NCBI RefSeq assembly: GCF_021190955.1
Contig: NZ_JAIOAO010000001.1
Coordinates: forward strand, 868,001 to 932,000
Direction: 5' to 3'
Source of the DNA: Parachryseolinea silvisoli
GTDB lineage: Bacteria > Bacteroidota > Bacteroidia > Cytophagales > Cyclobacteriaceae
Length of the DNA: 64,000 bases
In this document: piece after piece, positions 1 to 64,000 of the stretch
How the letters are laid out: the number at the start of each line of letters is the position of its first letter
Position numbering within the stretch: position 1 is the first letter of the stretch
Notes under the pieces: model-generated
What the model was told of the DNA's origin: nothing
Seen by the model: only the letters and a program-made list of their open reading frames with translations
Database searches by the model: none
Made by a program: the position numbers and the translations under genes

Positions 1-451
1 TCACACCGGCAACTTTACCTTGCAGCGCATTGATGGGGCTGAAGGAACGTCCTTGCGATACTTCTTTGCTGCTGACAGTAGACGCAGAATAACCGAGCGC
101 TGCCTGGCTGCGTTCCACCCCGAGGGCAGTAACCACCACTTCGCTCAGTTGCGTCATGTCTTGTTGCATGGGTACGTCGATAACCGAACGCTGCCCCACT
201 TCGATCTCTTGTGTAACCAGGCCGATGAACGAGAATGTTAGTGTACCCCCCGTCGCGGGGATGGACAGCGTATAGCCTCCATTTACGTCAGTCGTGGTAC
301 CGTTTGTCGTACCCTTCAGTAAGACGTTCACGCCGGGTAGGCCGGAACCGTCTTCTGCTGCTGTTACCTTGCCGGTAACGGTTCGTTCCTGTGCCCAGGC
401 TACACTTATATGCAGCAGGCAAAGGAATCCAATTTGTAGAAATTTCCTCAT
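1..451 (-). CDS. SusC/RagA-like TonB-dependent outer-membrane transporter (partial, N-terminal 150 residues)
   Basis: Reading leftward from the ATG at 451-449, the frame stays open to the window edge. It begins with a signal peptide (MRKFLQIGFL..., cleavage likely after AWA). A carboxypeptidase-regulatory-like beta-sandwich follows (VTGKVTAAEDGSGLPGVNV, then TTTDVNGGYTLSIP and FSFIGLVTQEI). The last visible part is the start of the TonB plug (QLSEVVVTALGVERSQAALGYS... and INALQGKVAGV). This order is the hallmark of SusC-family transporters, which import oligosaccharides or other large ligands with a SusD lipoprotein. The VTALGVERSQ form of the plug start differs from the VVGYG(T/V)VKKSDLTG form of the other two SusC proteins here, so this is a distinct subfamily. 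The barrel lies outside the window and the substrate cannot be told. The neighbouring sensor kinase/regulator may control it (inference). Confidence 0.93.
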   Translation of the reverse strand, partial: MRKFLQIGFLCLLHISVAWAQERTVTGKVTAAEDGSGLPGVNVLLKGTTNGTTTDVNGGYTLSIPATGGTLTFSFIGLVTQEIEVGQRSVIDVPMQQDMTQLSEVVVTALGVERSQAALGYSASTVSSKEVSQGRSFSPINALQGKVAGV

Positions 452-487
452 ACTTGTTAGGTTAATGATTTTGAAATTGACCCCACG

Positions 488-516
488 CCGGTAAATCGTT
501 ATGCAGGGATTACCGG
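488..516. promoter_or_regulatory. Inverted repeat CCGGTAA-N15-TTACCGG upstream of the partial SusC gene
   Basis: A perfect 7-bp inverted repeat (488-494 and 510-516) with a 15-bp spacer lies 37-65 bases ahead of the SusC start codon at 451. It could be a dimeric regulator site, for instance for the NarL-type regulator encoded at 889-1521, or a hairpin in the SusC leader. No U-run follows on the minus strand, so it is not a classical terminator. Confidence 0.35.
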
Positions 517-636
517 TATGTTACTTTTTCAAAACTCCCAAAAGCACGGGCTAAAAGAATGACGAAGGAGAGGGTATATTACATGTCTTGTTATACCACT
601 ATTTGGGGTAATTATAAATCTCCTTTACCTATGGGC

Positions 637-664
637 AAAAAAAAAGCCCCTCCATCTGAGGGGC
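637..664 (-). terminator. Rho-independent terminator downstream of the kinase/regulator operon
   Basis: Seven-base-pair GC-rich stem GCCCCTC/GAGGGGC (646-652 and 658-664) with a 5-base loop. On the minus strand it is followed directly by nine T residues (complement of 637-645). It lies about 225 bases past the stop of the response-regulator gene, separating that operon from the SusC gene to the left. Confidence 0.85.
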
Positions 665-888
665 CGATCCTGCCGAAATTTTCTCCATTAACCTAAACTT
701 ATGAATAAATTTCTCTTTCGTGACGAGGTAGGATCATGCAGCAAAATTGGTATGTGCCGTACTAAATTCCATCCCCCGTATAGGTTGATTTTAAAAAGCG
801 CGCTTTCTTCCCACATAAATCGGTAGGTGTCACTATTCTCACGACACCGACATTTGGAAACGTTAGCGATCAAAAAAATTATTATTTG

Positions 889-1521
889 CTAAATCAGTTT
901 TTCGAGGTTTGCCTTGGCAATTGCCTCCGACTTACTGTTGACCTGCAGTTTGGAGTAGATATTTTTTATGTGTGTCTTTGCTGTTTCCTTCGAGATAAAC
1001 AGCTCTTCGGAGATCTGTGTATACGTCTTACCTTCTGAGATCAGTTGCAATATTTCAGTCTCGCGACGCGTGAGCGGCGAGTTGGGGTTCACGTGAAAGT
1101 TGTCGATTACCATCCGCGCAATGCGGCTGCTCATCGGTGCACCGCCCTTGACAATTTCTTCCAGCGCCGCGAGCAACTCCATGTAATTAGCGCTTTTGGT
1201 GATGTACCCGGAAGCACCGGCCTTCAACGCCTCAAACACCAGCTCGCTGTCTTCGTACACCGTTACCATCACGATATCAATGTGCGGGAATTTCTCTTTA
1301 ATGATCTTGGCTCCCTGTATACCATTGATGCCCGGAAGCTCGATGTCCATGAGGACAATCTCGGGTTTGTCGCGATTGATGTTGTCGATGGCGTCTTCGC
1401 AGTTGCCATAGGCATTGACGACCATAAACTTCTGCGAGCTGTTGACTATCAGGTTGAAGCTGTTCCGGATCTCCTGATCATCTTCGATCAGCAGAACGCG
1501 TTTTTTAAAGGGTAATGCCAT
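889..1521 (-). CDS. NarL/FixJ-type response regulator
   Basis: A 210-residue two-domain regulator. The receiver domain (about 8-125) has the acidic pair D14/D15, phosphoacceptor D59 (VLMDIELPG), conserved T87 and K109 (ITKSA). The C-terminal LuxR-type helix-turn-helix (about 148-210) shows LTRRETEILQLISEGKT and ETAKTHIKNIYSKL. It should be phosphorylated by the histidine kinase encoded just upstream: the two genes overlap by 17 bases and so are translationally coupled. Targets are unknown. The adjacent partial SusC gene and its upstream dyad are candidates (inference). Assignment to family is secure. Confidence 0.95.
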   Translation of the reverse strand: MALPFKKRVLLIEDDQEIRNSFNLIVNSSQKFMVVNAYGNCEDAIDNINRDKPEIVLMDIELPGINGIQGAKIIKEKFPHIDIVMVTVYEDSELVFEALKAGASGYITKSANYMELLAALEEIVKGGAPMSSRIARMVIDNFHVNPNSPLTRRETEILQLISEGKTYTQISEELFISKETAKTHIKNIYSKLQVNSKSEAIAKANLEKLI

Positions 1522-4501
1522 AATGCGGTTTTTTGGTGATTTTGAAGGTTAGCGATACGCGGGTGCCTTGCTCCGGTACGCTGTGTATACGCAAAACAGA
1601 CCCGAGCTTATCGGCTCTGTCGCGAATATTTTGCAGGCCATTGGTTTTTTGTGCTTCTGCGGCCTTAAAGCCGACGCCGTCATCCTCCACACTGAGCTCA
1701 AACCCATCTTCACCGGCACGCGTCAGCGAAAGCTTGACGTTCCTGGCCTCTGAATATTTGAAGGCGTTGGTCATCACTTCTTTGAAAATGAGGTTGGCGT
1801 CGCGGCTAAAGCCGTAGGGCAGTTTGATCTTTTCGCGCACGTCGTTGAAGGCCCGAAACTGGATAGATTTTTCTTCAAACAGCTTTTCGCCAAAGTCGCG
1901 AATGTGAAGGAAGAGCTTGGACAGCTCGTCATTTACAGGGTCAATGGACCAAATGAAGTCGCGGGTGCCGGTATACAGATATTTGGCAGAATTCTCGACC
2001 TTGGTGTATAGATCGTTGTTTTTATCGTGTCCATTGCCGTTGCTATTGAGCTTCAGCAAACTGATATAATTGATAATGCGCGTCAGCTGATTGCCCATCT
2101 CGTCGTGAAAGTCACGGGCAATTTCTTTCCGCAGGTTCTCCTGCTCACGGATGCGAATGCGCTCGAGCAAGATCATTTTGTTGACGCGCTGTTTTACACG
2201 CAGGTATAATACAAGCGTAACGACCCCGGCCAGCAGGATGAATGCACCGACGATAAAGGCCGCCGTCTGATAAAACGGTGCTTTCACCGCGAAGGGATAA
2301 TTGACGCGCACCTGGCCCCAGCTGCCACGCTTGTCAGTGCTCATCACGTGCAGCACGTAGTTGCCGGGGGGCAAGTTGCTGTATGTTACCTGACCAATGG
2401 ACGAAGGGCGCGACCACTTCTTGTCAAAGTTCTCGAGATAGTATTGAAACTTCACCGACTTCGGGTAACGTTTGTCCACACGATTAAAGGTAAACGTGAG
2501 GTGATTACGGTCGGGCGGGAATTGCGGATTCACAGGCAGGTTAAAGAAACCTTCGCTGGATTGCGCGTATTGTAATGGCGAGTATTCACCGTAAAAAACC
2601 TGTAGCGAAGTCAGGTGTAAGTCGAACGAGCGCCAGGGTTTGTCGCTCATGTCGTTGTATTGATATAGACCGTCTACAAGGCCAAAGTATTTGCCGTGTG
2701 GCGTCAGGTCGAAGGCGTTGGAGTTTGTCTCGACGCCGAGCAGTCCGTTGTCATAGCCGTAATACAGGTTTTGCACCATCTCGAACTGTGCATTCAGCTT
2801 GACGCGATTGATCCCTTTCTCACTGCCAATCCAAATATTCCGATGCTCGTCTTCGGTAACAAAGTAAATAAAGTCGGATGCAAGCCCTTCTTCCATGGTG
2901 AGAAAGTGCGACTGGCCGTGAACAGGATCGGCAATAACAACCCCGGCTCCACCCGAAGCGATCACCAGTAACGAGTCACGATAGGGCCGTATGCCGAAGG
3001 CCGCGGTATTGCGAAAGCCGGGCACCGGCACGACCTCGAAACGATCGTTGTCACGCAACCGTTGGAGTCCGTTCATATCGTTAGAGACAAAAACCGTTTT
3101 ATGATAGCGAGAGTAGTACACATAACGAACGGAGTTGGAGGCCAGGCCATCCGCGGTGGTATAATTTCGAAACTTATGCCCATCGTAGTACGACAAACCG
3201 TTGGTCGTCGCGATCCACATACCGCCACGCTCATCAAAGTCAATCGCCATGACGCTGTAGCCCGCCAGGCCCTCCTTCCGGCCATACCAGGTGAAGTCGT
3301 CATCGGCCTCGCTGTAGCGCCCCAGGCCATACCCTGTGCCTACCCACACGGTACCGTCAGGCGCTTGTTTGATCGTGCGTATATCATTACGATAGTGCTC
3401 CTTCGGATCAGCAAAATATTTAATGTTGCCCCCGCGCACATGACAAAGGCCTTTATACATAGAACCAAACCACTGGGACCCATCGCGGGCGTTGAGTATG
3501 GCCATGACGCCGCCAAATTCTCCATTGGTCCGCTGAAAGTCCTGCATGGAATAGCGGTACAACCCGTTGCCGTTGGAAGCCAGCCACGTGTTTCCTTCGG
3601 AGTCGACAATGACTTCCTGAATGGTGATATCGTGCAGAATGGTATCGGCATGGGCCTTGCCCTGCGTCAGCTTTTGACGCACGAGATTCATTCCATTGGA
3701 GGTCCAGAAGATGTCTTCTTTTTCGTCGTACCGGAGTACGTAATCTCCCAAATTCCAGGTGAGTTTTTCAACGTTGTGGTCAGCGTAATTTAATTTAAAA
3801 AGTCCTCGCTCGCTTTTAAACAGCACCTGATTTTTATAGAGAAACACATTATAGATTTTACCGGTAGGCTCTTCGGAAGAGAAGGTAAATGATTTTTGCG
3901 CAGTTTGAATCAGGAACGAGTTGTCGTCGAGGAAAAAACAGCTGGTGCCATCGGGTGTTTTGATGTGTTGCCAGATGGTCTTGCCGGGCACGATGGCCTT
4001 ATCCCAATACACGACCGTATCGCGGTAGATCTTGGTGAGCGTGCCCGTGGCATTGACGGCAAAGACGGTGTCGCCGCGTTCCAGGAGGTAACGCATGTGG
4101 TGTTTATTGCGCTGGCGGCCGTCGGGGTTATAAAAGCGTTTGAAGGTCGTGCCTTCTAATTTCGACATGCCGTTGGGATGAACGATCCAGATATGCTGAC
4201 GGCGGTCGATGTGCAGGGCGAGGATGTCGTTGGATAAAAGGCCGTCGCGGGTGGTGTAGACTTTAAATTCGCGGCCATCGAAGCGGGCCAGGCCACCACC
4301 CTGGGTGGCGATCCAGAGGTAGCCATATTGGTCTTCGCGCAACGCCATGACCTGCGACTGAGGCAAGCCGTCGACGGCGGTGTAATTGCGCGTGGAATAC
4401 CTTGCATGCTGCGCCTGCGCCCCCAGTACAACCAGGAAAAGCAACAAACCAGGCAGATATCCCTTTGCACGGACCTTCACTCTACAAATAACGCATTTCA
4501 T
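1505..4501 (-). CDS. Propeller-type sensor histidine kinase (two-component regulator propeller + Y_Y_Y + HisKA_3/HATPase)
   Basis: A large membrane sensor of 998 residues. The start at 4501 is chosen because a GGAGAG ribosome site precedes it and a signal peptide (MKCVICRV...LGAQAQ) follows. An in-frame ATG 19 codons earlier would give an unlikely leader. The periplasmic part is a string of beta-propeller repeats (YGYLWIATQGGGLARFDG, GGMWIATTNGLSYYDG, RNIWIGSEKGINRV) followed by a Y_Y_Y domain (FQYYLENFDKKWS...YSNLPPGNY). One membrane helix lies at about 750-770. The cytoplasmic kinase has the HisKA_3 box with H799 (RDFHDEMGN) and an ATPase with N-box (EVMTNAFKYS) and G-box (DDGVGF). This is the sensor architecture of Bacteroidota hybrid two-component systems, but with the regulator on a separate gene. 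Ligand unknown. Confidence 0.94.
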   Translation of the reverse strand: MKCVICRVKVRAKGYLPGLLLFLVVLGAQAQHARYSTRNYTAVDGLPQSQVMALREDQYGYLWIATQGGGLARFDGREFKVYTTRDGLLSNDILALHIDRRQHIWIVHPNGMSKLEGTTFKRFYNPDGRQRNKHHMRYLLERGDTVFAVNATGTLTKIYRDTVVYWDKAIVPGKTIWQHIKTPDGTSCFFLDDNSFLIQTAQKSFTFSSEEPTGKIYNVFLYKNQVLFKSERGLFKLNYADHNVEKLTWNLGDYVLRYDEKEDIFWTSNGMNLVRQKLTQGKAHADTILHDITIQEVIVDSEGNTWLASNGNGLYRYSMQDFQRTNGEFGGVMAILNARDGSQWFGSMYKGLCHVRGGNIKYFADPKEHYRNDIRTIKQAPDGTVWVGTGYGLGRYSEADDDFTWYGRKEGLAGYSVMAIDFDERGGMWIATTNGLSYYDGHKFRNYTTADGLASNSVRYVYYSRYHKTVFVSNDMNGLQRLRDNDRFEVVPVPGFRNTAAFGIRPYRDSLLVIASGGAGVVIADPVHGQSHFLTMEEGLASDFIYFVTEDEHRNIWIGSEKGINRVKLNAQFEMVQNLYYGYDNGLLGVETNSNAFDLTPHGKYFGLVDGLYQYNDMSDKPWRSFDLHLTSLQVFYGEYSPLQYAQSSEGFFNLPVNPQFPPDRNHLTFTFNRVDKRYPKSVKFQYYLENFDKKWSRPSSIGQVTYSNLPPGNYVLHVMSTDKRGSWGQVRVNYPFAVKAPFYQTAAFIVGAFILLAGVVTLVLYLRVKQRVNKMILLERIRIREQENLRKEIARDFHDEMGNQLTRIINYISLLKLNSNGNGHDKNNDLYTKVENSAKYLYTGTRDFIWSIDPVNDELSKLFLHIRDFGEKLFEEKSIQFRAFNDVREKIKLPYGFSRDANLIFKEVMTNAFKYSEARNVKLSLTRAGEDGFELSVEDDGVGFKAAEAQKTNGLQNIRDRADKLGSVLRIHSVPEQGTRVSLTFKITKKPHYGITL

Positions 4502-4636
4502 ATGCTCTCCGTTATCCCTTATATTACGGTATTTGCTCCCAGCGCCGCTTCCGTGCAACCTTCAGGGGTCCACGCGCGTCTCTGGCCCAGTTACGGAACG
4601 ATAATTTAACCTATTCGCCCTAAATCCCGGAAGATC

Positions 4637-7021
4637 ATGATCAGGAATTACTTCGTCATCGCGCTGCGGTCGATTCGCAAACACCTCTCCTACGCCACTA
4701 TCAACATCCTGGGCCTGAGCCTGGGGCTCGCCACGTGCATTCTGCTGGTGACATGGATCGGGCACGAGCTGCGCTACGATCGGTTTTATCCACGTGCGTC
4801 GGAAATCTATCGGGTGTCGCTGGAATATGCCTCGGGCGGACAGGTATCCAAGATCGCTCTATCGCCGACCGCCCTGCTGCCGACCCTGATGCGTGAATTT
4901 CCCGAGGTCGAAGCAGGCGTGCGTCTCTCCAGCAATGCCCCGGTGCTGCAGTACGGCGACAAGATTTTTGAAGAACAAAACGTCTACTACGCCGACAGCA
5001 CGTTTTTTAAAGTCTTTGGCCTGGAGCTTATCGCGGGCAATCCTGACAAGGCGCTGACACAGCCGCAATCCCTGATATTTACACAGTCGATGGCCAGAAA
5101 ATATTTCGGCAGCGAAGACGTGGTGGGAAAGACGCTGCTGGTCAGTGGCAAAGAATATCAGGTCACGGGTCTCCTTCGCGACCAGCCCGACTATACCATG
5201 TTGCCCTTCGACTTTATCGCGTCCTTTACTACGCTGCGGCAGGCCCACGAGCCTCCGATCTGGTGGAGCGCCAACTACACCACGTACGTGCTGCTGCGCG
5301 ACCAGGCCGACGTGGCTGCACTGACAGACAAGCTCAATAAGCTCGTGGCAAAAGAAGTAGCCGGCGACATCCCGGGCGAAGGCAACTACGTGCGGTATAA
5401 TTTCTTACCGCTGCCCGACATTCACCTGCGCTCGGACATGGACAATGAACAGGTACCGGTCGGCAACCTGCAGTATGTATATATTTTTGGCTTCGTGGCA
5501 TTGCTCGTGCTGGTCATTGCCTGCATCAACTATGTCAACCTGGCGACCGCCCGCGCCACCGACCGGGCCCGCGAGGTGGGCGTACGCAAAGTAGCCGGCG
5601 CCCTGCGCACACAGTTGTTTTTTCAGTTCATCTGCGAGTCACTGCTCATTACCTGGATTGCGCTTGTCGCGGCCTTTATGCTGGCGCGGCTGGCGCTGCC
5701 CCTGTTTAGTTACATGACGGGAGTAGCGTTCGATTCATCGTTGTTCCTGAATCCTGCGGCGCTGGGGGTGGCCGTTGTTTTCACGACACTGCTGGCCTTC
5801 CTGGCCGGCGCCTACCCGGCCCTGGTCATTACAGGCTTCACGCCCGTAAAAGTGCTGAAGGGTAATTTCAAGACCTCCGGCAAGGGGTTATGGCTGCGGC
5901 AGGGGCTGGTCGTATTTCAGTTCTGCGCCTCGATTGTATTGATCGTAGGCACGGTGGTGGTACTCCATCAACTGTCATACATCCGCGATAAAAAGCTGGG
6001 CTTTGACAGAGAGCGTGTTGTTGTACTGACGGCGGACGCGCGAACACGGGAAGTCTTCTCAGCCTTAAAGACCGAAATAGAACGACAGGGCATTTCGCAG
6101 CAAATAGGCCGGGCGATGGAGTCGCCCACACTGATCGGTGGCGGCTATTCCCTTCACAAACAAACCGGGAGCGACCAGGAAGGCATGAACGTAACAGCCA
6201 TGGCCATCGACACGGGTTTTATCCCGACACTGGGAATGGAACTGGTCGCCGGTCGCAACATTACCGAAAGCGACTATGAACAACTGGCACACGATACCAC
6301 CTATGCTTTCATTTTAAATGAAAATGCTGTGCAGCAATTAGGCCTCGACCCTGACAAAGCCATCGGCACGCCGGTACACCTGAACGGCCGACGTGGGGCG
6401 GTAACGGGCATCGTGCGCGACTTTCACTTCGCATCGCTGCAACACGAGATCGGACCGCTGGTATTGTTCACCGAAGAAATCTATCGCGGCAATGTGTTTG
6501 TTAAACTGAAAGGCCACGACATTCAACAGGAGCTGGCTACGCTGAAAGCCATCTGTCAACGTCTTACACCCCACCGGCCATTTGATTATCACTTCCTGGA
6601 TCAGGAATACGATGCCTTGTACCAGAACGAACAACGCATGGGCACAGTCAGTACGGTGTTTGCCGTGCTCGCGATTGTCATTGCCTGTATGGGGTTGTTT
6701 GGGTTGGTGGCATTCTCGGCTGCACAGAAGACGAAGGAGATCGGCATCCGCAAGGTAATGGGGGCTAGCGTACCAGGTATTGTGTTGCTGATTACAAAAG
6801 ATTTTACACGCCTGGTGCTCATTGCCGTGGTGGTGGGGTTACCCCTGGCCTACTGGCTGATGGATTCCTGGCTGCAAGGATTTGCCTATCGTGTTTCGGT
6901 CGGCGCAGGCCCTATCGTGCTGGCATTCTTTACGGTAACGCTCATTGCGTTTGTTACGGCAGGGGTGCAGGCGCTGCAGGCGGCGCTGGCCAACCCCGTA
7001 AATACTTTGCGCAACGAGTAG
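4637..7021 (+). CDS. MacB/FtsX-like ABC transporter permease without its own ATPase
   Basis: A 794-residue inner-membrane protein in the tandem FtsX arrangement common in Bacteroidota. The N-terminal membrane helix (ISTINILGLSLGLATCILLV-like) is followed by a large periplasmic MacB_PCD domain. Then comes a first FtsX block at about 275-410 (IACINYVNLATARATDRAREVGVRKV split over the membrane), a second periplasmic domain, and a last FtsX block at about 675-790 with KTKEIGIRKVMGA. No nucleotide-binding domain is fused or adjacent, so the ATPase must come from elsewhere. Such proteins usually work in efflux, mechanotransmission or lipoprotein-related functions; the substrate cannot be inferred. 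GGAAG lies 5 bases before the ATG. It diverges from the sensor kinase gene. Confidence 0.9.
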   Translation: MIRNYFVIALRSIRKHLSYATINILGLSLGLATCILLVTWIGHELRYDRFYPRASEIYRVSLEYASGGQVSKIALSPTALLPTLMREFPEVEAGVRLSSNAPVLQYGDKIFEEQNVYYADSTFFKVFGLELIAGNPDKALTQPQSLIFTQSMARKYFGSEDVVGKTLLVSGKEYQVTGLLRDQPDYTMLPFDFIASFTTLRQAHEPPIWWSANYTTYVLLRDQADVAALTDKLNKLVAKEVAGDIPGEGNYVRYNFLPLPDIHLRSDMDNEQVPVGNLQYVYIFGFVALLVLVIACINYVNLATARATDRAREVGVRKVAGALRTQLFFQFICESLLITWIALVAAFMLARLALPLFSYMTGVAFDSSLFLNPAALGVAVVFTTLLAFLAGAYPALVITGFTPVKVLKGNFKTSGKGLWLRQGLVVFQFCASIVLIVGTVVVLHQLSYIRDKKLGFDRERVVVLTADARTREVFSALKTEIERQGISQQIGRAMESPTLIGGGYSLHKQTGSDQEGMNVTAMAIDTGFIPTLGMELVAGRNITESDYEQLAHDTTYAFILNENAVQQLGLDPDKAIGTPVHLNGRRGAVTGIVRDFHFASLQHEIGPLVLFTEEIYRGNVFVKLKGHDIQQELATLKAICQRLTPHRPFDYHFLDQEYDALYQNEQRMGTVSTVFAVLAIVIACMGLFGLVAFSAAQKTKEIGIRKVMGASVPGIVLLITKDFTRLVLIAVVVGLPLAYWLMDSWLQGFAYRVSVGAGPIVLAFFTVTLIAFVTAGVQALQAALANPVNTLRNE

Positions 7022-7054
7022 CTGTTGCGGCCGATCCGTTCGTGCGCAAGGGCC

Positions 7055-7083
7055 GGAAGTCAGCATGATTATTTGTGACTTCC
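7055..7083. promoter_or_regulatory. Inverted repeat GGAAGTCA-N13-TGACTTCC between the permease and sigma-factor genes
   Basis: Perfect 8-bp arms (7055-7062 and 7076-7083) around a 13-base spacer. It lies 33 bases after the permease stop and 22 bases before the sigma-factor ATG. It could be a weak terminator for the permease (the following tract, AGTCCTTCTTTG, is T-rich but broken) or an operator of the sigma gene. The sequence does not decide. Confidence 0.35.
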
Positions 7084-7105
7084 AGTCCTTCTTTGCATTA
7101 TAGTA

Positions 7106-7681
7106 ATGTATTTGCACCGTATGTCAGAAGCCGAAATACAACAAGAGTATGCGATCCTCGAACGATCCAAGCGTAATCCGCGGGCTTTTGGAGAGCTTTA
7201 CGAACGCTATTTCGACCGCATCTTCAACTTCATCTACCGACAGATCGACGATGAAGATGTCACTGCCGATCTTTGCTCCCAGACCTTTCTTAGCGCGCTG
7301 CGCAACGTAAACCGGTATGAGTTCCGGGGGGTGCCCTTTTCGGCATGGCTGTATCGCATTGCGAGCAACGAGGTAAACAAGTACTACCGCAAGAAAAAAC
7401 GCGACAACGTCTTTAGTTTGGAAGAGGTGCGTGTGCGCGAGCTCATCGAGCAGGCGCACGAAGCATGGGACGAAGAAATCGTGCAAAAGCTGCTGGTTTA
7501 CCTCAAGAGCCTTCCCACCGACATGCTGCAAGTATTAGAGCTGCGTTTTTTCGAGGACAAGGATTTTAAAGAGATCGCTTTTATCCTCGACATTACGGAG
7601 AGCGGCGCCAAGATGCGTACCTACCGGGCGCTGGACAGATTAAGAAAGAACTTTAACTTACGGATCAAGTACGATGTCTAG
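7106..7681 (+). CDS. RNA polymerase sigma factor, sigma-70/ECF type
   Basis: A 191-residue sigma factor. Region 2 (about 28-95) shows FGELYERYFDRIFNFIYRQ and FSAWLYRIASNEVNKYYRKK. Region 4 (about 130-182) has LPTDMLQVLELRFFEDKDFKEIA and ESGAKMRTYRALDRLRK as the helix-turn-helix that reads the -35 element. Regions 1 and 3 are absent, as in ECF sigma factors. The start at 7106 or an in-frame ATG at 7121 are both possible; neither has a strong ribosome site. The stop overlaps the start of the next gene by 8 bases, so the small membrane protein downstream is translationally coupled and may control this sigma factor (inference). Confidence 0.92.
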   Translation: MYLHRMSEAEIQQEYAILERSKRNPRAFGELYERYFDRIFNFIYRQIDDEDVTADLCSQTFLSALRNVNRYEFRGVPFSAWLYRIASNEVNKYYRKKKRDNVFSLEEVRVRELIEQAHEAWDEEIVQKLLVYLKSLPTDMLQVLELRFFEDKDFKEIAFILDITESGAKMRTYRALDRLRKNFNLRIKYDV

Positions 7682-8000
7682 GAATGAAATACGGCTCAGA
7701 AAGAATAGGATAAGTCCCGGCGACATTGCCCGTCACCGGAACTATGGCAAGCTGATGCACCGTCACGATCGTTACCTGAAAATGAAGCGGTCGATCATCG
7801 CGTTGGTTTATTTTCTGATCATCATCTTGATGATCCTTGTCTACATGTTGACGAAACGAGCGGAACAGAAAAAGGCAACACCTGCACCGGAAGAGAAGGC
7901 TGTGCAAACAGTGCACTGTGCTCCCCCCTCGCGCACAGGTGTCGCCACGATTAAGTGGCCTGATTTAGAAGACACCAAATTTCAAGGTGGCGTTATATGA
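7674..8000 (+). CDS. Small single-pass membrane protein coupled to the sigma factor gene (possible anti-sigma-like partner)
   Basis: A 108-residue protein of unrecognised family. It has a basic cytoplasmic N-terminus of about 40 residues rich in R, K and H (LRKNRISPGDIARHRNYGK), one strong membrane helix at about 42-60 (IIALVYFLIIILMILVYML), and a short polar tail. Start overlaps the sigma-factor stop by 8 bases (ATGTCTAG). The architecture and coupling fit a membrane-tethered partner of the sigma factor, but no anti-sigma motif (HxxxCxxC) is present, so this is only inference. Its last 36 bases overlap the 3' end of the convergent outer-membrane protein gene. Confidence 0.7.
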   Translation: MSRNEIRLRKNRISPGDIARHRNYGKLMHRHDRYLKMKRSIIALVYFLIIILMILVYMLTKRAEQKKATPAPEEKAVQTVHCAPPSRTGVATIKWPDLEDTKFQGGVI

Positions 8001-8600
8001 TATACTGCTCAGGTCGCTATCGTCCAGGCCGCGGCCCTCGCTGCCAAAGGCCTTGCGATAAGAAATACCCGGGCTGAAACGTGCCCACCGGAACAGGTTT
8101 ATCTCCACCTGTATACCGGGCTCTGCCACCACAAACCAATTCTCATCCCGGTGATCATCCAGGTCATCAAAGCGCTCGTCAGACCAATCGTGACGATCAT
8201 ATTGCAGCGTAAAGCCTGCACCGGTAAACAAATGCGCCACCAGGTGCACAGCACGGTTAGAAGCAAGAACATACTCGGTCACCAAACCGCATTGACCATA
8301 TTGATAGCTCAACTTGGCGTCAGGCAGGGTGCTATATTGAAGTGGCACCGGCAAATTGTTTGTCGTAGCGCCGCCGCCTATTCCCAGTAAGACGCGATGG
8401 TTCAGGTATACACCACCGTAAGCCTCCACGTAGTTGGCATACTCGCCGCGAATCTTTGTAAACTTGTTTGACAAGGCCCCATACCCACCGATGCTAACGC
8501 CGTTGCCACTCCCGTGAAAAACGGTTTCGATGTCTTGTGCATACGTACTGCCGGTCCACACCAAGAGCACTACTACCAGAACTGTAAATTTCGTTTTCAT
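7965..8600 (-). CDS. Outer-membrane beta-barrel protein, function unknown
   Basis: A 211-residue protein with a clear signal peptide (MKTKFTVLVVVLLVWTGSTYAQ). Alternating hydrophobic/polar strands rich in G, Y and aromatic residues end in a terminal Phe (YNATLKFGVF), the usual signal for barrel insertion. An acidic, His-rich loop around 138-155 (DRHDWSDERFDDLDDHRDEN) would be exposed and could bind cations (inference). The size fits a small 8-stranded barrel. It is transcribed toward the sigma-factor pair and diverges from the DUF4202 gene. No specific role can be given. Confidence 0.8.
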   Translation of the reverse strand: MKTKFTVLVVVLLVWTGSTYAQDIETVFHGSGNGVSIGGYGALSNKFTKIRGEYANYVEAYGGVYLNHRVLLGIGGGATTNNLPVPLQYSTLPDAKLSYQYGQCGLVTEYVLASNRAVHLVAHLFTGAGFTLQYDRHDWSDERFDDLDDHRDENWFVVAEPGIQVEINLFRWARFSPGISYRKAFGSEGRGLDDSDLSSISYNATLKFGVF

Positions 8601-8718
8601 ACGCTATAGAAGATTATATTGTGTTGTTTCGTGTATGTCATTATGCCCTTAGGACATCCCATGTGCGTGATACCCCTATGGGGTTGAGAAAAAATCAAAT
8701 TATTTATCATTTTTGCCC

Positions 8719-9321
8719 ATGTCCAATTCCGAGAAGCTTTCCCAGGCCTTTGCAGCCTTTGATGCGTATAACGCCAACGATCCGACACTGGAGGTTTTTG
8801 ACGGCACGCCCTATCCTAAAGAGTTATTGTATGCGCAACGCATGACAGCGCGCCTAAATGACTTCCAACCCAATGCCTCGGATGCCGTGCAGCTGGCCGC
8901 ACGAAGCCAACACATCGGCCGGTGGGAAATACCGCGCAGTACGTACACAATGGATAAGAAGGGCTATCTACAGTGGCGAAATGCAGAGAAGAGCCATCAC
9001 GCGAAGATCGCCGACGACATCCTGACCCGCCAGGGTTTTGACGCAGCCACGATCGGGCAGGTACAGTTTCTATTGTTAAAAAAAGAGCTGCGCACCAATA
9101 CGGATACGCAATTGCTGGAAGACGTTATCTGTCTTGTCTTTATTGAATATTATTTAGAGGAGTTCGCTTCCCGCCACGAAGACGAGAAAGTTGTCGACAT
9201 TCTTTTCAAAACGATGAAAAAGATGTCCGCCCATGGCCTGCAGGAAGCAGGTAAAATACCGGTATCAGCACACATGCAGGAATTGATCAAACAGGCTGTT
9301 GTGCGCCTTACGGCTTCGTAG
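8719..9321 (+). CDS. DUF4202 family protein
   Basis: About 200 residues. The ATG at 8719 is preferred over an in-frame TTG at 8713. It matches the DUF4202 family as I recall it: YAQRMTARL near the start, an invariant block AARSQHIGRWEIPRSTYTMD (about 60-80) and GYLQWRNAEKSHHAKI, then DVICLVFIEYYLEEFASRH toward the C-terminus. The conserved His, Glu and Arg residues suggest an enzyme, but no activity is known to me. The 3' end overlaps the convergent transporter gene by 14 bases. The family call is fairly sure; the role is open. Confidence 0.82.
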   Translation: MSNSEKLSQAFAAFDAYNANDPTLEVFDGTPYPKELLYAQRMTARLNDFQPNASDAVQLAARSQHIGRWEIPRSTYTMDKKGYLQWRNAEKSHHAKIADDILTRQGFDAATIGQVQFLLLKKELRTNTDTQLLEDVICLVFIEYYLEEFASRHEDEKVVDILFKTMKKMSAHGLQEAGKIPVSAHMQELIKQAVVRLTAS

Positions 9322-10312
9322 CGGCCTGCGACGCGATGCGTTTGGAGATCATACTGGATAGAATCAGTTGGATGGCATGGTATACCATGATCGGTAACAG
9401 CACCAATCCCGCTGCGGGTATACCTGCAAAAAGAATCTTCGACATGACCGTGCCGTGCACCAATGATTTTTTTGTGCCGCAGAATACGGCAGTGATCCGG
9501 TCCTGATCGGCAAAGCCCATCCACCGGCTGATACTTCCGGTCAGCAGGAATACGACGGCAAAAAGCAGGGCCATGCCCGCAAGCAACAATAGCAGTGCTG
9601 ACGGGTGCAAGGCGCTAAACATGTGGCCGGCAAAGGACTCGCAGAACGATATATAAACAATTAACAAAATTACGCTTTGATCCATGATGCGCAAGGACGC
9701 ACGCTTGCGCATAGCCCAGGCACCCAACCGCGTAGAATGCAATACAAGGCCCAGGGCTACGGGAGCCAATACCTGAATACCTAATTTGATGATCACGTCA
9801 CCTGCGTCAAAGCTGTGCACCTGGTTTTCCAATACCGGGCTCATTAAAAGGGGCGTGATGACTACGCCGAGTAAGCCGGAGATGCTGGCATTAAAGATGG
9901 CTGCAGGTATGTTGCCGCCCGCCATCGACACCATAACGACGGAGGATGATACTGTCGAGGGCAGCACAGTAACGTATAATATTCCCAGCCACAACAGGGG
10001 CTCTCCCCATGTACCTGCCAGGGAATATAAAGCGAATCCGATGAGGGGAAAGAGGATAAAGGTAGACGCCTGTACAACGGTATGAAGTCGCCAGTTGCCC
10101 AGGCTCGCTTTCAGTGTCTTTGGGCTAAGCTTCAGTCCATAGAAAAAGAAAATAAGTGTAACCCCATAGTTGGCCACCGTAGCCAGTGATACGGGATGCT
10201 CCATGATGCCCGGCGCGGGCCACAGATACGCCAGGAGAATGGCGCTGCCTAATGCCAGGATAAAACCGTCGAGTCCAATGCGTTCCAGGAAAGCAAAGAA
10301 TGCTCTGCTCAT
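9308..10312 (-). CDS. Bile-acid:sodium symporter-like (SBF-like) transporter
   Basis: A 334-residue inner-membrane protein with about ten hydrophobic helices. It fits the SBF-like family (YfeH/PF13593 type): TLIFFFYGLKLSPKTLK in the early part, TVLPSTVSSSVVMVSMAGGN (the polar broken helix at about 140-160) and FCGTKKSLVHGTVMSKILF near the C-terminus. The family moves organic anions with sodium; the substrate of this bacterial branch is not established. The gene overlaps by 4 bases the small upstream gene at 10309-10566, so the two are co-transcribed. Confidence 0.88.
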   Translation of the reverse strand: MSRAFFAFLERIGLDGFILALGSAILLAYLWPAPGIMEHPVSLATVANYGVTLIFFFYGLKLSPKTLKASLGNWRLHTVVQASTFILFPLIGFALYSLAGTWGEPLLWLGILYVTVLPSTVSSSVVMVSMAGGNIPAAIFNASISGLLGVVITPLLMSPVLENQVHSFDAGDVIIKLGIQVLAPVALGLVLHSTRLGAWAMRKRASLRIMDQSVILLIVYISFCESFAGHMFSALHPSALLLLLAGMALLFAVVFLLTGSISRWMGFADQDRITAVFCGTKKSLVHGTVMSKILFAGIPAAGLVLLPIMVYHAIQLILSSMISKRIASQAATKP

Positions 10313-10566
10313 TTCCGTTTTAGCTTATCCAGCCATTGGTTGGCCTCTCGCTGGCGGCGAATGGAGCCATTAGCCAGGTGTTGTGCCAGGCGCTCGCTCA
10401 TGGGTCCGCGGGATGTGAGGTGGAAATAACCACAATCCTCACACTGGTACACGGCAATGGGACCACTGCCCGGGGCATACTCATATGCGGTTTGCGCCTC
10501 TATGAGCACATCCTCTGCAAATTCCCGCGTAGGGAAGCACTTCTTATGGGTTACGCACTGCGCCAT
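10309..10566 (-). CDS. Small zinc-finger-like protein, uncharacterised
   Basis: An 85-residue basic protein. Cysteines C4, C10, C42 and C45 plus H48 (YQCEDCGYFHLTS) can form a zinc-binding site; this C-x2-C-x2-FH-LTS pattern recurs in small bacterial and phage proteins of unknown role. The second half is a predicted Arg/Lys/Gln-rich helix (SIRRQREANQWLDKLKRK), suited to nucleic-acid binding (inference). Its 3' end overlaps the transporter start by 4 bases. Confidence 0.75.
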   Translation of the reverse strand: MAQCVTHKKCFPTREFAEDVLIEAQTAYEYAPGSGPIAVYQCEDCGYFHLTSRGPMSERLAQHLANGSIRRQREANQWLDKLKRK

Positions 10567-10616
10567 GCTAAATTCCCGCTATTCTATTAACTTGCGCGCC
10601 AATAAAAAAATTCACC

Positions 10617-11060
10617 ATGAAGGTAGCAGAAATTCACACAAAAAAGGGCGTTATGAAGATCCGGTTCTTTGAGAAGGACGCTCCGAATACTGTAAAAAAC
10701 TTTGTTACGCTGGCCGAGAAAGGCTTTTATAATGGTCTGACGTTTCACCGCGTGATCCCCAACTTCGTCATCCAGGGCGGCTGTCCGGATGGCACGGGCC
10801 GTGGTGGTCCGGGCTATAAAATCGATTGCGAGCTCACAGGCGACAACCAATACCATGACCGCGGTGTGCTGTCGATGGCCCACGCCGGCCGCAACACCGG
10901 TGGCTCTCAGTTCTTTATTTGCCACTCACGTCAAAACACGTCGCACCTGGACCGCAACCACACCGTGTTTGGTAAAGTGTATGAAGGCCTCGATGTGATC
11001 GATGCTATCAGCCCGGGCGATGTAATGGAGCAAGTGATCATCAAAGAAGAAGCCGCGTAA
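10617..11060 (+). CDS. Peptidyl-prolyl cis-trans isomerase, cyclophilin type
   Basis: A 147-residue cyclophilin without signal peptide, hence cytoplasmic. It catalyses proline cis/trans isomerization in protein folding. The active-site core is visible: [20 protein letters not shown] (Arg and Phe of the catalytic pocket, Gln of QGG), then [10 protein letters not shown] and [19 protein letters not shown]. The length is typical of the short bacterial PpiB-like form. It stands alone, divergent from the zinc-finger gene, and ends in a strong terminator. Confidence 0.95.
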
Positions 11061-11086
11061 GACTTCCGTCCATACGATCTTTTTCC

Positions 11087-11120
11087 AACGGGCCACCCTT
11101 ACGGTGGCCCGTTATTTTTT
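11087..11120 (+). terminator. Terminator of the cyclophilin gene
   Basis: An 11-bp perfect stem, AACGGGCCACC/GGTGGCCCGTT (11087-11097 and 11103-11113), with a 5-base loop and an ATTTTTT tail on the plus strand. Its right arm overlaps the stop codon of the convergent GH9 gene. Confidence 0.9.
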
Positions 11121-12926
11121 CCCGCCCGTGTAGTACGCTTCGAGCGCTACCGCCAGGTACGCCAGCGGGGCATTCCAATTGATGGCAATTTCGTTGGAGG
11201 CGTAAGAGCAGTCGTGATCCAGGTACGCTTTGTCCGGCGCATGGGTGTCCGGGCCATAGGTGCAGCCCTCCGCTTTGTCTTGCTTCCCGGGATTGGGACC
11301 GCCAGCCAGGAGTCCCGGTACCGGCGCCCGTACGCCATCGGCGATCGACGGACGATGATGCGGGTGCTGCGTGGAGAATGAGCCGAAGCCCGTGACAAAA
11401 CAATAGCCTGTGCTGTTTCTCCCTAACAGGTAATCCAGGTTCGATAATGCTGCTGCGATATACTTTTGGTCTTGCGTAAGCCGGTAAGCTTGTATCAGCG
11501 CAATGCCTTGATTTGCCGCCACGGACGAGCTACCCCATAGGTAGTCTTTAGCCGTAGCGCCCATGACCATGTGATAAGATCGTTGGTCGTAGTTACGCAA
11601 CAGCTCGTCGGCCACCTTGATGATGCGCATCGTGACATTTTCTTTACCCGGGTAGTCCGGTAGCCTTTGTGCATGGCGCGCGAGTGTATAGTACCCGAGC
11701 AATCGCACCTGCGCCCAACTCGGCAACGGGTTCTTTCTATCGGGGAACAATTTGATTAGCTGTATATACTCCACCTTTTGTGTCGTGGTATAAAGCTCTG
11801 CCGCAGCCCAAATAAGCTCATCTGCAAAATCCCTGTCGCCATAACCGCCGGTAACAATATCAGGATCGTAGCGATTGTTGAGTGCCGCCTGATCATATAC
11901 TTCCCGTGGATGCTGTTGCGCCCACTGCCAGGCAAGCTCCGCGGCTTGAAAACACGAGTCTGCCAACCCCGGTAGTTGTTTAAATGGACGCAACACGCGA
12001 CTGGCCTGCGCCATGACCGCCGCAAAATCGAGTGTGGCCGCCGTACCTTTTTGAACAACGTACCGGGGCGTATGTGCTGCGGCGGGCATGATCATACCGT
12101 CAAACCGTGCGTTGGTAAGTTTATGGTATACACCGCCATCGGCAGGGTCTTGCATGGTCAGCATCCACCGGAGGTTCCACAGTATTTCGTCGAGAGCGTC
12201 GGGCAGCGTATTAGTCCGTTCAGGAATATTAAGGGCCAGTGTGTCGAGCAAGGCAGAATAGTCTTCATACGCCGCAAGCAGGGTGCCCATGGTAATACCA
12301 CTGTTGACGATATACTTGTTGTAGTCGCCGGCGTCATACCAGCCCCGTGGAGATTTGATGACAGTGCCGACGGGACGGGTGGCTGATGCCGCGGAGGGGT
12401 GTATCACTACGCTGTCGTCCGGGTGACCCGCGGCGCGGTGCCAAACAGCAGCATATCGCTCCGGCAACGCAGTGGATGCACGCTGAAAGTAAAAGCCTTT
12501 CCAAACAGCTTTTGTCAGGCCGCGGTGCACATCAGGAGCAATGACAAAAGGATAGGATGTGCCGATGCCGGGCACGACTAAGCGATAGGTGCCGGGGGTT
12601 TGGAAGGTCGTAAAGTCTGCTGTTTGGGTTGGCTCTTTCGAAAGCTCGGTTGGGCGTGTTTCAGCGAGCTTGGATGAGAAGACCTTTGTTTCGTCGCGGT
12701 GACGTATGAGATAAAACGCCGGGGCGGGTTTGGATGAGACTATGACGGCTACTTTGGAAGCAGTGGGATAAAAGCCTATTTGATTAAGCCGGATAGCGTG
12801 GTCTCCATTGTCAGTGATCGGGATGTTTGGGGAGATGGTGTACCCAGGCTCGTCAGTTGTTTGGGCAAGGATTGGCGTACAAACTAGTAACAGCAGTACA
12901 TTAACTATCATGTTCATCCGGATCAT
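11112..12926 (-). CDS. Glycoside hydrolase family 9 (endoglucanase-type) with N-terminal Ig-like domain
   Basis: A 604-residue secreted enzyme with a signal peptide (IVNVLLLLVCTPILAQ). The CelD_N-type Ig-like domain (about 44-130: IRLNQIGFYPTASKVAVIV...GTYRLVVPG) is followed by the (alpha/alpha)6 GH9 catalytic domain. Catalytic signature: WYDAGDYNKY (D198 and D201), the substrate-binding HHRPSIAD segment, and general acid E579 in NEIAINWNAPL. GH9 enzymes cut beta-1,4-glucans with inversion; some act from chain ends. Placed right after the hexuronate transporter gene but separated by a terminator-like hairpin, it may serve to open plant cell walls alongside pectin use (inference). Confidence 0.92.
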   Translation of the reverse strand: MIRMNMIVNVLLLLVCTPILAQTTDEPGYTISPNIPITDNGDHAIRLNQIGFYPTASKVAVIVSSKPAPAFYLIRHRDETKVFSSKLAETRPTELSKEPTQTADFTTFQTPGTYRLVVPGIGTSYPFVIAPDVHRGLTKAVWKGFYFQRASTALPERYAAVWHRAAGHPDDSVVIHPSAASATRPVGTVIKSPRGWYDAGDYNKYIVNSGITMGTLLAAYEDYSALLDTLALNIPERTNTLPDALDEILWNLRWMLTMQDPADGGVYHKLTNARFDGMIMPAAAHTPRYVVQKGTAATLDFAAVMAQASRVLRPFKQLPGLADSCFQAAELAWQWAQQHPREVYDQAALNNRYDPDIVTGGYGDRDFADELIWAAAELYTTTQKVEYIQLIKLFPDRKNPLPSWAQVRLLGYYTLARHAQRLPDYPGKENVTMRIIKVADELLRNYDQRSYHMVMGATAKDYLWGSSSVAANQGIALIQAYRLTQDQKYIAAALSNLDYLLGRNSTGYCFVTGFGSFSTQHPHHRPSIADGVRAPVPGLLAGGPNPGKQDKAEGCTYGPDTHAPDKAYLDHDCSYASNEIAINWNAPLAYLAVALEAYYTGGKK

Positions 12927-12965
12927 ACGCAGCGGGGTATGAGGATGAAGTTAGTATTTGTGCGT

Positions 12966-13005
12966 AAAAAAGAAAACACGGCAGTCTTCTACCGTGTTTT
13001 CTTTT
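12966..13005. terminator. Bidirectional-looking terminator between exuT and the GH9 gene
   Basis: A 10-bp perfect stem, GAAAACACGG/CCGTGTTTTC (12972-12981 and 12992-13001), with a 10-base loop. On the minus strand, where exuT ends at 13012, it is followed by TTTTTT (complement of 12966-12971). The plus-strand tail is CTTTT. It would end the exuT operon before the GH9 gene. Confidence 0.85.
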
Positions 13006-13011
13006 GACATT

Positions 13012-14322
13012 TTATACCTTAATCCGCTCCATCCGCGGCACCAATACGTGCATAATCAACCATGCCAGCAAATACATCGAGCCGCAAATAGCAAACATGA
13101 TGTAGTAAGCCGTCTCAATCTGCCCAATAGACCGATAGTGTACAAACATATTTTTCTGAACAAAAAGCGTCAGGAAAATCCCGCCAATACCGCCACACAT
13201 CCCACCAATACCGGTAACAGAGCCAACCGCCCGTTTCGGGAACATATCAGATACCGTAGTAAAAATATTAGCACTCCATGCCTGGTGCGCCGAAGTGGCA
13301 ATGCCGATAATAATAACGGCAAACCACATATTCATCGACCCCAACAATTGCGCAAAGACAATGGGCATTACCAGGAATGCATAGAGCAACATCGATGTCT
13401 TACGGGCTTTAAATACTGGCATCCCGGTGCGAATAAAACGTAACGGCAGCCATCCACCCCACACACTGCCCACGGTAGAGATCATGTATACCACAGCGAC
13501 CGGCACGGCCACTTGCGTGCCCGTGAGTTTGTATTCGCTATTCAGGAAATCGGGCAACCAGAAAAGGTAAAACCACCAGATTGGATCAGTCAGAAATTTG
13601 CCAAGCACGAAGGCCCATGTCTGCCGGAATTTCAATAATGTAAACCATGATATACGCGGCGCGTTATCGTCAGAAGCTTCCACCACACCCTCTTCATCCG
13701 TCAGAATATAGAGGCGTTCGGCGTCGGTAAGTTTCTTATTGCGGGCAGGGACCTCATATAACAAGAACCATGCGACAACCCATACAAACCCGAATGACCC
13801 CGTTATGACAAAAGCCCACTTCCACCCCCATGCGGCGGCGATGAACGGCACGGTAAGCGGTGCGACAATAGCACCGATGTTCGCGCCCGAGTTAAAAATG
13901 CCCGTGGCGAGAGCACGCTCTTTCCGGGGAAACCATTCCGCTACGGTCTTAATGGCGGCGGGAAAGTTACCGGACTCAGTTACGCCCAGCGCTGCGCGGG
14001 CCACCATGAATCCAAACGTGCTTTGTACAATGGCATGTCCGACGGCGGCAAGGCTCCACAGGAACGTGGCCAGAAGATAACCGAGCTTAGTGCCGAGCTT
14101 GTCGATAAGACGACCCGCGCCCAACATGCCTAACGCATAGGCGACCTTGAAGGCGATCTCGATATCGGCATAGTCGCCATCGTTCCAGTTAAACTCACTG
14201 GTTAATTCCATCTTCAGCAGGCTGATCACCGACCGGTCAAGGTAGTTGATGGTGGTAGCGAAAAATACCAGGGAACAGATCGTCCATCGGTATTTCCCTA
14301 CGGTTTGGTTTAGGTTTTCCAC
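13012..14322 (-). CDS. exuT: Hexuronate transporter, MFS anion:cation symporter family
   Basis: A 436-residue, 12-helix major facilitator. The signature TTINYLDRSVISLL in helix 1, GAGRLIDKLGTKLGY between helices 2 and 3, and LGVTESGNFPAAIKTVAEWFPRKERA are characteristic of the ACS family that includes E. coli ExuT. It should carry galacturonate/glucuronate with protons across the inner membrane. Context supports this: it follows eda and kdgK on the same strand (62-base gap), and uxaA, uxaB and uxaC are in the window. Closely related carriers take other sugar acids, so the substrate rests on context. Confidence 0.9.
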   Translation of the reverse strand: MENLNQTVGKYRWTICSLVFFATTINYLDRSVISLLKMELTSEFNWNDGDYADIEIAFKVAYALGMLGAGRLIDKLGTKLGYLLATFLWSLAAVGHAIVQSTFGFMVARAALGVTESGNFPAAIKTVAEWFPRKERALATGIFNSGANIGAIVAPLTVPFIAAAWGWKWAFVITGSFGFVWVVAWFLLYEVPARNKKLTDAERLYILTDEEGVVEASDDNAPRISWFTLLKFRQTWAFVLGKFLTDPIWWFYLFWLPDFLNSEYKLTGTQVAVPVAVVYMISTVGSVWGGWLPLRFIRTGMPVFKARKTSMLLYAFLVMPIVFAQLLGSMNMWFAVIIIGIATSAHQAWSANIFTTVSDMFPKRAVGSVTGIGGMCGGIGGIFLTLFVQKNMFVHYRSIGQIETAYYIMFAICGSMYLLAWLIMHVLVPRMERIKV

Positions 14323-14384
14323 GGGGTTAAGGGATTTGGTTGTTCAGTAGTTGTTTATGATAACGAGAGGGTGTATGCGTACCG

Positions 14385-15053
14385 TCATGTCTTCCGAATG
14401 TCTCGGATGATCTTCAGCGCAGCGGCTACCTGTTTCTCCAGCTGTGCCCAGTTCTTTTCGGCAATGATTTCTTTGGTGAAGAGCTGTGAGCCCAGCCCGA
14501 CACACGTTGCACCGGCCTTGAGCCACGCCGAAATGTTTGCTTCTGTAGGCTCTACCCCACCCGTGATCATGAGCTTCAGCCCAGGCACCACCGGCGTAAT
14601 AGCCGACACAAAGCCAGGACCGAGTACCGAGCCCGGGAATACTTTAATCACGCCCGCGCCAAGCTCTTTCGCCGTGACGATCTCGGTAAGGGTCGCGCAG
14701 CCGGGTATCCACAACATATTGTGCTCGCGGCATACGGCGGCCATCTCGGGTTTGAGGATGGGAGAAATAATAAAATGCGCGCCGGCGTCGATAAACCTGC
14801 GCGTGGTAGCGGCATCCATGACGGTGCCGATACCCAACATGAGGTCGGGATACTTTTCGAAGTACTTCAGCACAGACTGAAATACTTCAAATGAGTTGGG
14901 AAGGCGATTTGTAAATTCAAATACACGCACGCCTCCTTTATAGGCAGCGTCGATCACTTCCTGCGCCAGGGTGGCGTCGGCGTGTGTAAACAAGGGCACC
15001 AGGCCGGATTGGGCCATGGTATCTATAATTTGTTGTTGGGTGAATTTCGTCAT
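14385..15053 (-). CDS. eda: 2-keto-3-deoxy-6-phosphogluconate (KDPG) aldolase
   Basis: A 222-residue class I aldolase of the KDPG/KHG family. It splits KDPG into pyruvate and glyceraldehyde-3-phosphate, the last step of hexuronate catabolism. The Schiff-base lysine is K137 (GVIKVFPGS) and the catalytic Glu is E46 (VFEFTNR). LGIGTVMD, ISPILKPE, IPGCATLTE and ITGGVEPT complete the family pattern. It lies 4 bases after kdgK, whose product is its substrate, so the two reactions are encoded in order. Cytoplasmic. Confidence 0.96.
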   Translation of the reverse strand: MTKFTQQQIIDTMAQSGLVPLFTHADATLAQEVIDAAYKGGVRVFEFTNRLPNSFEVFQSVLKYFEKYPDLMLGIGTVMDAATTRRFIDAGAHFIISPILKPEMAAVCREHNMLWIPGCATLTEIVTAKELGAGVIKVFPGSVLGPGFVSAITPVVPGLKLMITGGVEPTEANISAWLKAGATCVGLGSQLFTKEIIAEKNWAQLEKQVAAALKIIRDIRKT

Positions 15054-15057
15054 GCGC

Positions 15058-16056
15058 TTAGCGTAATAATTTTCCTACATTCTCGCCTTTGACAAGGGCT
15101 TCTACTTCTTCTACTGTTACCAGGTTTACATCGCCTTCGATGCTATGTTTGAGCGTGCTGGCGGCTGTGGCAAACTCTACGGTATCGGCATCGCTCTTTT
15201 GTGTCAATAAACCATAAATGAGACCGGCCATATAGGCATCGCCTCCCCCTACACGGTCTACAATATGTGTAAGCTCATACGGCTGCGACGACACGAGCGA
15301 CTGGCCGTTCCACACTATACCAGTAAGCCGGTTGTGCGACGAGCTGATGGAGTCGCGAATAGTAGTGGTAATCTTTTTCACCTGCGAAAAGGTCTGCATA
15401 AATGCGCGACAGGCTTCTTCGAACGATGCGCCGGTAATGCCGGCACAGTTCTCCATGTCGGTGATCCCTGCCACCACGATGTCGGTACCCGTAATGAGCG
15501 CGGGCATAATGTCTTGCGCGGTCTTACCATACTGCCAGAGATTGCGGCGGTAGTTGATATCGCCCGATACCGTCAGGCCTTTGCTGCGTGCCGCGGCAAT
15601 GGCATCCCAGCAAACATCGGCCGCACCTTGCGACAGTGCCGGGGTGATCCCCGTCCAATGGAACCAGGCGGCGTCAGCAAAGACCTTGTCCCAATCGATC
15701 ATGCCCCGCTCGATGTGCGCGAAGGCGGAGTCGAAGCGGTCGTATATCACGCGCGACGCGCGTTGCATCGAACCGTTCTCGAGAAAGTATATCGCCATGC
15801 GGCCAGGACCGAAGACGATGTGCTGCGTGTCGACGCCGTACCGGCGCAGGGTTTGGATGGCCGCCTTGCCCAGGTCGTTGTCGGGGAAGCGGGTGACGTG
15901 CGCCGCCGGTATACCAAAGTGGCAAAGCGACGCCGCGACGTTGGCTTCCGAACCTGCATAGAGCGCCTGGAAACTGCCGGCCTGTGTAAAACGTGCGAAT
16001 CCTGGCGTGGAGAGCCGAAGCAGGATTTCACCGAGTGTAATGACTTTGTTCTTCAT
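15058..16056 (-). CDS. kdgK: 2-keto-3-deoxygluconate kinase (PfkB family)
   Basis: A 332-residue ribokinase-fold kinase that phosphorylates KDG to KDPG with ATP. Visible motifs: the N-terminal substrate loop (YAGSEANVAASLCHFG), DINYRRNLW in the middle, and the PfkB signature DRVGGGDAYMAGLIYGL with catalytic base D273. GDINYRR and the pathway neighbours favour KDG over fructose or ribose as substrate. It sits between the oxidoreductase gene (25-base gap) and eda (4-base gap) in one minus-strand operon. Confidence 0.94.
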   Translation of the reverse strand: MKNKVITLGEILLRLSTPGFARFTQAGSFQALYAGSEANVAASLCHFGIPAAHVTRFPDNDLGKAAIQTLRRYGVDTQHIVFGPGRMAIYFLENGSMQRASRVIYDRFDSAFAHIERGMIDWDKVFADAAWFHWTGITPALSQGAADVCWDAIAAARSKGLTVSGDINYRRNLWQYGKTAQDIMPALITGTDIVVAGITDMENCAGITGASFEEACRAFMQTFSQVKKITTTIRDSISSSHNRLTGIVWNGQSLVSSQPYELTHIVDRVGGGDAYMAGLIYGLLTQKSDADTVEFATAASTLKHSIEGDVNLVTVEEVEALVKGENVGKLLR

Positions 16057-16081
16057 CTATCAATAGCTTTACGAAGTGGTG

Positions 16082-17137
16082 TTACGACAGGCGCACGGAC
16101 TGGCGCAGCCTGTTACTCTCATAGCACGCTTCGATCAATTTTATCCCTTCGAGCGATTCCTGCGGCAACACGGGCGGCTCCTTGCCTTCACGAATTGCAT
16201 CGTACACACCGTGATAGAACTGCGGGTAGTTGCCGGGCCGTGTTTCCACCTGGCCGGTGATGTGCAGCCCTTGCAACGTCGTGTTCAGTTTACCCCACTG
16301 GCTGGGATCCTCCACGCCCCATCCGGCGCTGCCGGGTGTCTTGCCCTCTTTAAGAGCCTGCTCCTGTGGGTCAAGGCCATATTTTATATACGAGCCTTCA
16401 GTACCGTGCACACTATAACGCGGCCCGCCTTCGCGCACGAGATAACTGGACTTAACAATAGCCTGGTGGCCGTCATATTGCAGGCGGATGTCATAAAAGT
16501 CTTCTACCCTGCCGCCGGGACGTTGTATGCCGAGCCGGGCATCGACCGCATGCGGCATGCCAAAGAGTGTAATAATCTGGTCGAGCATATGCGAGCCCAG
16601 GTTGTAGAGTATACCGGTACCGGGGCCGCTTTCTTCTTTCCAGGTGTCAGCTTCGATGTAATTGCGGAAGCGATCGTAGTGAGCTTCGAGCTCGACGATG
16701 GTGCCAACGGCCCGGCTGTTGACAATCTGCTGAAGCGTCAGGAAATCGCCGTCCCAGCGACGGTTCTGAAATACCGTGAGCACGCGCTGGTGCGCGTGCG
16801 CCAGGGCGATCAGTTGGTTGGCTTCGGCCGAGGTTACGGTGAAAGGTTTTTCGACGACCACGTGTTTACCGGCGGCGAGTGCTGCCGCCACAAATTCGGC
16901 ATGAGTGGCGTTCGGGGTGTTGACGACGACCAGCTCGATCGCGGGGTCTTGCAACACCTCGGCTACACTGCCGGCGATGCTTATCTGCGGGTAGCGAAGC
17001 TGCGCCGTGCGTGCACGACGTTGCACGATCGTCTGTAAGGCAAAGCCCGGGTGCGCTTCCAGTAGCGGTGCATGGAACACCTCGCCCGACATACCGTAGG
17101 AAAGAATAGCTGTTGCGATGGGTGTTGTATAAGCCAT
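16082..17137 (-). CDS. Gfo/Idh/MocA family NAD(P)-dependent oxidoreductase
   Basis: A 351-residue two-domain dehydrogenase. The N-terminal Rossmann fold carries a glycine turn in the variant form ILSYGMSGEVFHAPLL, ELVVVNTPNATHAEF and the typical VVVEKPFTV with conserved Lys. The C-terminal alpha/beta domain holds GTGILYNLGSHMLDQ with a catalytic His. As first gene of the kdgK-eda-exuT operon it probably oxidises or reduces a sugar or sugar acid derived from pectin. The exact reaction is unknown; it is not needed for the standard galacturonate route, whose enzymes are all present elsewhere in the window. The uxaA operator lies in the shared divergent promoter region. Confidence 0.9.
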   Translation of the reverse strand: MAYTTPIATAILSYGMSGEVFHAPLLEAHPGFALQTIVQRRARTAQLRYPQISIAGSVAEVLQDPAIELVVVNTPNATHAEFVAAALAAGKHVVVEKPFTVTSAEANQLIALAHAHQRVLTVFQNRRWDGDFLTLQQIVNSRAVGTIVELEAHYDRFRNYIEADTWKEESGPGTGILYNLGSHMLDQIITLFGMPHAVDARLGIQRPGGRVEDFYDIRLQYDGHQAIVKSSYLVREGGPRYSVHGTEGSYIKYGLDPQEQALKEGKTPGSAGWGVEDPSQWGKLNTTLQGLHITGQVETRPGNYPQFYHGVYDAIREGKEPPVLPQESLEGIKLIEACYESNRLRQSVRLS

Positions 17138-17319
17138 AGGGCGTTTCTTTCTAACCTACCATTATTTTTCCAGTACCGTACCAATAGGACGAAAAAGAAA
17201 GGCTCTTATCCTGAACCGACGTACGAAAAAGGTATGACAGGGTAGGCGGAAAAGCATATCGGATTGTCGTTATTTGTATGCGCAACATTTTGTTTTGTTG
17301 TTATGGAAAAGTATGTAAA

Positions 17320-17339
17320 TTGCGCAATCGATTGCGCAA
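17320..17339. promoter_or_regulatory. 20-bp perfect palindrome, probable LacI-family (hexuronate regulator) operator
   Basis: TTGCGCAATCGATTGCGCAA is a perfect palindrome with the central CG typical of LacI-family operators. It sits 18 bases before uxaA and about 180 bases before the divergent oxidoreductase operon. The same core, GCAATCGATTGC, lies at 36430-36441 ahead of the pectin SusC gene, and a 10/12 match lies at 36627-36638 ahead of kduI. The regulator at 38287-39312 is the likely reader (inference). Confidence 0.8.
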
Positions 17340-17357
17340 GATACGTGAATAATTAAT

Positions 17358-19007
17358 ATGTCAAACAGATTTCTGAAAATTCATCCCGCTGACAATGTCT
17401 ATGTAGCATTGACAGACCTGAAGGCTGGCGAAACACTGACCGTGGATGGCGGCAAGCCGCTGACACTGGTAGACGATGTTCCTGCCAAACACAAATTCAC
17501 CGAGGCGCCCTTACAGCCCGATGACGAAGTGCTGATGTACGGCACGCTGGTGGGCAAAGCCGTCCAGCCGATTCGCCAGGGCGGTGTCATCGGCACACAC
17601 AACCTCAAGCACAAAGCAGCTCCTTACGCGGGCCGCACAAAGGCTTATTCCTGGGCGCCGCCCGACGTTTCCGCCTTTAAAGACAAAACTTTTATGGGCT
17701 ACCACCGTGCCGACGGACAAGTAGGCACAGCCAACTACTGGCTTATCGTTCCGTTGGTATTCTGTGAAAACCGGAACGTGGAAGTGATCACCGAAGCGTT
17801 TACGACCGAGCTGGGCTTTGGCAAGCCCGAAGCCTATAAAGACTACGTGCACGAGCTGGTGCAGGCATACCGAAACGGTGGTACCACCAAACTGGAAACA
17901 GTACCTTTCCACCCAGCGGGTGCCGCGGCCGATAACCGTCTCTTCAAAAATATTGACGGTGTAAAATTCCTCACGCACCAGGGCGGCTGTGGTGGCACAC
18001 GGCAGGATTCGCAAACTCTGTGCAAACTTCTGGCCGGCTATATTCACCACCCCAACGTAGCGGGTGCAACGGTGCTGAGCCTGGGTTGTCAGAATGCCGA
18101 AATCACGACATTGCAAGAGCGCTTGAAAGAGTTGGACCCGAAAGGCAGCAAGCCGGTGTTTATACTCGACCAACAACAAAGCGGCACAGAACAAGAATTG
18201 CTGACGCAAGCGATTCGCCAGACATTCGCCGCGTTGGTGGAAGCAAACAAGATCGAGCGCAAACCCGCACCGCTCAGTAAGCTGGTGGTCGGATTAAAAT
18301 GTGGTGGCTCAGATGGTTTCTCTGGCATCTCAGCTAACCCGGCGATTGGTCATACATCCGACCTGCTGGTAACACTCGGCGGCAGTACGATTTTGTCCGA
18401 ATTCCCAGAGCTGTGTGGTGTTGAGCAAGAGCTTATCAACCGCTGCGAAGAAGACGCTGCAGGCGAGTTGTTTATCAAGCTGATGCGCACGTACTCCAAC
18501 GCTGCCGAAGCGGTAGGCTCGGGTTTCGACATGAACCCTTCCCCGGGCAACATCAAAGACGGCTTGATCACCGATGCCATCAAGTCCGCCGGTGCTGCAA
18601 AGAAAGGTGGCACAGCGCCCGTAGCCGATGTGTTGCAATATGCCGAGTATATCAAAAAACCCGGCCTCAACCTGCTCTGTACCCCGGGCAACGACGTGGA
18701 GAGTACGACAGGCACAACCGGCTCCGGTGCACAGATCATTTTGTTTACCACCGGACTGGGCACACCGACAGGCAACCCCGTGTCGCAAGTGGTAAAACTT
18801 TCAACCAACACCAAGCTGGCCGAACGCATGCCAGACATCATCGACTTCAACACCGGCTCAATCATTTCAGGCGAAAAAACCATTGACAAGGTCGGCGAAG
18901 AAATCCTCGACTTCATCATCGAAGTAGCTAGCGGCCGCGTCACCGCCAAGTCGGTAGCCCTCGGCCAGGACGACTTCATCCCCTGGAAACGCGGCGTTTC
19001 CCTATAA
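17358..19007 (+). CDS. uxaA: Altronate dehydratase
   Basis: A 549-residue cytoplasmic dehydratase that turns D-altronate into 2-keto-3-deoxygluconate. An N-terminal SAF domain (about 8-90, ADNVYVALTDLKAGETL...) is joined to the large UxaA domain with YHRADGQVGTANYW, the Cys-containing THQGGCGGTRQDS, LSLGCQNAE and LKCGGSDGFSG. The conserved cysteines probably bind the metal centre of the family. Length and order agree with full-length UxaA from other Bacteroidota. It is monocistronic: a palindromic operator lies just upstream and a strong terminator just downstream. It connects UxaB (40769-42190) to KdgK (15058-16056). Confidence 0.95.
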   Translation: MSNRFLKIHPADNVYVALTDLKAGETLTVDGGKPLTLVDDVPAKHKFTEAPLQPDDEVLMYGTLVGKAVQPIRQGGVIGTHNLKHKAAPYAGRTKAYSWAPPDVSAFKDKTFMGYHRADGQVGTANYWLIVPLVFCENRNVEVITEAFTTELGFGKPEAYKDYVHELVQAYRNGGTTKLETVPFHPAGAAADNRLFKNIDGVKFLTHQGGCGGTRQDSQTLCKLLAGYIHHPNVAGATVLSLGCQNAEITTLQERLKELDPKGSKPVFILDQQQSGTEQELLTQAIRQTFAALVEANKIERKPAPLSKLVVGLKCGGSDGFSGISANPAIGHTSDLLVTLGGSTILSEFPELCGVEQELINRCEEDAAGELFIKLMRTYSNAAEAVGSGFDMNPSPGNIKDGLITDAIKSAGAAKKGGTAPVADVLQYAEYIKKPGLNLLCTPGNDVESTTGTTGSGAQIILFTTGLGTPTGNPVSQVVKLSTNTKLAERMPDIIDFNTGSIISGEKTIDKVGEEILDFIIEVASGRVTAKSVALGQDDFIPWKRGVSL

Positions 19008-19015
19008 CCTCCTAC

Positions 19016-19056
19016 CCTGTCCACAGGCGCCAAAGGTCTGTGGACAGGCTTTTTTT
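19016..19056 (+). terminator. Terminator of uxaA
   Basis: A stem CCTGTCCACAG/CTGTGGACAGG (19016-19026 and 19038-19048) with an 11-base loop and a run of seven T (19050-19056). Confidence 0.93.
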
Positions 19057-19186
19057 AGCTTTCCGGCGACAGCACGTTTCTGGCAACTCACTACACCCGT
19101 TCAACACTTCACAACACATCTCTTTAATACCCTGAATCTTCTTCCCATCCTTGTACCGTTAATACGGCATAAACTTATTCAGGCAT

Positions 19187-20641
19187 ATGAAAACGCGCAT
19201 CCTGTTGTCATCCTTCATCCTGGCAGTCCTTATTCCGCTGCTGCACCCGGTATCGGGTCAGACGGTAACTGCCTCCGGTAATAACAATACTAAAACCTCA
19301 ATCCACATAGACAACGACCGCTACCGCTGGTCGCAGAAATCCAACGGCAGCGAATTCAATATCGAGCTTCGAGGCCGCGTGGAAGTGACCGATGACGACC
19401 GTGATATCAAGTCACTTTCTGACGGCGGTTACCTGGAAATCAGCAAGACCGTCTTTGGCAGCAAACGCTCGGTGGTCATCGAATCCCAGGGCGGCGGCAA
19501 GCTGAAACGTGCGTATTACGAAGGCCGTACGCTGGCGTCGTGGGAGGACGGCGGCAAAGCCTGGCTGGCAGACATCCTGCCCAGTGTGGTACGTTCGACA
19601 GGAATTTCCGCAGAAGCCCGTGTGGAGCGGTTTTTTAAGAAAGGTGGTACAACGGGTGTCCTAAACGAAATCAGCCAATTGGAAGGCGACGGTGTACGTG
19701 CTCAATATGCGGCCCTGCTCATGAAGCAGCCCGTGCCAGTATCAGAGTATGCCGGCATCATCCGATCTGTCAGCAGCAAGATCGACTCGGATCACTACAA
19801 GGCCGAATTTTTACGAAACAACATCGGCAAGTTTATTCAGAACAAAGAAGCATCGGCCGCAGTATTCAGCGCGACGCTGGAGATCGACTCAGACCACTAC
19901 CGCGCGGGGGTGATCAAAGAGGCACTCCGCGGTGACAATGTCACGCAGGACAATATTACGACGGCCCTGCAAGCGGCTTCCAAAATAGAATCGGACCACT
20001 ATATTACCGAAGTGTTGACGGCACTTTTACAAAAGCCCAACCTGACGGACGCCGCAATGGAAAAACTGATCGAAACAACACAGGCCATTGAGTCCGATCA
20101 CTATAAAACGGAGATATTAAAACGAGCCTTAAACAAACCTAACTTGTCAAAGCGCTCGTACGATAACCTGATCGAGTCGACCCGCCATGTGGAGTCAGAC
20201 CACTATCTCACCGAAATCATCCGCGAATTGTTATCGAGGCCGTTAACCACGGAGGTCATCACGAGCACTTCACAGATCCTGGGTTCGATCGAGTCTGATC
20301 ACTACCGGTCCGAAGTGTTGAGCCGCTTGTTAAAACAGCCTTCCCTGAATGACAATATTCTCGCTACTACGCTAGACCTCTGCAAAGGCATGGACAGCGA
20401 CCACTACAAATCACAAGTGTTGCAACAGGCCATCGCCGAAACCAAAACTGATGGTCAGCTGGCGTCTGTCTTGCAAGTGGTACGCAGCATGGATTCGGAT
20501 CACTATAAAACCGAGGTAATGACCCGCGCCGCCAATCGGGTGAAAGCCGCTGGCACACCGCTGAAAGATACCTATCGCGAAATAGCGCGTTCGATCTCGT
20601 CGGAAACATACTACGGACGGGCTTTACGGGCTATCGATTGA
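19187..20641 (+). CDS. Secreted repeat protein with eight 34-residue SDHY repeats, first gene of a LytS/LytTR operon
   Basis: A 484-residue exported protein (signal peptide ending PVSGQ, about residue 25). Residues about 40-130 form a beta-rich domain (FNIELRGRVEVTDDDRDIKSL, SDGGYLEISK). From about 165 onward come helical repeats with the core (I/V/M)(D/E)SDHY-x2-E/Q-(V/I)(L/I). The SDHY Ser falls at 201, 235, 269, 303, 337, 370, 404 and 437, a period of 33-34. Weaker copies flank them (LEGDGVRAQYAALL at 165; ISSETYYGRAL at 470). The period suggests a two-helix solenoid like TPR or HEAT. I recall similar repeats attached to some M56 (BlaR1-like) peptidases but cannot verify it. Thirty bases separate it from the kinase gene, so it may be a periplasmic sensor or ligand for that system (inference). 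No known function. Confidence 0.85.
   Translation: MKTRILLSSFILAVLIPLLHPVSGQTVTASGNNNTKTSIHIDNDRYRWSQKSNGSEFNIELRGRVEVTDDDRDIKSLSDGGYLEISKTVFGSKRSVVIESQGGGKLKRAYYEGRTLASWEDGGKAWLADILPSVVRSTGISAEARVERFFKKGGTTGVLNEISQLEGDGVRAQYAALLMKQPVPVSEYAGIIRSVSSKIDSDHYKAEFLRNNIGKFIQNKEASAAVFSATLEIDSDHYRAGVIKEALRGDNVTQDNITTALQAASKIESDHYITEVLTALLQKPNLTDAAMEKLIETTQAIESDHYKTEILKRALNKPNLSKRSYDNLIESTRHVESDHYLTEIIRELLSRPLTTEVITSTSQILGSIESDHYRSEVLSRLLKQPSLNDNILATTLDLCKGMDSDHYKSQVLQQAIAETKTDGQLASVLQVVRSMDSDHYKTEVMTRAANRVKAAGTPLKDTYREIARSISSETYYGRALRAID
19685..20614 (+). repeat. Protein-level tandem repeat, period about 34 codons, core SDHY
   Basis: Eight canonical and two degenerate copies lie inside the gene at 19187-20641. 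The DNA of the cores differs by synonymous changes: the Ser is TCG, TCA, TCC, TCT or AGC; Asp alternates GAT/GAC; Tyr TAC/TAT. The repeats are therefore old and held by selection on the protein, not a recent DNA expansion. Confidence 0.9.
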
Positions 20642-20671
20642 TTTCATCACGCGATTTCGTAATTTAACCTT

Positions 20672-21754
20672 ATGCGTCACCCGCTTCGCCGATTTACCTG
20701 GATCATTCTGCTCGCCGTTGTGTTTTTCTTCATGCTCTTCGTGTACCTGCACGTGAGCGAGACGGGAGCTTTCCCCAGCCTGCAAGACAGTGGCTCCGGT
20801 ATACTTCTCAGCATCCTGACGGGAAGTATACTGGCCGTGACCCTGTACTTTGCCAACACCGCGCTGGACCGGTGGATTCCCTGGCGCACCTACTTTACCT
20901 CGAGGCTGCTGGTGGGGTATGGTGCCAATGTACTGCTCGCGATGGGCGTGACGGTTGCCACCGGCGCCGCGTTTCTTTCCGTGGCCGGCGGTAATGTACT
21001 CTGGCCTGGCTTCTCAGCACGGGACACCGATCTGTACTGGAAGTTAATGATCTTGTACCTGGCAGCGCTGTTTATATACAACGTCATTTATGCGTTGCTC
21101 TTTTCGTACCAGCATTATACAGTCACGCAGATCGAGAAGCTACAACGGGAACGTCGCCAGTTGGAGCTGCAATTCGAAGCGTTGAAAAGCCAGATCAGTC
21201 CACATTATCTTTTTAACAGCCTGAACACGATCTCGTCGCTATTGTACAAAGACCTGCCTTCGGCCGAACAATTTATCCGACGCCTGGCGCAGACCTACCA
21301 GTTTATCTTGACGACACGCAGCAAGCCGTATGTTTCACTGCAAGAAGAGATCAGCTTTGTCGAGTCATATTATTATCTACTACGCATCCGGTTTCAACAG
21401 CAACTGCACGTCGAGATCAACCTGCCACCGAATGTCATGAACAGCAAGATTCCGCCGCTAACGTTGCAGATGCTCATCGAAAACGCAGTGAAGCACAACC
21501 CGATGCATACGGATAAGAAGCTGTTCATTTATATCACGGCACAAGACAACACGCGGCTGAAGGTGATCAACACAAAGACCGGCACGGCCCATGGTGTTAC
21601 GTCGTTCCAGATCGGCCTGGACAATATTCAAAAGCGCTACCGTTTCTTTACGGATAAGAAGATTGAGATTCGTGACGACGAGAAATTCACCGTATCACTT
21701 CCGCTCATCCTCTTTCCCCCCAAACTGAAACCTCAACTAAACGGACACGTATGA
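20672..21754 (+). CDS. LytS/YehU-type sensor histidine kinase
   Basis: A 360-residue membrane kinase. Four hydrophobic helices in the first 150 residues are followed by a coiled-coil linker (EKLQRERRQLELQFEALKSQ). The His_kinase domain has phospho-acceptor H178 (QISPHYLFNSLNTIS), and the ATPase N-box carries N271 (MLIENAVKHNP). It should phosphorylate the LytTR regulator encoded two genes downstream (D56). The stop overlaps the start of the next gene (ATGA). There is no separate extracellular sensor domain, so the signal may come through the membrane helices or from the repeat protein encoded upstream. Confidence 0.94.
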   Translation: MRHPLRRFTWIILLAVVFFFMLFVYLHVSETGAFPSLQDSGSGILLSILTGSILAVTLYFANTALDRWIPWRTYFTSRLLVGYGANVLLAMGVTVATGAAFLSVAGGNVLWPGFSARDTDLYWKLMILYLAALFIYNVIYALLFSYQHYTVTQIEKLQRERRQLELQFEALKSQISPHYLFNSLNTISSLLYKDLPSAEQFIRRLAQTYQFILTTRSKPYVSLQEEISFVESYYYLLRIRFQQQLHVEINLPPNVMNSKIPPLTLQMLIENAVKHNPMHTDKKLFIYITAQDNTRLKVINTKTGTAHGVTSFQIGLDNIQKRYRFFTDKKIEIRDDEKFTVSLPLILFPPKLKPQLNGHV

Positions 21755-22806
21755 AACGGTATTTTATCCATCACCCCGTGTTCCGCATCCTGGCGCCAGC
21801 CTTTTATGGCGCGCTGGTCTATTTGTTGGTCCTGATGATCAACGACACCGTAGCGCAGATCAACGATCTTTTTAACAGCCAGGAATTATACCTGTGCATC
21901 GGCCTCACCTACCTGGCCTTTGAATCGTGCCGCCTGGTAATCGTCATTCAGCATCGCTTTCAACGCGACCAACGTACATCGCGGCTGCTCACAACGCAGG
22001 TAGTGGCCACGCTGATCTTATCAACGGGTCTTGTCATGACCGGGCTGCATTTGTACTTCCAGTACGTGATCGGCTTCGGCATGACCAATGAGCAGTTCGC
22101 GACCTTCTGTTCTATTTTTGCAGTCACCGCGGCACTCTACAATCTTCTTTACATCAGCGACTACTATCTGCACCAGGAGAACACGCTCAAACTGCAGGCC
22201 GAAATGCAACACAAGGCAATCCTGGAGGTAGAGATGCTGGAGTTCCAGCACGACATCAATCCGGAGCTTTTGTACGAAAGCCTCGAAAGTCTGATCGGCA
22301 TTATGTACCGTGATGTAGAAAAAGCGGAAGCCTACATCGACTCCCTGGCTACCGGGTACCGGTATGTCCTGACGAACCGCCATCAGGAACTGATCCCCGC
22401 AGAGGCTGAAATCGATGCGGCCAGAAACCTGATACTGTTACTAAACGAGCGATACTTCGGTCAGCTCACGCTGGACGTGACCGAAGACAACGACCTGGTG
22501 GATGCCATGCTAATACCCGGATCGTTACCGATCGTAGTGGAATATATTGTGCGCAACACAATCGTAACACGTTTTGAGCCACTGTCCATCACCTGCTACA
22601 CCGAAGACAATTACCTGGTGCTGCAAAGCAAGCTGAATGACCGGCTGATACCGTATGCGGACAGCGAAGTGGCTTTCACGCGGTTACAGCGTTCATACTC
22701 GCTCTACAGCGACCTACCGCTAATCAAAGTGAAGGCGTACCAGGAAAATTATATTAAATTACCGCTGCTTCGTGTAGAGGAAACTACCCCTTTGGAGGCA
22801 CTATGA
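21751..22806 (+). CDS. LytS-like pseudokinase (histidine kinase lacking the phospho-acceptor His and N-box Asn)
   Basis: A 351-residue protein with the same plan as its upstream neighbour: four membrane helices, a short coiled coil, then a His_kinase-like region. Aligning the two shows the active site is gone. QISPHYLFNSL in the kinase is HDINPELLYESL here, so E172 replaces the His. MLIENAVKHN is IVVEYIVRNT, so Y265 replaces the Mg-binding Asn, and the glycine-rich ATP loops are missing. The frame is intact and 4-base overlaps link it to both neighbours, so it is selected as a protein, not decaying. Likely a partner or allosteric regulator of the active kinase, perhaps as heterodimer (inference). 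Confidence 0.88.
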   Translation: MKRYFIHHPVFRILAPAFYGALVYLLVLMINDTVAQINDLFNSQELYLCIGLTYLAFESCRLVIVIQHRFQRDQRTSRLLTTQVVATLILSTGLVMTGLHLYFQYVIGFGMTNEQFATFCSIFAVTAALYNLLYISDYYLHQENTLKLQAEMQHKAILEVEMLEFQHDINPELLYESLESLIGIMYRDVEKAEAYIDSLATGYRYVLTNRHQELIPAEAEIDAARNLILLLNERYFGQLTLDVTEDNDLVDAMLIPGSLPIVVEYIVRNTIVTRFEPLSITCYTEDNYLVLQSKLNDRLIPYADSEVAFTRLQRSYSLYSDLPLIKVKAYQENYIKLPLLRVEETTPLEAL

Positions 22807-23579
22807 AAGTCGCAATCATTGAAGACGAGCTGCCGGCAGCGGAGAAGCTGGAACGTTATCTCACAAAATACGATCCCACGATTGTCGTGGCAGCCCGGCT
22901 GGATTCGGTCGCGGCGGCCGTACCCTGGCTGCAACAGCACCAGGACGAAGTGGACCTGATCTTTATGGATATTCAGCTCATCGATGGGTTGAGCTTCCAG
23001 ATCTTTCAGGCGATGCAGGTACAAAAGCCAGTGATCTTCACAACAGCCTACAATGAATTCGCCCTCGACGCTTTTAAAGTAAACAGTATTGATTACCTGT
23101 TAAAGCCTGTCACATTTACCGACCTGGCCGCCAGTCTAAAAAAGATGGAATCGCTGCGGCAGCAGCTGCAATTCCCGGCAGTACAGGCGCAACGCATCAG
23201 CCAGATAGCCACGACTTCCCCCGCCACTGTACACAAGCGTCGGTTCATGGTAAAAGTCGGCGAACACATCCGCTCCATCACCGCCGACCAGATCAGCCTG
23301 CTGTACGCCGAAGGCCGCGATGTATACCTGGTGACCGGTCAGAACAAAAAGTTTATCATCGACTATACACTGGAGGCACTGGAAGATATGCTCGACCCAC
23401 AAATATTCTTCCGGATCAACCGCACCTATATCATCAACATCAACGCAATCAAAGACGTGCTGGTCTACTCCAACAGCCGCCTCAAGATCACAATGATCCA
23501 GGATTTCGATAAAGAGATCATCGTGAGCCGCGAGAAAGTCGGCGACTTCAAGACCTGGTTCGACGGTGCCGCGCACTAA
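22803..23579 (+). CDS. LytTR-family response regulator
   Basis: A 258-residue regulator. The receiver domain (about 1-120) has E7/D8, phosphoacceptor D56 (IFMDIQLIDG), T80 and K101 (YLLKPV). The LytTR DNA-binding domain (about 150-250) has FMVKVGEHIRSITADQISLLYAEGRDVYL, split here by the usual beta-strands, and FFRINRTYIININAIKDV. It should be the output of the kinase/pseudokinase pair and controls unknown targets, possibly its own operon. The start overlaps the pseudokinase stop by 4 bases. Confidence 0.95.
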   Translation: MKVAIIEDELPAAEKLERYLTKYDPTIVVAARLDSVAAAVPWLQQHQDEVDLIFMDIQLIDGLSFQIFQAMQVQKPVIFTTAYNEFALDAFKVNSIDYLLKPVTFTDLAASLKKMESLRQQLQFPAVQAQRISQIATTSPATVHKRRFMVKVGEHIRSITADQISLLYAEGRDVYLVTGQNKKFIIDYTLEALEDMLDPQIFFRINRTYIININAIKDVLVYSNSRLKITMIQDFDKEIIVSREKVGDFKTWFDGAAH

Positions 23580-23607
23580 ACACCGCGAGGTACTGCCATA
23601 AAGACAC

Positions 23608-23943
23608 TCAAAGAAAATCCACCCGCAGCGGCGTAAAACTATCAATCAGCCGAACATGCGGCGACAGCACCTGAATAGTATGTAGTTTACCAGAAGGAAC
23701 ACAAAACATATCACCTGTCTTCAAACGTTCATCCGGCTCGCCCTCACAAAAGAATATAATTTCACCCGCAGCAACATAGGTTGTTTGTTCGTGCACATGA
23801 CTATGCGGCGGGTCCGGAGCTTCCCAAGGACCATTGTTAAAGTCGATAACCACCGTCATCAATTGTTGTTCGTGGATGAGGTACCGGGTCACCCCGTCTT
23901 TTACCTGCGTTACTGCAGCCTTGTCAGCGTGAATCACGGGCAT
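23608..23943 (-). CDS. Small cupin protein, last gene of the pectin operon
   Basis: A 111-residue single cupin. Motif 1 is HSHVHEQTTYVAAGE (metal-binding His/His/Glu) and motif 2 is PSGKLHTIQVLS. No signal peptide, so cytoplasmic. It follows the pectinesterase gene by 24 bases. KdgF-like cupins, which help linearise unsaturated galacturonate to the DKI form, are small single cupins found in such loci. This protein has the right size, motifs and place to be one (inference), and it would hand its product to KduI. Simple sugar-binding or regulatory roles are also possible. Confidence 0.85.
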   Translation of the reverse strand: MPVIHADKAAVTQVKDGVTRYLIHEQQLMTVVIDFNNGPWEAPDPPHSHVHEQTTYVAAGEIIFFCEGEPDERLKTGDMFCVPSGKLHTIQVLSPHVRLIDSFTPLRVDFL

Positions 23944-23967
23944 ACGTGTCGTGTGTTAAAATCTGCT

Positions 23968-24954
23968 TCAAGGTACGCTTATCTTCCAATCTCCTAAAAT
24001 CGCCTCGACGGAGTAGTTGGCGGCTTCGCCGACCGTCAGCGTATGCGCCCAGGATACACGGGTGTTGCCACTAGCACCGGGACCAGTCGAAGCGTACTCG
24101 GCATAATAGGCCGTCTTCTCTGCATCGGGCTTGTCCCAGTTGTGCCAGCCTTCCTTTTTTATCTGTTTGCCGAGGTAGCAACGTATAAATACTGTTTTCG
24201 CCCAGGGGCGCCATGGCCTGCCGAGGTAAAAGGTTCCTTCAGAAGCATCACCGGTAATATTACAGTCGAGGAAGACAAAGCCATGGCGTGTGTTCTCCAA
24301 CGTAGAGGCCGCTGTGACATAACCACCCGGCTTTTTACAAAAGATGGTACAATGATCAAAGATCGCGGTAGACCAGCCGAAGATAAAATCAACGGTACCT
24401 TCTATATAGCAGTCTCTATAATATTGTCGGCTCTTCTCGCCAAAGGGATAAAGTGTATCCTGGTTGCCTAGAAAACGACAATTACGAAACATGACGCGAT
24501 CACCGGCAATTCGTACAGCTACCGCCTGCCCTACCGGTCCGGCACTGTTTTCAAAGGTGATGTTTTCGGCATAGAAGTCGTCCGCAAACACAAAGAAAGA
24601 AGAAGAGCCGGTCGTGCCCATCTCCTCCCCGAAGCGATTCTTCTTGGAAGCATAGTCGTCGTAAGTTACGATCGTCCGGGTTACATCCTCACCGATAAGC
24701 CGGACGTTGATTTTGGATGTAGCCAGCGTAAGCTTCTCTTTGTAAGTCCCCCGTCGAAGCAGAATACGGGTCTCTTTCTTGCGAAAATCGGGTACAGCGT
24801 TAAAGGCTTCTTGTAGCGTACGGAAATCACCGGAACCGTCCGGGGTTACAACAAAATCGTAAGACACCCTTTCGAGCGCTTGCGTGGCTGGCTGTGCGTT
24901 ACTGTGCAGGGTCAACCAGACCAATACAACCGACCAGGCTATACGATTTCTCAT
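23968..24954 (-). CDS. Pectinesterase (carbohydrate esterase family 8)
   Basis: A 328-residue secreted right-handed beta-helix enzyme with signal peptide (IAWSVVLVWLTLHSNAQ). It removes methyl esters from homogalacturonan, making it accessible to polygalacturonase. Family signatures are all present: FVVTPDGSGDFRTLQEAFNA at the start, ENITFENSAGP, GNQDTLYPFG with the acid/base Asp, DFIFGWSTAIFDHC with the nucleophile Asp, and LGRPWRPWAKT with the catalytic Arg. It follows the GH43 gene with a 3-base gap in the pectin operon. Confidence 0.95.
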   Translation of the reverse strand: MRNRIAWSVVLVWLTLHSNAQPATQALERVSYDFVVTPDGSGDFRTLQEAFNAVPDFRKKETRILLRRGTYKEKLTLATSKINVRLIGEDVTRTIVTYDDYASKKNRFGEEMGTTGSSSFFVFADDFYAENITFENSAGPVGQAVAVRIAGDRVMFRNCRFLGNQDTLYPFGEKSRQYYRDCYIEGTVDFIFGWSTAIFDHCTIFCKKPGGYVTAASTLENTRHGFVFLDCNITGDASEGTFYLGRPWRPWAKTVFIRCYLGKQIKKEGWHNWDKPDAEKTAYYAEYASTGPGASGNTRVSWAHTLTVGEAANYSVEAILGDWKISVP

Positions 24955-24957
24955 GCG

Positions 24958-26580
24958 TCAGGGCTTTACAGATGTTACGGTAAACCAATCGACGTCAGCA
25001 TATCCGGCGTCGTTTGTTGAGCCAGTACGGGTGCAGAAAATGCCGGCTTTGGCACCAATCCAACGGCCGGGCTCTGCCTGAAATACCTCGCCGGTCGGCG
25101 TAAAGATTGTACCGTCTGTGCTATAGCTAAACTGACAACGCGCTTCTTTGCCCACGGTGACACGTAGGTATACCGTGTTGTCTTTCATTTTCATAATCGA
25201 CTTTTCTGTCTCCGGCTTGCCACTGGGAGCATCGACGCAATGTATCTGCACCAAATATATACCCCCAGGTGTATTGCGTAACGCAAGCGCAGCGTAAGCC
25301 TGCCCGTAGATGATCAGCCCGGTGGCTTCTCCCGGTAAAGTAGGGTGTGGCAAAAAGGTGAGCTTAGTCGTGATCGTAAATTCTTCTGCGGGGAATTTCT
25401 GTAACAGAATATTGGGTACGTCCCAATAATTTCTGGCATCCCGGGGTATAGAGGCAGCATACAGGCGCAACACGCCCTTAGCAGGATACAAGAATGACCA
25501 CGTAGCTTCGGGATTCGCTTGCCATTGCCACTGTAGTCCTTTGGTGACAGTATTGAAGTCATCGCTTTCAGGCGGTGCGGTGACAGATACCTTAGCTTTT
25601 CCGATATTGGGCTTTCTATACGTCAACACCGGTTCGCCCTTACCGTCGCCATCCTTATCTATGCCAATAACCGGCCAGTCGTTACGCCACTGCATGGGCT
25701 GTAGATGTACAACGCGACCATAAGGGCCTTTGTCTTGAAAATGCAGGAACCAATCCTCTCCCGTTGGCGTATCCACCCAAGCGCCCTGATGCGGACCATT
25801 GATGAGGGTAGTACCTTGATCCATGACCACACGTCGCTCATAAGGGCCGTAAATATTTCGCGCACGCAATACCAGCTGCCAGCCGGTGGATACCCCTCCA
25901 GCCGGTGCGAAAATGTAATAGTAGCCACTCCGCTTATATAACTTGGGGCCTTCGATGGTGGGATCTATACCATGGCCATCGTATACCAACGTACCAGCGT
26001 CGAGTGCATGGGCACCATCGGGGCTAAGGCGCTTGATGGCAAGAATGCTTTTTATACCAGCACGGCTTCCGGCGTAGGCGTATGCCAAATATACTTTCCC
26101 ATCATCATCCCAGAGCGGGCACGGGTCGATTAGCCCTTTGCCCGCTTCCACCAATACAGGTTCGCTCCACGGACCGCTAATCTGCGCGGCGGTAGTCATG
26201 TATATCCCAAAGTCAGGATCGGGATAGTAGATATAAAACTTGCCATCGTGGTGGCGAATGGCGGGCGCCCAAACCCCATTACCATGTTGTGTTTTAGCAA
26301 AATGGTCATAGGGCGGCTGACGCGGTAACGCGTGCCCCACGAGCGACCAGTTGACGAGGTCTTTAGAATGCAACAGCGGCAGACCCGGAACGGCATCAAA
26401 GCTGGAGGCTGTCATGTAATAATCGTCGCGCACCCGGCAGACGTCGGGATCGGAGTAATCAGCGTGAAGTACAGGGTTGCGATACGTACCGTTGTTTTGA
26501 TCGGCAATCCAGACCTGGGCTGTTGTTGCCCCGCTTGCCATGATCAGCGCGCATATTACTATGTACTGATTAATTCTCAT
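24958..26580 (-). CDS. Glycoside hydrolase family 43 (xylosidase/arabinofuranosidase type) with C-terminal beta-sandwich
   Basis: A 540-residue secreted enzyme with signal peptide (ICALIMASGATTAQ). The five-bladed propeller carries the GH43 triad: general base Asp in HADYSDPDVCRVRDDYY, pKa-modulating Asp in GLIDPCPLWDDDGKVY, and general acid Glu in PTIEGPKLYKRSGYY. INGPHQGAWVDTPTGEDWF is a common subsite segment. From about 340 on is a concanavalin-like domain typical of GH43 beta-xylosidases. In this pectin operon it likely trims arabinose, xylose or galactose side chains (inference); the precise linkage cannot be read from the sequence. Confidence 0.92.
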   Translation of the reverse strand: MRINQYIVICALIMASGATTAQVWIADQNNGTYRNPVLHADYSDPDVCRVRDDYYMTASSFDAVPGLPLLHSKDLVNWSLVGHALPRQPPYDHFAKTQHGNGVWAPAIRHHDGKFYIYYPDPDFGIYMTTAAQISGPWSEPVLVEAGKGLIDPCPLWDDDGKVYLAYAYAGSRAGIKSILAIKRLSPDGAHALDAGTLVYDGHGIDPTIEGPKLYKRSGYYYIFAPAGGVSTGWQLVLRARNIYGPYERRVVMDQGTTLINGPHQGAWVDTPTGEDWFLHFQDKGPYGRVVHLQPMQWRNDWPVIGIDKDGDGKGEPVLTYRKPNIGKAKVSVTAPPESDDFNTVTKGLQWQWQANPEATWSFLYPAKGVLRLYAASIPRDARNYWDVPNILLQKFPAEEFTITTKLTFLPHPTLPGEATGLIIYGQAYAALALRNTPGGIYLVQIHCVDAPSGKPETEKSIMKMKDNTVYLRVTVGKEARCQFSYSTDGTIFTPTGEVFQAEPGRWIGAKAGIFCTRTGSTNDAGYADVDWFTVTSVKP

Positions 26581-26595
26581 TTCGTCAAATACCTT

Positions 26596-27843
26596 CTACT
26601 TCCCAACCTCGACCTTAACCGGCTCAGCCAACTGCGCCGCAACACCGTCGAGGTAAGCATAAAATTGCTGTTCACTTTGAATTCCCCCCGGCTCACCCGA
26701 CCAGGCTGCCAGGAAATAATATTCAACTAACGTATCAGCCGGTTTAAGTTGCACAAGGTGGCTATAGGGGTCAGCCGTAAACCCTGTCTCATCCTTCGGC
26801 CTAAAGAACACAGCAAGCCCGAGATTATCATCATTCAAACTTTGCTTACCAAAAGTAGCCATGTATGCCCACCGTTTGTCGTCACCCTTTTTAGTCACTA
26901 ACGGCGCCGCCTTATCTTTTACAATCCCCGTACAAAACTGCTCAGGCTTCTGCGAAAACGTTAACCGCAGATGGCTCAACCGTGTACCCGCATGAATCGA
27001 TAGGTCCGCATTCACATCGTACTTCTTACTCTCCACTTGCCAGCCAGCATAGTGTGTTTGAATGGCGGAGTACACAACACCATTTTCTGAAATACGGCAA
27101 CGAACACTGTCCGTCTTCTCAATTCGCACGGCCTGACCATTAGCAAGTATGGCAGGCGAACCGAGGCCCACGGCCTTACCAACCTTCATGACGTCCATAC
27201 CCCAGGGCTGCAGGTGGTGATATGACTCAAACCCGTCGAGGCCTACCTGCTGGAGTACCATATCGGTTGTCTTTTTGCCGAATACGTCGATGGCATTACG
27301 CTGGTCAAGGTAAAAACGATAACCGACTTTGTCAGACTCCCAACCAGGTCCTTCATAGCGGATGAACCACGAGTGGTCCTTGTGCTCGGGCGGCACGCGC
27401 AGCGACGTAACCGGTTGAAACTTTCCCCCCATATACTCGCGGCCTTGCCACGCCCCGTCTATTTTGTGCGATAATTCTGCTTGCGTACGCTTGGGGTAAT
27501 TATGCGCGATGGTGGCAGTGGGATGAAAACGAATGGTGAGTGTGCGACTGGCAGAAGGAGCCAATGTATCTAGGACTAAGGCTATACCAGCGTCAGCACC
27601 GGTGTGGTTGTATTGGCTGGGGATTTCCTTTACGCCGTCTGTTACTACGAACGCCTTGTGACTGAATTTTGGAGCGGCCTTCTTTACCTGGCTTGTGGAG
27701 ATTAAGGCAAGAACCTGCCCCCGGCCAAGGTGACTGGGGTTCGTCACCTTGATGGTGAATGATTGGGGAAAGTCTTTTTTAATATCCTGGGCAAGTAGCG
27801 CTGGCGTGGGCAGCATCAATACGAGTATAAATAGCTTTTTCAT
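26596..27843 (-). CDS. DUF4861 family secreted protein of the pectin operon
   Basis: A 415-residue exported protein (signal peptide ending PALLAQ) matching the DUF4861 family common in Bacteroidota polysaccharide loci. It opens with a beta-sandwich segment (FTIKVTNPSHLGRGQVLALI) and continues with the aromatic- and charge-rich core DHSWFIRYEGPGWESDKVGYRFYLDQRNAIDVFGK, split by conserved Tyr/Arg/Asp residues. GFESYHHLQPWGMDVMKVG and YYFLAAWSGEPGG follow. The conserved His, Tyr, Arg and Glu suggest a carbohydrate-active enzyme or binding protein. The place between GH105 (19-base gap) and GH43 (15-base gap) says it acts on pectic oligosaccharides. Its activity is not known to me. Confidence 0.88.
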   Translation of the reverse strand: MKKLFILVLMLPTPALLAQDIKKDFPQSFTIKVTNPSHLGRGQVLALISTSQVKKAAPKFSHKAFVVTDGVKEIPSQYNHTGADAGIALVLDTLAPSASRTLTIRFHPTATIAHNYPKRTQAELSHKIDGAWQGREYMGGKFQPVTSLRVPPEHKDHSWFIRYEGPGWESDKVGYRFYLDQRNAIDVFGKKTTDMVLQQVGLDGFESYHHLQPWGMDVMKVGKAVGLGSPAILANGQAVRIEKTDSVRCRISENGVVYSAIQTHYAGWQVESKKYDVNADLSIHAGTRLSHLRLTFSQKPEQFCTGIVKDKAAPLVTKKGDDKRWAYMATFGKQSLNDDNLGLAVFFRPKDETGFTADPYSHLVQLKPADTLVEYYFLAAWSGEPGGIQSEQQFYAYLDGVAAQLAEPVKVEVGK

Positions 27844-27862
27844 AAAATTCTGTATCCTTTCA

Positions 27863-29092
27863 TTATTGTGTCATACGCTCCAACTCAATAGAAGCTTGCA
27901 TAAACGGCCCCACGCCTTTCAGGTCATCAACCCGCAGAGGCTCCCCTATATAGTAAGCAAAGGACCCATCACGATATGGCGTACCGCCGAGACCAGCCCC
28001 ACTGCAGGTCTTCGTTAGATGAACGAGCCCGTCGGCATCCTTCTCAACAAAATTCTTCAACAGTCCATCATAGCCTTTCCGGGCGACCGCCTTGAAATGT
28101 TTGTCGAGGTAGCCCAGACGTGTTCCTTTCGCTATGGCATAGACAAACATACAGCTGGCAGAAGCTTCACGATAGTTACCGGCAACCGTGGGCTTATCAA
28201 TGATTTGATACCACACACCGGTGTCATCCTGATATTTCTCTAATGCGGTAGACAAGCGCTGAAGAATAGCGATGATGTCTTTTCGTTTGGCATGGGTAGC
28301 GGGAAGGTAGTCGAGCACGTCCACGAGGGCCATCATGTACCAGCCCATAGCGCGGCCCCAGAACTCGGGCGACTGGCCAGTGGTGGAATTGGCCCACCGT
28401 TGTTTTTTGCTTTCGTCCCAGGCGTGGTACAGCAGGCCGGTCTTAGCATCGCGGCTGTGAGCCTCCATCCAGATAAATTGATTAGCGACGTCGTCGAAGT
28501 CTTTGTCTCGTTTAAATACCTTGGTATATTCAGCATAGAACGGCCCGCCCATATAAAGGCCGTCGAGCCACATCTGATAAGGGTAACGATGTTTATGCCA
28601 AAAGCCACCTTCCTTTGTTCGGGGTTGCCATTGCAACTGCTCGCGTAGCAGGTCTGCCGCTTTTTTATATTTCTCTTCATGCGTCTCCTGGTATAGTGTC
28701 AATAGAATGCGCCCGGGAGTGACGTGGTCGATGTTATATTCCACCAGGTCGTAAGTGCGGATAGTGCCATCCGCACGAATGAAGGCATCCATCATCTTTT
28801 TCATGTAGTCAAAATACACTTTATCCCCAGTGTAGCGCCACAGGTCGTCAAAGCCTTTTAAGGTAACGCCTTGCTCATAGTTCCAGTTGGCGGGGCGGCG
28901 GGGCTTGGTGTCGGTTGTTTCTTTCCCGTGTGTGACGTAGGGCTTCACCGTGAGTGTGTCGGGATGGATAGCCATAATGGTAGCCGCCATGCGCTGCCCC
29001 CACCCTTTTTCCTGTGCTTTACAGCAAATACTGACTAAACAAATACATACGATCCCAACCGACCGCATGAAGTTATTCCCTCGCTTCATCAT
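27863..29092 (-). CDS. Unsaturated rhamnogalacturonyl/galacturonyl hydrolase (GH105)
   Basis: A 409-residue exported (alpha/alpha)6-barrel enzyme. An alternative start eight codons in (MRSVGIVCICLV) gives the neater signal peptide. GH105 enzymes hydrate the double bond of 4,5-unsaturated uronic acids left by pectate or rhamnogalacturonan lyases, releasing a keto-sugar acid. Visible family blocks: NWNYEQGVTLKGFDDLW, YNIDHVTPGRILL, YPYQMWLDGLYMGGPFYAEY (catalytic Asp of LDGLYMG), GRAMGWYMMALVDVL and a GTPYRDGSFAYYIGE C-terminus. The freed product enters the KduI/KduD branch. It lies 13 bases after the CE12-GH28 gene. Confidence 0.93.
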   Translation of the reverse strand: MMKRGNNFMRSVGIVCICLVSICCKAQEKGWGQRMAATIMAIHPDTLTVKPYVTHGKETTDTKPRRPANWNYEQGVTLKGFDDLWRYTGDKVYFDYMKKMMDAFIRADGTIRTYDLVEYNIDHVTPGRILLTLYQETHEEKYKKAADLLREQLQWQPRTKEGGFWHKHRYPYQMWLDGLYMGGPFYAEYTKVFKRDKDFDDVANQFIWMEAHSRDAKTGLLYHAWDESKKQRWANSTTGQSPEFWGRAMGWYMMALVDVLDYLPATHAKRKDIIAILQRLSTALEKYQDDTGVWYQIIDKPTVAGNYREASASCMFVYAIAKGTRLGYLDKHFKAVARKGYDGLLKNFVEKDADGLVHLTKTCSGAGLGGTPYRDGSFAYYIGEPLRVDDLKGVGPFMQASIELERMTQ

Positions 29093-29105
29093 ATTGTCTT
29101 TTGTC

Positions 29106-31436
29106 TTATTTACGTCGCACGGATTTGGCCGATACGCCGTTAGTTAATGCTATATCTTTTTTAGTCCCGGCGCCATTGGCGCCGATGAGTTGTATGTCTT
29201 TAGAGCGGTTGCCGCTCACCTGCACAAACACGTCGTTGTTACCCGAGCGTACATTTTCCAGCACCAGGTCCTGGCTATCGTGTACTTCTACCACGCTTTC
29301 ACTAGTGCACTGCAACGTGGCATTGCGCAACGTAACATGACTACCTTCGGTGCAGACGAACCCGATCTTGCTTTGAATGGCGATATCGGTGAGCGATATG
29401 GATTTTATATTCATTTCGGGCAGGCCGCGTACGAAGATCGCTGTTTCAGCACCTTTGCACACCACGTTCCGAATGTAAAAGTCACGAAACTGTGGCGTAG
29501 CTTCCGTGACCGGTTCAAACGCAATGGAAGGTTTGTCTTCACCGGCAAACATGGCCAGCGGATCTTTCGCCATATAGTACATATCAAATAAGATGGCCGC
29601 CCCGCCAATCCCACTCATACGTATGTTGTCAACATAAATATTCTCTACTACTCCGCCCCGTCCACGGGTTGTTTTAAAGCGCAAGCCTACATCGGTGCCC
29701 AGGAAGTTGCAGTCGGACACAAAAATATTGCGGGCACCGCCGCTCATTTCACTACCAATCACAAAACCACCATGACCGTGAAAGACCGTGCAATGTTGTA
29801 CGATCACATCTTCGGTCGGCACACCGCGTTTGCGGCCTTCTTCATCGCGGCCGGATTTAATACAAATGCCATCGTCGCCAACATCAAAGGTACACTGGTC
29901 TACCAGGACATTCCGGCATGATTCGATATCCACGCCGTCGCCATTTTGGGCATTCCACGGATTACGCACAGTCAAGCCACGTAGCGTAAGATGTTGCGTA
30001 AGCAACGGATGCAGGCACCACGCCGGTGAGTTCTGAAACGTAACCCCTTCCAGCAGCACGCGCTTACACCGTACGATGCTAAGCAAGTTAGGACGCAGGA
30101 ATTCCCGGATCTCTTCGGCCTTTGCTAGATCATACCCTTCGGCGACGACGCCCGGGCGCTTTACCAACGAGCCTTTCAGCGCACGCGCAGTAGGATACCA
30201 GGTATTTGCACCCTCGTTCAACACGCCGCCCGATTTTACCAGGTGTTCCCATTCAGGCGGTGGCAATTTGCTTTTCTTTACCGGACGCCAGGCGTCGCCG
30301 GCACCGTCGATCACACCGCCGCCGGTGATGGCGATATTCTCGACATCCGCTGCATACAACGGCGACTGTGCCCGGATAGCTTCCAATCCTTCCCAATTCG
30401 TCTTTACCATGGGATATTCTTCAGTACGATCCGTAAACTGCAGCACAGCGCCAGTTGACACGTGCAAATTCACATTACTTTTTAGTACCACCGGCCCCGT
30501 TAACCACAGACCCTGCGGAATTAATACAGTGCCACCACCGGCAGCAGCACAGGCCTCCACCGCACCGCGTATAGCGTCTGTGTTAGACGTAAGTCCGTCG
30601 CCACGGGCACCATACTTCTCAATATTGAATGTATCCTTGCGGAAGGCCACGTCCACGATCTTGGGCAGCTCGTATATATACTTGTTTCCCGCAGGAAATT
30701 GTTTCAATTCTTTTGCGAGATCGAGGTTTAGCGTGCGTAGGCCCGCGGCCACCAGCGACGCCATGCAGGTAGCGCCGTAACGAGTAAAATGTGTATTGTC
30801 TTCTTTGCCCTCCGGGTAATGCTCCCATACACGCGGTGGCACGTTCAGAAACATCAGCCGGGATTCCGCTACTCCCTGTTGTACAATCATATCGCGGCTG
30901 CTGGTATGCAGATCGAGTACCGGCACGCGCTGAGCTTTACCGACTTCTTTTACTACTGCGGGGTAATCGCCGTGTTGGTCTACAAAGTTGCCTTTCTCGT
31001 CAAACTTGCGCCGCATCACGGGTGTGATCAACAGCGGGTTTGCGCCCTTACTCCGGATCTCGGCGATGTAACGCTCAAGGTTCTTGCGGTAATCGGTGCG
31101 CGCCGGGGCATAGCGGCTGGTATCAGACTCTTTCGAATCATTATGCCCAAACTGTATAAACACCCAATCGCCGGGACGCAGCTTTTCATAAACGGTGCGC
31201 CAGTGTCCCAGCGTACGAAAGCTTTTTGTACTGCGACCATTCACGGCATGGTTTTCGACGCGAAGTCGGATATAATCGGGAAAGATCATGCCCCACCCTG
31301 TTTCGGGTGCCACAGACTCTGGCTTGTTGGCCATGGTGGAATCGCCGATCAGGAAGATGCGCGGGGCATCCTCTGGTGTCAGCGAACAGCACAGGATAAG
31401 CACCGTCAACGACTTTATTACAAAAGTATTTCTCAT
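29106..31436 (-). CDS. Fusion of a rhamnogalacturonan acetylesterase (CE12, SGNH) and a polygalacturonase (GH28)
   Basis: A 776-residue secreted bifunctional enzyme. After a short signal segment, residues about 25-250 form an SGNH esterase: block I IFLIGDSTMA (nucleophile S33), IQFGHNDSKE (block III) and DNTHFTRYGA with the Asp/His of the triad. Residues about 265-740 form a GH28 beta-helix: FNIEKYGARGDG at its start, NAQNGDGVDIESC, DVGDDGICIKSGRD (paired Asp), FHGHGGFVIGSEMSGG (catalytic His) and RFKTTRGRGG. The esterase would strip acetyl groups that block the hydrolase, cutting acetylated pectin in one polypeptide. Separate genes are the usual arrangement elsewhere. First enzyme gene after SusCD, preceded by a hairpin terminator. 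Confidence 0.94.
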   Translation of the reverse strand: MRNTFVIKSLTVLILCCSLTPEDAPRIFLIGDSTMANKPESVAPETGWGMIFPDYIRLRVENHAVNGRSTKSFRTLGHWRTVYEKLRPGDWVFIQFGHNDSKESDTSRYAPARTDYRKNLERYIAEIRSKGANPLLITPVMRRKFDEKGNFVDQHGDYPAVVKEVGKAQRVPVLDLHTSSRDMIVQQGVAESRLMFLNVPPRVWEHYPEGKEDNTHFTRYGATCMASLVAAGLRTLNLDLAKELKQFPAGNKYIYELPKIVDVAFRKDTFNIEKYGARGDGLTSNTDAIRGAVEACAAAGGGTVLIPQGLWLTGPVVLKSNVNLHVSTGAVLQFTDRTEEYPMVKTNWEGLEAIRAQSPLYAADVENIAITGGGVIDGAGDAWRPVKKSKLPPPEWEHLVKSGGVLNEGANTWYPTARALKGSLVKRPGVVAEGYDLAKAEEIREFLRPNLLSIVRCKRVLLEGVTFQNSPAWCLHPLLTQHLTLRGLTVRNPWNAQNGDGVDIESCRNVLVDQCTFDVGDDGICIKSGRDEEGRKRGVPTEDVIVQHCTVFHGHGGFVIGSEMSGGARNIFVSDCNFLGTDVGLRFKTTRGRGGVVENIYVDNIRMSGIGGAAILFDMYYMAKDPLAMFAGEDKPSIAFEPVTEATPQFRDFYIRNVVCKGAETAIFVRGLPEMNIKSISLTDIAIQSKIGFVCTEGSHVTLRNATLQCTSESVVEVHDSQDLVLENVRSGNNDVFVQVSGNRSKDIQLIGANGAGTKKDIALTNGVSAKSVRRK

Positions 31437-31451
31437 CTCACGTTAATCTTG

Positions 31452-31497
31452 AAAAAAAGATATCCCGCCGGGCTGCCGTGCCCTGGCGGGTATCTTT
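31452..31497 (-). terminator. Terminator-like hairpin between susD and the pectin enzyme genes
   Basis: A long stem: AAAGATA(T)CCCGCCGGGC (31456-31473) pairs with GCCCTGGCGGGTATCTTT (31480-31497), with one bulge, one mismatch and a small loop. On the minus strand it is followed by seven T (complement of 31452-31458). It lies 44 bases after the susD stop and 16 bases before the CE12-GH28 start, so it would end most transcripts after susCD while some read through. Confidence 0.85.
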
Positions 31498-31540
31498 AAG
31501 TAACCCAAACAAAGAACAAATACTATACTACATACTGGTA

Positions 31541-33217
31541 TTAATACCCGGCGTTCTGCCCATAATCTTCATTTTGATTCAGGTCAAGTGCCTTCTGCGG
31601 AATTGGACGCAACAGTTTTAGCTGGCCGTCGGCGCCTTCAAAAGCATTGATACCATTATCAAAATATTTCCGCTTGATATCCCGATTGTAAACACTCACA
31701 CGCTCTACCAGCTTCCCCGTGCGTTTCAGATCCATCCAGCGGTCGTACTCGCCCAGCAATTCGCGGCCCCGCTCATCGAGAATGAAATCGAGGTTGACCA
31801 CTGCTTCACTAACCTGCATTTCTGCTACTTTACCTGGCTTCGCGGCCCGGCGTCTGACCTCATTGATGCGCAACGTAGCCGTCGCTACGTCTTCGGCCTG
31901 CAAGTACGCTTCAGCCGCGATCAGGTAGGTTTCTCCCAACCGTGCCAGGTATATATCACGGGTACTGCTGCCGCCCAGCGAGAAGGTAGCGGTAGGGTCG
32001 TCGAACTTGCGTACGGCGGGCGCACTGTTGTCAATACCGACACCCGGTGTACCCATCCAAATATCGCCAAAAGGAATGATCCGCGTCTTGGCACGGCGCG
32101 CCGGATCAGCGGCACGCCAGGCCGCCGTGTCTGCCTCCCAGGACTGCGGATAGTAATAGGAAATATTCATGTTGGCCCGGTCGGCTTTCGACTTGTCGTA
32201 GAAATCATAATAACGGGGGTAAATTACATTCATAAACGTACCCTCCCAACGCGCATCATTCTCGGTAAACAAGCTATACACATAAGTCGTCGGCATGAGC
32301 TGATAGGCACGATACGGATAGCCATTTTTCGCACCCTCACCACCCATGTATGGACCAAACCAGTAGTTCTGGTTGCTGCCGTCGTTCGCGGCATCCTTGA
32401 TCGAGCTCTTATCAAATTGGATGGAGAAGAGCACTTCAGAATTTTTTTCCTTCCCAGGCCAGAACAGATCCTCGAATGAGATTGTCAATGTTTTGCCGTT
32501 AATAGCCTGATCCGCATAGGCGGCCGCCTTGGTGTAGTCGTCATCTGCGGCAAAGGTCTCATACCCGCGCGTCAGGTGTACTTTGGCCAGGTAATGCAGC
32601 ACCGCCGGCTTCGTAATACGACCAAAGGAAGTTGTGGTTTCCGGCACCCGCGCCAGGGCATCGGCCAAATCTTGTAAAATAAAGTCATATACTTCCGCTG
32701 CGGAGTTGCGGGCGAAGTTATACGCAGGCTCGTCGTACATTTCGGTGACGATACTTACTCCACCGAACTGCTGCACCAACAAGAAATAATAGTAGGCCCG
32801 CAGAAACTTGACTTCACCCAGGCGAATATCGCGGGTGGCCGTCTTTTCCGTTCTGTCATAGTAATATATAGCAGAATTACACCGACCAATAGCTTTGTAG
32901 CAAGCGCCGAAAAAGGTCTCTACATTCACGTCGTTGGACGACAGGTTTCGGTATTCGCTAATGCCTTCGGGCTGGGCATTGCGGCCTTCGACAAATTCGT
33001 CGGTCCCCGCCAGGAACACCCAGGGCAATTCATACACCTCCCGTAAAGATGCGTACGTACTGTTGACCAGCGCTTCATAGCCGTTGGCGGTTTTGTAGAA
33101 CTCTGTATCTGAAATATTGGAGGGGTTCTCTTCGTCGAGATAATCGTTACAGTTGGCAAGTCCTGCGATCAGCAATGCTGCCATTCCTATAGTTTTAATC
33201 GTTGCTTTCATCGTCAT
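31541..33217 (-). CDS. SusD/RagB-like surface glycan-binding lipoprotein (pectin locus)
   Basis: A 558-residue partner of the SusC transporter encoded upstream; stop and start share one base (TGATG). The signal peptide ends with the lipidated Cys in GLANCNDYLDEENPS. The TPR-rich SusD fold shows NGYEALVNSTYASLREVYE, ARDIRLGEVKFLRAYYYFLLVQQFGG-type helix-2 region (with LRAYYYFLL), YLIAAEAYLQAEDV, LDFILDERGRELLGEYDRW and the closing LLRPIPQKALDLN. It lies on the cell surface as the lid of the transporter and binds pectic oligosaccharides (substrate inferred from the operon). Confidence 0.95.
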   Translation of the reverse strand: MTMKATIKTIGMAALLIAGLANCNDYLDEENPSNISDTEFYKTANGYEALVNSTYASLREVYELPWVFLAGTDEFVEGRNAQPEGISEYRNLSSNDVNVETFFGACYKAIGRCNSAIYYYDRTEKTATRDIRLGEVKFLRAYYYFLLVQQFGGVSIVTEMYDEPAYNFARNSAAEVYDFILQDLADALARVPETTTSFGRITKPAVLHYLAKVHLTRGYETFAADDDYTKAAAYADQAINGKTLTISFEDLFWPGKEKNSEVLFSIQFDKSSIKDAANDGSNQNYWFGPYMGGEGAKNGYPYRAYQLMPTTYVYSLFTENDARWEGTFMNVIYPRYYDFYDKSKADRANMNISYYYPQSWEADTAAWRAADPARRAKTRIIPFGDIWMGTPGVGIDNSAPAVRKFDDPTATFSLGGSSTRDIYLARLGETYLIAAEAYLQAEDVATATLRINEVRRRAAKPGKVAEMQVSEAVVNLDFILDERGRELLGEYDRWMDLKRTGKLVERVSVYNRDIKRKYFDNGINAFEGADGQLKLLRPIPQKALDLNQNEDYGQNAGY

Positions 33218-36200
33218 CAGAATTTGAGGTTGACACCAAATTGATAGGTTACCGAGCTTAGTCCGCCGTTGGCGTATGTTGCATCAGCCCACTCAGGATC
33301 AAATCCGTCGTAGTCCGTGAACACAAACGGGTTCAGTACGTTGGCATACACACGCAGGCTGGAAATACGCGCGCGCTCCAGCATCGCCGCCGGTACCGTG
33401 TAGCCCAGCGTGATGTTCTTCACTTTCACAAAGCTCGCATCACGGTAAAAGCCGACGTTCTCGGTGCTCCAGTATTTACCGGAATTCTTGGGCTGTGGAT
33501 ATTCATTGGATACGCGGGTAGCCGTGACATTGTTCTCCTGCATGTACCAGTCTACATTGAGCTTGGAGCGGCCGCGATCTTCGAAGTTCAGAAACTCCTG
33601 GTGGAAAGGGCTGAGCACTTGTACCCCTTGCCGGCTATACAACGACGCCGACAGATCAAATGCCTTGTAAGTAATCGTCGTCGAAAAACCTCCTGTCCAG
33701 CTCGGCATCGGAGTACCGAGAATGCGGCGATCGGTCGGTGTGATCTTATTGTCATCACCAAAATCTTTCACCCGCGCCTGGCCCGGCGTCTGCGCATACT
33801 TCTTGGCTTCTTCCGCCTGGTCGGCCTGCCAGATGCCGTCGAATACGTAGTTATAATTGACATTGATGGGCTGGCCGATAAACCACTTGTTGGCGATGTC
33901 GTCTACTTTGCCGCCAACGAGCTCGACAATTTCGTTGGTGTTCTTTGCAAAGTTGAAAGTCGTCGTCCAGGTCACGGCGTCGGTGCTGACGTTTACCGTG
34001 GTGAGGGCGACTTCCACACCTTTATTGCGCACCTGACCGATGTTGTCACGCACGCGCGGGCCCGTAGGTTTTGCCGGATCTGCGGGGTCGAAGTATCCGC
34101 CGGTTTCAAAGGGAATCGACTTAGCGAGAATCACGTCTTTGGTCAATTTGTTATAGTAGTCCACCGTACCCGTAATGCGTCCACTGAACAACGAGAAATC
34201 TACCCCCGCATCGACTTCCTGCGTCCGCTCCCAGCCCAGCGAAGAACTCACAATGCCGGTGCGCGGATACCCTGCCGAAGGCGTTCCGCCGAAGTCATAA
34301 TAAATGGGCGTAACCGATATATAGGTATCGTACGGATTTACATTTTGGTTATTGCCTGTCATGCCATAGCTCACGCGCAGTTTCAAGGCATCAACCTGTC
34401 GAACACCCGACATAAAGCCTTCTTCATTGATCTTCCACGCTACTGCTGCCGAGGGGAACGAGGCCCATTTGTGACCTTTTGCCAATACCGAAGCGCCATC
34501 CCAGCGGTTGGAGACTGTCAGCAAATATTTATTGCGCCAGGTATAGTTTAACCGCAACGCATAGGACATCAGCGACCATTTCTTGAAGTCCGAGTCCGAA
34601 CGTTGATTCGTGGGGTCGGCCGTGGCAAGGTTTTCAAAGCCCGAGTTATACGGCAACTTCGTGGCAGACGCCAGCACGGCTTCATCACGGAACATGTTGA
34701 GTGAATACAGGCCCATCGCGTTGATGGCATGGTCGCCGATCACCTTATTATAGGTCACCTGGTTATCCCATATATAGGAGAACGATTCCAGCGTATTGAT
34801 CTCGGCATCGGGCAACGTGGCCACGCGGCCTTCAGAGTTGGTGCCAAAATATTTACCCGTCTTCTCATATTTGAACCGGGGGGAGAACGACGTCCGTACG
34901 CTCAACCAGTTAATGGGTGTATATTCTATAAAGGCATTCGCCAGCGCATAATACGTACGCGTATCGTTTGACGCATTGGCCATATCTACCAGCGGGTTTA
35001 CCGAGCTGGTGAAGTCTAAATATGGAAGATCTTTGCCGGGCTGCACAATGAGCGAGTCCGGGTAGTCTGTGAAGTAGGGTTTCAGCAGCGGCGACATCCG
35101 GAATGCATTTACCATGGCGTTGCTACTACCGGCTTCGCGCTCAGCAATAGAAAGGTTTACACTGCCACCCGCCGCCCAGCGATCGTTCAGCGTCTGGCTG
35201 ACATTCGCCTTCAGGTTGTAACGTTTGTAATTGTCGTGTACAATGTTGCCTTCCTCCTCCTGATAGCCCATACCTAGGGTATAACCGAGCTTGTTTTCAC
35301 CCATGCCGGATATGCCGATCCAGTGGTTCATCTGCCGGCCGGTACGGATCAACAGACTAGGCCAATCGGTATAATCTTTCTCGGCCACACGACGATTGAG
35401 TTCGTCTTTGTTCGTCGCATTATTGCCAATGTTGGTGTCGTATGCCTGTTTAGCCTGGATGGCGCCGGTGATATACGAATCCTGGCGGAAATTCCAGAAC
35501 CTGTCACCGTCCATAAAGTCGGGCATGCGCACGGCGTCACGTACACCATAATAGCCGTCATAAGAGATCACGGCTTTCTGTTTTACGGAGGCACCGCGTT
35601 TGGTGGTGACGATGACCACCCCATAGGCACCCCGTGATCCGTAGATGGCCGTGGACGAGGCATCCTTCAGGATGTCGATGCGCTCAATGTCCTGGGGGTT
35701 GAGGAAATCAATGTTTTCGGTGATCATGCCGTCCACTACATACAGCGGTTGGCCGCCGCTGAGCGATTGTTGGCCGCGGATCTGTACTTTGAAGTTCGCA
35801 CCCGGCCGGCCGGAAGGGTTTGAAATGTCTACACCCGCCACCTGGCCCTGTACGGCTTCCACCGTACCCAGCGACCCGCGCCGCACGATCTGCTCGGGGT
35901 CTACAGCAGCTACAGATCCTGTCAAATCAGTCTTCTTGACCGTACCATACCCGACAACGACCACTTCCGACAGTTGGGTGAGGTCCGATTGAAGACTAAC
36001 AGACACCGTTGTCTGCGAGCCGACAGCGACCTCCTGCGGTGCATAACCAATAAAGGAGAAGACCAGGACGACGTCCTGGTTAGGAACTTGTAGACGATAG
36101 CTACCGTTTACATCGGTAGTGGTACCGGTCGTTGTACCTTTGACGATGACCGATACACCGGGTAATGGTGCGCCGTCTTCGGAGGCGGTGACAACACCGT

Positions 36201-36333
36201 TGACGGTAAAGTCCTGTGCATGAACCTGGAGGAAAAATATTCCCACCAGTGTAAGAGAGCAGAGAACAGCCCGACACAAGCTCCTGGCAAAGTCCCTTGC
36301 AGGCGGGGGAAAAGACTGTAAAATGTGCATCAT
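33217..36333 (-). CDS. SusC/RagA-like TonB-dependent transporter (pectin locus)
   Basis: A 1038-residue outer-membrane transporter. After the signal region (LVGIFFLQVHAQ) comes a carboxypeptidase-regulatory-like domain (FTVNGVVTASEDGAPLPGV), the TonB-box region LSEVVVVGYGTVKK, the plug with VQIRGQQSLSGGQPLYVVDG and DILKDASSTAIYGSRGAYG, and a 22-strand barrel ending in VTYQFGVNLKF. With the SusD downstream it should import oligogalacturonides using TonB/ExbBD energy. A LacI-type palindrome (36430-36441) lies 97 bases before the start. The substrate call rests on the operon (CE8, CE12-GH28, GH105). Confidence 0.95.
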   Translation of the reverse strand: MMHILQSFPPPARDFARSLCRAVLCSLTLVGIFFLQVHAQDFTVNGVVTASEDGAPLPGVSVIVKGTTTGTTTDVNGSYRLQVPNQDVVLVFSFIGYAPQEVAVGSQTTVSVSLQSDLTQLSEVVVVGYGTVKKTDLTGSVAAVDPEQIVRRGSLGTVEAVQGQVAGVDISNPSGRPGANFKVQIRGQQSLSGGQPLYVVDGMITENIDFLNPQDIERIDILKDASSTAIYGSRGAYGVVIVTTKRGASVKQKAVISYDGYYGVRDAVRMPDFMDGDRFWNFRQDSYITGAIQAKQAYDTNIGNNATNKDELNRRVAEKDYTDWPSLLIRTGRQMNHWIGISGMGENKLGYTLGMGYQEEEGNIVHDNYKRYNLKANVSQTLNDRWAAGGSVNLSIAEREAGSSNAMVNAFRMSPLLKPYFTDYPDSLIVQPGKDLPYLDFTSSVNPLVDMANASNDTRTYYALANAFIEYTPINWLSVRTSFSPRFKYEKTGKYFGTNSEGRVATLPDAEINTLESFSYIWDNQVTYNKVIGDHAINAMGLYSLNMFRDEAVLASATKLPYNSGFENLATADPTNQRSDSDFKKWSLMSYALRLNYTWRNKYLLTVSNRWDGASVLAKGHKWASFPSAAVAWKINEEGFMSGVRQVDALKLRVSYGMTGNNQNVNPYDTYISVTPIYYDFGGTPSAGYPRTGIVSSSLGWERTQEVDAGVDFSLFSGRITGTVDYYNKLTKDVILAKSIPFETGGYFDPADPAKPTGPRVRDNIGQVRNKGVEVALTTVNVSTDAVTWTTTFNFAKNTNEIVELVGGKVDDIANKWFIGQPINVNYNYVFDGIWQADQAEEAKKYAQTPGQARVKDFGDDNKITPTDRRILGTPMPSWTGGFSTTITYKAFDLSASLYSRQGVQVLSPFHQEFLNFEDRGRSKLNVDWYMQENNVTATRVSNEYPQPKNSGKYWSTENVGFYRDASFVKVKNITLGYTVPAAMLERARISSLRVYANVLNPFVFTDYDGFDPEWADATYANGGLSSVTYQFGVNLKF

Positions 36334-36429
36334 AGGATTAGGGTTGTTTGATTGAATACACTGGCTAAAACATGTTTTTTTTAAAGATTTCTGAGACCTT
36401 TAACTCGATCGTGCAATCGTTCGTATTGC

Positions 36430-36441
36430 GCAATCGATTGC
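36430..36441. promoter_or_regulatory. Palindrome GCAATCGATTGC, probable LacI-family operator for the pectin operon
   Basis: Twelve-base perfect palindrome inside TTGCGCAATCGATTGCATTTT, identical in its core to the site before uxaA (17320-17339). A further GCAATCG half-site occurs just to the left at 36412-36418, which may allow a second dimer to bind. It is 97 bases from the SusC start. Confidence 0.75.
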
Positions 36442-36626
36442 ATTTTAGAAAGGATTTTCAAATCCTCCAAAGAATCTTTCAACTATTTTATCATCGAGAC
36501 TTTTTTAACCGGAAATTTCATTGAATTACCCTTATTTTGTATGGCTTGGGACCGATACCAATAAAATCCAGCAAAAAGTAGCCCGGCCGGCGTTTCACTT
36601 TATCGCTTTTTTTTCCTTTATATTGC

Positions 36627-36638
36627 GCAACCGATTAC
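36627..36638. promoter_or_regulatory. Imperfect copy of the operator (GCAACCGATTAC) just before kduI
   Basis: Ten of twelve positions match GCAATCGATTGC, and the leading TTGC extends the match to the uxaA site. Its end is only five bases before the chosen kduI start at 36644, so binding would block transcription or sit over the leader. It also precedes the regulator gene of the same operon, hinting at autoregulation. Confidence 0.6.
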
Positions 36639-36643
36639 ACATT

Positions 36644-37474
36644 ATGTTGCACACGTCTCGATACGCCCACCATCCCACCGCCTACAAGACCTTTACCACA
36701 GCCCAGCTTCGCGAGGCTTTTTTGGTAGAGCAAATATTTGTACCCGGTGAGATCTCTTTGGTCTATTCTCACTACGACCGCCTCATTGTCGGCGGCGCTG
36801 CACCGACCGAGCAGCCCCTCGCTCTTACTCCGATCGACGACCTGAAAGCAGACTATTTTCTGCAGCGTCGCGAGCTGGGTATCATCAACGTCGGCGGTGC
36901 CGGCGATGTACAGGTAGACGGCCAAACGTATACATTACAAAATAAAGAAGCGCTCTATGTAGGCCGCGGCGTAAAGGAAGTCTCCTTCCTGCCGGGCCCG
37001 GACAAGCCGCTATTCTATCTCAACTCCGCGCCCGCACATGCGGCATACCCGGTACGCAAAGTATCTCTTGCCGATGCCGACACCGTGGAGATCGGATCGA
37101 TCGAAACGTCAAACCATCGTATCATCCGCAAGCTGTTAGTAAACAGTGTGCTCGAAACATGTCAGCTGCAAATGGGGCTGACCGAGCTCCAAAAGGGCAG
37201 CGTTTGGAACACCATGCCAGCGCATACCCACGCCCGCCGCATGGAAGCTTATTTTTACTTCGATGTGCCGGATGGCCAAACGGTGTGTCATTTTATGGGC
37301 GAACCACAAGAGACACGTCACATCTGGATGCAGAATCATCAGGCTGTATTCTCGCCGCCGTGGTCGATTCACAGCGGTGCGGGCACCAGCAATTATACCT
37401 TCATCTGGGGGATGGCTGGCGAGAATCTCGACTACAGCGATATGGACGGCGTTAAACCCAACGAGCTGCGATGA
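36644..37474 (+). CDS. kduI: 5-keto-4-deoxyuronate isomerase (4-deoxy-L-threo-5-hexosulose-uronate ketol-isomerase)
   Basis: 276 residues from the ATG at 36644. The open frame extends 41 codons upstream, but that part crosses the operator and is not family-like, whereas [17 protein letters not shown] matches the family N-terminus and length. The double-cupin enzyme converts DKI, made from unsaturated uronates, to DKII. Zinc ligands H194, H196, E201 ([15 protein letters not shown]) and H243 (PPWSIHSG) are in place. The stop overlaps kduD by 4 bases. Confidence 0.96.
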
Positions 37475-38259
37475 GTGCACTTTTCGATCTTTCTGGCAAG
37501 CGCGCGCTCATTACCGGTGGCACGCATGGCCTCGGCATGGCCATGGCCAAGGGCCTGGGGCAAGCAGGTGCACACCTGCTCATCAACGGTCATTCACCCG
37601 CCAAGATGGAACAAGCCCTTGCCGAGTACCGGGGCGAAGGCATTACCGCTACGGGCCATTTGTTTGACGTTACCGACGACAAAGCTGTGAACGCCGCGGT
37701 CGCTGGCATCGAAGCCGAAGTAGGCAGCATCGACATCCTCGTGAACAACGCCGGCATCATTAAGCGTACACCCATCCTGGAAATGGAAGTGGAAGATTTT
37801 AAACAGGTCATCGATGTAGACTTAGTCGGGCCTTTTATCGTTTCAAAACATGTAGGCAAATACATGGTGCAACGCAAGGCCGGCAAGATCATCAACATCT
37901 GTTCCATGATGAGCGAGCTCGGCCGCAATACAGTGACCGCCTACGCCGCCGCCAAGGGCGGCCTGAAAATGCTGACCAAAAATATGGCGACGGAGTGGGC
38001 CCGGTATAATATACAGGTGAACGGTATTGGTCCGGGCTATTTTGCTACGGAGCAGACAGCGCCCATTCGGGTGGATGGCCATCCGTTCAATGAGTTTATT
38101 CTCAATCGCACGCCGGCGGGACGGTGGGGTGACCCCGACGACCTCCGCGGCACCGCAGTATTTCTGGCATCTGCCGCGAGCGACTTCATAAACGGGCAGA
38201 TTATTTACGTTGATGGTGGTATATTAGCGACCATCGGCAAGCCGGCCAACGAGGCCTAA
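37471..38259 (+). CDS. kduD: 2-deoxy-D-gluconate 3-dehydrogenase / DKII reductase
   Basis: A 262-residue classical short-chain dehydrogenase. Nucleotide loop [12 protein letters not shown] (about 15-26), NNAGI at about 90, catalytic Ser in ICSMMSELG, Tyr-x3-Lys in TAYAAAKGG, and the C-terminal [12 protein letters not shown]. KduD reduces 2,5-diketo-3-deoxygluconate (DKII) to 2-keto-3-deoxygluconate, where the unsaturated-uronate branch joins the galacturonate branch. The coupled position after kduI makes the assignment firm. KDG kinase is at 15058-16056. Confidence 0.95.
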
Positions 38260-38286
38260 CAACGTGTACAGCATGAAGCGTCAACC

Positions 38287-39312
38287 ATGAAGAAGGAAAA
38301 AGCGACCATACACGATATTGCCCGGAAACTGAATATTACAGCCTCCACAGTATCACGTGCCCTGAAAGATCATCCGCGCATCAGTGCCGAAACCAAGAAG
38401 GCAGTTCAAAAAACAGCCCAGAAGCTCAACTACCAGCCGAACCACATCGCCGCCGCCCTTCGCAATGGCAAAAGCAAGATCATCGGCATCATCGTACCGA
38501 CAGCCGACCGGAGCTTTTTCTCATCGGTGGTGCGCGGTATTGAAGAGATTGCCAACGGCTCGCAATACAACGTAATGATCTGCCAAACATATGACAATTA
38601 CGAGAAGGAAGTCGCCACGGTAGAAGCCCTGCTCAACGCACGCGTAGACGGCGTCATTGCGTCACACGGTAAAGAGACGCAAAATTTCGATCACTTCCTG
38701 AAAATAAAAGAGCGTGGCATTCCACTGATCCTCTTCGATCGTTCAAACGACGAGCTGGAAGTAAGCAGTGTTGTGATCGACGACTTCCTCGGTGCGTATA
38801 AAGCGACCGAGCACCTGATCCAACAAGGCTGTCGCCGCATCGCACACTTCACCAACACCCGCAAGATCAGCATCTTCAAAGAACGCCTCCGCGGATATCG
38901 CGAAGCATTACTCGATAACAAGCTTCCGTATGATGAAACGCTGGTAATCGAAAGCAACCTGCAGCTGGAAGACGGCCGCAGCAGCACGGAGCAACTACTG
39001 AAGTTGCGCGAACGCCCCGACGGTATATTTTCTGCCAGTGCCCTGAGCATTGTCGGCGCGCTGCAGGTGTTAAAAGAAAATAACATTGCTGTGCCCGACC
39101 AGGTGGCCCTGGTGGGATTCAGTAATGAAACCTATACTTCCTTTACCGATCCCTCGCTCAGCACCGTAGAGCAGCACAGTATGCGCATCGGCAATGCTGC
39201 CGCGGAGATCTTCCTCGAAGAGGTCAACGCAGACCAGAAAAAATTCATCCCCCAAAAGATCGTTCTCAAGCCGGAGCTCATCATCCGGCAGTCCTCTCTA
39301 CGGAAGAAATAA
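38287..39312 (+). CDS. LacI-family transcriptional regulator, probable hexuronate/pectin repressor
   Basis: A 341-residue regulator. The N-terminal helix-turn-helix and hinge (about 4-60) read ATIHDIARKLNITASTVSRA and LNYQPNHIAAALRNGKS; the periplasmic-binding-protein-like effector domain follows (IIGIIVPTADRSFFSSVVRG, DGVIASHGKETQ, VALVGFSNETYTSFTDPSLS). Placed between kduD (27-base gap) and uxaC (33-base gap), it most likely senses a uronate intermediate such as KDG. It would bind the GCAATCGATTGC palindromes before uxaA, the pectin SusC gene and kduI (inference from operator symmetry and place). Confidence 0.93.
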   Translation: MKKEKATIHDIARKLNITASTVSRALKDHPRISAETKKAVQKTAQKLNYQPNHIAAALRNGKSKIIGIIVPTADRSFFSSVVRGIEEIANGSQYNVMICQTYDNYEKEVATVEALLNARVDGVIASHGKETQNFDHFLKIKERGIPLILFDRSNDELEVSSVVIDDFLGAYKATEHLIQQGCRRIAHFTNTRKISIFKERLRGYREALLDNKLPYDETLVIESNLQLEDGRSSTEQLLKLRERPDGIFSASALSIVGALQVLKENNIAVPDQVALVGFSNETYTSFTDPSLSTVEQHSMRIGNAAAEIFLEEVNADQKKFIPQKIVLKPELIIRQSSLRKK

Positions 39313-39345
39313 CTTTATTACATCACCCGGACAACCTATCGCTTT

Positions 39346-40749
39346 ATGACGCATTTCCTGACCGAAGACTTTCTGCTCACAAACGATTTCGCCAAAACAC
39401 TATACCACCAGTTTGCCAAGGATCTCCCCATCATTGACTACCATTGCCACCTGTCTCCACAGGACATCGCCGGCGATCGCCGGTTTGAGAACCTGACGAA
39501 GGTATGGCTGGAGGGCGATCACTATAAGTGGCGTGCCATGCGCACGCTGGGCGTTGATGAAAAGTATATCACAGGCAACGGCTCGGACGAAGATAAGTTT
39601 AAACAGTGGGCTACCACCGTGCCGTACACGATGCGAAACCCCCTTTACCACTGGACGCACCTGGAGCTGAAACGCTACTTTGGCATAGACCAGGTGCTCA
39701 CGCCCGACTCGGCCGATAGTATTTACCACCAGTGCTCCGAGCAGCTTGGACAAACCGCCAATACGACCCGTGGCCTGTTGACCCGCATGAAGGTAGAGGT
39801 TGTTTGTACCACCGACGACCCGGCCGATACGCTGGAATATCATCAGCAGATCAAACGTAGCGGCTTTGCCACGACCATTCTCCCAACGTTTCGCCCCGAC
39901 AAAGCTTACGCGGTGGAAAACCCGGTCACGTATAATGCCTACCTCGAAAAATTATCGGCTGCTTCCGGCGTCACCATCAGCAGCTTCACCTCGCTGATCG
40001 CCGCGCTAGAAAATCGTATCGAGTTCTTTCACAGCCTGGGTTGCAAACTTTCCGACCACGGCCTGGAGCAGCTTTACTTCCCGGAAGACAAGCAAGCCTT
40101 CTCGGCAGAAACGATCTTTGCCAGGCTCTTGAAGAAAGAAGTACTGACAAAACCCGAGATACAGTATATTAAATATGCTACACTTGTCGAGCTGGGCCGT
40201 CGTTATCATCAGAAAGGTTGGGCCCAGCAATTCCACCTAGGTGCGCTGCGCAATACCAATGAGCGCATGCTGCGCATCCTGGGACCCGACACGGGCTTTG
40301 ACTCGATCGGCGACTATACGCAGGCCGTGGCCCTGGCCCGGTTCCTGAATGAGCTGGACAGCACCAACCAGCTGGCGAAGACCATCCTGTATAACCTTAA
40401 CCCGGGTGACAATGAAGTGATGGGTACCATGATCGGTAACTTCAACGACGGCTCCATCAAGGGTAAGATTCAGTTCGGTTCGGCGTGGTGGTTCCTCGAC
40501 CAGAAAGACGGGATGGAGAAACAGATCAATGCCCTTTCCAATATGGGCTTGCTCAGCTGCTTCATCGGGATGTTGACCGACTCGCGTAGCTTCCTCTCGT
40601 TTCCGCGTCACGAGTACTTCCGCCGCATCCTTTGCAACCTGATCGGCCGCGATGTAACCAACGGTGAGCTACCCGCCGATGAAAAATGGTTGGGTAAGAT
40701 TGTCTCGGATATCTGCTACCACAACGCTAAAAACTACTTCAACTTCTAA
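39346..40749 (+). CDS. uxaC: Glucuronate/galacturonate isomerase
   Basis: A 467-residue enzyme of the amidohydrolase-like UxaC family, length as usual. It isomerises D-galacturonate to D-tagaturonate (and glucuronate to fructuronate), the first cytoplasmic step. Motifs: IIDYHCHLSPQDIA with metal-binding His pair, DHYKWRAMRTLG, TTDDPADTLEYH, QFHLGALRNTN and a SRSFLSFPRHEYFRR segment near the C-terminus. It is followed by uxaB after 19 bases. Confidence 0.96.
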   Translation: MTHFLTEDFLLTNDFAKTLYHQFAKDLPIIDYHCHLSPQDIAGDRRFENLTKVWLEGDHYKWRAMRTLGVDEKYITGNGSDEDKFKQWATTVPYTMRNPLYHWTHLELKRYFGIDQVLTPDSADSIYHQCSEQLGQTANTTRGLLTRMKVEVVCTTDDPADTLEYHQQIKRSGFATTILPTFRPDKAYAVENPVTYNAYLEKLSAASGVTISSFTSLIAALENRIEFFHSLGCKLSDHGLEQLYFPEDKQAFSAETIFARLLKKEVLTKPEIQYIKYATLVELGRRYHQKGWAQQFHLGALRNTNERMLRILGPDTGFDSIGDYTQAVALARFLNELDSTNQLAKTILYNLNPGDNEVMGTMIGNFNDGSIKGKIQFGSAWWFLDQKDGMEKQINALSNMGLLSCFIGMLTDSRSFLSFPRHEYFRRILCNLIGRDVTNGELPADEKWLGKIVSDICYHNAKNYFNF

Positions 40750-40768
40750 CGCTCTAACCTGTTGTTCC

Positions 40769-42190
40769 ATGCCCCAGCTCAATCGCCATACGGCCAACCA
40801 GCCGCAGACCCTTCCTGTAAAAATACTTCAGTTCGGAGAAGGTAATTTCCTACGCGCGTTTGTCGACTGGATCGTCGACATTATGAATGAAAAGACAGAC
40901 TTCTACGGCGCCATCGACATTGTCCAACCCATTAGCCGCGGCATGACAGCCCAGCTCCGCGAGCAGGACGGTTTATACCATGTGGTATTAAACGGTCTGC
41001 AACAAGGACGTACGGTTTCGGAAACACGGTTGATTACTTGTGTGGCCGATGCGTTTAATCCATACGATGACTTTGAACGCTTTTTAGCACGCGCGCGTAA
41101 CCCGGATCTCTGGTTTATTCTCTCCAATACAACAGAAGCAGGCATTACATTTAACGCAGCCGATGCCGATCCCCACGTGCTGGCCGATAGTTTTCCAGGG
41201 AAAGTAACGCAGTTGTTATACCACCGTTTCGAGATATTTCAAGGCGAGGCAGAGAAGGGTTTGATTTTGATTCCCTGTGAGCTGATCGAAAAGAACGGCG
41301 ACAAGCTGCGCGAAACCGTGCTGCAATACGCCGACCACTGGCAGCTGCCGGCCACATTCAAGCAATGGATCCAAACCGCCAACACCTTCTGCAATAGTCT
41401 GGTGGACCGTATTGTGCCGGGTTTTCCAAAAGATACGATTCACGACATTCAACAAGCGGTGGGCTATACCGACAACCTGGTCGTAACCGCAGAGCCTTTT
41501 CACCTCTGGGTAATCGAGGCGCCGGTGTCCGTCCAACAAGCCTTCCCCGCCGATCAAGCGGGCTTACACGTAAAGTTTGTACAAGACCTGACGCCCTATC
41601 GCACACGCAAGGTCCGTATCCTCAACGGCGCCCATACGGCATTGGTGCCGGTGGCATACCTGCGCGGCCTGCGTACAGTACGCGATGCCGTGGAAGATAA
41701 CTATACCGGCGCATTCCTACGCGAAGCGATCTACGACGAGATCATTCCTACACTCGACCTGCCAGCAAGCGAATTGGAGCAATTTGCGGCGGACGTCATG
41801 GAACGTTTTCAAAACCCCTTTATCCGCCACGAGCTGAGCAGCATTGCCCTGAACTCCATCTCGAAATATAAGGTACGGGTATTGCCGTCGGTATTGGAGT
41901 ATTACACACGCCGGGGCACGCTACCCGAGAAGCTCTTGCATGCACTGGCCGCACTCATCCTCTTCTATAAAGGCACGTATCAAGGTGAAGCCTTGCCGGT
42001 GAACGATACACCGGAAATTCTGGAGTTCTTCGCCCGGGTCTGGAAGACGGGCGATGCCCACTACGCAGTGCGCGAAACGCTGGCCAACAAAACCTTCTGG
42101 GATCAGGACCTGACCCTGGTACCCGGGCTACTGGCACGCGTATCGCATTATATACACACCTACGCCACCACGGGCAGCCCGGTGGCCTGA
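40769..42190 (+). CDS. uxaB: Tagaturonate reductase (altronate oxidoreductase)
   Basis: 473 residues from the ATG at 40769; upstream in-frame codons overlap uxaC and are not family-like. It belongs to the mannitol dehydrogenase-like family and reduces tagaturonate to altronate with NADH, feeding UxaA. The N-terminal nucleotide motif is KILQFGEGNFLRAFVDWIVD; FILSNTTEAGITF and the catalytic region VRILNGAHTALVPVAYL with the Lys-Asn-His type residues follow. Its stop abuts the stop of the convergent GH3 gene with no space (TGATCA). Confidence 0.95.
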   Translation: MPQLNRHTANQPQTLPVKILQFGEGNFLRAFVDWIVDIMNEKTDFYGAIDIVQPISRGMTAQLREQDGLYHVVLNGLQQGRTVSETRLITCVADAFNPYDDFERFLARARNPDLWFILSNTTEAGITFNAADADPHVLADSFPGKVTQLLYHRFEIFQGEAEKGLILIPCELIEKNGDKLRETVLQYADHWQLPATFKQWIQTANTFCNSLVDRIVPGFPKDTIHDIQQAVGYTDNLVVTAEPFHLWVIEAPVSVQQAFPADQAGLHVKFVQDLTPYRTRKVRILNGAHTALVPVAYLRGLRTVRDAVEDNYTGAFLREAIYDEIIPTLDLPASELEQFAADVMERFQNPFIRHELSSIALNSISKYKVRVLPSVLEYYTRRGTLPEKLLHALAALILFYKGTYQGEALPVNDTPEILEFFARVWKTGDAHYAVRETLANKTFWDQDLTLVPGLLARVSHYIHTYATTGSPVA

Positions 42191-44410
42191 TCAGCGTAAC
42201 GCAAAGGTTGTTCCCTGCGCATCACGCGCATTCGTTCCTACAAATACTTCAAACTTACCGGGCTCCGTACCGAAGGACATATCCCGCCGGTAAAACGAAA
42301 GATCGTGCACGGTAAGTTTGAACGTTACGTTCTGAGACGCGCCCGGCTCCAATACAATTTGCTGAAATCCTTTTAGTTCCCGCACCGGCCGCGTAACACT
42401 GCCGGTGATATCGTGCAGGTAAAGCTGCACAGTCTCCTTTCCGGCTCGCGCCCCGGTATTCGTCACAGTGCATGTCACCGTCAGCTCGTCCTGTTGTGTC
42501 ATCTCCTGCTTATCGACTTGTACCGGGCCGTACGAGAATGTGGTATAGCTCAGCCCATATCCAAAGGGATATAACGGATCGTTGCGCTCATCCAGATACT
42601 TAGATGTATACTTGTTATTCGGGTCCATGGGGCGCCCGGTATGCTTCATACTATAGTACAACGGTATTTGGCCCACAGCGCGCGGGAATGTTACAGGCAG
42701 CTTACCCGAGGGACTGTAATCGCCAAACAATACGTCAGCAATAGCCTGACCACCGACCGTGCCAGGAAACCATGCTTCCAGGATTGCCGGTATCTGTGCA
42801 TCCATCCAGGGAATTGTCAACGGCCGACCATTTAGCAACACGGCGACAACAGGCTTACCGGTTTTATAGATGGCCTCCACGAGCTGCTGCTGTACACCGG
42901 GCAGGTTGAGTGATGCGCGGCTGGCGGCCTCACCGGTCATCCAGGCACCCTCGCCTACGGCGAGGATTACTACGTCCGCCTGCTGCGCCGTGCGTACAGC
43001 CTGCGCGATGGATTGTGTACTGTCATTGTCGATGGCGCATCCTTTTGCATAGAGCACTTGTGTGCCCGGCGATACCGCTTGCTTCACACCTTCGAGCAAC
43101 GTCGAAGCTTTAGTCCAATCACCGGCGGCACACCACGAACCGATCATTTCTTTGCGGGCATGCGCCAACGGCCCGATGACGGCCAGCTTCCTGATATCTT
43201 TCTTCAGTGGCAACAGCTGCTTATCGTTCTTCAACAACACGATCGACTTACGGGCCACGTCGCGCGCCGCTTCCAGGTTCGCCGCACTCATCAGGGTTTC
43301 CTTTTCGCGTTGTTCACTGCTATACCGGTATGGGTCGTCGAATAAGCCCAGCTCAAATTTCTTACGCAGAATCCGTCGTACGGCCCCGTCAATCAGGCTT
43401 TCTTTCAGTTTACCAGCCTTTACCAACCCTGCCAGAGCATCGTTATAAAAACCGGCCTGCATATCCATGTCTACACCAGCTTCCAACGCGAGGGCTGCTG
43501 CTGAAGCCGTGTCTTCTGCAATGCCGTGCGGGATCATTTCCATGATGGATGTATAATCGGTTACCACAAAGCCGGTAAAGTTCCATTCCTTCCGAAGGAT
43601 GTCCGTCATCAGGTACTTATTGCCGGTGGCGGGTACGCCGTCCAGCTCGTTGAAGGAGGTCATGACCGTGGCCGCCCCGGCGTCGAGTGCCGCTTTATAG
43701 GGCGGCAGGTATGTTTCGCGCAGTACGCGGTCGGACATATCGGTTGTGTGATAATCACGGCCGGCCTGGGCAGCGCCATAGGCGGCGAAGTGTTTGACGC
43801 AGGCCATCACGCTATTCAGACTGCCCACGCCGTCACCTTGAATTCCTTTTACGCGGGCGGCTGCGATCTTAGATCCCAGGTAGACATCCTCACCGGCGCC
43901 CTCTGTAATGCGGCCCCAGCGTGGGTCGCGCGCAATGTCGCACATCGGGGCGAAGGTCCAATGCAGGCCTTCTGCCGAAGCTTCATCGGCCGCTATCCGT
44001 GCTGACTTTTCAATGGCCGCGAGATCCCAGCTTGCAGCCTCTCCCAGTGGCATGGGGAAGATGGTGCGATGGCCGTGCACCACGTCGTATCCAAACAACA
44101 ACGGTATGTGCAGACGCGTTTCTTTCACGGCGATCTCCTGCAGCTTACGTGTATACGCTGCGCCATAGGCATTGAAGATAGCCCCTACCCGACCGGCTTT
44201 AATGTCTTCTTTATAATTTTCGCGCATCGTTGGCCCTGTAACATCGATATCACTGGTGAACAGAGTGAGCTGGCCGATCTTTTCGTCCAGCGTCATGAGT
44301 GCCAGTACGGAGTCGACACGTGTACCGATACCGGTCGATGTTTTTTCGGAGGAGTGACAGGCCGCGCACAACAGCGCCGCGGCCAAGGTCAGTGAACACA
44401 GTTTGTTCAT
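42191..44410 (-). CDS. Glycoside hydrolase family 3 beta-glucosidase, lipoprotein
   Basis: 739 residues from the ATG at 44410, chosen because it gives a lipoprotein signal (MNKLCSLTLAAALLCAAC, Cys18), while a longer frame has no sensible leader. The GH3 barrel (about 35-370) shows RDPRWGRITEGAGEDVYLG, SVMACVKHFAAYG and NFTGFVVTDYTSIMEM with the nucleophile Asp. The second domain (KSIVLLKNDKQLLPLKKD) and the C-terminal FnIII-like domain complete the family. With GH144 endo-enzymes in the same cluster it probably splits sophoro-oligosaccharides (beta-1,2) to glucose, as some Bacteroides GH3 enzymes do (inference). Confidence 0.94.
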   Translation of the reverse strand: MNKLCSLTLAAALLCAACHSSEKTSTGIGTRVDSVLALMTLDEKIGQLTLFTSDIDVTGPTMRENYKEDIKAGRVGAIFNAYGAAYTRKLQEIAVKETRLHIPLLFGYDVVHGHRTIFPMPLGEAASWDLAAIEKSARIAADEASAEGLHWTFAPMCDIARDPRWGRITEGAGEDVYLGSKIAAARVKGIQGDGVGSLNSVMACVKHFAAYGAAQAGRDYHTTDMSDRVLRETYLPPYKAALDAGAATVMTSFNELDGVPATGNKYLMTDILRKEWNFTGFVVTDYTSIMEMIPHGIAEDTASAAALALEAGVDMDMQAGFYNDALAGLVKAGKLKESLIDGAVRRILRKKFELGLFDDPYRYSSEQREKETLMSAANLEAARDVARKSIVLLKNDKQLLPLKKDIRKLAVIGPLAHARKEMIGSWCAAGDWTKASTLLEGVKQAVSPGTQVLYAKGCAIDNDSTQSIAQAVRTAQQADVVILAVGEGAWMTGEAASRASLNLPGVQQQLVEAIYKTGKPVVAVLLNGRPLTIPWMDAQIPAILEAWFPGTVGGQAIADVLFGDYSPSGKLPVTFPRAVGQIPLYYSMKHTGRPMDPNNKYTSKYLDERNDPLYPFGYGLSYTTFSYGPVQVDKQEMTQQDELTVTCTVTNTGARAGKETVQLYLHDITGSVTRPVRELKGFQQIVLEPGASQNVTFKLTVHDLSFYRRDMSFGTEPGKFEVFVGTNARDAQGTTFALR

Positions 44411-44511
44411 AGCTATAAAAATTAGCGGTTTGCACCCGGTCACCCCCGCAAGTCTCCCTGATAACAGGAAGACATTGCGCAAGGCGGGGCTCCAACCGGA
44501 AGTATCGTTTA

Positions 44512-46521
44512 TTAATTACTGAAACCCAATGTGGTAAAACCGTCCTGCACCTCAGGCGCCGACATAAACAAATCCCACAGCAACCCGGTGCGGTAATTTT
44601 CAATCATGACAATGATCGGCCCCTGGTCGATGGCCAGGTACGAGTCTGCGGTCCATCCTTGTGTCAGGTTAAAAGCATCGTAGAAACCGTAGTCACCCCA
44701 CAGGCGATCGCCGACAGTATAATAAAAGAATTTTAACGCCCGCATCGATTCCTCCGGTGTATAGGGGAATGACGACAAGGCCGCCGTAGGGCTGATCGTT
44801 CCGTTATCGTTGGACGGCGAATGCGCATCGTACCCACGCTGGCCATCATCACTCGACGTAAGCCCCCAGCATTCATCACTATAGCCTACGTAGCCGTTCG
44901 GGTTTGCCACGCAATAGGCGTAGTTGATTTTGGTAGCGTTCAGATTCTGCTGCCAGTAATCGGCGTAATCGTCCGAGAATTTCGGATCAAGACCGAGATA
45001 GGAATAGTGCACCCAAAACAACGGACTCGGTGGTCCCAGCGGAAGCAGATAGCCGTAGTGTGTCGTGGCGGTACGAATCGCACCATTACGTCCATAACCA
45101 TTGCTATAAACAGACTTGGGAATGCCGTGTGTGGGCGATGCTGCCGCCAGGAAGTAGGTGATCTGTTCTTCGAAGTAGCCGTACATAGCAAAGTTCATTT
45201 GCCAATCATAAGCCGGCGACCAATGCCAGTAGAGCACCTGCTCATTGTTCTTGCGGTACCAATCCCACTCAACGCCTTGCCACAGCGTAGTGATGCGGTT
45301 AATGAGATTGTTACCCGCGGTATCCGACGCCTGTAAATATTGCCGGAACGTAAGCAGACCCTGCACCAAAAACGAAGTTTCCACCAGGTCGCCGCCATCG
45401 TCCTTCTGACTGAACGGCACGACAGCGCCCGTGCTGCCATTGATCCAATGCGACCAGGCACCATGAAAACGATCGGCGTCTTCCAGGAAGGTTACGATCT
45501 TGTCCATCCGCTCGACACCTTCGCTGCGGGTAATAAAATTCCGTTCGACGCCGACGATCAGCGCCATGATGCCAAAACCTGAACCACCGCTTGTTACGAC
45601 ATCCCCCGAGGTATTACGCTCTCGCGCCAGGCCACTGACAGGATGGCCAAAGTCCCAGAAGTATTTAAAGGTTTGTTGTTGTACAAGTGTCAGCAGCGCA
45701 TCATCCGTGATAACCGAATGATCGGGCGTCTCATTACGCGCTGTATAAAAACTCTTGGTGAAATTCTGCAAAACTTCTCCCGCGACACCCTTCACATTGG
45801 AGTTAAGCGTTACTCCATAGCGCCGTAGGTCACCCAACTCGCCAGTAAGGGTAATAGTGACTTTCCGCTTGTCGTCCGACAGCACCAGGCTTGTCGGCGC
45901 AGTGCTACCCGCAGGGGTAGTCACAAAAATATTTTGCGATACGACAGTAGCACCATCTACCGGTTGGGAGAAGGCTACTTCGATCGTGGTCCCGGTCAAC
46001 GGGACCTCTGTAACACGCGGAATGGCCAGGACGTCTGTTCCGCCGATCTTTAAGGACGTAATGGTAATAGTTGCTCCCACCGTTGTGAACTCGACCAGGT
46101 GACCGGGAAAAACGTCACCGCTTGTGCCTCGCAATTCATCGGAGATCTTGAGCTGATAGATAGTGTTATTGGCCAAAGCAGATTCTGGTGTAAGGGCTAC
46201 CGTCTTGCCTCCATTGGAATACGCATAGGCTACAGGCACAACCTCACCCGAAGACTTTATTGCCAGGACAACAGCGTCATCGACGGTCGACTCGTCGAGC
46301 GCGACGCCAAAGGTCGCCAGCACGGGCTCGCTGACCGGCGCCGCCGTGTTTTTAGAGGCATCGGTTAAACTCAATACGTAACTGCCCACCTGCGCGGCGG
46401 TGAGCTGCAGGGTGCCGGGTTCGCCCGGATCCTTGTCGTCATCACCGCAGGATGAGAGCCCCCATCCTATTATTATTAAAAATACTGCCCACAACCGGGT
46501 ATTACGTTTTAAATCAATCAT
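44512..46521 (-). CDS. Surface lipoprotein with Ig-like domains and a GH144-type (PF10091) glucanase domain
   Basis: 669 residues from the ATG at 46521. Lipobox LSSC with Cys25 followed by GDDDKD, the acidic export signal for surface lipoproteins. Residues about 35-235 are Big_5-like Ig domains (GVALDESTVDDAVVL; TTIEVAFSQPVDG). The rest is an (alpha/alpha)6 domain: QQQTFKYFWDFGHPVSGLARER, GGSGFGIMALIVGVERNFI, NNGTISPTAALSSFPYTPEES, GDYGFYDAFNL and LAIDQGPIIVMIENYR. These are hallmarks of the glycoamylase-like family, whose characterised GH144 members are endo-beta-1,2-glucanases. It likely cuts the polymer at the cell surface for SusCD. A 101-base gap with a hairpin separates it from GH3. Confidence 0.9.
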   Translation of the reverse strand: MIDLKRNTRLWAVFLIIIGWGLSSCGDDDKDPGEPGTLQLTAAQVGSYVLSLTDASKNTAAPVSEPVLATFGVALDESTVDDAVVLAIKSSGEVVPVAYAYSNGGKTVALTPESALANNTIYQLKISDELRGTSGDVFPGHLVEFTTVGATITITSLKIGGTDVLAIPRVTEVPLTGTTIEVAFSQPVDGATVVSQNIFVTTPAGSTAPTSLVLSDDKRKVTITLTGELGDLRRYGVTLNSNVKGVAGEVLQNFTKSFYTARNETPDHSVITDDALLTLVQQQTFKYFWDFGHPVSGLARERNTSGDVVTSGGSGFGIMALIVGVERNFITRSEGVERMDKIVTFLEDADRFHGAWSHWINGSTGAVVPFSQKDDGGDLVETSFLVQGLLTFRQYLQASDTAGNNLINRITTLWQGVEWDWYRKNNEQVLYWHWSPAYDWQMNFAMYGYFEEQITYFLAAASPTHGIPKSVYSNGYGRNGAIRTATTHYGYLLPLGPPSPLFWVHYSYLGLDPKFSDDYADYWQQNLNATKINYAYCVANPNGYVGYSDECWGLTSSDDGQRGYDAHSPSNDNGTISPTAALSSFPYTPEESMRALKFFYYTVGDRLWGDYGFYDAFNLTQGWTADSYLAIDQGPIIVMIENYRTGLLWDLFMSAPEVQDGFTTLGFSN

Positions 46522-46540
46522 GATGATGCTTGGATTAAAA

Positions 46541-46577
46541 AAGGAAGGAAAGGTCTCCGGCAAGCCGGAAGACCTTT
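46541..46577 (-). terminator. Hairpin between the LamG lipoprotein and GH144 genes (weak terminator/attenuator)
   Basis: AAAGGTCTCCGGC (46549-46561) pairs with GCCGG-A-AGACCTTT (46564-46577) with one bulge and a very tight loop. On the minus strand a T-rich tract follows (CCTTCCTTTTTT). It lies 33 bases after the LamG stop and 28 before the GH144 start, so it could lower enzyme expression relative to susCD. Confidence 0.65.
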
Positions 46578-46610
46578 ACCAAACCAAACTAAACGTGTAT
46601 GAACTATAAC

Positions 46611-47834
46611 CTACGGTTTTTCCGAGTTATACATCACCTCAATTTCCTTCAGCGTGATGGCTTTGTTGTAGATCCGTACATCGTCCAGCAACCCTTTATA
46701 GTGTTGCGCATCGACGTTTTCGTAATTTCCATAGTCGAATGCAGTAGAAGATCTGTCATTGATAAAGCCAAAGGCAAGTTTTTGCCCCACGCCATCTTGC
46801 GTCTTAAACTTCATACCGGTAACATTGCGTTTTGCGTCGCCGTCGGGCCACTTGTTAAAGTCAAAGGTCTTTGCCAGCTCGCCGTTTACATAGGCCGCAC
46901 CAACTTTTGTAGCGGCCGTGTAGGTGAAGACCAGGTTTACCCATTTGCCATGCAATACGGCTGCCAGACCTTGTGCACCATAGTTTTTAGAGAACGTCCA
47001 TCCTTGCCAGCCCAGATTCCCTTTGCCGTCGATCCAGGTATCTTCGCCTCCCGTCATGCCACCGCCGAGATCATATTGTGCAGCCATCTTAGCATCTTTG
47101 GAATGCAGTTCGATCTGGAATCCGTTGGAAGCACCAAGGCCCAGCACAAAGTTTCCTCCTCCCGCACGCGCGGTTGTGTCAGGTTTAATCCAGAGGCTGA
47201 TCGAGAAGTTGGCAGTGTTGGTGAAGTCAGTACCATCCGGCACTTCCATAATACTCGTTGTACCGTTAAAGCTGGCTGCCTTACCGGCATTGGCATTCCG
47301 GCCGTCAACATAGGTAACTTCGACAGACGCATCGGCGTTGTGGTCACCCATTTCGTCGTTACCGTTATTTTCAAAACGCCAGTGTGCCAATGCACCATCA
47401 GGAGCAAAGGTACCCGTAGTTGTAAAAGTTCGCTCTACCGCACCGAATGCTACACCACTTGCAGACTTCAATCCCGCCCCTACACTCAGGAGATACTGAA
47501 CTCCGCCGCTCAATTCAGAAGAGGGCGCAATGGTCAGTGTTTTACCCGACACGTCGAAGCTCAGGGGAACTGCTACATCGTCAAATATACGCTTGAGTGT
47601 AATGTTAGACGAAGTTGCTGTGCTCTCGTCTACATCGGTATTAAACGTTACTACCAGGTCTGCATCTAGCGGTACCTCTGTAGCCGCCGTTGCTCCATTC
47701 AAATCTTTGGAGCCCGCCATGGCTGATGCGATGGTGAATGTGCTGGGGGAATCATCGTCATCACTGCAGCTGTAAAATACTGCTAAACCCGCCAGGCAGG
47801 CGAGCATCGCATAAAATTTAATCGTGTGTTTCAT
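46611..47834 (-). CDS. Surface lipoprotein with Ig-like and LamG/concanavalin-like domains (probable surface glycan-binding protein)
   Basis: A 407-residue lipoprotein: signal peptide, Cys23, then SDDDDSP, an acidic surface-export signal. Residues about 35-150 form a Big_5 Ig-like domain (DLVVTFNTDVDESTATSSNITLKRI region). Residues about 155-405 form a LamG-type jelly roll (LAHWRFENNGNDEMGDHNA, NFSISLWIKPDTTARAGG, KWVNLVFTYTAATKVGAAYVNG, LLDDVRIYNKAITLKEIEVMY). No glycosidase motif is apparent, so binding is the likely role. Its place directly after susD (48-base gap) is that of the extra surface glycan-binding protein of such loci. Confidence 0.88.
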   Translation of the reverse strand: MKHTIKFYAMLACLAGLAVFYSCSDDDDSPSTFTIASAMAGSKDLNGATAATEVPLDADLVVTFNTDVDESTATSSNITLKRIFDDVAVPLSFDVSGKTLTIAPSSELSGGVQYLLSVGAGLKSASGVAFGAVERTFTTTGTFAPDGALAHWRFENNGNDEMGDHNADASVEVTYVDGRNANAGKAASFNGTTSIMEVPDGTDFTNTANFSISLWIKPDTTARAGGGNFVLGLGASNGFQIELHSKDAKMAAQYDLGGGMTGGEDTWIDGKGNLGWQGWTFSKNYGAQGLAAVLHGKWVNLVFTYTAATKVGAAYVNGELAKTFDFNKWPDGDAKRNVTGMKFKTQDGVGQKLAFGFINDRSSTAFDYGNYENVDAQHYKGLLDDVRIYNKAITLKEIEVMYNSEKP

Positions 47835-47882
47835 AGTTCATTCGTTTTTGGTTATTCTATATTTTAGGATAGTTTGTGTGTA

Positions 47883-49397
47883 TTACCAGTTGGGGTTGTT
47901 CAGCCAGCCGTTGAGGTCGGCTTCCGTTTGGGGTATCGCCAACAGGTTATGTTTGTCGGCACGATAGCCATAGGGTGCCAGCACGGTGGTGGCTTTATTG
48001 GTGCGGATCAGATCCCAAAAGCGCAAGCCTTCCAGCGCCAGTTCAACGCGACGCTCGTGCAGAATGATCTCGTTCAGCGCGTCTGTGTTGGTTTCGGTGA
48101 TATCGGGTAGTATCGCGGGATTTGTGCCGCGGGCACGGGCGCGTACCTCGTTGAGATAGTCGAGCGCGTCATCAGGCTTACCGTTTTTATTTAGTGCTTC
48201 GGCAGCCATCAGCAACACATCGGCATAGCGTACCAGGCGACGGTTATAGCCAAACTGCGCGGGCACGTTTGTCCCCGGCGTCCATACCTTTTGGTTATAA
48301 CATTCCTTTTCTCCAATGCCATTCGGGAAGCCCGGGTATACCAGGCTGTTGGTATAGGCATCCGGTGTATCGGTGTCACCCACGATCTTTATACCATCTT
48401 GCCACTCACCGACGTCGAGAACGGTAGAATCCAGTCGGGGGTCGCCGGGCTCGAACGAATTGATCAGGTCGAACGAAGGACGGTTGAAGCCCCAACCACG
48501 GTTGGGAATCCCACGTACGCCCTGTACGTTGCCATATTGATTGCCACCAATGGGCAAACCCTCCTGCCGTATTGAGCCTATTTCAAAGACAGACTCTACT
48601 CCCTGCTCACCGGCCTCGCTATGAGCTTCACCGAAAGACGCTGCCAGGTCATATTGATGCGAGTTGATCACCGCCAGGGCAGCCACTTCTGCCTGCGGAA
48701 AATTACCACGCCACAGATAGTACCGCGCGAGCAATGCGTTGGCGGTACCGACGGTCACGCGCCCAAGATCGTTGGCAGACCAGCGCTCATCATGTCGCTC
48801 CCACAGGTTGTCGCGGGCGAACGTAAGATCTTCTTCAATCAGTGTATAGATCTCCGATGCCGGCGAACGGGGCAATCCTAACGGCGCCACGACCGTTGTG
48901 ATCTTAGGCACGTCGCCCCAGGCACGCACCAGGTCCAGGTAAAAGAACCCGCGTAACAAACGCGCCTCTGCCAGGTAGCGTGTACGCAACGTCTCATCCA
49001 TCACAATGTTGGGCACGTTCTCGATCACGACGTTGGCGCGTTTGACGCCTTGATACAACGTCGAGTACCAATTCTTAATGGACGCCTCGGTGCCAACATG
49101 GGTAAAGTTGTCATAGGGACCGACTACGGCACGCTGATCGGTCAGGTTGCTGCCTTTATGAGCGTCATCCGACATGATGTCGAGAATGGGATATAATCCG
49201 AAACTATATTCGGGAACACGCAGCGTGTTGTAAATGGCATTGACAGCCTGCTCGGCATCCGATGCACTGGTCGGAAAATTCGAGGACACCAGTTTGCCTT
49301 GCGGTGGCTTGTCTAAAAAATCGCTGCAGCTAAACGGGATGGCTACCAGCAACAGGACCATTACGCGGTAGCACAGGGTTATTGTATTCTTTTTCAT
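47883..49397 (-). CDS. SusD/RagB-like surface lipoprotein (second locus)
   Basis: A 504-residue lipoprotein (Cys24 in AIPFSCSDFLDKPPQGK). The SusD helical fold shows ASDAEQAVNAIYNTLRVPEYS, LAEARLLRGFFYLDLVRAWGDVP, YADVLLMAAEALNKNGKP, EIILHERRVELALEGLRFWDLIR and the C-terminal LLAIPQTEADLNG. It pairs with the SusC encoded 13 bases upstream and should bind the glucan at the cell surface. The substrate is inferred from the GH144 and GH3 genes. Confidence 0.95.
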   Translation of the reverse strand: MKKNTITLCYRVMVLLLVAIPFSCSDFLDKPPQGKLVSSNFPTSASDAEQAVNAIYNTLRVPEYSFGLYPILDIMSDDAHKGSNLTDQRAVVGPYDNFTHVGTEASIKNWYSTLYQGVKRANVVIENVPNIVMDETLRTRYLAEARLLRGFFYLDLVRAWGDVPKITTVVAPLGLPRSPASEIYTLIEEDLTFARDNLWERHDERWSANDLGRVTVGTANALLARYYLWRGNFPQAEVAALAVINSHQYDLAASFGEAHSEAGEQGVESVFEIGSIRQEGLPIGGNQYGNVQGVRGIPNRGWGFNRPSFDLINSFEPGDPRLDSTVLDVGEWQDGIKIVGDTDTPDAYTNSLVYPGFPNGIGEKECYNQKVWTPGTNVPAQFGYNRRLVRYADVLLMAAEALNKNGKPDDALDYLNEVRARARGTNPAILPDITETNTDALNEIILHERRVELALEGLRFWDLIRTNKATTVLAPYGYRADKHNLLAIPQTEADLNGWLNNPNW

Positions 49398-49410
49398 AAC
49401 CTATTGCTTC

Positions 49411-52392
49411 TTAAAATGTCAGGTTCAAACCACAGGAATAAATGCTCACGACGGGGTACGTGCCGCGATCGACTTTGCTGTCGAGCGGGTTTTCATTGGC
49501 GATCTCCGGTGAGAAGCCCGTAAAGCTTTTTGCCGTAAAGACGTTGGTACCCCGTATATACACACGCGCGGCTTTTACTGCCAGACGGTCCGTGATAGAC
49601 CGCGGCACGGTATAGCCCAGCGTGACGTTACGCAGTCGGAAGAAGTTAGCACTTTGTACAAAGCGTGAAGACGGCAGGAAATTTACGCCACCTTCGGAAG
49701 GGCGCGGCTCACTGTTGCTAGTCCCTTCGCCACGCCAGTAATCCATGACGTGCGCTTCAAAATTATAAAGATCGGGACGCACCGTTTCTTTATAGTTCAT
49801 GATCTCGGCCCCCGACTCGCCTTGAAAATCAAGCGCGAAATCGAAGCCTTTGAAGTCTAAGCCAAGGCTGATGCCGTAGAGCATTGTCGGGATCGGCGAG
49901 CCGATGGATGTACGATCGCTATCGTCGATCTCATTGTCGCCATTGGTATTAACAAAGCGTACATCGCCTACACCGGCGTTATCCATGTGTGGATAGGCAT
50001 CGAGCTCACCTTGGTTTTGAAACACGCCGTCTACCTGGTAACCATAAAAGCTGCCAATGGGCTCGCCGACCACACTCCGGGTAATGGAGTTGGGCCCGAG
50101 CAGTTGTCCGGACACGCTCCCGCCCCCCTGAATCTTGAGCACTTCATTGTGAATAGTTGTGCCGACGGCCCCGATACGGTAGCCAAGCCCGTTGTCAAGC
50201 TTGCTTTCCCAACCGAGGTTAAATTCAAAGCCACGATTGAGAATCTCGCCGGCGTTAAACGTGATCTGCGCCCCGGAGCCGTTGCCCAGATAGCCCGGCA
50301 CTTCAAGGGGAATAAGAATGTCGGACGTCACACGGCGGTAATAATCGATCTCAACTTTCAAGCGGTTATTAAAAAAACCAGCTTCAATACCCGCATCCGT
50401 CTGCGTTGTCGTTTCCCATTTTAATTCAGGGTTACCCGTGATGCCATACGTGGCGCCGGAAAACAGGCGATCGCCCTGACCAAACACGGTATTCACCCCG
50501 TTGTCCACCAACGAGTATATTTTCAGGTATTCGATCTTTTCGTTGCCTGTCTTACCCCAGCTGGCACGCAGCTTCAGGTTGTCGAGGAACGTAACGTCTT
50601 GTAAAAAAGACTCTTCGATAATATTCCAACCGACGGCCACCGACGGAAAATCAGCATAGCGATTGGCCGTGGTAAACTTGGAAGAACCGTCGCGGCGGAA
50701 GGTAGCGGTAAAGAGGTATTTACCTTTATAGGTATAGTTAGCGCGGGCCAGGTACGATAGCATAGAATAGTTATACTTCGGATCTGCACCGTTCACATCC
50801 TTTTCGCTATCGATGATCGTAATGGAGCTGCCCTGGTTGAAATACCAGAAGTCCTCATCATCACGCAAGATGTTCTGCGACTGCAAGCGTAAAAACTCCG
50901 ATGTTGTGTTTTGCATCGTAAAGCCCACCAGGGCGTCGACGTGATGGTCACCGAAGTTTCTCTGAAAGTTCAGCGTGTTCTCCCACAGCACCGTGGCCTG
51001 ATCTTCGAATTTCTTTATCAACAGGTTTTGTGACCGTTGTTGTTGCGGCGATACAAAGAACACAGGGGTAAACGAACGGTTCTTAAAATACTTGGCATCT
51101 ACACCCAGGCTGGTGCGGAAGGTAAAGGCATTGTCTAGGAAGTTTACCTCACCAAACAAGTTACCGACGCCCCGGATACCGCGGTCCGCGTTGTTGGTAT
51201 ATTCGATGTCCGCCAGTGGGTTACCGACGTTCGGCACGGCATTAAAATTTCCGTCAGCATCACGCGGTGTCACGACCGGCAGCGCGCGGTAGGTCGCAAA
51301 GACGGCATTGCCACCGGTATTGGTTTGTTTATAGGGGGTGATGGTAAAGTTATTGCCAAAACGAACGTTCTTACTCAGATGGAAAGTGTTGTTCAGTTTG
51401 AGTGTGACGCGTTCATAAGCAGATTTCTCAACAATACCTTCTTGCTTAAAATATCCGAGGCCGATATAATATTGGATTTTAGGCGATGCGCCGGCGGCGG
51501 AAAATTGATAGTTCTGAATCGGTGCAGTATCAAAAATAAGATCCTGCCAGTCGGTATTCGGTACGGCATCGACGTTGTTATAAGATCCCGGCGCAAACTG
51601 ATTCACATACGTAGCAAAGTCACGGCCATTTAGCATGTCGATCTTGCTCTGCAATTGCTGCACGCTGTATTCAGCGGATAGACTTATGGTGGGATATTCC
51701 TGACCTTGGATACCGCGCTTGGTCGTGATGAGGATTACCCCATTAGCACCGCGTGCACCATAGATAGCCGTGGAAGAAGCATCTTTCAACACTTCCATTG
51801 ACTCGATGTCGGCCGCATTGAGAAAGTCGATGTCCTGAACAATAACACCATCCACCACGTAGATCGGCGACGAGTCGTTAAACGTACCCTGACCACGAAT
51901 CCGCACCACCGGAGCTGCTCCCGGTGCGCCTGTTGAGCTCGACACCTGCACACCGGCCACCTTACCCTGCAGCGCTTGCATAGGCGACACGGCGGGTACC
52001 TTGGTCAGGTCGGCTCCCCGTATCGACGACACCGAACCCGTGAGATCAGATTTCTTCACCACGCCATACCCGATCACAACCACATCGCTCAGCGTCGTAA
52101 AGTCGACTTCAAGCGCCACATTCACCACCGTCTGGGCGTCCAGCACAATAGACTGGGTCTTGTAGCCCACAAAAGTGAATGTCAATGTCGTTTCTTCGGA
52201 TCCTACCTCCAGAGAATAATTGCCGGATACGTCTGTCGCCGTACCCCGGCTGGTTCCCTGAACAAGAACATTCACACCGGGCAGTGGACTGCCATCGGTG
52301 GCATCCGTCACCTGGCCGGTAACGGTTCGGTTTTGCGCCCAGGCTGGCGCTGCTAACACACAGATAATCAACAGCGTAAGAATTCTTTGCAT
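49411..52392 (-). CDS. SusC/RagA-like TonB-dependent transporter (second locus)
   Basis: A 993-residue outer-membrane transporter. Signal peptide (ILTLLIICVLAAPAWA), regulatory-like domain (TVTGQVTDATDGSPLPGV), the segment SDVVVIGYGVVKKSDLTGS, plug with RIRGQGTFNDSSPIYVVDG and EVLKDASSTAIYGARGANG, then barrel strands and a terminal aromatic end (SIYSCGLNLTF). It imports the oligosaccharides cut by the surface GH144 (inference). A 318-base control region lies upstream. Confidence 0.95.
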   Translation of the reverse strand: MQRILTLLIICVLAAPAWAQNRTVTGQVTDATDGSPLPGVNVLVQGTSRGTATDVSGNYSLEVGSEETTLTFTFVGYKTQSIVLDAQTVVNVALEVDFTTLSDVVVIGYGVVKKSDLTGSVSSIRGADLTKVPAVSPMQALQGKVAGVQVSSSTGAPGAAPVVRIRGQGTFNDSSPIYVVDGVIVQDIDFLNAADIESMEVLKDASSTAIYGARGANGVILITTKRGIQGQEYPTISLSAEYSVQQLQSKIDMLNGRDFATYVNQFAPGSYNNVDAVPNTDWQDLIFDTAPIQNYQFSAAGASPKIQYYIGLGYFKQEGIVEKSAYERVTLKLNNTFHLSKNVRFGNNFTITPYKQTNTGGNAVFATYRALPVVTPRDADGNFNAVPNVGNPLADIEYTNNADRGIRGVGNLFGEVNFLDNAFTFRTSLGVDAKYFKNRSFTPVFFVSPQQQRSQNLLIKKFEDQATVLWENTLNFQRNFGDHHVDALVGFTMQNTTSEFLRLQSQNILRDDEDFWYFNQGSSITIIDSEKDVNGADPKYNYSMLSYLARANYTYKGKYLFTATFRRDGSSKFTTANRYADFPSVAVGWNIIEESFLQDVTFLDNLKLRASWGKTGNEKIEYLKIYSLVDNGVNTVFGQGDRLFSGATYGITGNPELKWETTTQTDAGIEAGFFNNRLKVEIDYYRRVTSDILIPLEVPGYLGNGSGAQITFNAGEILNRGFEFNLGWESKLDNGLGYRIGAVGTTIHNEVLKIQGGGSVSGQLLGPNSITRSVVGEPIGSFYGYQVDGVFQNQGELDAYPHMDNAGVGDVRFVNTNGDNEIDDSDRTSIGSPIPTMLYGISLGLDFKGFDFALDFQGESGAEIMNYKETVRPDLYNFEAHVMDYWRGEGTSNSEPRPSEGGVNFLPSSRFVQSANFFRLRNVTLGYTVPRSITDRLAVKAARVYIRGTNVFTAKSFTGFSPEIANENPLDSKVDRGTYPVVSIYSCGLNLTF

Positions 52393-52710
52393 ACTTCATT
52401 TCGCAAAACAGATGTTGGTCTTGGGGGCTGTTCGCGCTAGTGAAGTTTGCATTTGGCAAGAGAAACCAGGCATTATTTCGCCGAAATGCGCCTAAAACAA
52501 CGTTTTCGCAATCGGTTTATAGAGGGCCTTTTTTCCAGAAGAAAAACATTATTTCAAACGATTCCAGAAGGCTTTCGCACAACTGTCATGGGAGTTTTAC
52601 CGGATTAAAAACATCATAATAAAGTACTGGTGAAAACACCCCGAAACGTCAGTTTAACGTGTGACGAATGAAATGGAAATGGGAGGAAGTGAAATGGGAC
52701 TGTGACGAAG
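52393..52710. promoter_or_regulatory. Control region upstream of the second SusC gene
   Basis: 318 bases without a credible gene. Two short perfect dyads lie close together: ATTTCG-C-CGAAAT (52475-52487) and AAAAC-AAC-GTTTT (52494-52506), followed by GCAATCGGTTTA at 52508-52519, which keeps the left half of the hexuronate operator core. They are candidate binding sites for the regulator of this locus; the 7TM-DISM protein encoded just upstream is a possible reader (inference). No terminator was seen for that upstream gene. Confidence 0.45.
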
Positions 52711-54612
52711 TCACCCGACAGTTTTGGTAGTAGAAAGATGGAGGCGCTTATCCGCGGGCCCCTGGTCTATTATAACCTCCTCCCACCGCGAGGCATGCGG
52801 CCGACGGCCCCGGGCCTCAAGCTCCAGCAGCCGCTCAATTACTTTGTGTTTAAAGCCCCAAAGCGTATTCACGCGCAAGTCAAGTTGGGCCGCAAGCGCT
52901 TCTAACGTATAATCTTTGTTACCAACAACGGCCAGATAGGCGATGTAAAAGGCTTTTTCTACCGGGAACTTGATGCTGTGGAAAATGGTATAAGCCGTAA
53001 TGGATTCATTATAACCACAACGGGTGCAGCGCCGGGCAAACTTTTGACTACCATCAAAATACTTTTCATTACCACACTTACGGCAATGAAATCCCTCCTG
53101 CCACTTGAGGCTTTCCAGGAAACGGTAACACGCCAGGGTATCGGGATATAACGTCTGGAACTGCCGGTAATCCATGGTCTTCTCCAGGAGGCGCTCGTTC
53201 AACACCTCTTTTAAACTGTTCTTGAGCTTCCAGTTGTCAAGGTCCAACAGTGAGTTGATCTGGTTGATCTCGTACGACTGGCGTTCGACCTTGATGTTGG
53301 TCTCCTCCAGCAGTCGATTCTTTTCGTGCAACTCCAGGGTACGCTCGCGCACCTTCTCCTCCAGCTCGCGCGTAACCTTGTCTTTCAACTGCATGTTGAC
53401 TTCGTGCTGGTGAATGATCCGTCGCAGCGCACGGTCCCGCATATCTTTTAATATATGAATGCGGTCGCCCATGGCAAAAGTCAACAGCAGCATCTCTACC
53501 ACGAAACTGAAGTGCAAACTGTAATGCAGGGGCGTCGTAAAAGGCAATATGTTAAAGTAGACCAGCGCCCGGATAAAAAAGCCAAAGAATAAAATGCCAT
53601 ACGCCATGACAAAAAACCGGGCGGGGCGATAACCTTTGTTCCAGACCGCTATACCCGTATAAAAGATCAGCGACAACGGTATGATCTCGATATCACGATA
53701 GGTAAGCAGGTGCGGCAGAAACACGATTTCCACCACAAACCAAGCCGAGCGTAACCCGATCATCCACATCAGCCAGCGGTCAAGCCGGGGCGCATTAGCA
53801 CGCGTGCTCAAAAAACGCCGCGTAAAGACCAGACTCCACAATATCACGGAACACAATGTAACGCCCACCGCATAATCATTCCATTCGGGATGCGAGGGCC
53901 ACAGGTACTGAAACCCGACGCCGTCGTAGCTCATGGCGTAGGCGGCTACGCTAAGAATGTAGAGAATATAGTAGATGTTCTTGATCTCTTTGATGGCCAG
54001 GTATACCAGGAAGTTATACAAGCTGATAATGAGGATCATGCCATAAAACATGCCAAACAAGAAGTATTCGTTCAGCGCGTAGTATATAAATCGATCCGCC
54101 GAACGAACACCGATGCGCAGGTCGGCAAAGGCATGCGACTGCACCCGGAAATAATAATACATCATCGTGTCGGCCTTTATATCCAGCACGATCTCAAAGT
54201 TCTTGTGACGCAGCGGTCGCTGCCGGAAGGGTTGTTTGTCACCCATCACCACGTTTTGATACGACCCGTCCATCTGCGGCACATAGGCTTCGATGTAGTC
54301 GATAGTCTGATCGTAGAATTCCAGCATCCATACCTTCCGGCTATGGGCATAATGCCGGATCGGCAACCTGATCCAATACGAAGCATCGGGCACGAAGTCC
54401 TTGTTTTGATAGGCCGCGTGTTGTTGAAAGCGATTGGAGAAATTGTGCGCGGAGATTTGCCAGAATGAGATCGAGTTGGTGGCGTCGCGGTAAAACGTCA
54501 GCTCATACGGCATGAAGTTTCGCTCGGGTACGCTGTCATTCAGCACAAAGACCTCTTGCGCCGCCAGTCGCCCGGCAGCCAATACCAGTAGTAATCCCAG
54601 CACCCACCGCAT
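52711..54612 (-). CDS. 7TM-DISM membrane receptor fused to an IS1595-transposase-like zinc ribbon and helix-turn-helix
   Basis: 633 residues from the ATG at 54612; the longer frame overlaps the upstream gene and lacks a leader, while MRWVLGLLLVLAAG is a signal peptide. Residues about 20-165 match the 7TMR-DISMED2 ligand-binding domain (SYWIRLPIRH, WMLEFYDQTIDYIEAYVP). Seven membrane helices span about 180-383 (7TMR-DISM), then a long coiled coil (390-478). The end is unexpected: HCRKCGNEKYF...RRCTRCGYNES has C510, C513, C529 and C532 of a zinc ribbon. TAYTIFHSIKFPVEKAF and LEALAAQLDLRVNTLWGFKHKV follow, as in the N-terminal region of IS1595 transposases. The DDE nuclease domain is absent. It may be a one-protein membrane receptor and DNA-binding regulator of this locus (inference). 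It starts 11 bases after the GH144 gene. Confidence 0.87.
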   Translation of the reverse strand: MRWVLGLLLVLAAGRLAAQEVFVLNDSVPERNFMPYELTFYRDATNSISFWQISAHNFSNRFQQHAAYQNKDFVPDASYWIRLPIRHYAHSRKVWMLEFYDQTIDYIEAYVPQMDGSYQNVVMGDKQPFRQRPLRHKNFEIVLDIKADTMMYYYFRVQSHAFADLRIGVRSADRFIYYALNEYFLFGMFYGMILIISLYNFLVYLAIKEIKNIYYILYILSVAAYAMSYDGVGFQYLWPSHPEWNDYAVGVTLCSVILWSLVFTRRFLSTRANAPRLDRWLMWMIGLRSAWFVVEIVFLPHLLTYRDIEIIPLSLIFYTGIAVWNKGYRPARFFVMAYGILFFGFFIRALVYFNILPFTTPLHYSLHFSFVVEMLLLTFAMGDRIHILKDMRDRALRRIIHQHEVNMQLKDKVTRELEEKVRERTLELHEKNRLLEETNIKVERQSYEINQINSLLDLDNWKLKNSLKEVLNERLLEKTMDYRQFQTLYPDTLACYRFLESLKWQEGFHCRKCGNEKYFDGSQKFARRCTRCGYNESITAYTIFHSIKFPVEKAFYIAYLAVVGNKDYTLEALAAQLDLRVNTLWGFKHKVIERLLELEARGRRPHASRWEEVIIDQGPADKRLHLSTTKTVG

Positions 54613-54623
54613 TCTGTTGTTGT

Positions 54624-56000
54624 TTATTTTTCGTCTAACCAGCCACCGGCAAACCCGGCCTTCTTCAGGCCTGCCCGGATATAGGGACTCTTTTTCATGA
54701 CTTTCCACAAAAGCTCCGAGCGATAGTTTTCCAACTGCAATACGATCGGCCCCTGGTCAATGCCAAGATAGTCTTTATCAAACCACCCGGTAGTGCCGTT
54801 CTCATAAACAATGCTCAGGTTAAAAGCGTCTTTAAAGCCATATCGATCATATACCTTGACACCAAAACGTCGCTTCATGTGCTTCAATGCCGGTATACAG
54901 ATCTCGGGGGCGAACGCCAGTGAGCCACCGGCTGCCGTCGGCGCGATCGTGCCATCATCCTGCAGGTAAAACTGGGACGCGCCGCGCGCATGATAACCTT
55001 GAAACGCTACGTTGGGATTTTGTTTGCCCTCGTTACCCGGTCCGTCGCATGCCGTCAGGCCCCAGATGTTTTTATCATACCCCACAAACGCCGCGGCGTT
55101 GTTAACGCAATAAGCACGGTTTGCATACGTCGCACGCCTGGAGTTTTCAAAGTAATCGATGCCCTTCTCTCGCATATAAGCATCTTGTATGCCGCGAAAG
55201 TCAATATAAAGATGTGAATATTGGTGGCCGAACAGCGGACCGAAGTTTACAAACTCCTGGCCCTGGTATTTTGTCCATTGGTAGGTGTCGGTCCACGCCT
55301 TCCAGCTTTCGGAAGATATGGTATGCGTAGGCGATCCCAGCGCAAGGATGTACAGGATCATACCTTCATTGTATCCGCGCCAGGTGGCATCGATAAAACC
55401 ACGTTCAGGATGCCAGCCCATGCTCATGACCTTCTTGTCTTGCATCGCCCAGTCCCACTCTACGGCCCGGTACAGCGTATCGGCCAGTGCCCGTATATGC
55501 ACCTCCGTCGTATCGCTGCCATCAAAGTACGCCTGCGCAGAAAGGACGCCCGCCATCAGTAGCCCGGTATCAATGGTCGATAGTTCAACCTGTTGAAACC
55601 GCAGGCCCGTCTTCATATCGAGGAAGTGATAAAAGAACCCTTTGTGACCGGCCACACCTTGTGCGGCCTCACCTTTGGGAAGATGCTGCAAGAATCTCAA
55701 CGTGCGCAACGTGCGCTCCGCTGCCTGCACCCGCGTGATATACCCACGCTCGACACCTACGAGGTACGTTGACAAGCCAAAGCCGGTCGCAGCGATGCTC
55801 GAAAAGCTTTCGCTGGGCCACCGGTCCGGCAACTGACCATTCTCCGCATTCGCGGTCTCCCAGAAAAAGGAGAAGGTCTGCTGCGACAACGAATCGAGAA
55901 AAGGTGTTGCGGTAGTGTCACCGCCCGGCTGTTTCGGCACACATGCCCAGCATAGCGCCAGGAATAGCCATACGGCGGCCGTTCTTCGAAATAAGGTCAT
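54624..56000 (-). CDS. GH144-type endo-beta-1,2-glucanase (PF10091 family)
   Basis: A 458-residue exported enzyme, probably a lipoprotein (Cys20, ALCWACVPKQPGG, though the lipobox is not canonical). The (alpha/alpha)6 catalytic domain fills the rest: LSQQTFSFFWETANAENG, GFGLSTYLVGVERGYIT, GFFYHFLDMKTG, GWHPERGF, DGTIAPTAAGGSLAFAPEI, RYGFKDAFNLS and YLGIDQGPIVLQLENYR. Acidic residues of the GFFYHFLD region and the conserved Glu of STIDTGLL-type helices line the active cleft in this fold. It is nearer in length to the characterised single-domain GH144 enzymes than the surface homologue at 44512-46521. Co-transcribed with the 7TM-DISM receptor gene. Confidence 0.9.
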   Translation of the reverse strand: MTLFRRTAAVWLFLALCWACVPKQPGGDTTATPFLDSLSQQTFSFFWETANAENGQLPDRWPSESFSSIAATGFGLSTYLVGVERGYITRVQAAERTLRTLRFLQHLPKGEAAQGVAGHKGFFYHFLDMKTGLRFQQVELSTIDTGLLMAGVLSAQAYFDGSDTTEVHIRALADTLYRAVEWDWAMQDKKVMSMGWHPERGFIDATWRGYNEGMILYILALGSPTHTISSESWKAWTDTYQWTKYQGQEFVNFGPLFGHQYSHLYIDFRGIQDAYMREKGIDYFENSRRATYANRAYCVNNAAAFVGYDKNIWGLTACDGPGNEGKQNPNVAFQGYHARGASQFYLQDDGTIAPTAAGGSLAFAPEICIPALKHMKRRFGVKVYDRYGFKDAFNLSIVYENGTTGWFDKDYLGIDQGPIVLQLENYRSELLWKVMKKSPYIRAGLKKAGFAGGWLDEK

Positions 56001-56062
56001 AACACGACAGGGTTGTTGTAGTCAAGGAAAGATCGGACTAAAAGCGGATATTGCCAAACCAC

Positions 56063-56096
56063 AAAAAAGCCTCGCCGTACAAGTACGACGAGGCTT
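56063..56096 (-). terminator. Terminator downstream of the outer-membrane-protein remnant and GH95 gene
   Basis: Stem AAGCCTCG-C-CGTA/TACG-A-CGAGGCTT (56067-56079 and 56084-56096) with a CAAG loop and one mismatch. On the minus strand a run of six T follows (complement of 56063-56068). It separates GH95 transcription from the GH144/receptor pair. Confidence 0.85.
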
Positions 56097-56120
56097 CTCC
56101 CAAACGTTACTATCTATATA

Positions 56121-56186
56121 TTAAAATCGTACAGTCATGCTCACCAGAAAGTTGGCCCGGGGTACCAAGCGCCCGTTTACTTGATA
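56121..56186 (-). pseudogene. Remnant of the 3' end of an outer-membrane beta-barrel gene
   Basis: Directly after the GH95 stop codon (TAG at 56187-56189) the same frame runs for 21 codons to TAA: YQVNGRLVPRANFLVSMTVRF. The last ten residues have hydrophobic residues at -1, -3, -5, -7 and -9 with terminal Phe, the exact pattern of the barrel-insertion signal at the end of outer-membrane proteins. A terminator follows 24 bases later. It looks like the tail of a lost porin-like gene that now lies behind GH95. Chance cannot be excluded for so short a stretch. Confidence 0.5.
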
Positions 56187-58511
56187 CTAATGTACTTTCA
56201 AGTCTTCATTCAAAGTATATACCTTCCCAGTCTCGGTTTGCAGCGTCACCGCTTTATTACCGTACCGCACCTGGCAAGCTCCCCCCAATCGTGACAGCAA
56301 CGTCACTTCCTGCAGTACACCGTTGGCCCATGTCATGGAGACTTCAAACCCGCCGCGCGCACAAAGCCCACGAACATACCCCGTAGCCCAAGCCTTCGGC
56401 AACGCCGGCAACAACGTCAGCGAGCCATCATGGCTCTGCAACAGCATTTCCGCCATACCCGCCGGAGCACCAAAGTTACCATCGATCTGGAACGGCGGAT
56501 GATTATCAAACAAGTTAGGCAACGTCGACTTCTTAAATAGTGCTACGAGGTTTTCATGCGCCGCTTCGCCATCGCCCAGGCGAGCGAAGAAGTTAACAAT
56601 CCACGCCCTGCTCCAACCCGTATGGCCTCCACCATGCGCCAGCCGATAATCGATTGTCTTACGAGCGGCAGCAAAAAGATCAGGTTGCTTGCGGGTAATC
56701 TCCTTCCCGGGATGCAAGCCATATAGATGCGATATATGCCGATGCCCAGGCTCCGGCTCCTGAAAAGATTCCGTCCACTCAAGTATACGTCCGTCGGCGC
56801 CAATCTGTGTCGGTGATAACTTTGCCAGGATCTTCTCGAGCTTTTTACCAAAAGCCTCGTCCTGGTGCAATACGCGCTGGGCCAATAGCGTGCTCGTTAA
56901 CAGGTCGCGGATGATCATGTGGTCCATCGTCGGTCCCATCACCATCGTTGCTTTCCGTCCATCGGCAGTCTGAAATGAATTCTCCGGAGAAATAGAAGGG
57001 CCTGACACCAACTTGCCCGTGGCGGGATTCTCTACCAGCCACTGCGCACAGAACGCTGCGGACTCTTTCAAGATCGGGTAATATTGTTGCAGGAACGCTT
57101 TGTCACCCGTGAAAGCATAGTGCTCCCACACGTGCTGCGCACACCACGCCATGCCCATGGGCCACATCGCCCAGCTGGGATACCCATACGGCGCCGTGAA
57201 CAGCCACGGGTCTGTTGTAAAATGTGCTACGGTACCATCGATGCCATACATAGTCTTTGCTGTCTTGCGCGCATCGGGACGTAGTTTATCGAGGAAGGTA
57301 ATGAAAGGCAAATGCAGCTCCGACAGGTTTGCCACCTCCGCCAGCCAGTAATTCATCTGAATGTTAATGTTGATATGATAGTCTGCGCTCCACGGTGGCG
57401 TCAGGCCGTCGGCCCAGATGCCTTGCAGGTTTGCCGGCAAACCTCCCGGGCGCGAGCTGCTGATCAACAAATAGCGACCGAACTGGAAATATAATGCTGC
57501 CAGGTGCGGATCTTCATTTCCATGCTGCAACGCCGACACGCGCGCGTCGGTAGGAAAGTATACCGCATTGGTCACGCCCAAATCGAGCGCTACACGGTTA
57601 AAGTAGGATTGATAGTCCTGTATATGCGCGCGTTTCAAATCTTCATATCGCTTCGCCGTGGCGGCGGTCAACTGCTGTTGCGTGGTCGTGCGCGGGTCAC
57701 CGCCGGTATAGTCGGTGGCGATCGCGATCAGCACCGTGACGGCATTAGCCTTTTCTATAGACAGGTGTGTACCCCCGGCGGACAGAGAGCCTCCTTCTGG
57801 TATAACACGCAACTGTGTTACCAGCTTCACACCTACCCCGCCACCGGTGTGCTCCTGTAATAATATATCATTTCCCGAAACAGATACCGCCGCGTTGCTA
57901 CCAGGACGGGTAAGCGCGAACTGTAACGACAGGGCCCCCGGCCGGTCAGCCGTCAGTCGCAATACCACCACCTGGTCGGGCGCGCTGGAAAATACTTCAC
58001 GCGTATAGGCTACCCCCTCTTGTCGGTATTGTACGGTAGCGACCGCTGTCTCGAGGTCGAGTGCGCGTTCGTAGCCTTCGGGTTCTGCCCCTTGCGCGGG
58101 AAATGTCAACCACAAGTCACCGGCGGTCTGGTAACTGCTGTTGACCGTTTTGTTGCCCATCATCTTATCGATGGCCAGTTGCTGTGCGTCGACGTACTTG
58201 CCGGCAAACAACAGCTTGCGGATGACGGGCAGCGCGGCACGTGCGCCGGGATTGATGAAGTCTTCCGGCTTACCCGTCCACACGCTTTCTTCATTCAGCT
58301 GCAAGCGCTCCGATTGTACACCACCGAAGACCATCGCGCCTACCCGGCCGTTGCCGACCGGCAGCGCCTCGTTCCAATTTGCAGCAGGTCTGTTGAACCA
58401 GAGCCTCCAGTTGGCCACCGGCGCAGGCGACTGCCCGGCGGCGTGTACCACAACGCCCAGCCACAACGTGGCCAGCACTAAACTCATGCGTATATAAGAT
58501 CGTATCATCAT
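56187..58511 (-). CDS. Glycoside hydrolase family 95 (alpha-L-fucosidase/alpha-L-galactosidase)
   Basis: A 774-residue secreted enzyme with signal peptide (SLVLATLWLGVVVHAAGQ). The N-terminal beta-domain opens with LWFNRPAANWNEALPVGNGR and LNEESVWTGKPEDF; the (alpha/alpha)6 barrel contains PGGLPANLQGIWADG, GPSISPENSFQTADG (catalytic Glu region), EPEPGHRHISHLYGLHPG and NHPPFQIDGNFGAPAGMAEM with the Asn/Asp residues of the active site. A C-terminal beta-domain closes the protein. It removes terminal fucose or galactose from plant glycans. It lies 15 bases after the GNAT gene, so may share its transcript. Confidence 0.93.
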   Translation of the reverse strand: MMIRSYIRMSLVLATLWLGVVVHAAGQSPAPVANWRLWFNRPAANWNEALPVGNGRVGAMVFGGVQSERLQLNEESVWTGKPEDFINPGARAALPVIRKLLFAGKYVDAQQLAIDKMMGNKTVNSSYQTAGDLWLTFPAQGAEPEGYERALDLETAVATVQYRQEGVAYTREVFSSAPDQVVVLRLTADRPGALSLQFALTRPGSNAAVSVSGNDILLQEHTGGGVGVKLVTQLRVIPEGGSLSAGGTHLSIEKANAVTVLIAIATDYTGGDPRTTTQQQLTAATAKRYEDLKRAHIQDYQSYFNRVALDLGVTNAVYFPTDARVSALQHGNEDPHLAALYFQFGRYLLISSSRPGGLPANLQGIWADGLTPPWSADYHININIQMNYWLAEVANLSELHLPFITFLDKLRPDARKTAKTMYGIDGTVAHFTTDPWLFTAPYGYPSWAMWPMGMAWCAQHVWEHYAFTGDKAFLQQYYPILKESAAFCAQWLVENPATGKLVSGPSISPENSFQTADGRKATMVMGPTMDHMIIRDLLTSTLLAQRVLHQDEAFGKKLEKILAKLSPTQIGADGRILEWTESFQEPEPGHRHISHLYGLHPGKEITRKQPDLFAAARKTIDYRLAHGGGHTGWSRAWIVNFFARLGDGEAAHENLVALFKKSTLPNLFDNHPPFQIDGNFGAPAGMAEMLLQSHDGSLTLLPALPKAWATGYVRGLCARGGFEVSMTWANGVLQEVTLLSRLGGACQVRYGNKAVTLQTETGKVYTLNEDLKVH

Positions 58512-58526
58512 GTTTGAAAGAACTTG

Positions 58527-58982
58527 CTAAGCTGTTTTGCGCAGCAGCCGCATCGTTAGTACAGGAAACGGATTTCCCAACGAGTCGACCGACGCCCGGT
58601 GAAAGGTACGAAAGCCCATGTGCTCATAAAAGCCCACAGCTTGCTGATTCTGCTCGTTGACGTCTACTTCATAGATGCCCAATGTTTCGATGGCATACCG
58701 CAGCAGCTGCCGGCCTGTACCCTGACCGCGCGCGGCGGGATGTATAAAAAGCATTTCCAGCCGCGTACCGGCTACACCTGCAAACCCGAGAATAGCGCCG
58801 GCCTCACTGCGTATACAACGCAGGTCAACATCTTTTAAATAGCTGTGCTGTACCAGGGGGCGGAAGAACTGAATATGTGCTTCGGTCAGAAAGTGGTGTG
58901 TGGCACGGACGGACGCCTCCCAGACATCGGTAATCGCCGCGTAGTCGTCGGGCGAGACAAGTTCGATGGCATGCTGGATCAT
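58527..58982 (-). CDS. GNAT-family N-acetyltransferase
   Basis: A 151-residue GNAT protein. The acetyl-CoA loop is HPAARGQGTGRQLLRYA (about 81-97, R/Q-x2-G-x-G/A pattern), followed by the C-terminal strand and helix VDVNEQNQQAVGFYEHMGF typical of the family. The substrate cannot be told; close relatives include putative small-molecule and peptide acetyltransferases. It ends an apparent DUF1801-Nudix-GNAT operon (gaps 26 and 13 bases). Confidence 0.92.
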   Translation of the reverse strand: MIQHAIELVSPDDYAAITDVWEASVRATHHFLTEAHIQFFRPLVQHSYLKDVDLRCIRSEAGAILGFAGVAGTRLEMLFIHPAARGQGTGRQLLRYAIETLGIYEVDVNEQNQQAVGFYEHMGFRTFHRASVDSLGNPFPVLTMRLLRKTA

Positions 58983-58995
58983 AGAAAGAAAATTA

Positions 58996-59436
58996 TTAAC
59001 GGATAAAGACAGATTGTTTGTTCAACGCATCTGCCAGCCAGTAGGGATTGACCTGGTCGAGGTCGGCGGGCAATGCGTCGGGGGAAAAGAAACGCCACGC
59101 CCGCGTTTCGGCGTTGGTAAAAGAAATGTCGGGCGCTTCGAGCAGCTTTACTTCAAAATACGAGGTGATATACTGCACACGGTGGTCGGTATGATCGTAG
59201 GTGGCAAAGGCCGGCATGGAATATACTCCGATGAGTCGTATGATTTCGGCCGCCGTGTTGATCTCCTCCCGGATCTCGCGCAGCATCGCATCCTCCACTG
59301 TTTCGCCAAACTCTACATGGCCCGAAATGATACACCACTTGCCGGTGTCTCGTCGCTGCTGCAGCAACACATGCCCCTGGTCGTTAAATATGGCCGCGGA
59401 TACGGCGGGAAGTATCTTCTGTTCACGTGGCGTCAT
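58996..59436 (-). CDS. Nudix hydrolase
   Basis: A 146-residue protein with a complete Nudix box, GHVEFGETVEDAMLREIREE (G-x5-E-x7-REUxEE), whose Glu residues bind the metal that activates water for cleavage of nucleoside diphosphate derivatives. QGHVLLQQRRDTGKWCIISG precedes it. No second domain. The particular substrate (oxidised nucleotide, nucleotide sugar or other) cannot be read from the sequence. Confidence 0.93.
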   Translation of the reverse strand: MTPREQKILPAVSAAIFNDQGHVLLQQRRDTGKWCIISGHVEFGETVEDAMLREIREEINTAAEIIRLIGVYSMPAFATYDHTDHRVQYITSYFEVKLLEAPDISFTNAETRAWRFFSPDALPADLDQVNPYWLADALNKQSVFIR

Positions 59437-59462
59437 GGCTGCGCGAAGTTGGAGCCAAATCT

Positions 59463-59819
59463 TCAGGAATCCAAGCGCTGGCGGGCCTTGAGCGCGGCAC
59501 GTAAAAGTTTACTGACCTTCGCCACGGGCACATCGCGTGTAGGGTCAATTAACAGAATCTTCATACGCGCCCGTTTCTCCGGCAGTAGATCAGGATGCTC
59601 CAGCAGATGTCCATCGACAAAACCGACGTACGGTTGTTTGTATTTTTTATGTACCCACAGGTAACAGAACATCTTATCGCGGTAACAATAAAATGGCATG
59701 CGGTATTTCCAGGCTTCCGTAATACCGGCATCGAGCTGCAAAATATGCTCACGCAAAAAAATCATACAGCTTTTTACGGGTTCCGGCTGCTCGGCAAAGT
59801 AAAGATCGATTGGGCGCAT
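59463..59819 (-). CDS. DUF1801 (YdhG-like) domain protein
   Basis: A 118-residue small alpha/beta protein. PIDLYFAEQPEPVKSCMIFL, LREHILQLDAGITEAWKYRM and PFYCYRDKMFCYLWVHKKY follow the DUF1801 pattern (helix, then a YGMPFY-like strand). VGFVDGHLLEHPDLLPEKRARMK is the usual second half. Family function is unknown; a ligand-binding or stress role has been suggested for related iron-chaperone-like proteins. It starts the operon with the Nudix and GNAT genes. Confidence 0.88.
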   Translation of the reverse strand: MRPIDLYFAEQPEPVKSCMIFLREHILQLDAGITEAWKYRMPFYCYRDKMFCYLWVHKKYKQPYVGFVDGHLLEHPDLLPEKRARMKILLIDPTRDVPVAKVSKLLRAALKARQRLDS

Positions 59820-59973
59820 CGATACAATATGCTGAAAAAAGTGCTAACGACCAACGTCTTAAAAAAGAGCAGCAACGTGGCGTTGCCGGAGTCTGTCACA
59901 CAACATTTTGTCCGGGACTACCACGCGCTGCCTTGCCTTACCCCTAAGGCAAATCCTAAACCTAAACTAAGAC

Positions 59974-60321
59974 CTAACTGAATAAATATCTTTTCAAGAC
60001 CTCTTCGATCTCCTTATAGAATAGCTTCTCGTTTCCTTCTGTCAGGGCCGCGCTGCCCGTACGATGAAAGTCGTCAATAATGGGTTTATACCAGGTCGTG
60101 TCTACAGGAGCGATCAGTAGTTGCTTCAACTCACTTTTTATAAATTCAAGCTTTACGTGCGACAGCTCCATGATCCGGAATTGCTGGGAGAGGTATACAA
60201 TCATATTTCGCTCATCCAGAAAATCTTTGATCAGATCGTTACGCAACTTGCGAATGACATCGATAATGTCGACAGCGTCGTGGCGTAGCGTGGTATCCTC
60301 CATAGTTGTTTGTTGTTTCAT
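59974..60321 (-). CDS. Small helical protein, paralogue of the upstream neighbour
   Basis: A 115-residue soluble, charged, mostly helical protein of no recognised family. Its C-terminal part (WYKPIIDDFHRTG...EKLFYKEIEEVLKRYL) aligns with that of the protein encoded at 60356-60748 (LYSPIFQSVLHND...NALFYREIDATISTRLL), so the two are tandem paralogues. 34 bases separate them. No signal peptide or membrane helix. Function unknown. Confidence 0.8.
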   Translation of the reverse strand: MKQQTTMEDTTLRHDAVDIIDVIRKLRNDLIKDFLDERNMIVYLSQQFRIMELSHVKLEFIKSELKQLLIAPVDTTWYKPIIDDFHRTGSAALTEGNEKLFYKEIEEVLKRYLFS

Positions 60322-60355
60322 CGTGTAGGGGTTAAAAAATGGTTATCGCAAAAGA

Positions 60356-60748
60356 CTATTGTTGAGAGAACATGTGCTGGCCCTTTTCAAAAGTATGCGG
60401 ACGCAACAGTCGCGTGCTGATCGTAGCATCGATCTCGCGGTAGAACAACGCGTTGTCCAGGTTTGTAAAATCGTTGTGCAGCACGGACTGGAAGATCGGA
60501 CTGTAGAGCACGGGATCGATGCCGTCGTCTTTCAATAAATCCAGGCTGTTTCGAATCTTTTCCAGTTGGCCTACGCTGGCCCGGGAAGAAAATTTATAAT
60601 CAATGTACGTATTCAGTTCGCCCTGAATCAGTTTATTCACCAGCGTTGCGCGGTGCTGTTGCAGGATTGGCTTTAATAGTCCGGGGATCAGATCCGGATT
60701 CCAATCGTCAATTTTTTTGATGCCGTTTGCCGTTTTTACCATTTTCAT
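60356..60748 (-). CDS. Small helical protein, paralogue of the downstream neighbour
   Basis: A 130-residue soluble protein of no recognised family. PDLIPGLLKPILQQHRATL, LEKIRNSLDLLKDDGIDP and ALFYREIDATISTRLLRP indicate helices with a conserved (F)Y(K/R)EI core shared with its neighbour. It is the first gene of the pair. A CAAACGTA sequence 23 bases upstream reads TACGTTTG on the minus strand, the form of a Bacteroidota -7 element. Confidence 0.8.
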   Translation of the reverse strand: MKMVKTANGIKKIDDWNPDLIPGLLKPILQQHRATLVNKLIQGELNTYIDYKFSSRASVGQLEKIRNSLDLLKDDGIDPVLYSPIFQSVLHNDFTNLDNALFYREIDATISTRLLRPHTFEKGQHMFSQQ

Positions 60749-60770
60749 ACCTCAATCGTTTAGACCGATA

Positions 60771-60778
60771 CAAACGTA
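60771..60778 (-). promoter_or_regulatory. Candidate -7 promoter element TACGTTTG for the paired small genes
   Basis: Matches TAnnTTTG of Bacteroidota housekeeping promoters. A TTTG lies further upstream on the minus strand, but the spacer of 25 bases is longer than usual. Upstream lies an AT-rich tract with a direct repeat AACTAAATTT at 60783-60792 and 60811-60820 (28 bases apart), a possible regulator site. Confidence 0.4.
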
Positions 60779-60901
60779 CTAAAACTAAATTTATTAGTAA
60801 ATACAAATCTAACTAAATTTGATAATAGCGCTTTTTAGCGTAAAAACGAAGGTATTGTCCGTTGCGAAGGACAACACAGGGTGTTAAAAATTACGGTTGT
60901 T

Positions 60902-61927
60902 TTAACGTTCTTCTTCTAAGGAATTGGCCGTCAGCACGGTATTACGGATCACCTCATCCAGCTTCTGTGCGGTGGCTTCCAGCATGGAAATGATGCGGAT
61001 GTTTTCTTCGCTTAACGTAGATTTTTCGATGATGCTGGTCAGACCAAGAATGGTCGCCACCGGCTGCCGCGTATAGTGCGATTGCACCCAGGAAATATGT
61101 TTCAATAGCTCGTTCTGCCGCTCGATCTGCAGCAAGTGGCGCTGGCGCTCGTCTATGTCCGTAACGGTAATGGTCGCACCAATGATCTGCTCCTGATAAA
61201 ATACCGGGCCGTATTCGGCGCGTAGCCATCGCGATGTTTCGGGGAACTGCACCTTGCGTTCGGTGACCACCGACTCGCCTGCCAGCGCCCGATCAAAGTC
61301 GCTTTTAAAAGCATCGAACAGGTAACGGCCCGCTACCCGTGTGTCGTGCAGCGTATAGTCGAGTATATTCATCCCGGTCTTCAGCTCACGTGCATACAAG
61401 GCCTGGCTTTCATCGCCCGCCTTTTTGTTGAAGAATAAGATGCTATAGTCGGGGGCCACCAGGATGACGGTGGACTGTGTACTATCCAGTACGGCTTGCA
61501 GGATCTGCCGCGACAATACCAACTCTTTATGAATGGCCTGGAGCTCGGTCACTTGCTTGTTGACTTCTCCTTCCAGGCTTTTTTTCTGATCCGTGACGTA
61601 CGCCAGCAAATCGTTCTTGTAAATGAGGCCCGTCAGGTTGCCATCGTCCATGACGGCCAGCACGTCGGTATGCGTTTCCTGCATCACCCGCAACGCCTCT
61701 TCTATCGCACACTCCGGCGACACCGTGGGGCGTGCAGTGAGGCAATCAATTACTAGCGTGTGCGAGTGCTGTACGACGTCCTGGGGTGTAAGGACACCGA
61801 TGGGTTGTTCGTTTTCATCCTGCACAACCAACGCGGACTGTTGCACCAGGTGGTCTTTGATCGACCGTGTTCCACTGTAGGCGGGAACCACGTCGTACTG
61901 ATGCCGGATGAAACGGGTGATAGTCAT
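60902..61927 (-). CDS. CBS-PAS signalling protein ending in a histidine-kinase dimerization helix, no ATPase domain
   Basis: A 341-residue cytoplasmic protein. Two CBS motifs (about 20-115: ALVVQDENEQPIGVLTPQDV and TDVLAVMDDGNLTGLIYKND) probably bind a nucleotide such as AMP, ATP or NAD. A coiled coil (118-142) leads to a PAS domain (about 143-260: LDSTQSTVILVAPDYSILFF, with a C-terminal ATITVTDIDE). The last 70 residues look like a HisKA dimerization helix: LLKHISWVQSHYTRQPVATI with H284 at the phospho-acceptor place and an R-x-P. The frame then stops after VLTANSLEEER, without HATPase. It may be a phosphotransfer or adaptor protein. Its start shares a base with the stop of the upstream gene. 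Confidence 0.85.
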   Translation of the reverse strand: MTITRFIRHQYDVVPAYSGTRSIKDHLVQQSALVVQDENEQPIGVLTPQDVVQHSHTLVIDCLTARPTVSPECAIEEALRVMQETHTDVLAVMDDGNLTGLIYKNDLLAYVTDQKKSLEGEVNKQVTELQAIHKELVLSRQILQAVLDSTQSTVILVAPDYSILFFNKKAGDESQALYARELKTGMNILDYTLHDTRVAGRYLFDAFKSDFDRALAGESVVTERKVQFPETSRWLRAEYGPVFYQEQIIGATITVTDIDERQRHLLQIERQNELLKHISWVQSHYTRQPVATILGLTSIIEKSTLSEENIRIISMLEATAQKLDEVIRNTVLTANSLEEER

Positions 61928-62274
61928 CAGAACTCCTGTTCGATGTTGGAATAGGAGATCGTGACCCGAAAGTCAACCTTCAGCAGCTCACCTTCGGATA
62001 CAAAGGGGAAGACCTTGTCGTCGAGTATATCGATGATCTTCTCCTTCGGCATCTTGGATAAAATGCGTTTGTTGACAAAGACTGCCTCTACCAGCGGATG
62101 GCCGACTTCTACCAGCTCGAAACCATTGGGAACAAGCATATCAAACGACTTGGATATACCGATCTTACCGTGTTGAGAGTTTTTACCCAGGATGAGAATC
62201 TCCTGAAAGGGTGGCAATTTGATTTCTTCGAATGAAAGATCGATGGAGTATTTTAATCCATTCCCTTTAGCCAT
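61927..62274 (-). CDS. Hypothetical protein coupled to the CBS-PAS gene
   Basis: A 115-residue soluble protein without recognised family. It starts with KYSIDLSFEEIKLPPFQEIL and ends with LKVDFRVTISYSNIEQEF, alternating beta-strand patterns, with a lysine-rich helical middle (NKRILSKMPKEKIIDILD). No signal peptide. Its stop and the next start share a base (TGATG), so translation is coupled and the two proteins may form a complex (inference). Confidence 0.75.
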   Translation of the reverse strand: MAKGNGLKYSIDLSFEEIKLPPFQEILILGKNSQHGKIGISKSFDMLVPNGFELVEVGHPLVEAVFVNKRILSKMPKEKIIDILDDKVFPFVSEGELLKVDFRVTISYSNIEQEF

Positions 62275-62399
62275 AGACTGACATTTTGCATTAGCGCGGG
62301 CCTAATATACAGTTATAATAGACATATGTATAGGATTTAGGAAATGGGCTGTCAAAAAAATTATGGCCCGCGCCGTATCGGTGGCGTTAGGAAGAGCAC

Positions 62400-62714
62400 C
62401 TATGGCTGGAGGCGAGTAAGTATCCGGGTCAACTCGTGTGCATCCGGCAGTACGGTGTATAGGAAGACAGGGATACCGTCAACATAAATATCCTTGCGTA
62501 AGTCCTTTATATAGTGCATGCTATGAGAAGACTGGGGGTCAGGATATAGGACGATGGCATCGGGCATGCGCACGGCGAGCAGGCACCGCAAATGAAAAAG
62601 ATCGACCGCAACCTCTACCGTAGCACACACCGGCTCGCCCTCCAATATATGTTGCGCGCTTTGTGCTCTGGCAGGATCATCACACAATAAAAAGACATGC
62701 TTGTGGGGCGCCAT
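62400..62714 (-). CDS. Degenerate response-regulator receiver domain
   Basis: A 104-residue single domain with receiver-like strand/helix order: HVFLLCDDPARAQ for the first strand with an acidic pair, PDAIVLYPDPQSSHSMHYIKDLRK for the third, and VDGIPVFLYTVLPDAHE for the fourth. The phospho-acceptor place (VLLD in normal receivers) is Tyr here, and the conserved late Lys-Pro is missing. It probably does not take phosphate in the normal way and may bind other signalling proteins. Weakly assigned by pattern only. It is divergent from the stand-alone receiver at 62942. Confidence 0.65.
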   Translation of the reverse strand: MAPHKHVFLLCDDPARAQSAQHILEGEPVCATVEVAVDLFHLRCLLAVRMPDAIVLYPDPQSSHSMHYIKDLRKDIYVDGIPVFLYTVLPDAHELTRILTRLQP

Positions 62715-62941
62715 CGGGTAAGCTGGTCTACAAAAAAGCGGCTAAAGTTAACGGATCTTTAGAAAATTAACGAACCGTCAAGTCCAGGAATCGATGCCAG
62801 GCAACCCGTCAGATATAAATTGCCCGATTATTCAAAATAATAGTTTGACTTTCGGGTTAAATACCCCTTTTTTGTGACCAAGTATGGTTTGTTTGTTGTT
62901 AATACGTTGACAATCAATATCTAGCCTGTAAACAGAAGAAT

Positions 62942-63391
62942 ATGAACCTTTCCGGCGCCAATACGACCCACGTTCTACTGGCAGAAGACGACAACGAGGA
63001 TTATTATATATTTTCGGTGGCGATTCAACAGGTGCCCCTGACGGTACTCCTGACACGGGCGGAAAACGGCGAGCTGTTGATGCAGCTCCTCGACGAGAAA
63101 GTGCCCGATATACTCTTTCTGGATATGCTCATGCCGTGTAAAGATGGGCAGCAGTGTCTGCGGGAAATACGCGCAAACAAAAAATACGACGCACTTCCGA
63201 TTATTGTTTACTCGTCACTCGACGACCTTCGAACGATCGAGTTTTGTTACCGCGAAGGTTCGAATCTATACGCCATCAAGCCCTCGTCGTTTGATGAGCT
63301 TAAAACTATTCTCGAGCGCATTCTGACCATCGACTGGAGGAAGGTGATGTACTTCCCCACCTTTTCGGACTTTGTGCTCAACCCCCACTGA
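62942..63391 (+). CDS. Stand-alone receiver-domain response regulator
   Basis: A 149-residue single-domain receiver. E15/D16/D17 (LLAEDDNEDYY), phosphoacceptor D61 (ILFLDMLMPCKDG), S91/S92 (IVYSS) and K113-P114 (YAIKPSSF) are all in place. The EDD-x2-D-YYIF opening and the KDG-x2-CL stretch are typical of small receivers in Bacteroidota that shuttle phosphate or act by protein binding. No output domain. Nearby DHp-only and degenerate receiver proteins suggest a local phosphorelay group (inference). Confidence 0.93.
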   Translation: MNLSGANTTHVLLAEDDNEDYYIFSVAIQQVPLTVLLTRAENGELLMQLLDEKVPDILFLDMLMPCKDGQQCLREIRANKKYDALPIIVYSSLDDLRTIEFCYREGSNLYAIKPSSFDELKTILERILTIDWRKVMYFPTFSDFVLNPH

Positions 63392-63400
63392 GCTGTAGGG

Positions 63401-64000
63401 TCAATCGGCTACAAACGGGATGTGTACACGCTGGTATGCAGGCTTACGAATGTGTTCCCGCATATTGCGAAAGCTCTCAAACGGTCCCTTTGTAGCAAAT
63501 AGATTGATAAGCCATGCCGGAATGGCGCCTCCCGGATCAATATGTAGCATATATTCTACGTGTAACTGCGATGGTGCCGCCGGCTTAATGGTCCACTTCC
63601 CATCAGCATGTGGCACCCGTACAACGCCATCCTTCTCGGGGACATAGCTGGGTTCGTTAAACGACTCAACGGTCATGATACGCGTCACAGGATCTTGCGT
63701 GACCCGAATGCGCGCGATAAAGTCGCGGTTACTGGCCGGCCAGGGCACATTGATCTCCGAATGGTATACGACCTCTTGTGGCGAGATTTGTTTGAGCAAC
63801 GTGCAGCTCCTGGTGCTATATACCCATTGATCGGTAGTGGCTACATCCAGGATGACCGCCGCCATCTGGGACATTGTCGCCTGTATCGAAAACGATACCT
63901 TCAACGCTTTAATGTCAGAGCCCGCCACCGAGCGCATGTAAATCTTAATACCCTCCTTTTCGTCACGTAATTTCCAGTCTTCCTGGGCGACAACAAAGTG
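63401..64000 (-). CDS. START-domain lipid-binding-like protein (partial; 5' end outside the window)
   Basis: The frame is open from the right edge (HFVVAQEDWKLRDEKEGIKIYM...) to the stop at 63401, so the gene starts beyond 64000; the AQ before EDWKL looks like a signal-peptide end. At least 199 residues. The START (SRPBCC) fold shows EDWKLRDEKEGIKIYMRSV, VSFSIQATMSQMAAVILDV, WVYSTRSCTLLKQI, NVPWPASNRDFIARI, DGKWTIKPAAPSQLHVEYML and IPAWLINLFATKGPFESFRNM. Such secreted START proteins bind a hydrophobic ligand; the ligand is unknown. It converges with the receiver gene, 9 bases apart. Confidence 0.9.
   Translation of the reverse strand, partial: HFVVAQEDWKLRDEKEGIKIYMRSVAGSDIKALKVSFSIQATMSQMAAVILDVATTDQWVYSTRSCTLLKQISPQEVVYHSEINVPWPASNRDFIARIRVTQDPVTRIMTVESFNEPSYVPEKDGVVRVPHADGKWTIKPAAPSQLHVEYMLHIDPGGAIPAWLINLFATKGPFESFRNMREHIRKPAYQRVHIPFVAD

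Follow-up and report, generated by a model that had tools for sequence, protein, structure and literature searches.

A 7TM-DISM receptor joined to an IS1595-type zinc ribbon and helix-turn-helix: a probable membrane-anchored regulator at GH144/SusCD loci

The GH144/SusCD locus

We analysed a stretch of 64,000 nt (the window), in which an open reading frame coding for an unusual receptor fusion heads a GH144/SusCD locus, beside susC, susD and enzyme genes. PF10091, which we take to be the Pfam label of GH144, recurs in this locus. From high to low coordinates the genes are:

54624..56000, (-): PF10091 enzyme, GH144-type (Pfam), 11 bp upstream of the fusion ORF
52711..54612, (-): fusion ORF of 633 aa, ATG at 54612, stop at 52711, intact frame (ORF call, Pfam, AlphaFold2)
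49411..52392, (-): susC homologue, predicted target (Pfam), 318 bp after the fusion ORF
47883..49397, (-): susD homologue (Pfam)
46611..47834, (-): Big_5/Laminin_G_3 protein (Pfam), candidate surface lipoprotein
44512..46563, (-): Big_5 and PF10091 enzyme, GH144-type (Pfam)

The placement between a GH144 gene and a SusCD locus had been proposed in an earlier reading of the DNA letters (the sequence-only reading), and the annotation bears it out. Elsewhere in the window (60902-61927, (-)) lies a sensor kinase-like ORF of 341 aa, which by eye ends after the phosphoacceptor helix region.

Domains and structure model of the fusion

The domain order of the fusion is DISMED2, 7TM-DISM, long helix, IS1595-type zinc ribbon and HTH:

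54127..54501, (-): DISMED2 sensor domain, residues 38-162 (Pfam 7TMR-DISMED2 PF07696, E 4e-25)
53461..54069, (-): 7TMR-DISM seven-helix region, residues 182-384 (Pfam PF07695, E 3e-46; model)
53200..53460, (-): long cytoplasmic helix, residues 385-471 (AlphaFold2 model), putative coiled coil
53011..53133, (-): IS1595-type zinc ribbon, residues 494-534 (Pfam Zn_ribbon_IS1595 PF12760), with C510, C513, C529 and C532
52813..52962, (-): three-helix HTH, residues 551-600 (AlphaFold2 models, Foldseek)

Pfam, NCBIfam and the structure model agree with the sequence-only reading, which had described a DISMED2 and 7TM receptor with an intact frame, an IS1595-type zinc ribbon and HTH, and no DDE domain. 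The HMM comparison with PF12760 that it had suggested gave 32.8 bits (cut-off 25.4), and the NCBIfam IS1595 model NF033547 covers only residues 548-594 (18.9 bits; cut-off 75). The DDE (ISXO2-like) nuclease domain PF12762 was not found by Pfam and NCBIfam scanning; sequence and model contain neither a kinase nor a receiver, sensor and DNA-binding domain being part of one chain; and Pfam found none of the HTCS domains (Reg_prop/Y_Y_Y, histidine kinase, receiver, AraC HTH).

The full-length AlphaFold2 model (pLDDT 83, pTM 0.60), a further check proposed beforehand, shows an ectodomain rich in beta structure, followed by seven long helices, the zinc ribbon and an HTH of three helices. Its last membrane helix runs unbroken to residue 471, and residues 385-471 are, judging by the model, a probable signalling coiled coil. 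With the full model as Foldseek query, the periplasmic domain of RetS (3jyb) was the top match (E 4e-5). A C-terminal model again consists of zinc ribbon and HTH (pLDDT 86); fold searches with it gave weak PDB matches, mostly to HTH proteins (about residues 76-148 of the model) and to NudC zinc ribbons, and a PDB sequence search gave no match below E 0.065.

The four cysteines are invariant in 54 aligned sequences, that of the window included, and much of the HTH is near invariant in relatives. For the one pair usable for dN/dS (two others were saturated), the comparison with L064 from Dawidia soli, the zinc ribbon-HTH has the lowest ratio of five regions (~0.006, a rough figure since dS is saturated at 2.5), the others being 0.052 (ectodomain), 0.033 (7TM), 0.043 (helix) and 0.166 (tail).

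A large family in Cytophagales and beyond

The sequence-only reading had dealt with a single protein; the fusion turned out to be one member of a large family with swapped sensors. A second full-length fusion (35% identical) is encoded in the same genome, directly upstream of susC and susD. Whole-protein matches with E ≤ 1e-40 were found in 30 of 59 genomes, and every one of the seven genomes of the genus, that of the window included, is among these; weaker whole-protein matches in this survey have, by eye, kinase- or phosphatase-like C-terminal domains. The zinc ribbon-HTH module was matched at E ≤ 1e-20 in 83 of 241 genomes of the order; part of these matches are short transposase-like frames, and among the matches listed most frames have 600-740 aa. 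Genome G436, e.g., has 12 module matches, ten of them in frames of at least 615 aa, and G529 has 17, mostly in short transposase-like frames. The class survey (E ≤ 1e-8) gave matches in 67 of 295 genomes, mostly in frames of ~300 aa resembling transposases, and the phylum survey (E ≤ 1e-20) in 12 of 198; all these surveys covered the phylum of the window.

Scanning of named genomes gave 567 relatives. At 77 of the best 80 of these 567, ORFs score >500 bits with the full-length family profile; the three below this threshold are L116, L124 and L138, the first two being cut by a contig end. The titles of the best 80 all name the phylum or groups in it, and the hosts include Dawidia soli, Ohtaekwangia koreensis, Chryseolinea, Fulvivirga and Algoriphagus. 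Because full-length ORFs of the same architecture occur at 77 of these 80 loci, the fusion has not arisen by chance, and a chance fusion, a misassembly or a pseudogene is ruled out.

As a side observation, G690 holds twenty frames of ~300-340 aa with a close module, and in G529 there are many short, near-identical frames with the module (154-190 aa); both probably represent recent IS bursts.

Genomic neighbourhood of the relatives

On the same strand, 105-535 bp downstream, susC is present in 65 of the best 80 named loci (of 567). Among the 78 named loci with a whole or partial fusion, some of which are cut by contig ends, proteins of the SusC cluster occur in 65, SusD in 59, GH3 in 40 and a cluster mixing GH144 and the surface protein in 62. 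Of 60 further fusion stretches, picked for variety, 22 have a same-strand susC no more than 900 bp downstream (four of the 22 repeat named loci). Eighteen neighbouring proteins from these stretches were scanned: ten are carbohydrate-related (GH5, GH9, GH10, GH18, GH30, GH81, alginate lyase, CBM96/PA14, sulfatase and PfkB), six are not (PriA, patatin, an efflux protein, DUF2339, a kinase and an M3 peptidase) and two had no match. The question raised earlier, whether the fusion always stands next to SusCD loci, thus has a divided answer: it is linked to carbohydrate loci, SusCD among them, but the neighbour is not always SusCD.

A third PF10091 match was noticed at G000:C10:87091-87720 and at similar places in relatives, in frames of ~2,900 aa, ~18 kb from the second fusion copy. 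Cyclic beta-1,2-glucan synthases are of about this size, which suggests that a glucan of this type might be produced by the cell as well.

The module on other sensors

In L198 and L199 the module is joined to Reg_prop beta-propellers and Y_Y_Y, L198 being directly upstream of susC/susD. A single genome (G415, also the source of L199) supplies two more beta-propeller (Reg_prop/Y_Y_Y) fusions, L269 and L270; PF12760 stays below its cut-off in L270 and is not listed for L269, and our own profile gives 120 and 140 bits for the pair. The host of L199, L269 and L270 is uncertain, because G415 is 7% contaminated and the seven sampled members of its family are without the module. Two proteins of 236 aa (L267:6110-6817, (-); L268:5901-6608, (+)) have, by eye, one hydrophobic segment and carry the module at their end; L267 is divergent to a GH18/GH19 chitinase. 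A free-standing zinc ribbon-HTH protein of 137 aa without a DDE domain is encoded by L172 (1197-1607, (-)), whose genome belongs to another class of the phylum. The module is portable between sensor types, i.e. 7TM-DISM, beta-propeller and one-helix membrane proteins.

A candidate operator in the fusion-susC gap

The gap of 318 bp between the fusion and susC (52393-52710) had been proposed as the target of the fusion, and motif searches support this choice: it holds a conserved motif pair that tracks the fusion. The elements are:

52595..52614, (-): distal motif copy, candidate operator (motif search)
52530..52562, (-): proximal copy of the motif and its conserved left extension, candidate operator (motif search)
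52442..52477, (-): TTG-containing block, conserved and promoter-like, which follows the proximal copy at 54 bp

When 66 gaps (65 from named loci plus that of the window) were searched de novo, a 32-bp motif emerged with LL 790, compared with 144-165 in five shuffled sets run with half as many starts. At least one site of ≥10 bits is present in 58 of the 66 gaps and two are present in 42. Among the 53 gaps with a best site of at least 15 bits, 45 have their second-best site 64-66 bp from it; 200 trials with shuffled flanks (single-letter shuffles) gave a mean of 1.7 such gaps and a maximum of 6. Allowing at most one mismatch, ATGTTTTTNNTCYGGNAAAA has two matches in the genome of 7,945,725 bp, at window positions 52530-52549 and 52595-52614, and its reversed control has none. 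A looser pattern gave 46 matches in 59 genomes, several of them fusion-susC gaps, and is by itself not specific, since its reversed control gave 36. Of 51 gaps examined, 42 score >10 bits for the TTG block, and in 37 of these it follows the proximal site at a distance of 53-55 bp (LL 377 vs 111-117 in single-letter shuffled controls with fewer starts). A sigma-70 scan of 52350-52760, a method blind to this phylum's promoter type, gave no promoter or terminator.

The motif goes with the fusion and not with SusC, albeit with exceptions. The pair is present with ≥25 bits in 40 of 62 SusC upstream regions beside a fusion in GH144 loci, duplicates removed (L184 and L083, L186 and L103, L205 and L121, and L209 and L132 are the same gaps). 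Nine GH144 loci without the fusion (11 SusC genes) have no motif pair (best pair 2.9 bits), even though two of them, L245 and L251, encode SusC proteins 60% and 57% identical to that of the window, whereas L067, L069, L083, L087 and L119, with SusC only 35-39% identical and the fusion present, have kept strong sites. An extra ORF separates fusion and susC in L067, and the sites remain with susC; this locus, the same as L255, fell into the 'no fusion' class of the SusC-upstream survey because its fusion is >1.5 kb away. We checked the position of the fusion in seven of the nine fusion-less loci (all except L251 and L252): L243 and L249 have an ECF sigma factor with FecR there, L250 has FecR, and L244, L245, L247 and L253 have no evident regulator among the genes tested.

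Seven fusions ~50% identical to that of the window have a variant motif (LL 82.6 vs 47-50 in single-letter shuffles with fewer starts); in all seven the second-best copy lies at a distance of 64-65 bp (3.4-17.1 bits, two of them at 3.4 and 3.5). De novo searches gave a weak motif for the L132-L142 group and none for the f19 group. A core model built by hand scored p < 0.05 in 12 of 24 gaps beside other fusions (one gap counted twice) and in 1 of 17 control SusC upstream regions.

Regulatory interpretation

Judging by the sequence evidence, the fusion is likely to be a one-component transcription regulator anchored in the membrane; it would probably act as an activator, through a DNA-binding domain domesticated from an IS1595 transposase. 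This view builds on the domains, their conservation, the synteny and the paired sites with their link to the fusion, as they are read from the sequences. The periplasmic DISMED2 domain would sense a product of beta-1,2-glucan breakdown, and the signal would pass through the 7TM core and along the cytoplasmic helix to a putative dimer. Zinc ribbon and HTH, presumably once the DNA-binding half of an IS1595 transposase, would then bind both of the tandem sites, which lie upstream of susC with a spacing of 65 bp and at a constant distance from a putative promoter downstream of them, and most likely activate the SusCD/GH144 operon.

The same regulator might instead be a repressor, which occupies the two sites without ligand and is freed when sugar arrives; we regard this as unlikely, yet as the most serious of the alternatives. 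Paired sites 65 bp apart would also fit DNA looping, but their location well upstream of the TTG block, at a fixed distance, suits activation, and the ECF sigma factors found in the place of the fusion are activators. Taken as a whole, the evidence makes activation more likely than repression.

We give distinctly less credit to the idea that the fusion is a bystander and that the paired motif is the site of another regulator or an RNA element in the leader of the susC mRNA. The motif does occur in the 5' region of susC in a single orientation, and about one third of the SusC upstream regions beside a fusion are without the pair as modelled. Against this, the nine GH144 loci without a fusion do not have the pair, it is retained beside distant SusC proteins, Rfam has no family in 52300-52800 (E up to 1), the promoter-like block lies between motif and susC, and the motif is unique to this gap in the genome, unlike the site of a global regulator.

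Probable origin from IS1595 transposases

The regulator reading includes descent of the C-terminus from a transposase, an idea of the sequence-only reading that held up: the module is homologous to IS1595 N-termini and groups beside real transposases. The IS1595 DDE domain is present in all five short relatives scanned (L043, L045, L047-L049), which together with L173, L176, L178 and L179 are the nearest transposases in our tree. The 52 receptor fusions (of 108, after thinning), both propeller fusions and L172 form one group (SH-aLRT 85) adjoining these transposases; a single clade for all fusions is not rejected by the AU test (p 0.41) on the same thinned set. An ungapped search of seven loci did not delimit the terminal inverted repeats of the closest IS copies. 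Descent in the reverse direction, i.e. acquisition of the module by IS1595-type transposases from a regulator, gains some room from the nature of the tree, a quick one with 78 rows, 118 columns and a midpoint root, but two transposase groups fall outside the fusion group in that tree and we think it very improbable. Zinc ribbons often serve as protein-protein adaptors, and the tail could in principle have lost DNA binding and act in protein contacts, but this is very improbable with zinc ligands and much of the HTH near invariant, a zinc ribbon-HTH dN/dS of ~0.006 and related motifs adjoining distant fusions.

Extending the regulator reading to the family, we lean towards a single domestication of the IS1595 DNA-binding half, which would have given rise to widespread membrane sugar sensors of Cytophagales that read DNA directly; the module would have passed among 7TM-DISM, beta-propeller and one-helix sensors, would use related tandem operators and would stand in for ECF sigma/FecR at the same loci. 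If this is true, a transposase-derived DNA-binding domain joins the known outputs of bacterial membrane receptors, our data point to the way in which many Cytophagales regulate sugar uptake and supply a named candidate operator, and there is a bacterial counterpart of the transposon-to-transcription-factor route that is best known from eukaryotes.

Comparison with known systems

Zinc ribbon and HTH of IS1595-family transposases (PF12760 and PF12762) are homologous to those of the fusion, which differs from them in having no DDE nuclease, in its conserved locus and in being joined to a receptor. With 7TMR-DISM receptors the fusion has DISMED2 and the 7TM core in common; their outputs are kinases, cyclases or phosphatases (two 7TMR-DISM relatives in the same genome have, by eye, histidine kinase-like C-termini), whereas that of the fusion is a DNA-binding module.

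The ChiS family is the nearest described functional analogue known to us. Its C-terminal DNA-binding domain, a variant of the HTH reported in proteobacterial genomes, is found on diverse sensors, 7TMR-DISM included (PMC8092284). Our literature search, with most subscription papers and bioRxiv preprints outside its reach, gave only 7TMR-DISM and ChiS background (PMC8092284, PMC1592074). The expectation that no protein of this kind had been characterised therefore stands for the combination of receptor and IS1595 module, which the search did not find, but not for a 7TMR-DISM receptor with a C-terminal DNA-binding domain, known from the ChiS family. ChiS-family membrane regulators and the fusion share a C-terminal DNA-binding domain on a sensor; they differ in that the ChiS domain is described as an HTH variant of proteobacterial genomes.

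HTCS and other Reg_prop/Y_Y_Y regulators hold the same position beside susC/susD as the fusion, and L198, L199, L269 and L270 even share their Reg_prop/Y_Y_Y sensor parts with HTCS-type regulators. HTCS proteins, which regulate polysaccharide loci, combine a Reg_prop/Y_Y_Y sensor with a histidine kinase, a receiver and an AraC HTH; the output of the fusion family, in contrast, is the IS1595-type module and not kinase-receiver-AraC or LuxR. ECF sigma/FecR pairs, finally, hold the position of the fusion at two fusion-less GH144 loci, and FecR at a third; theirs is a sigma-based mechanism of two proteins, whereas the fusion is a single protein.
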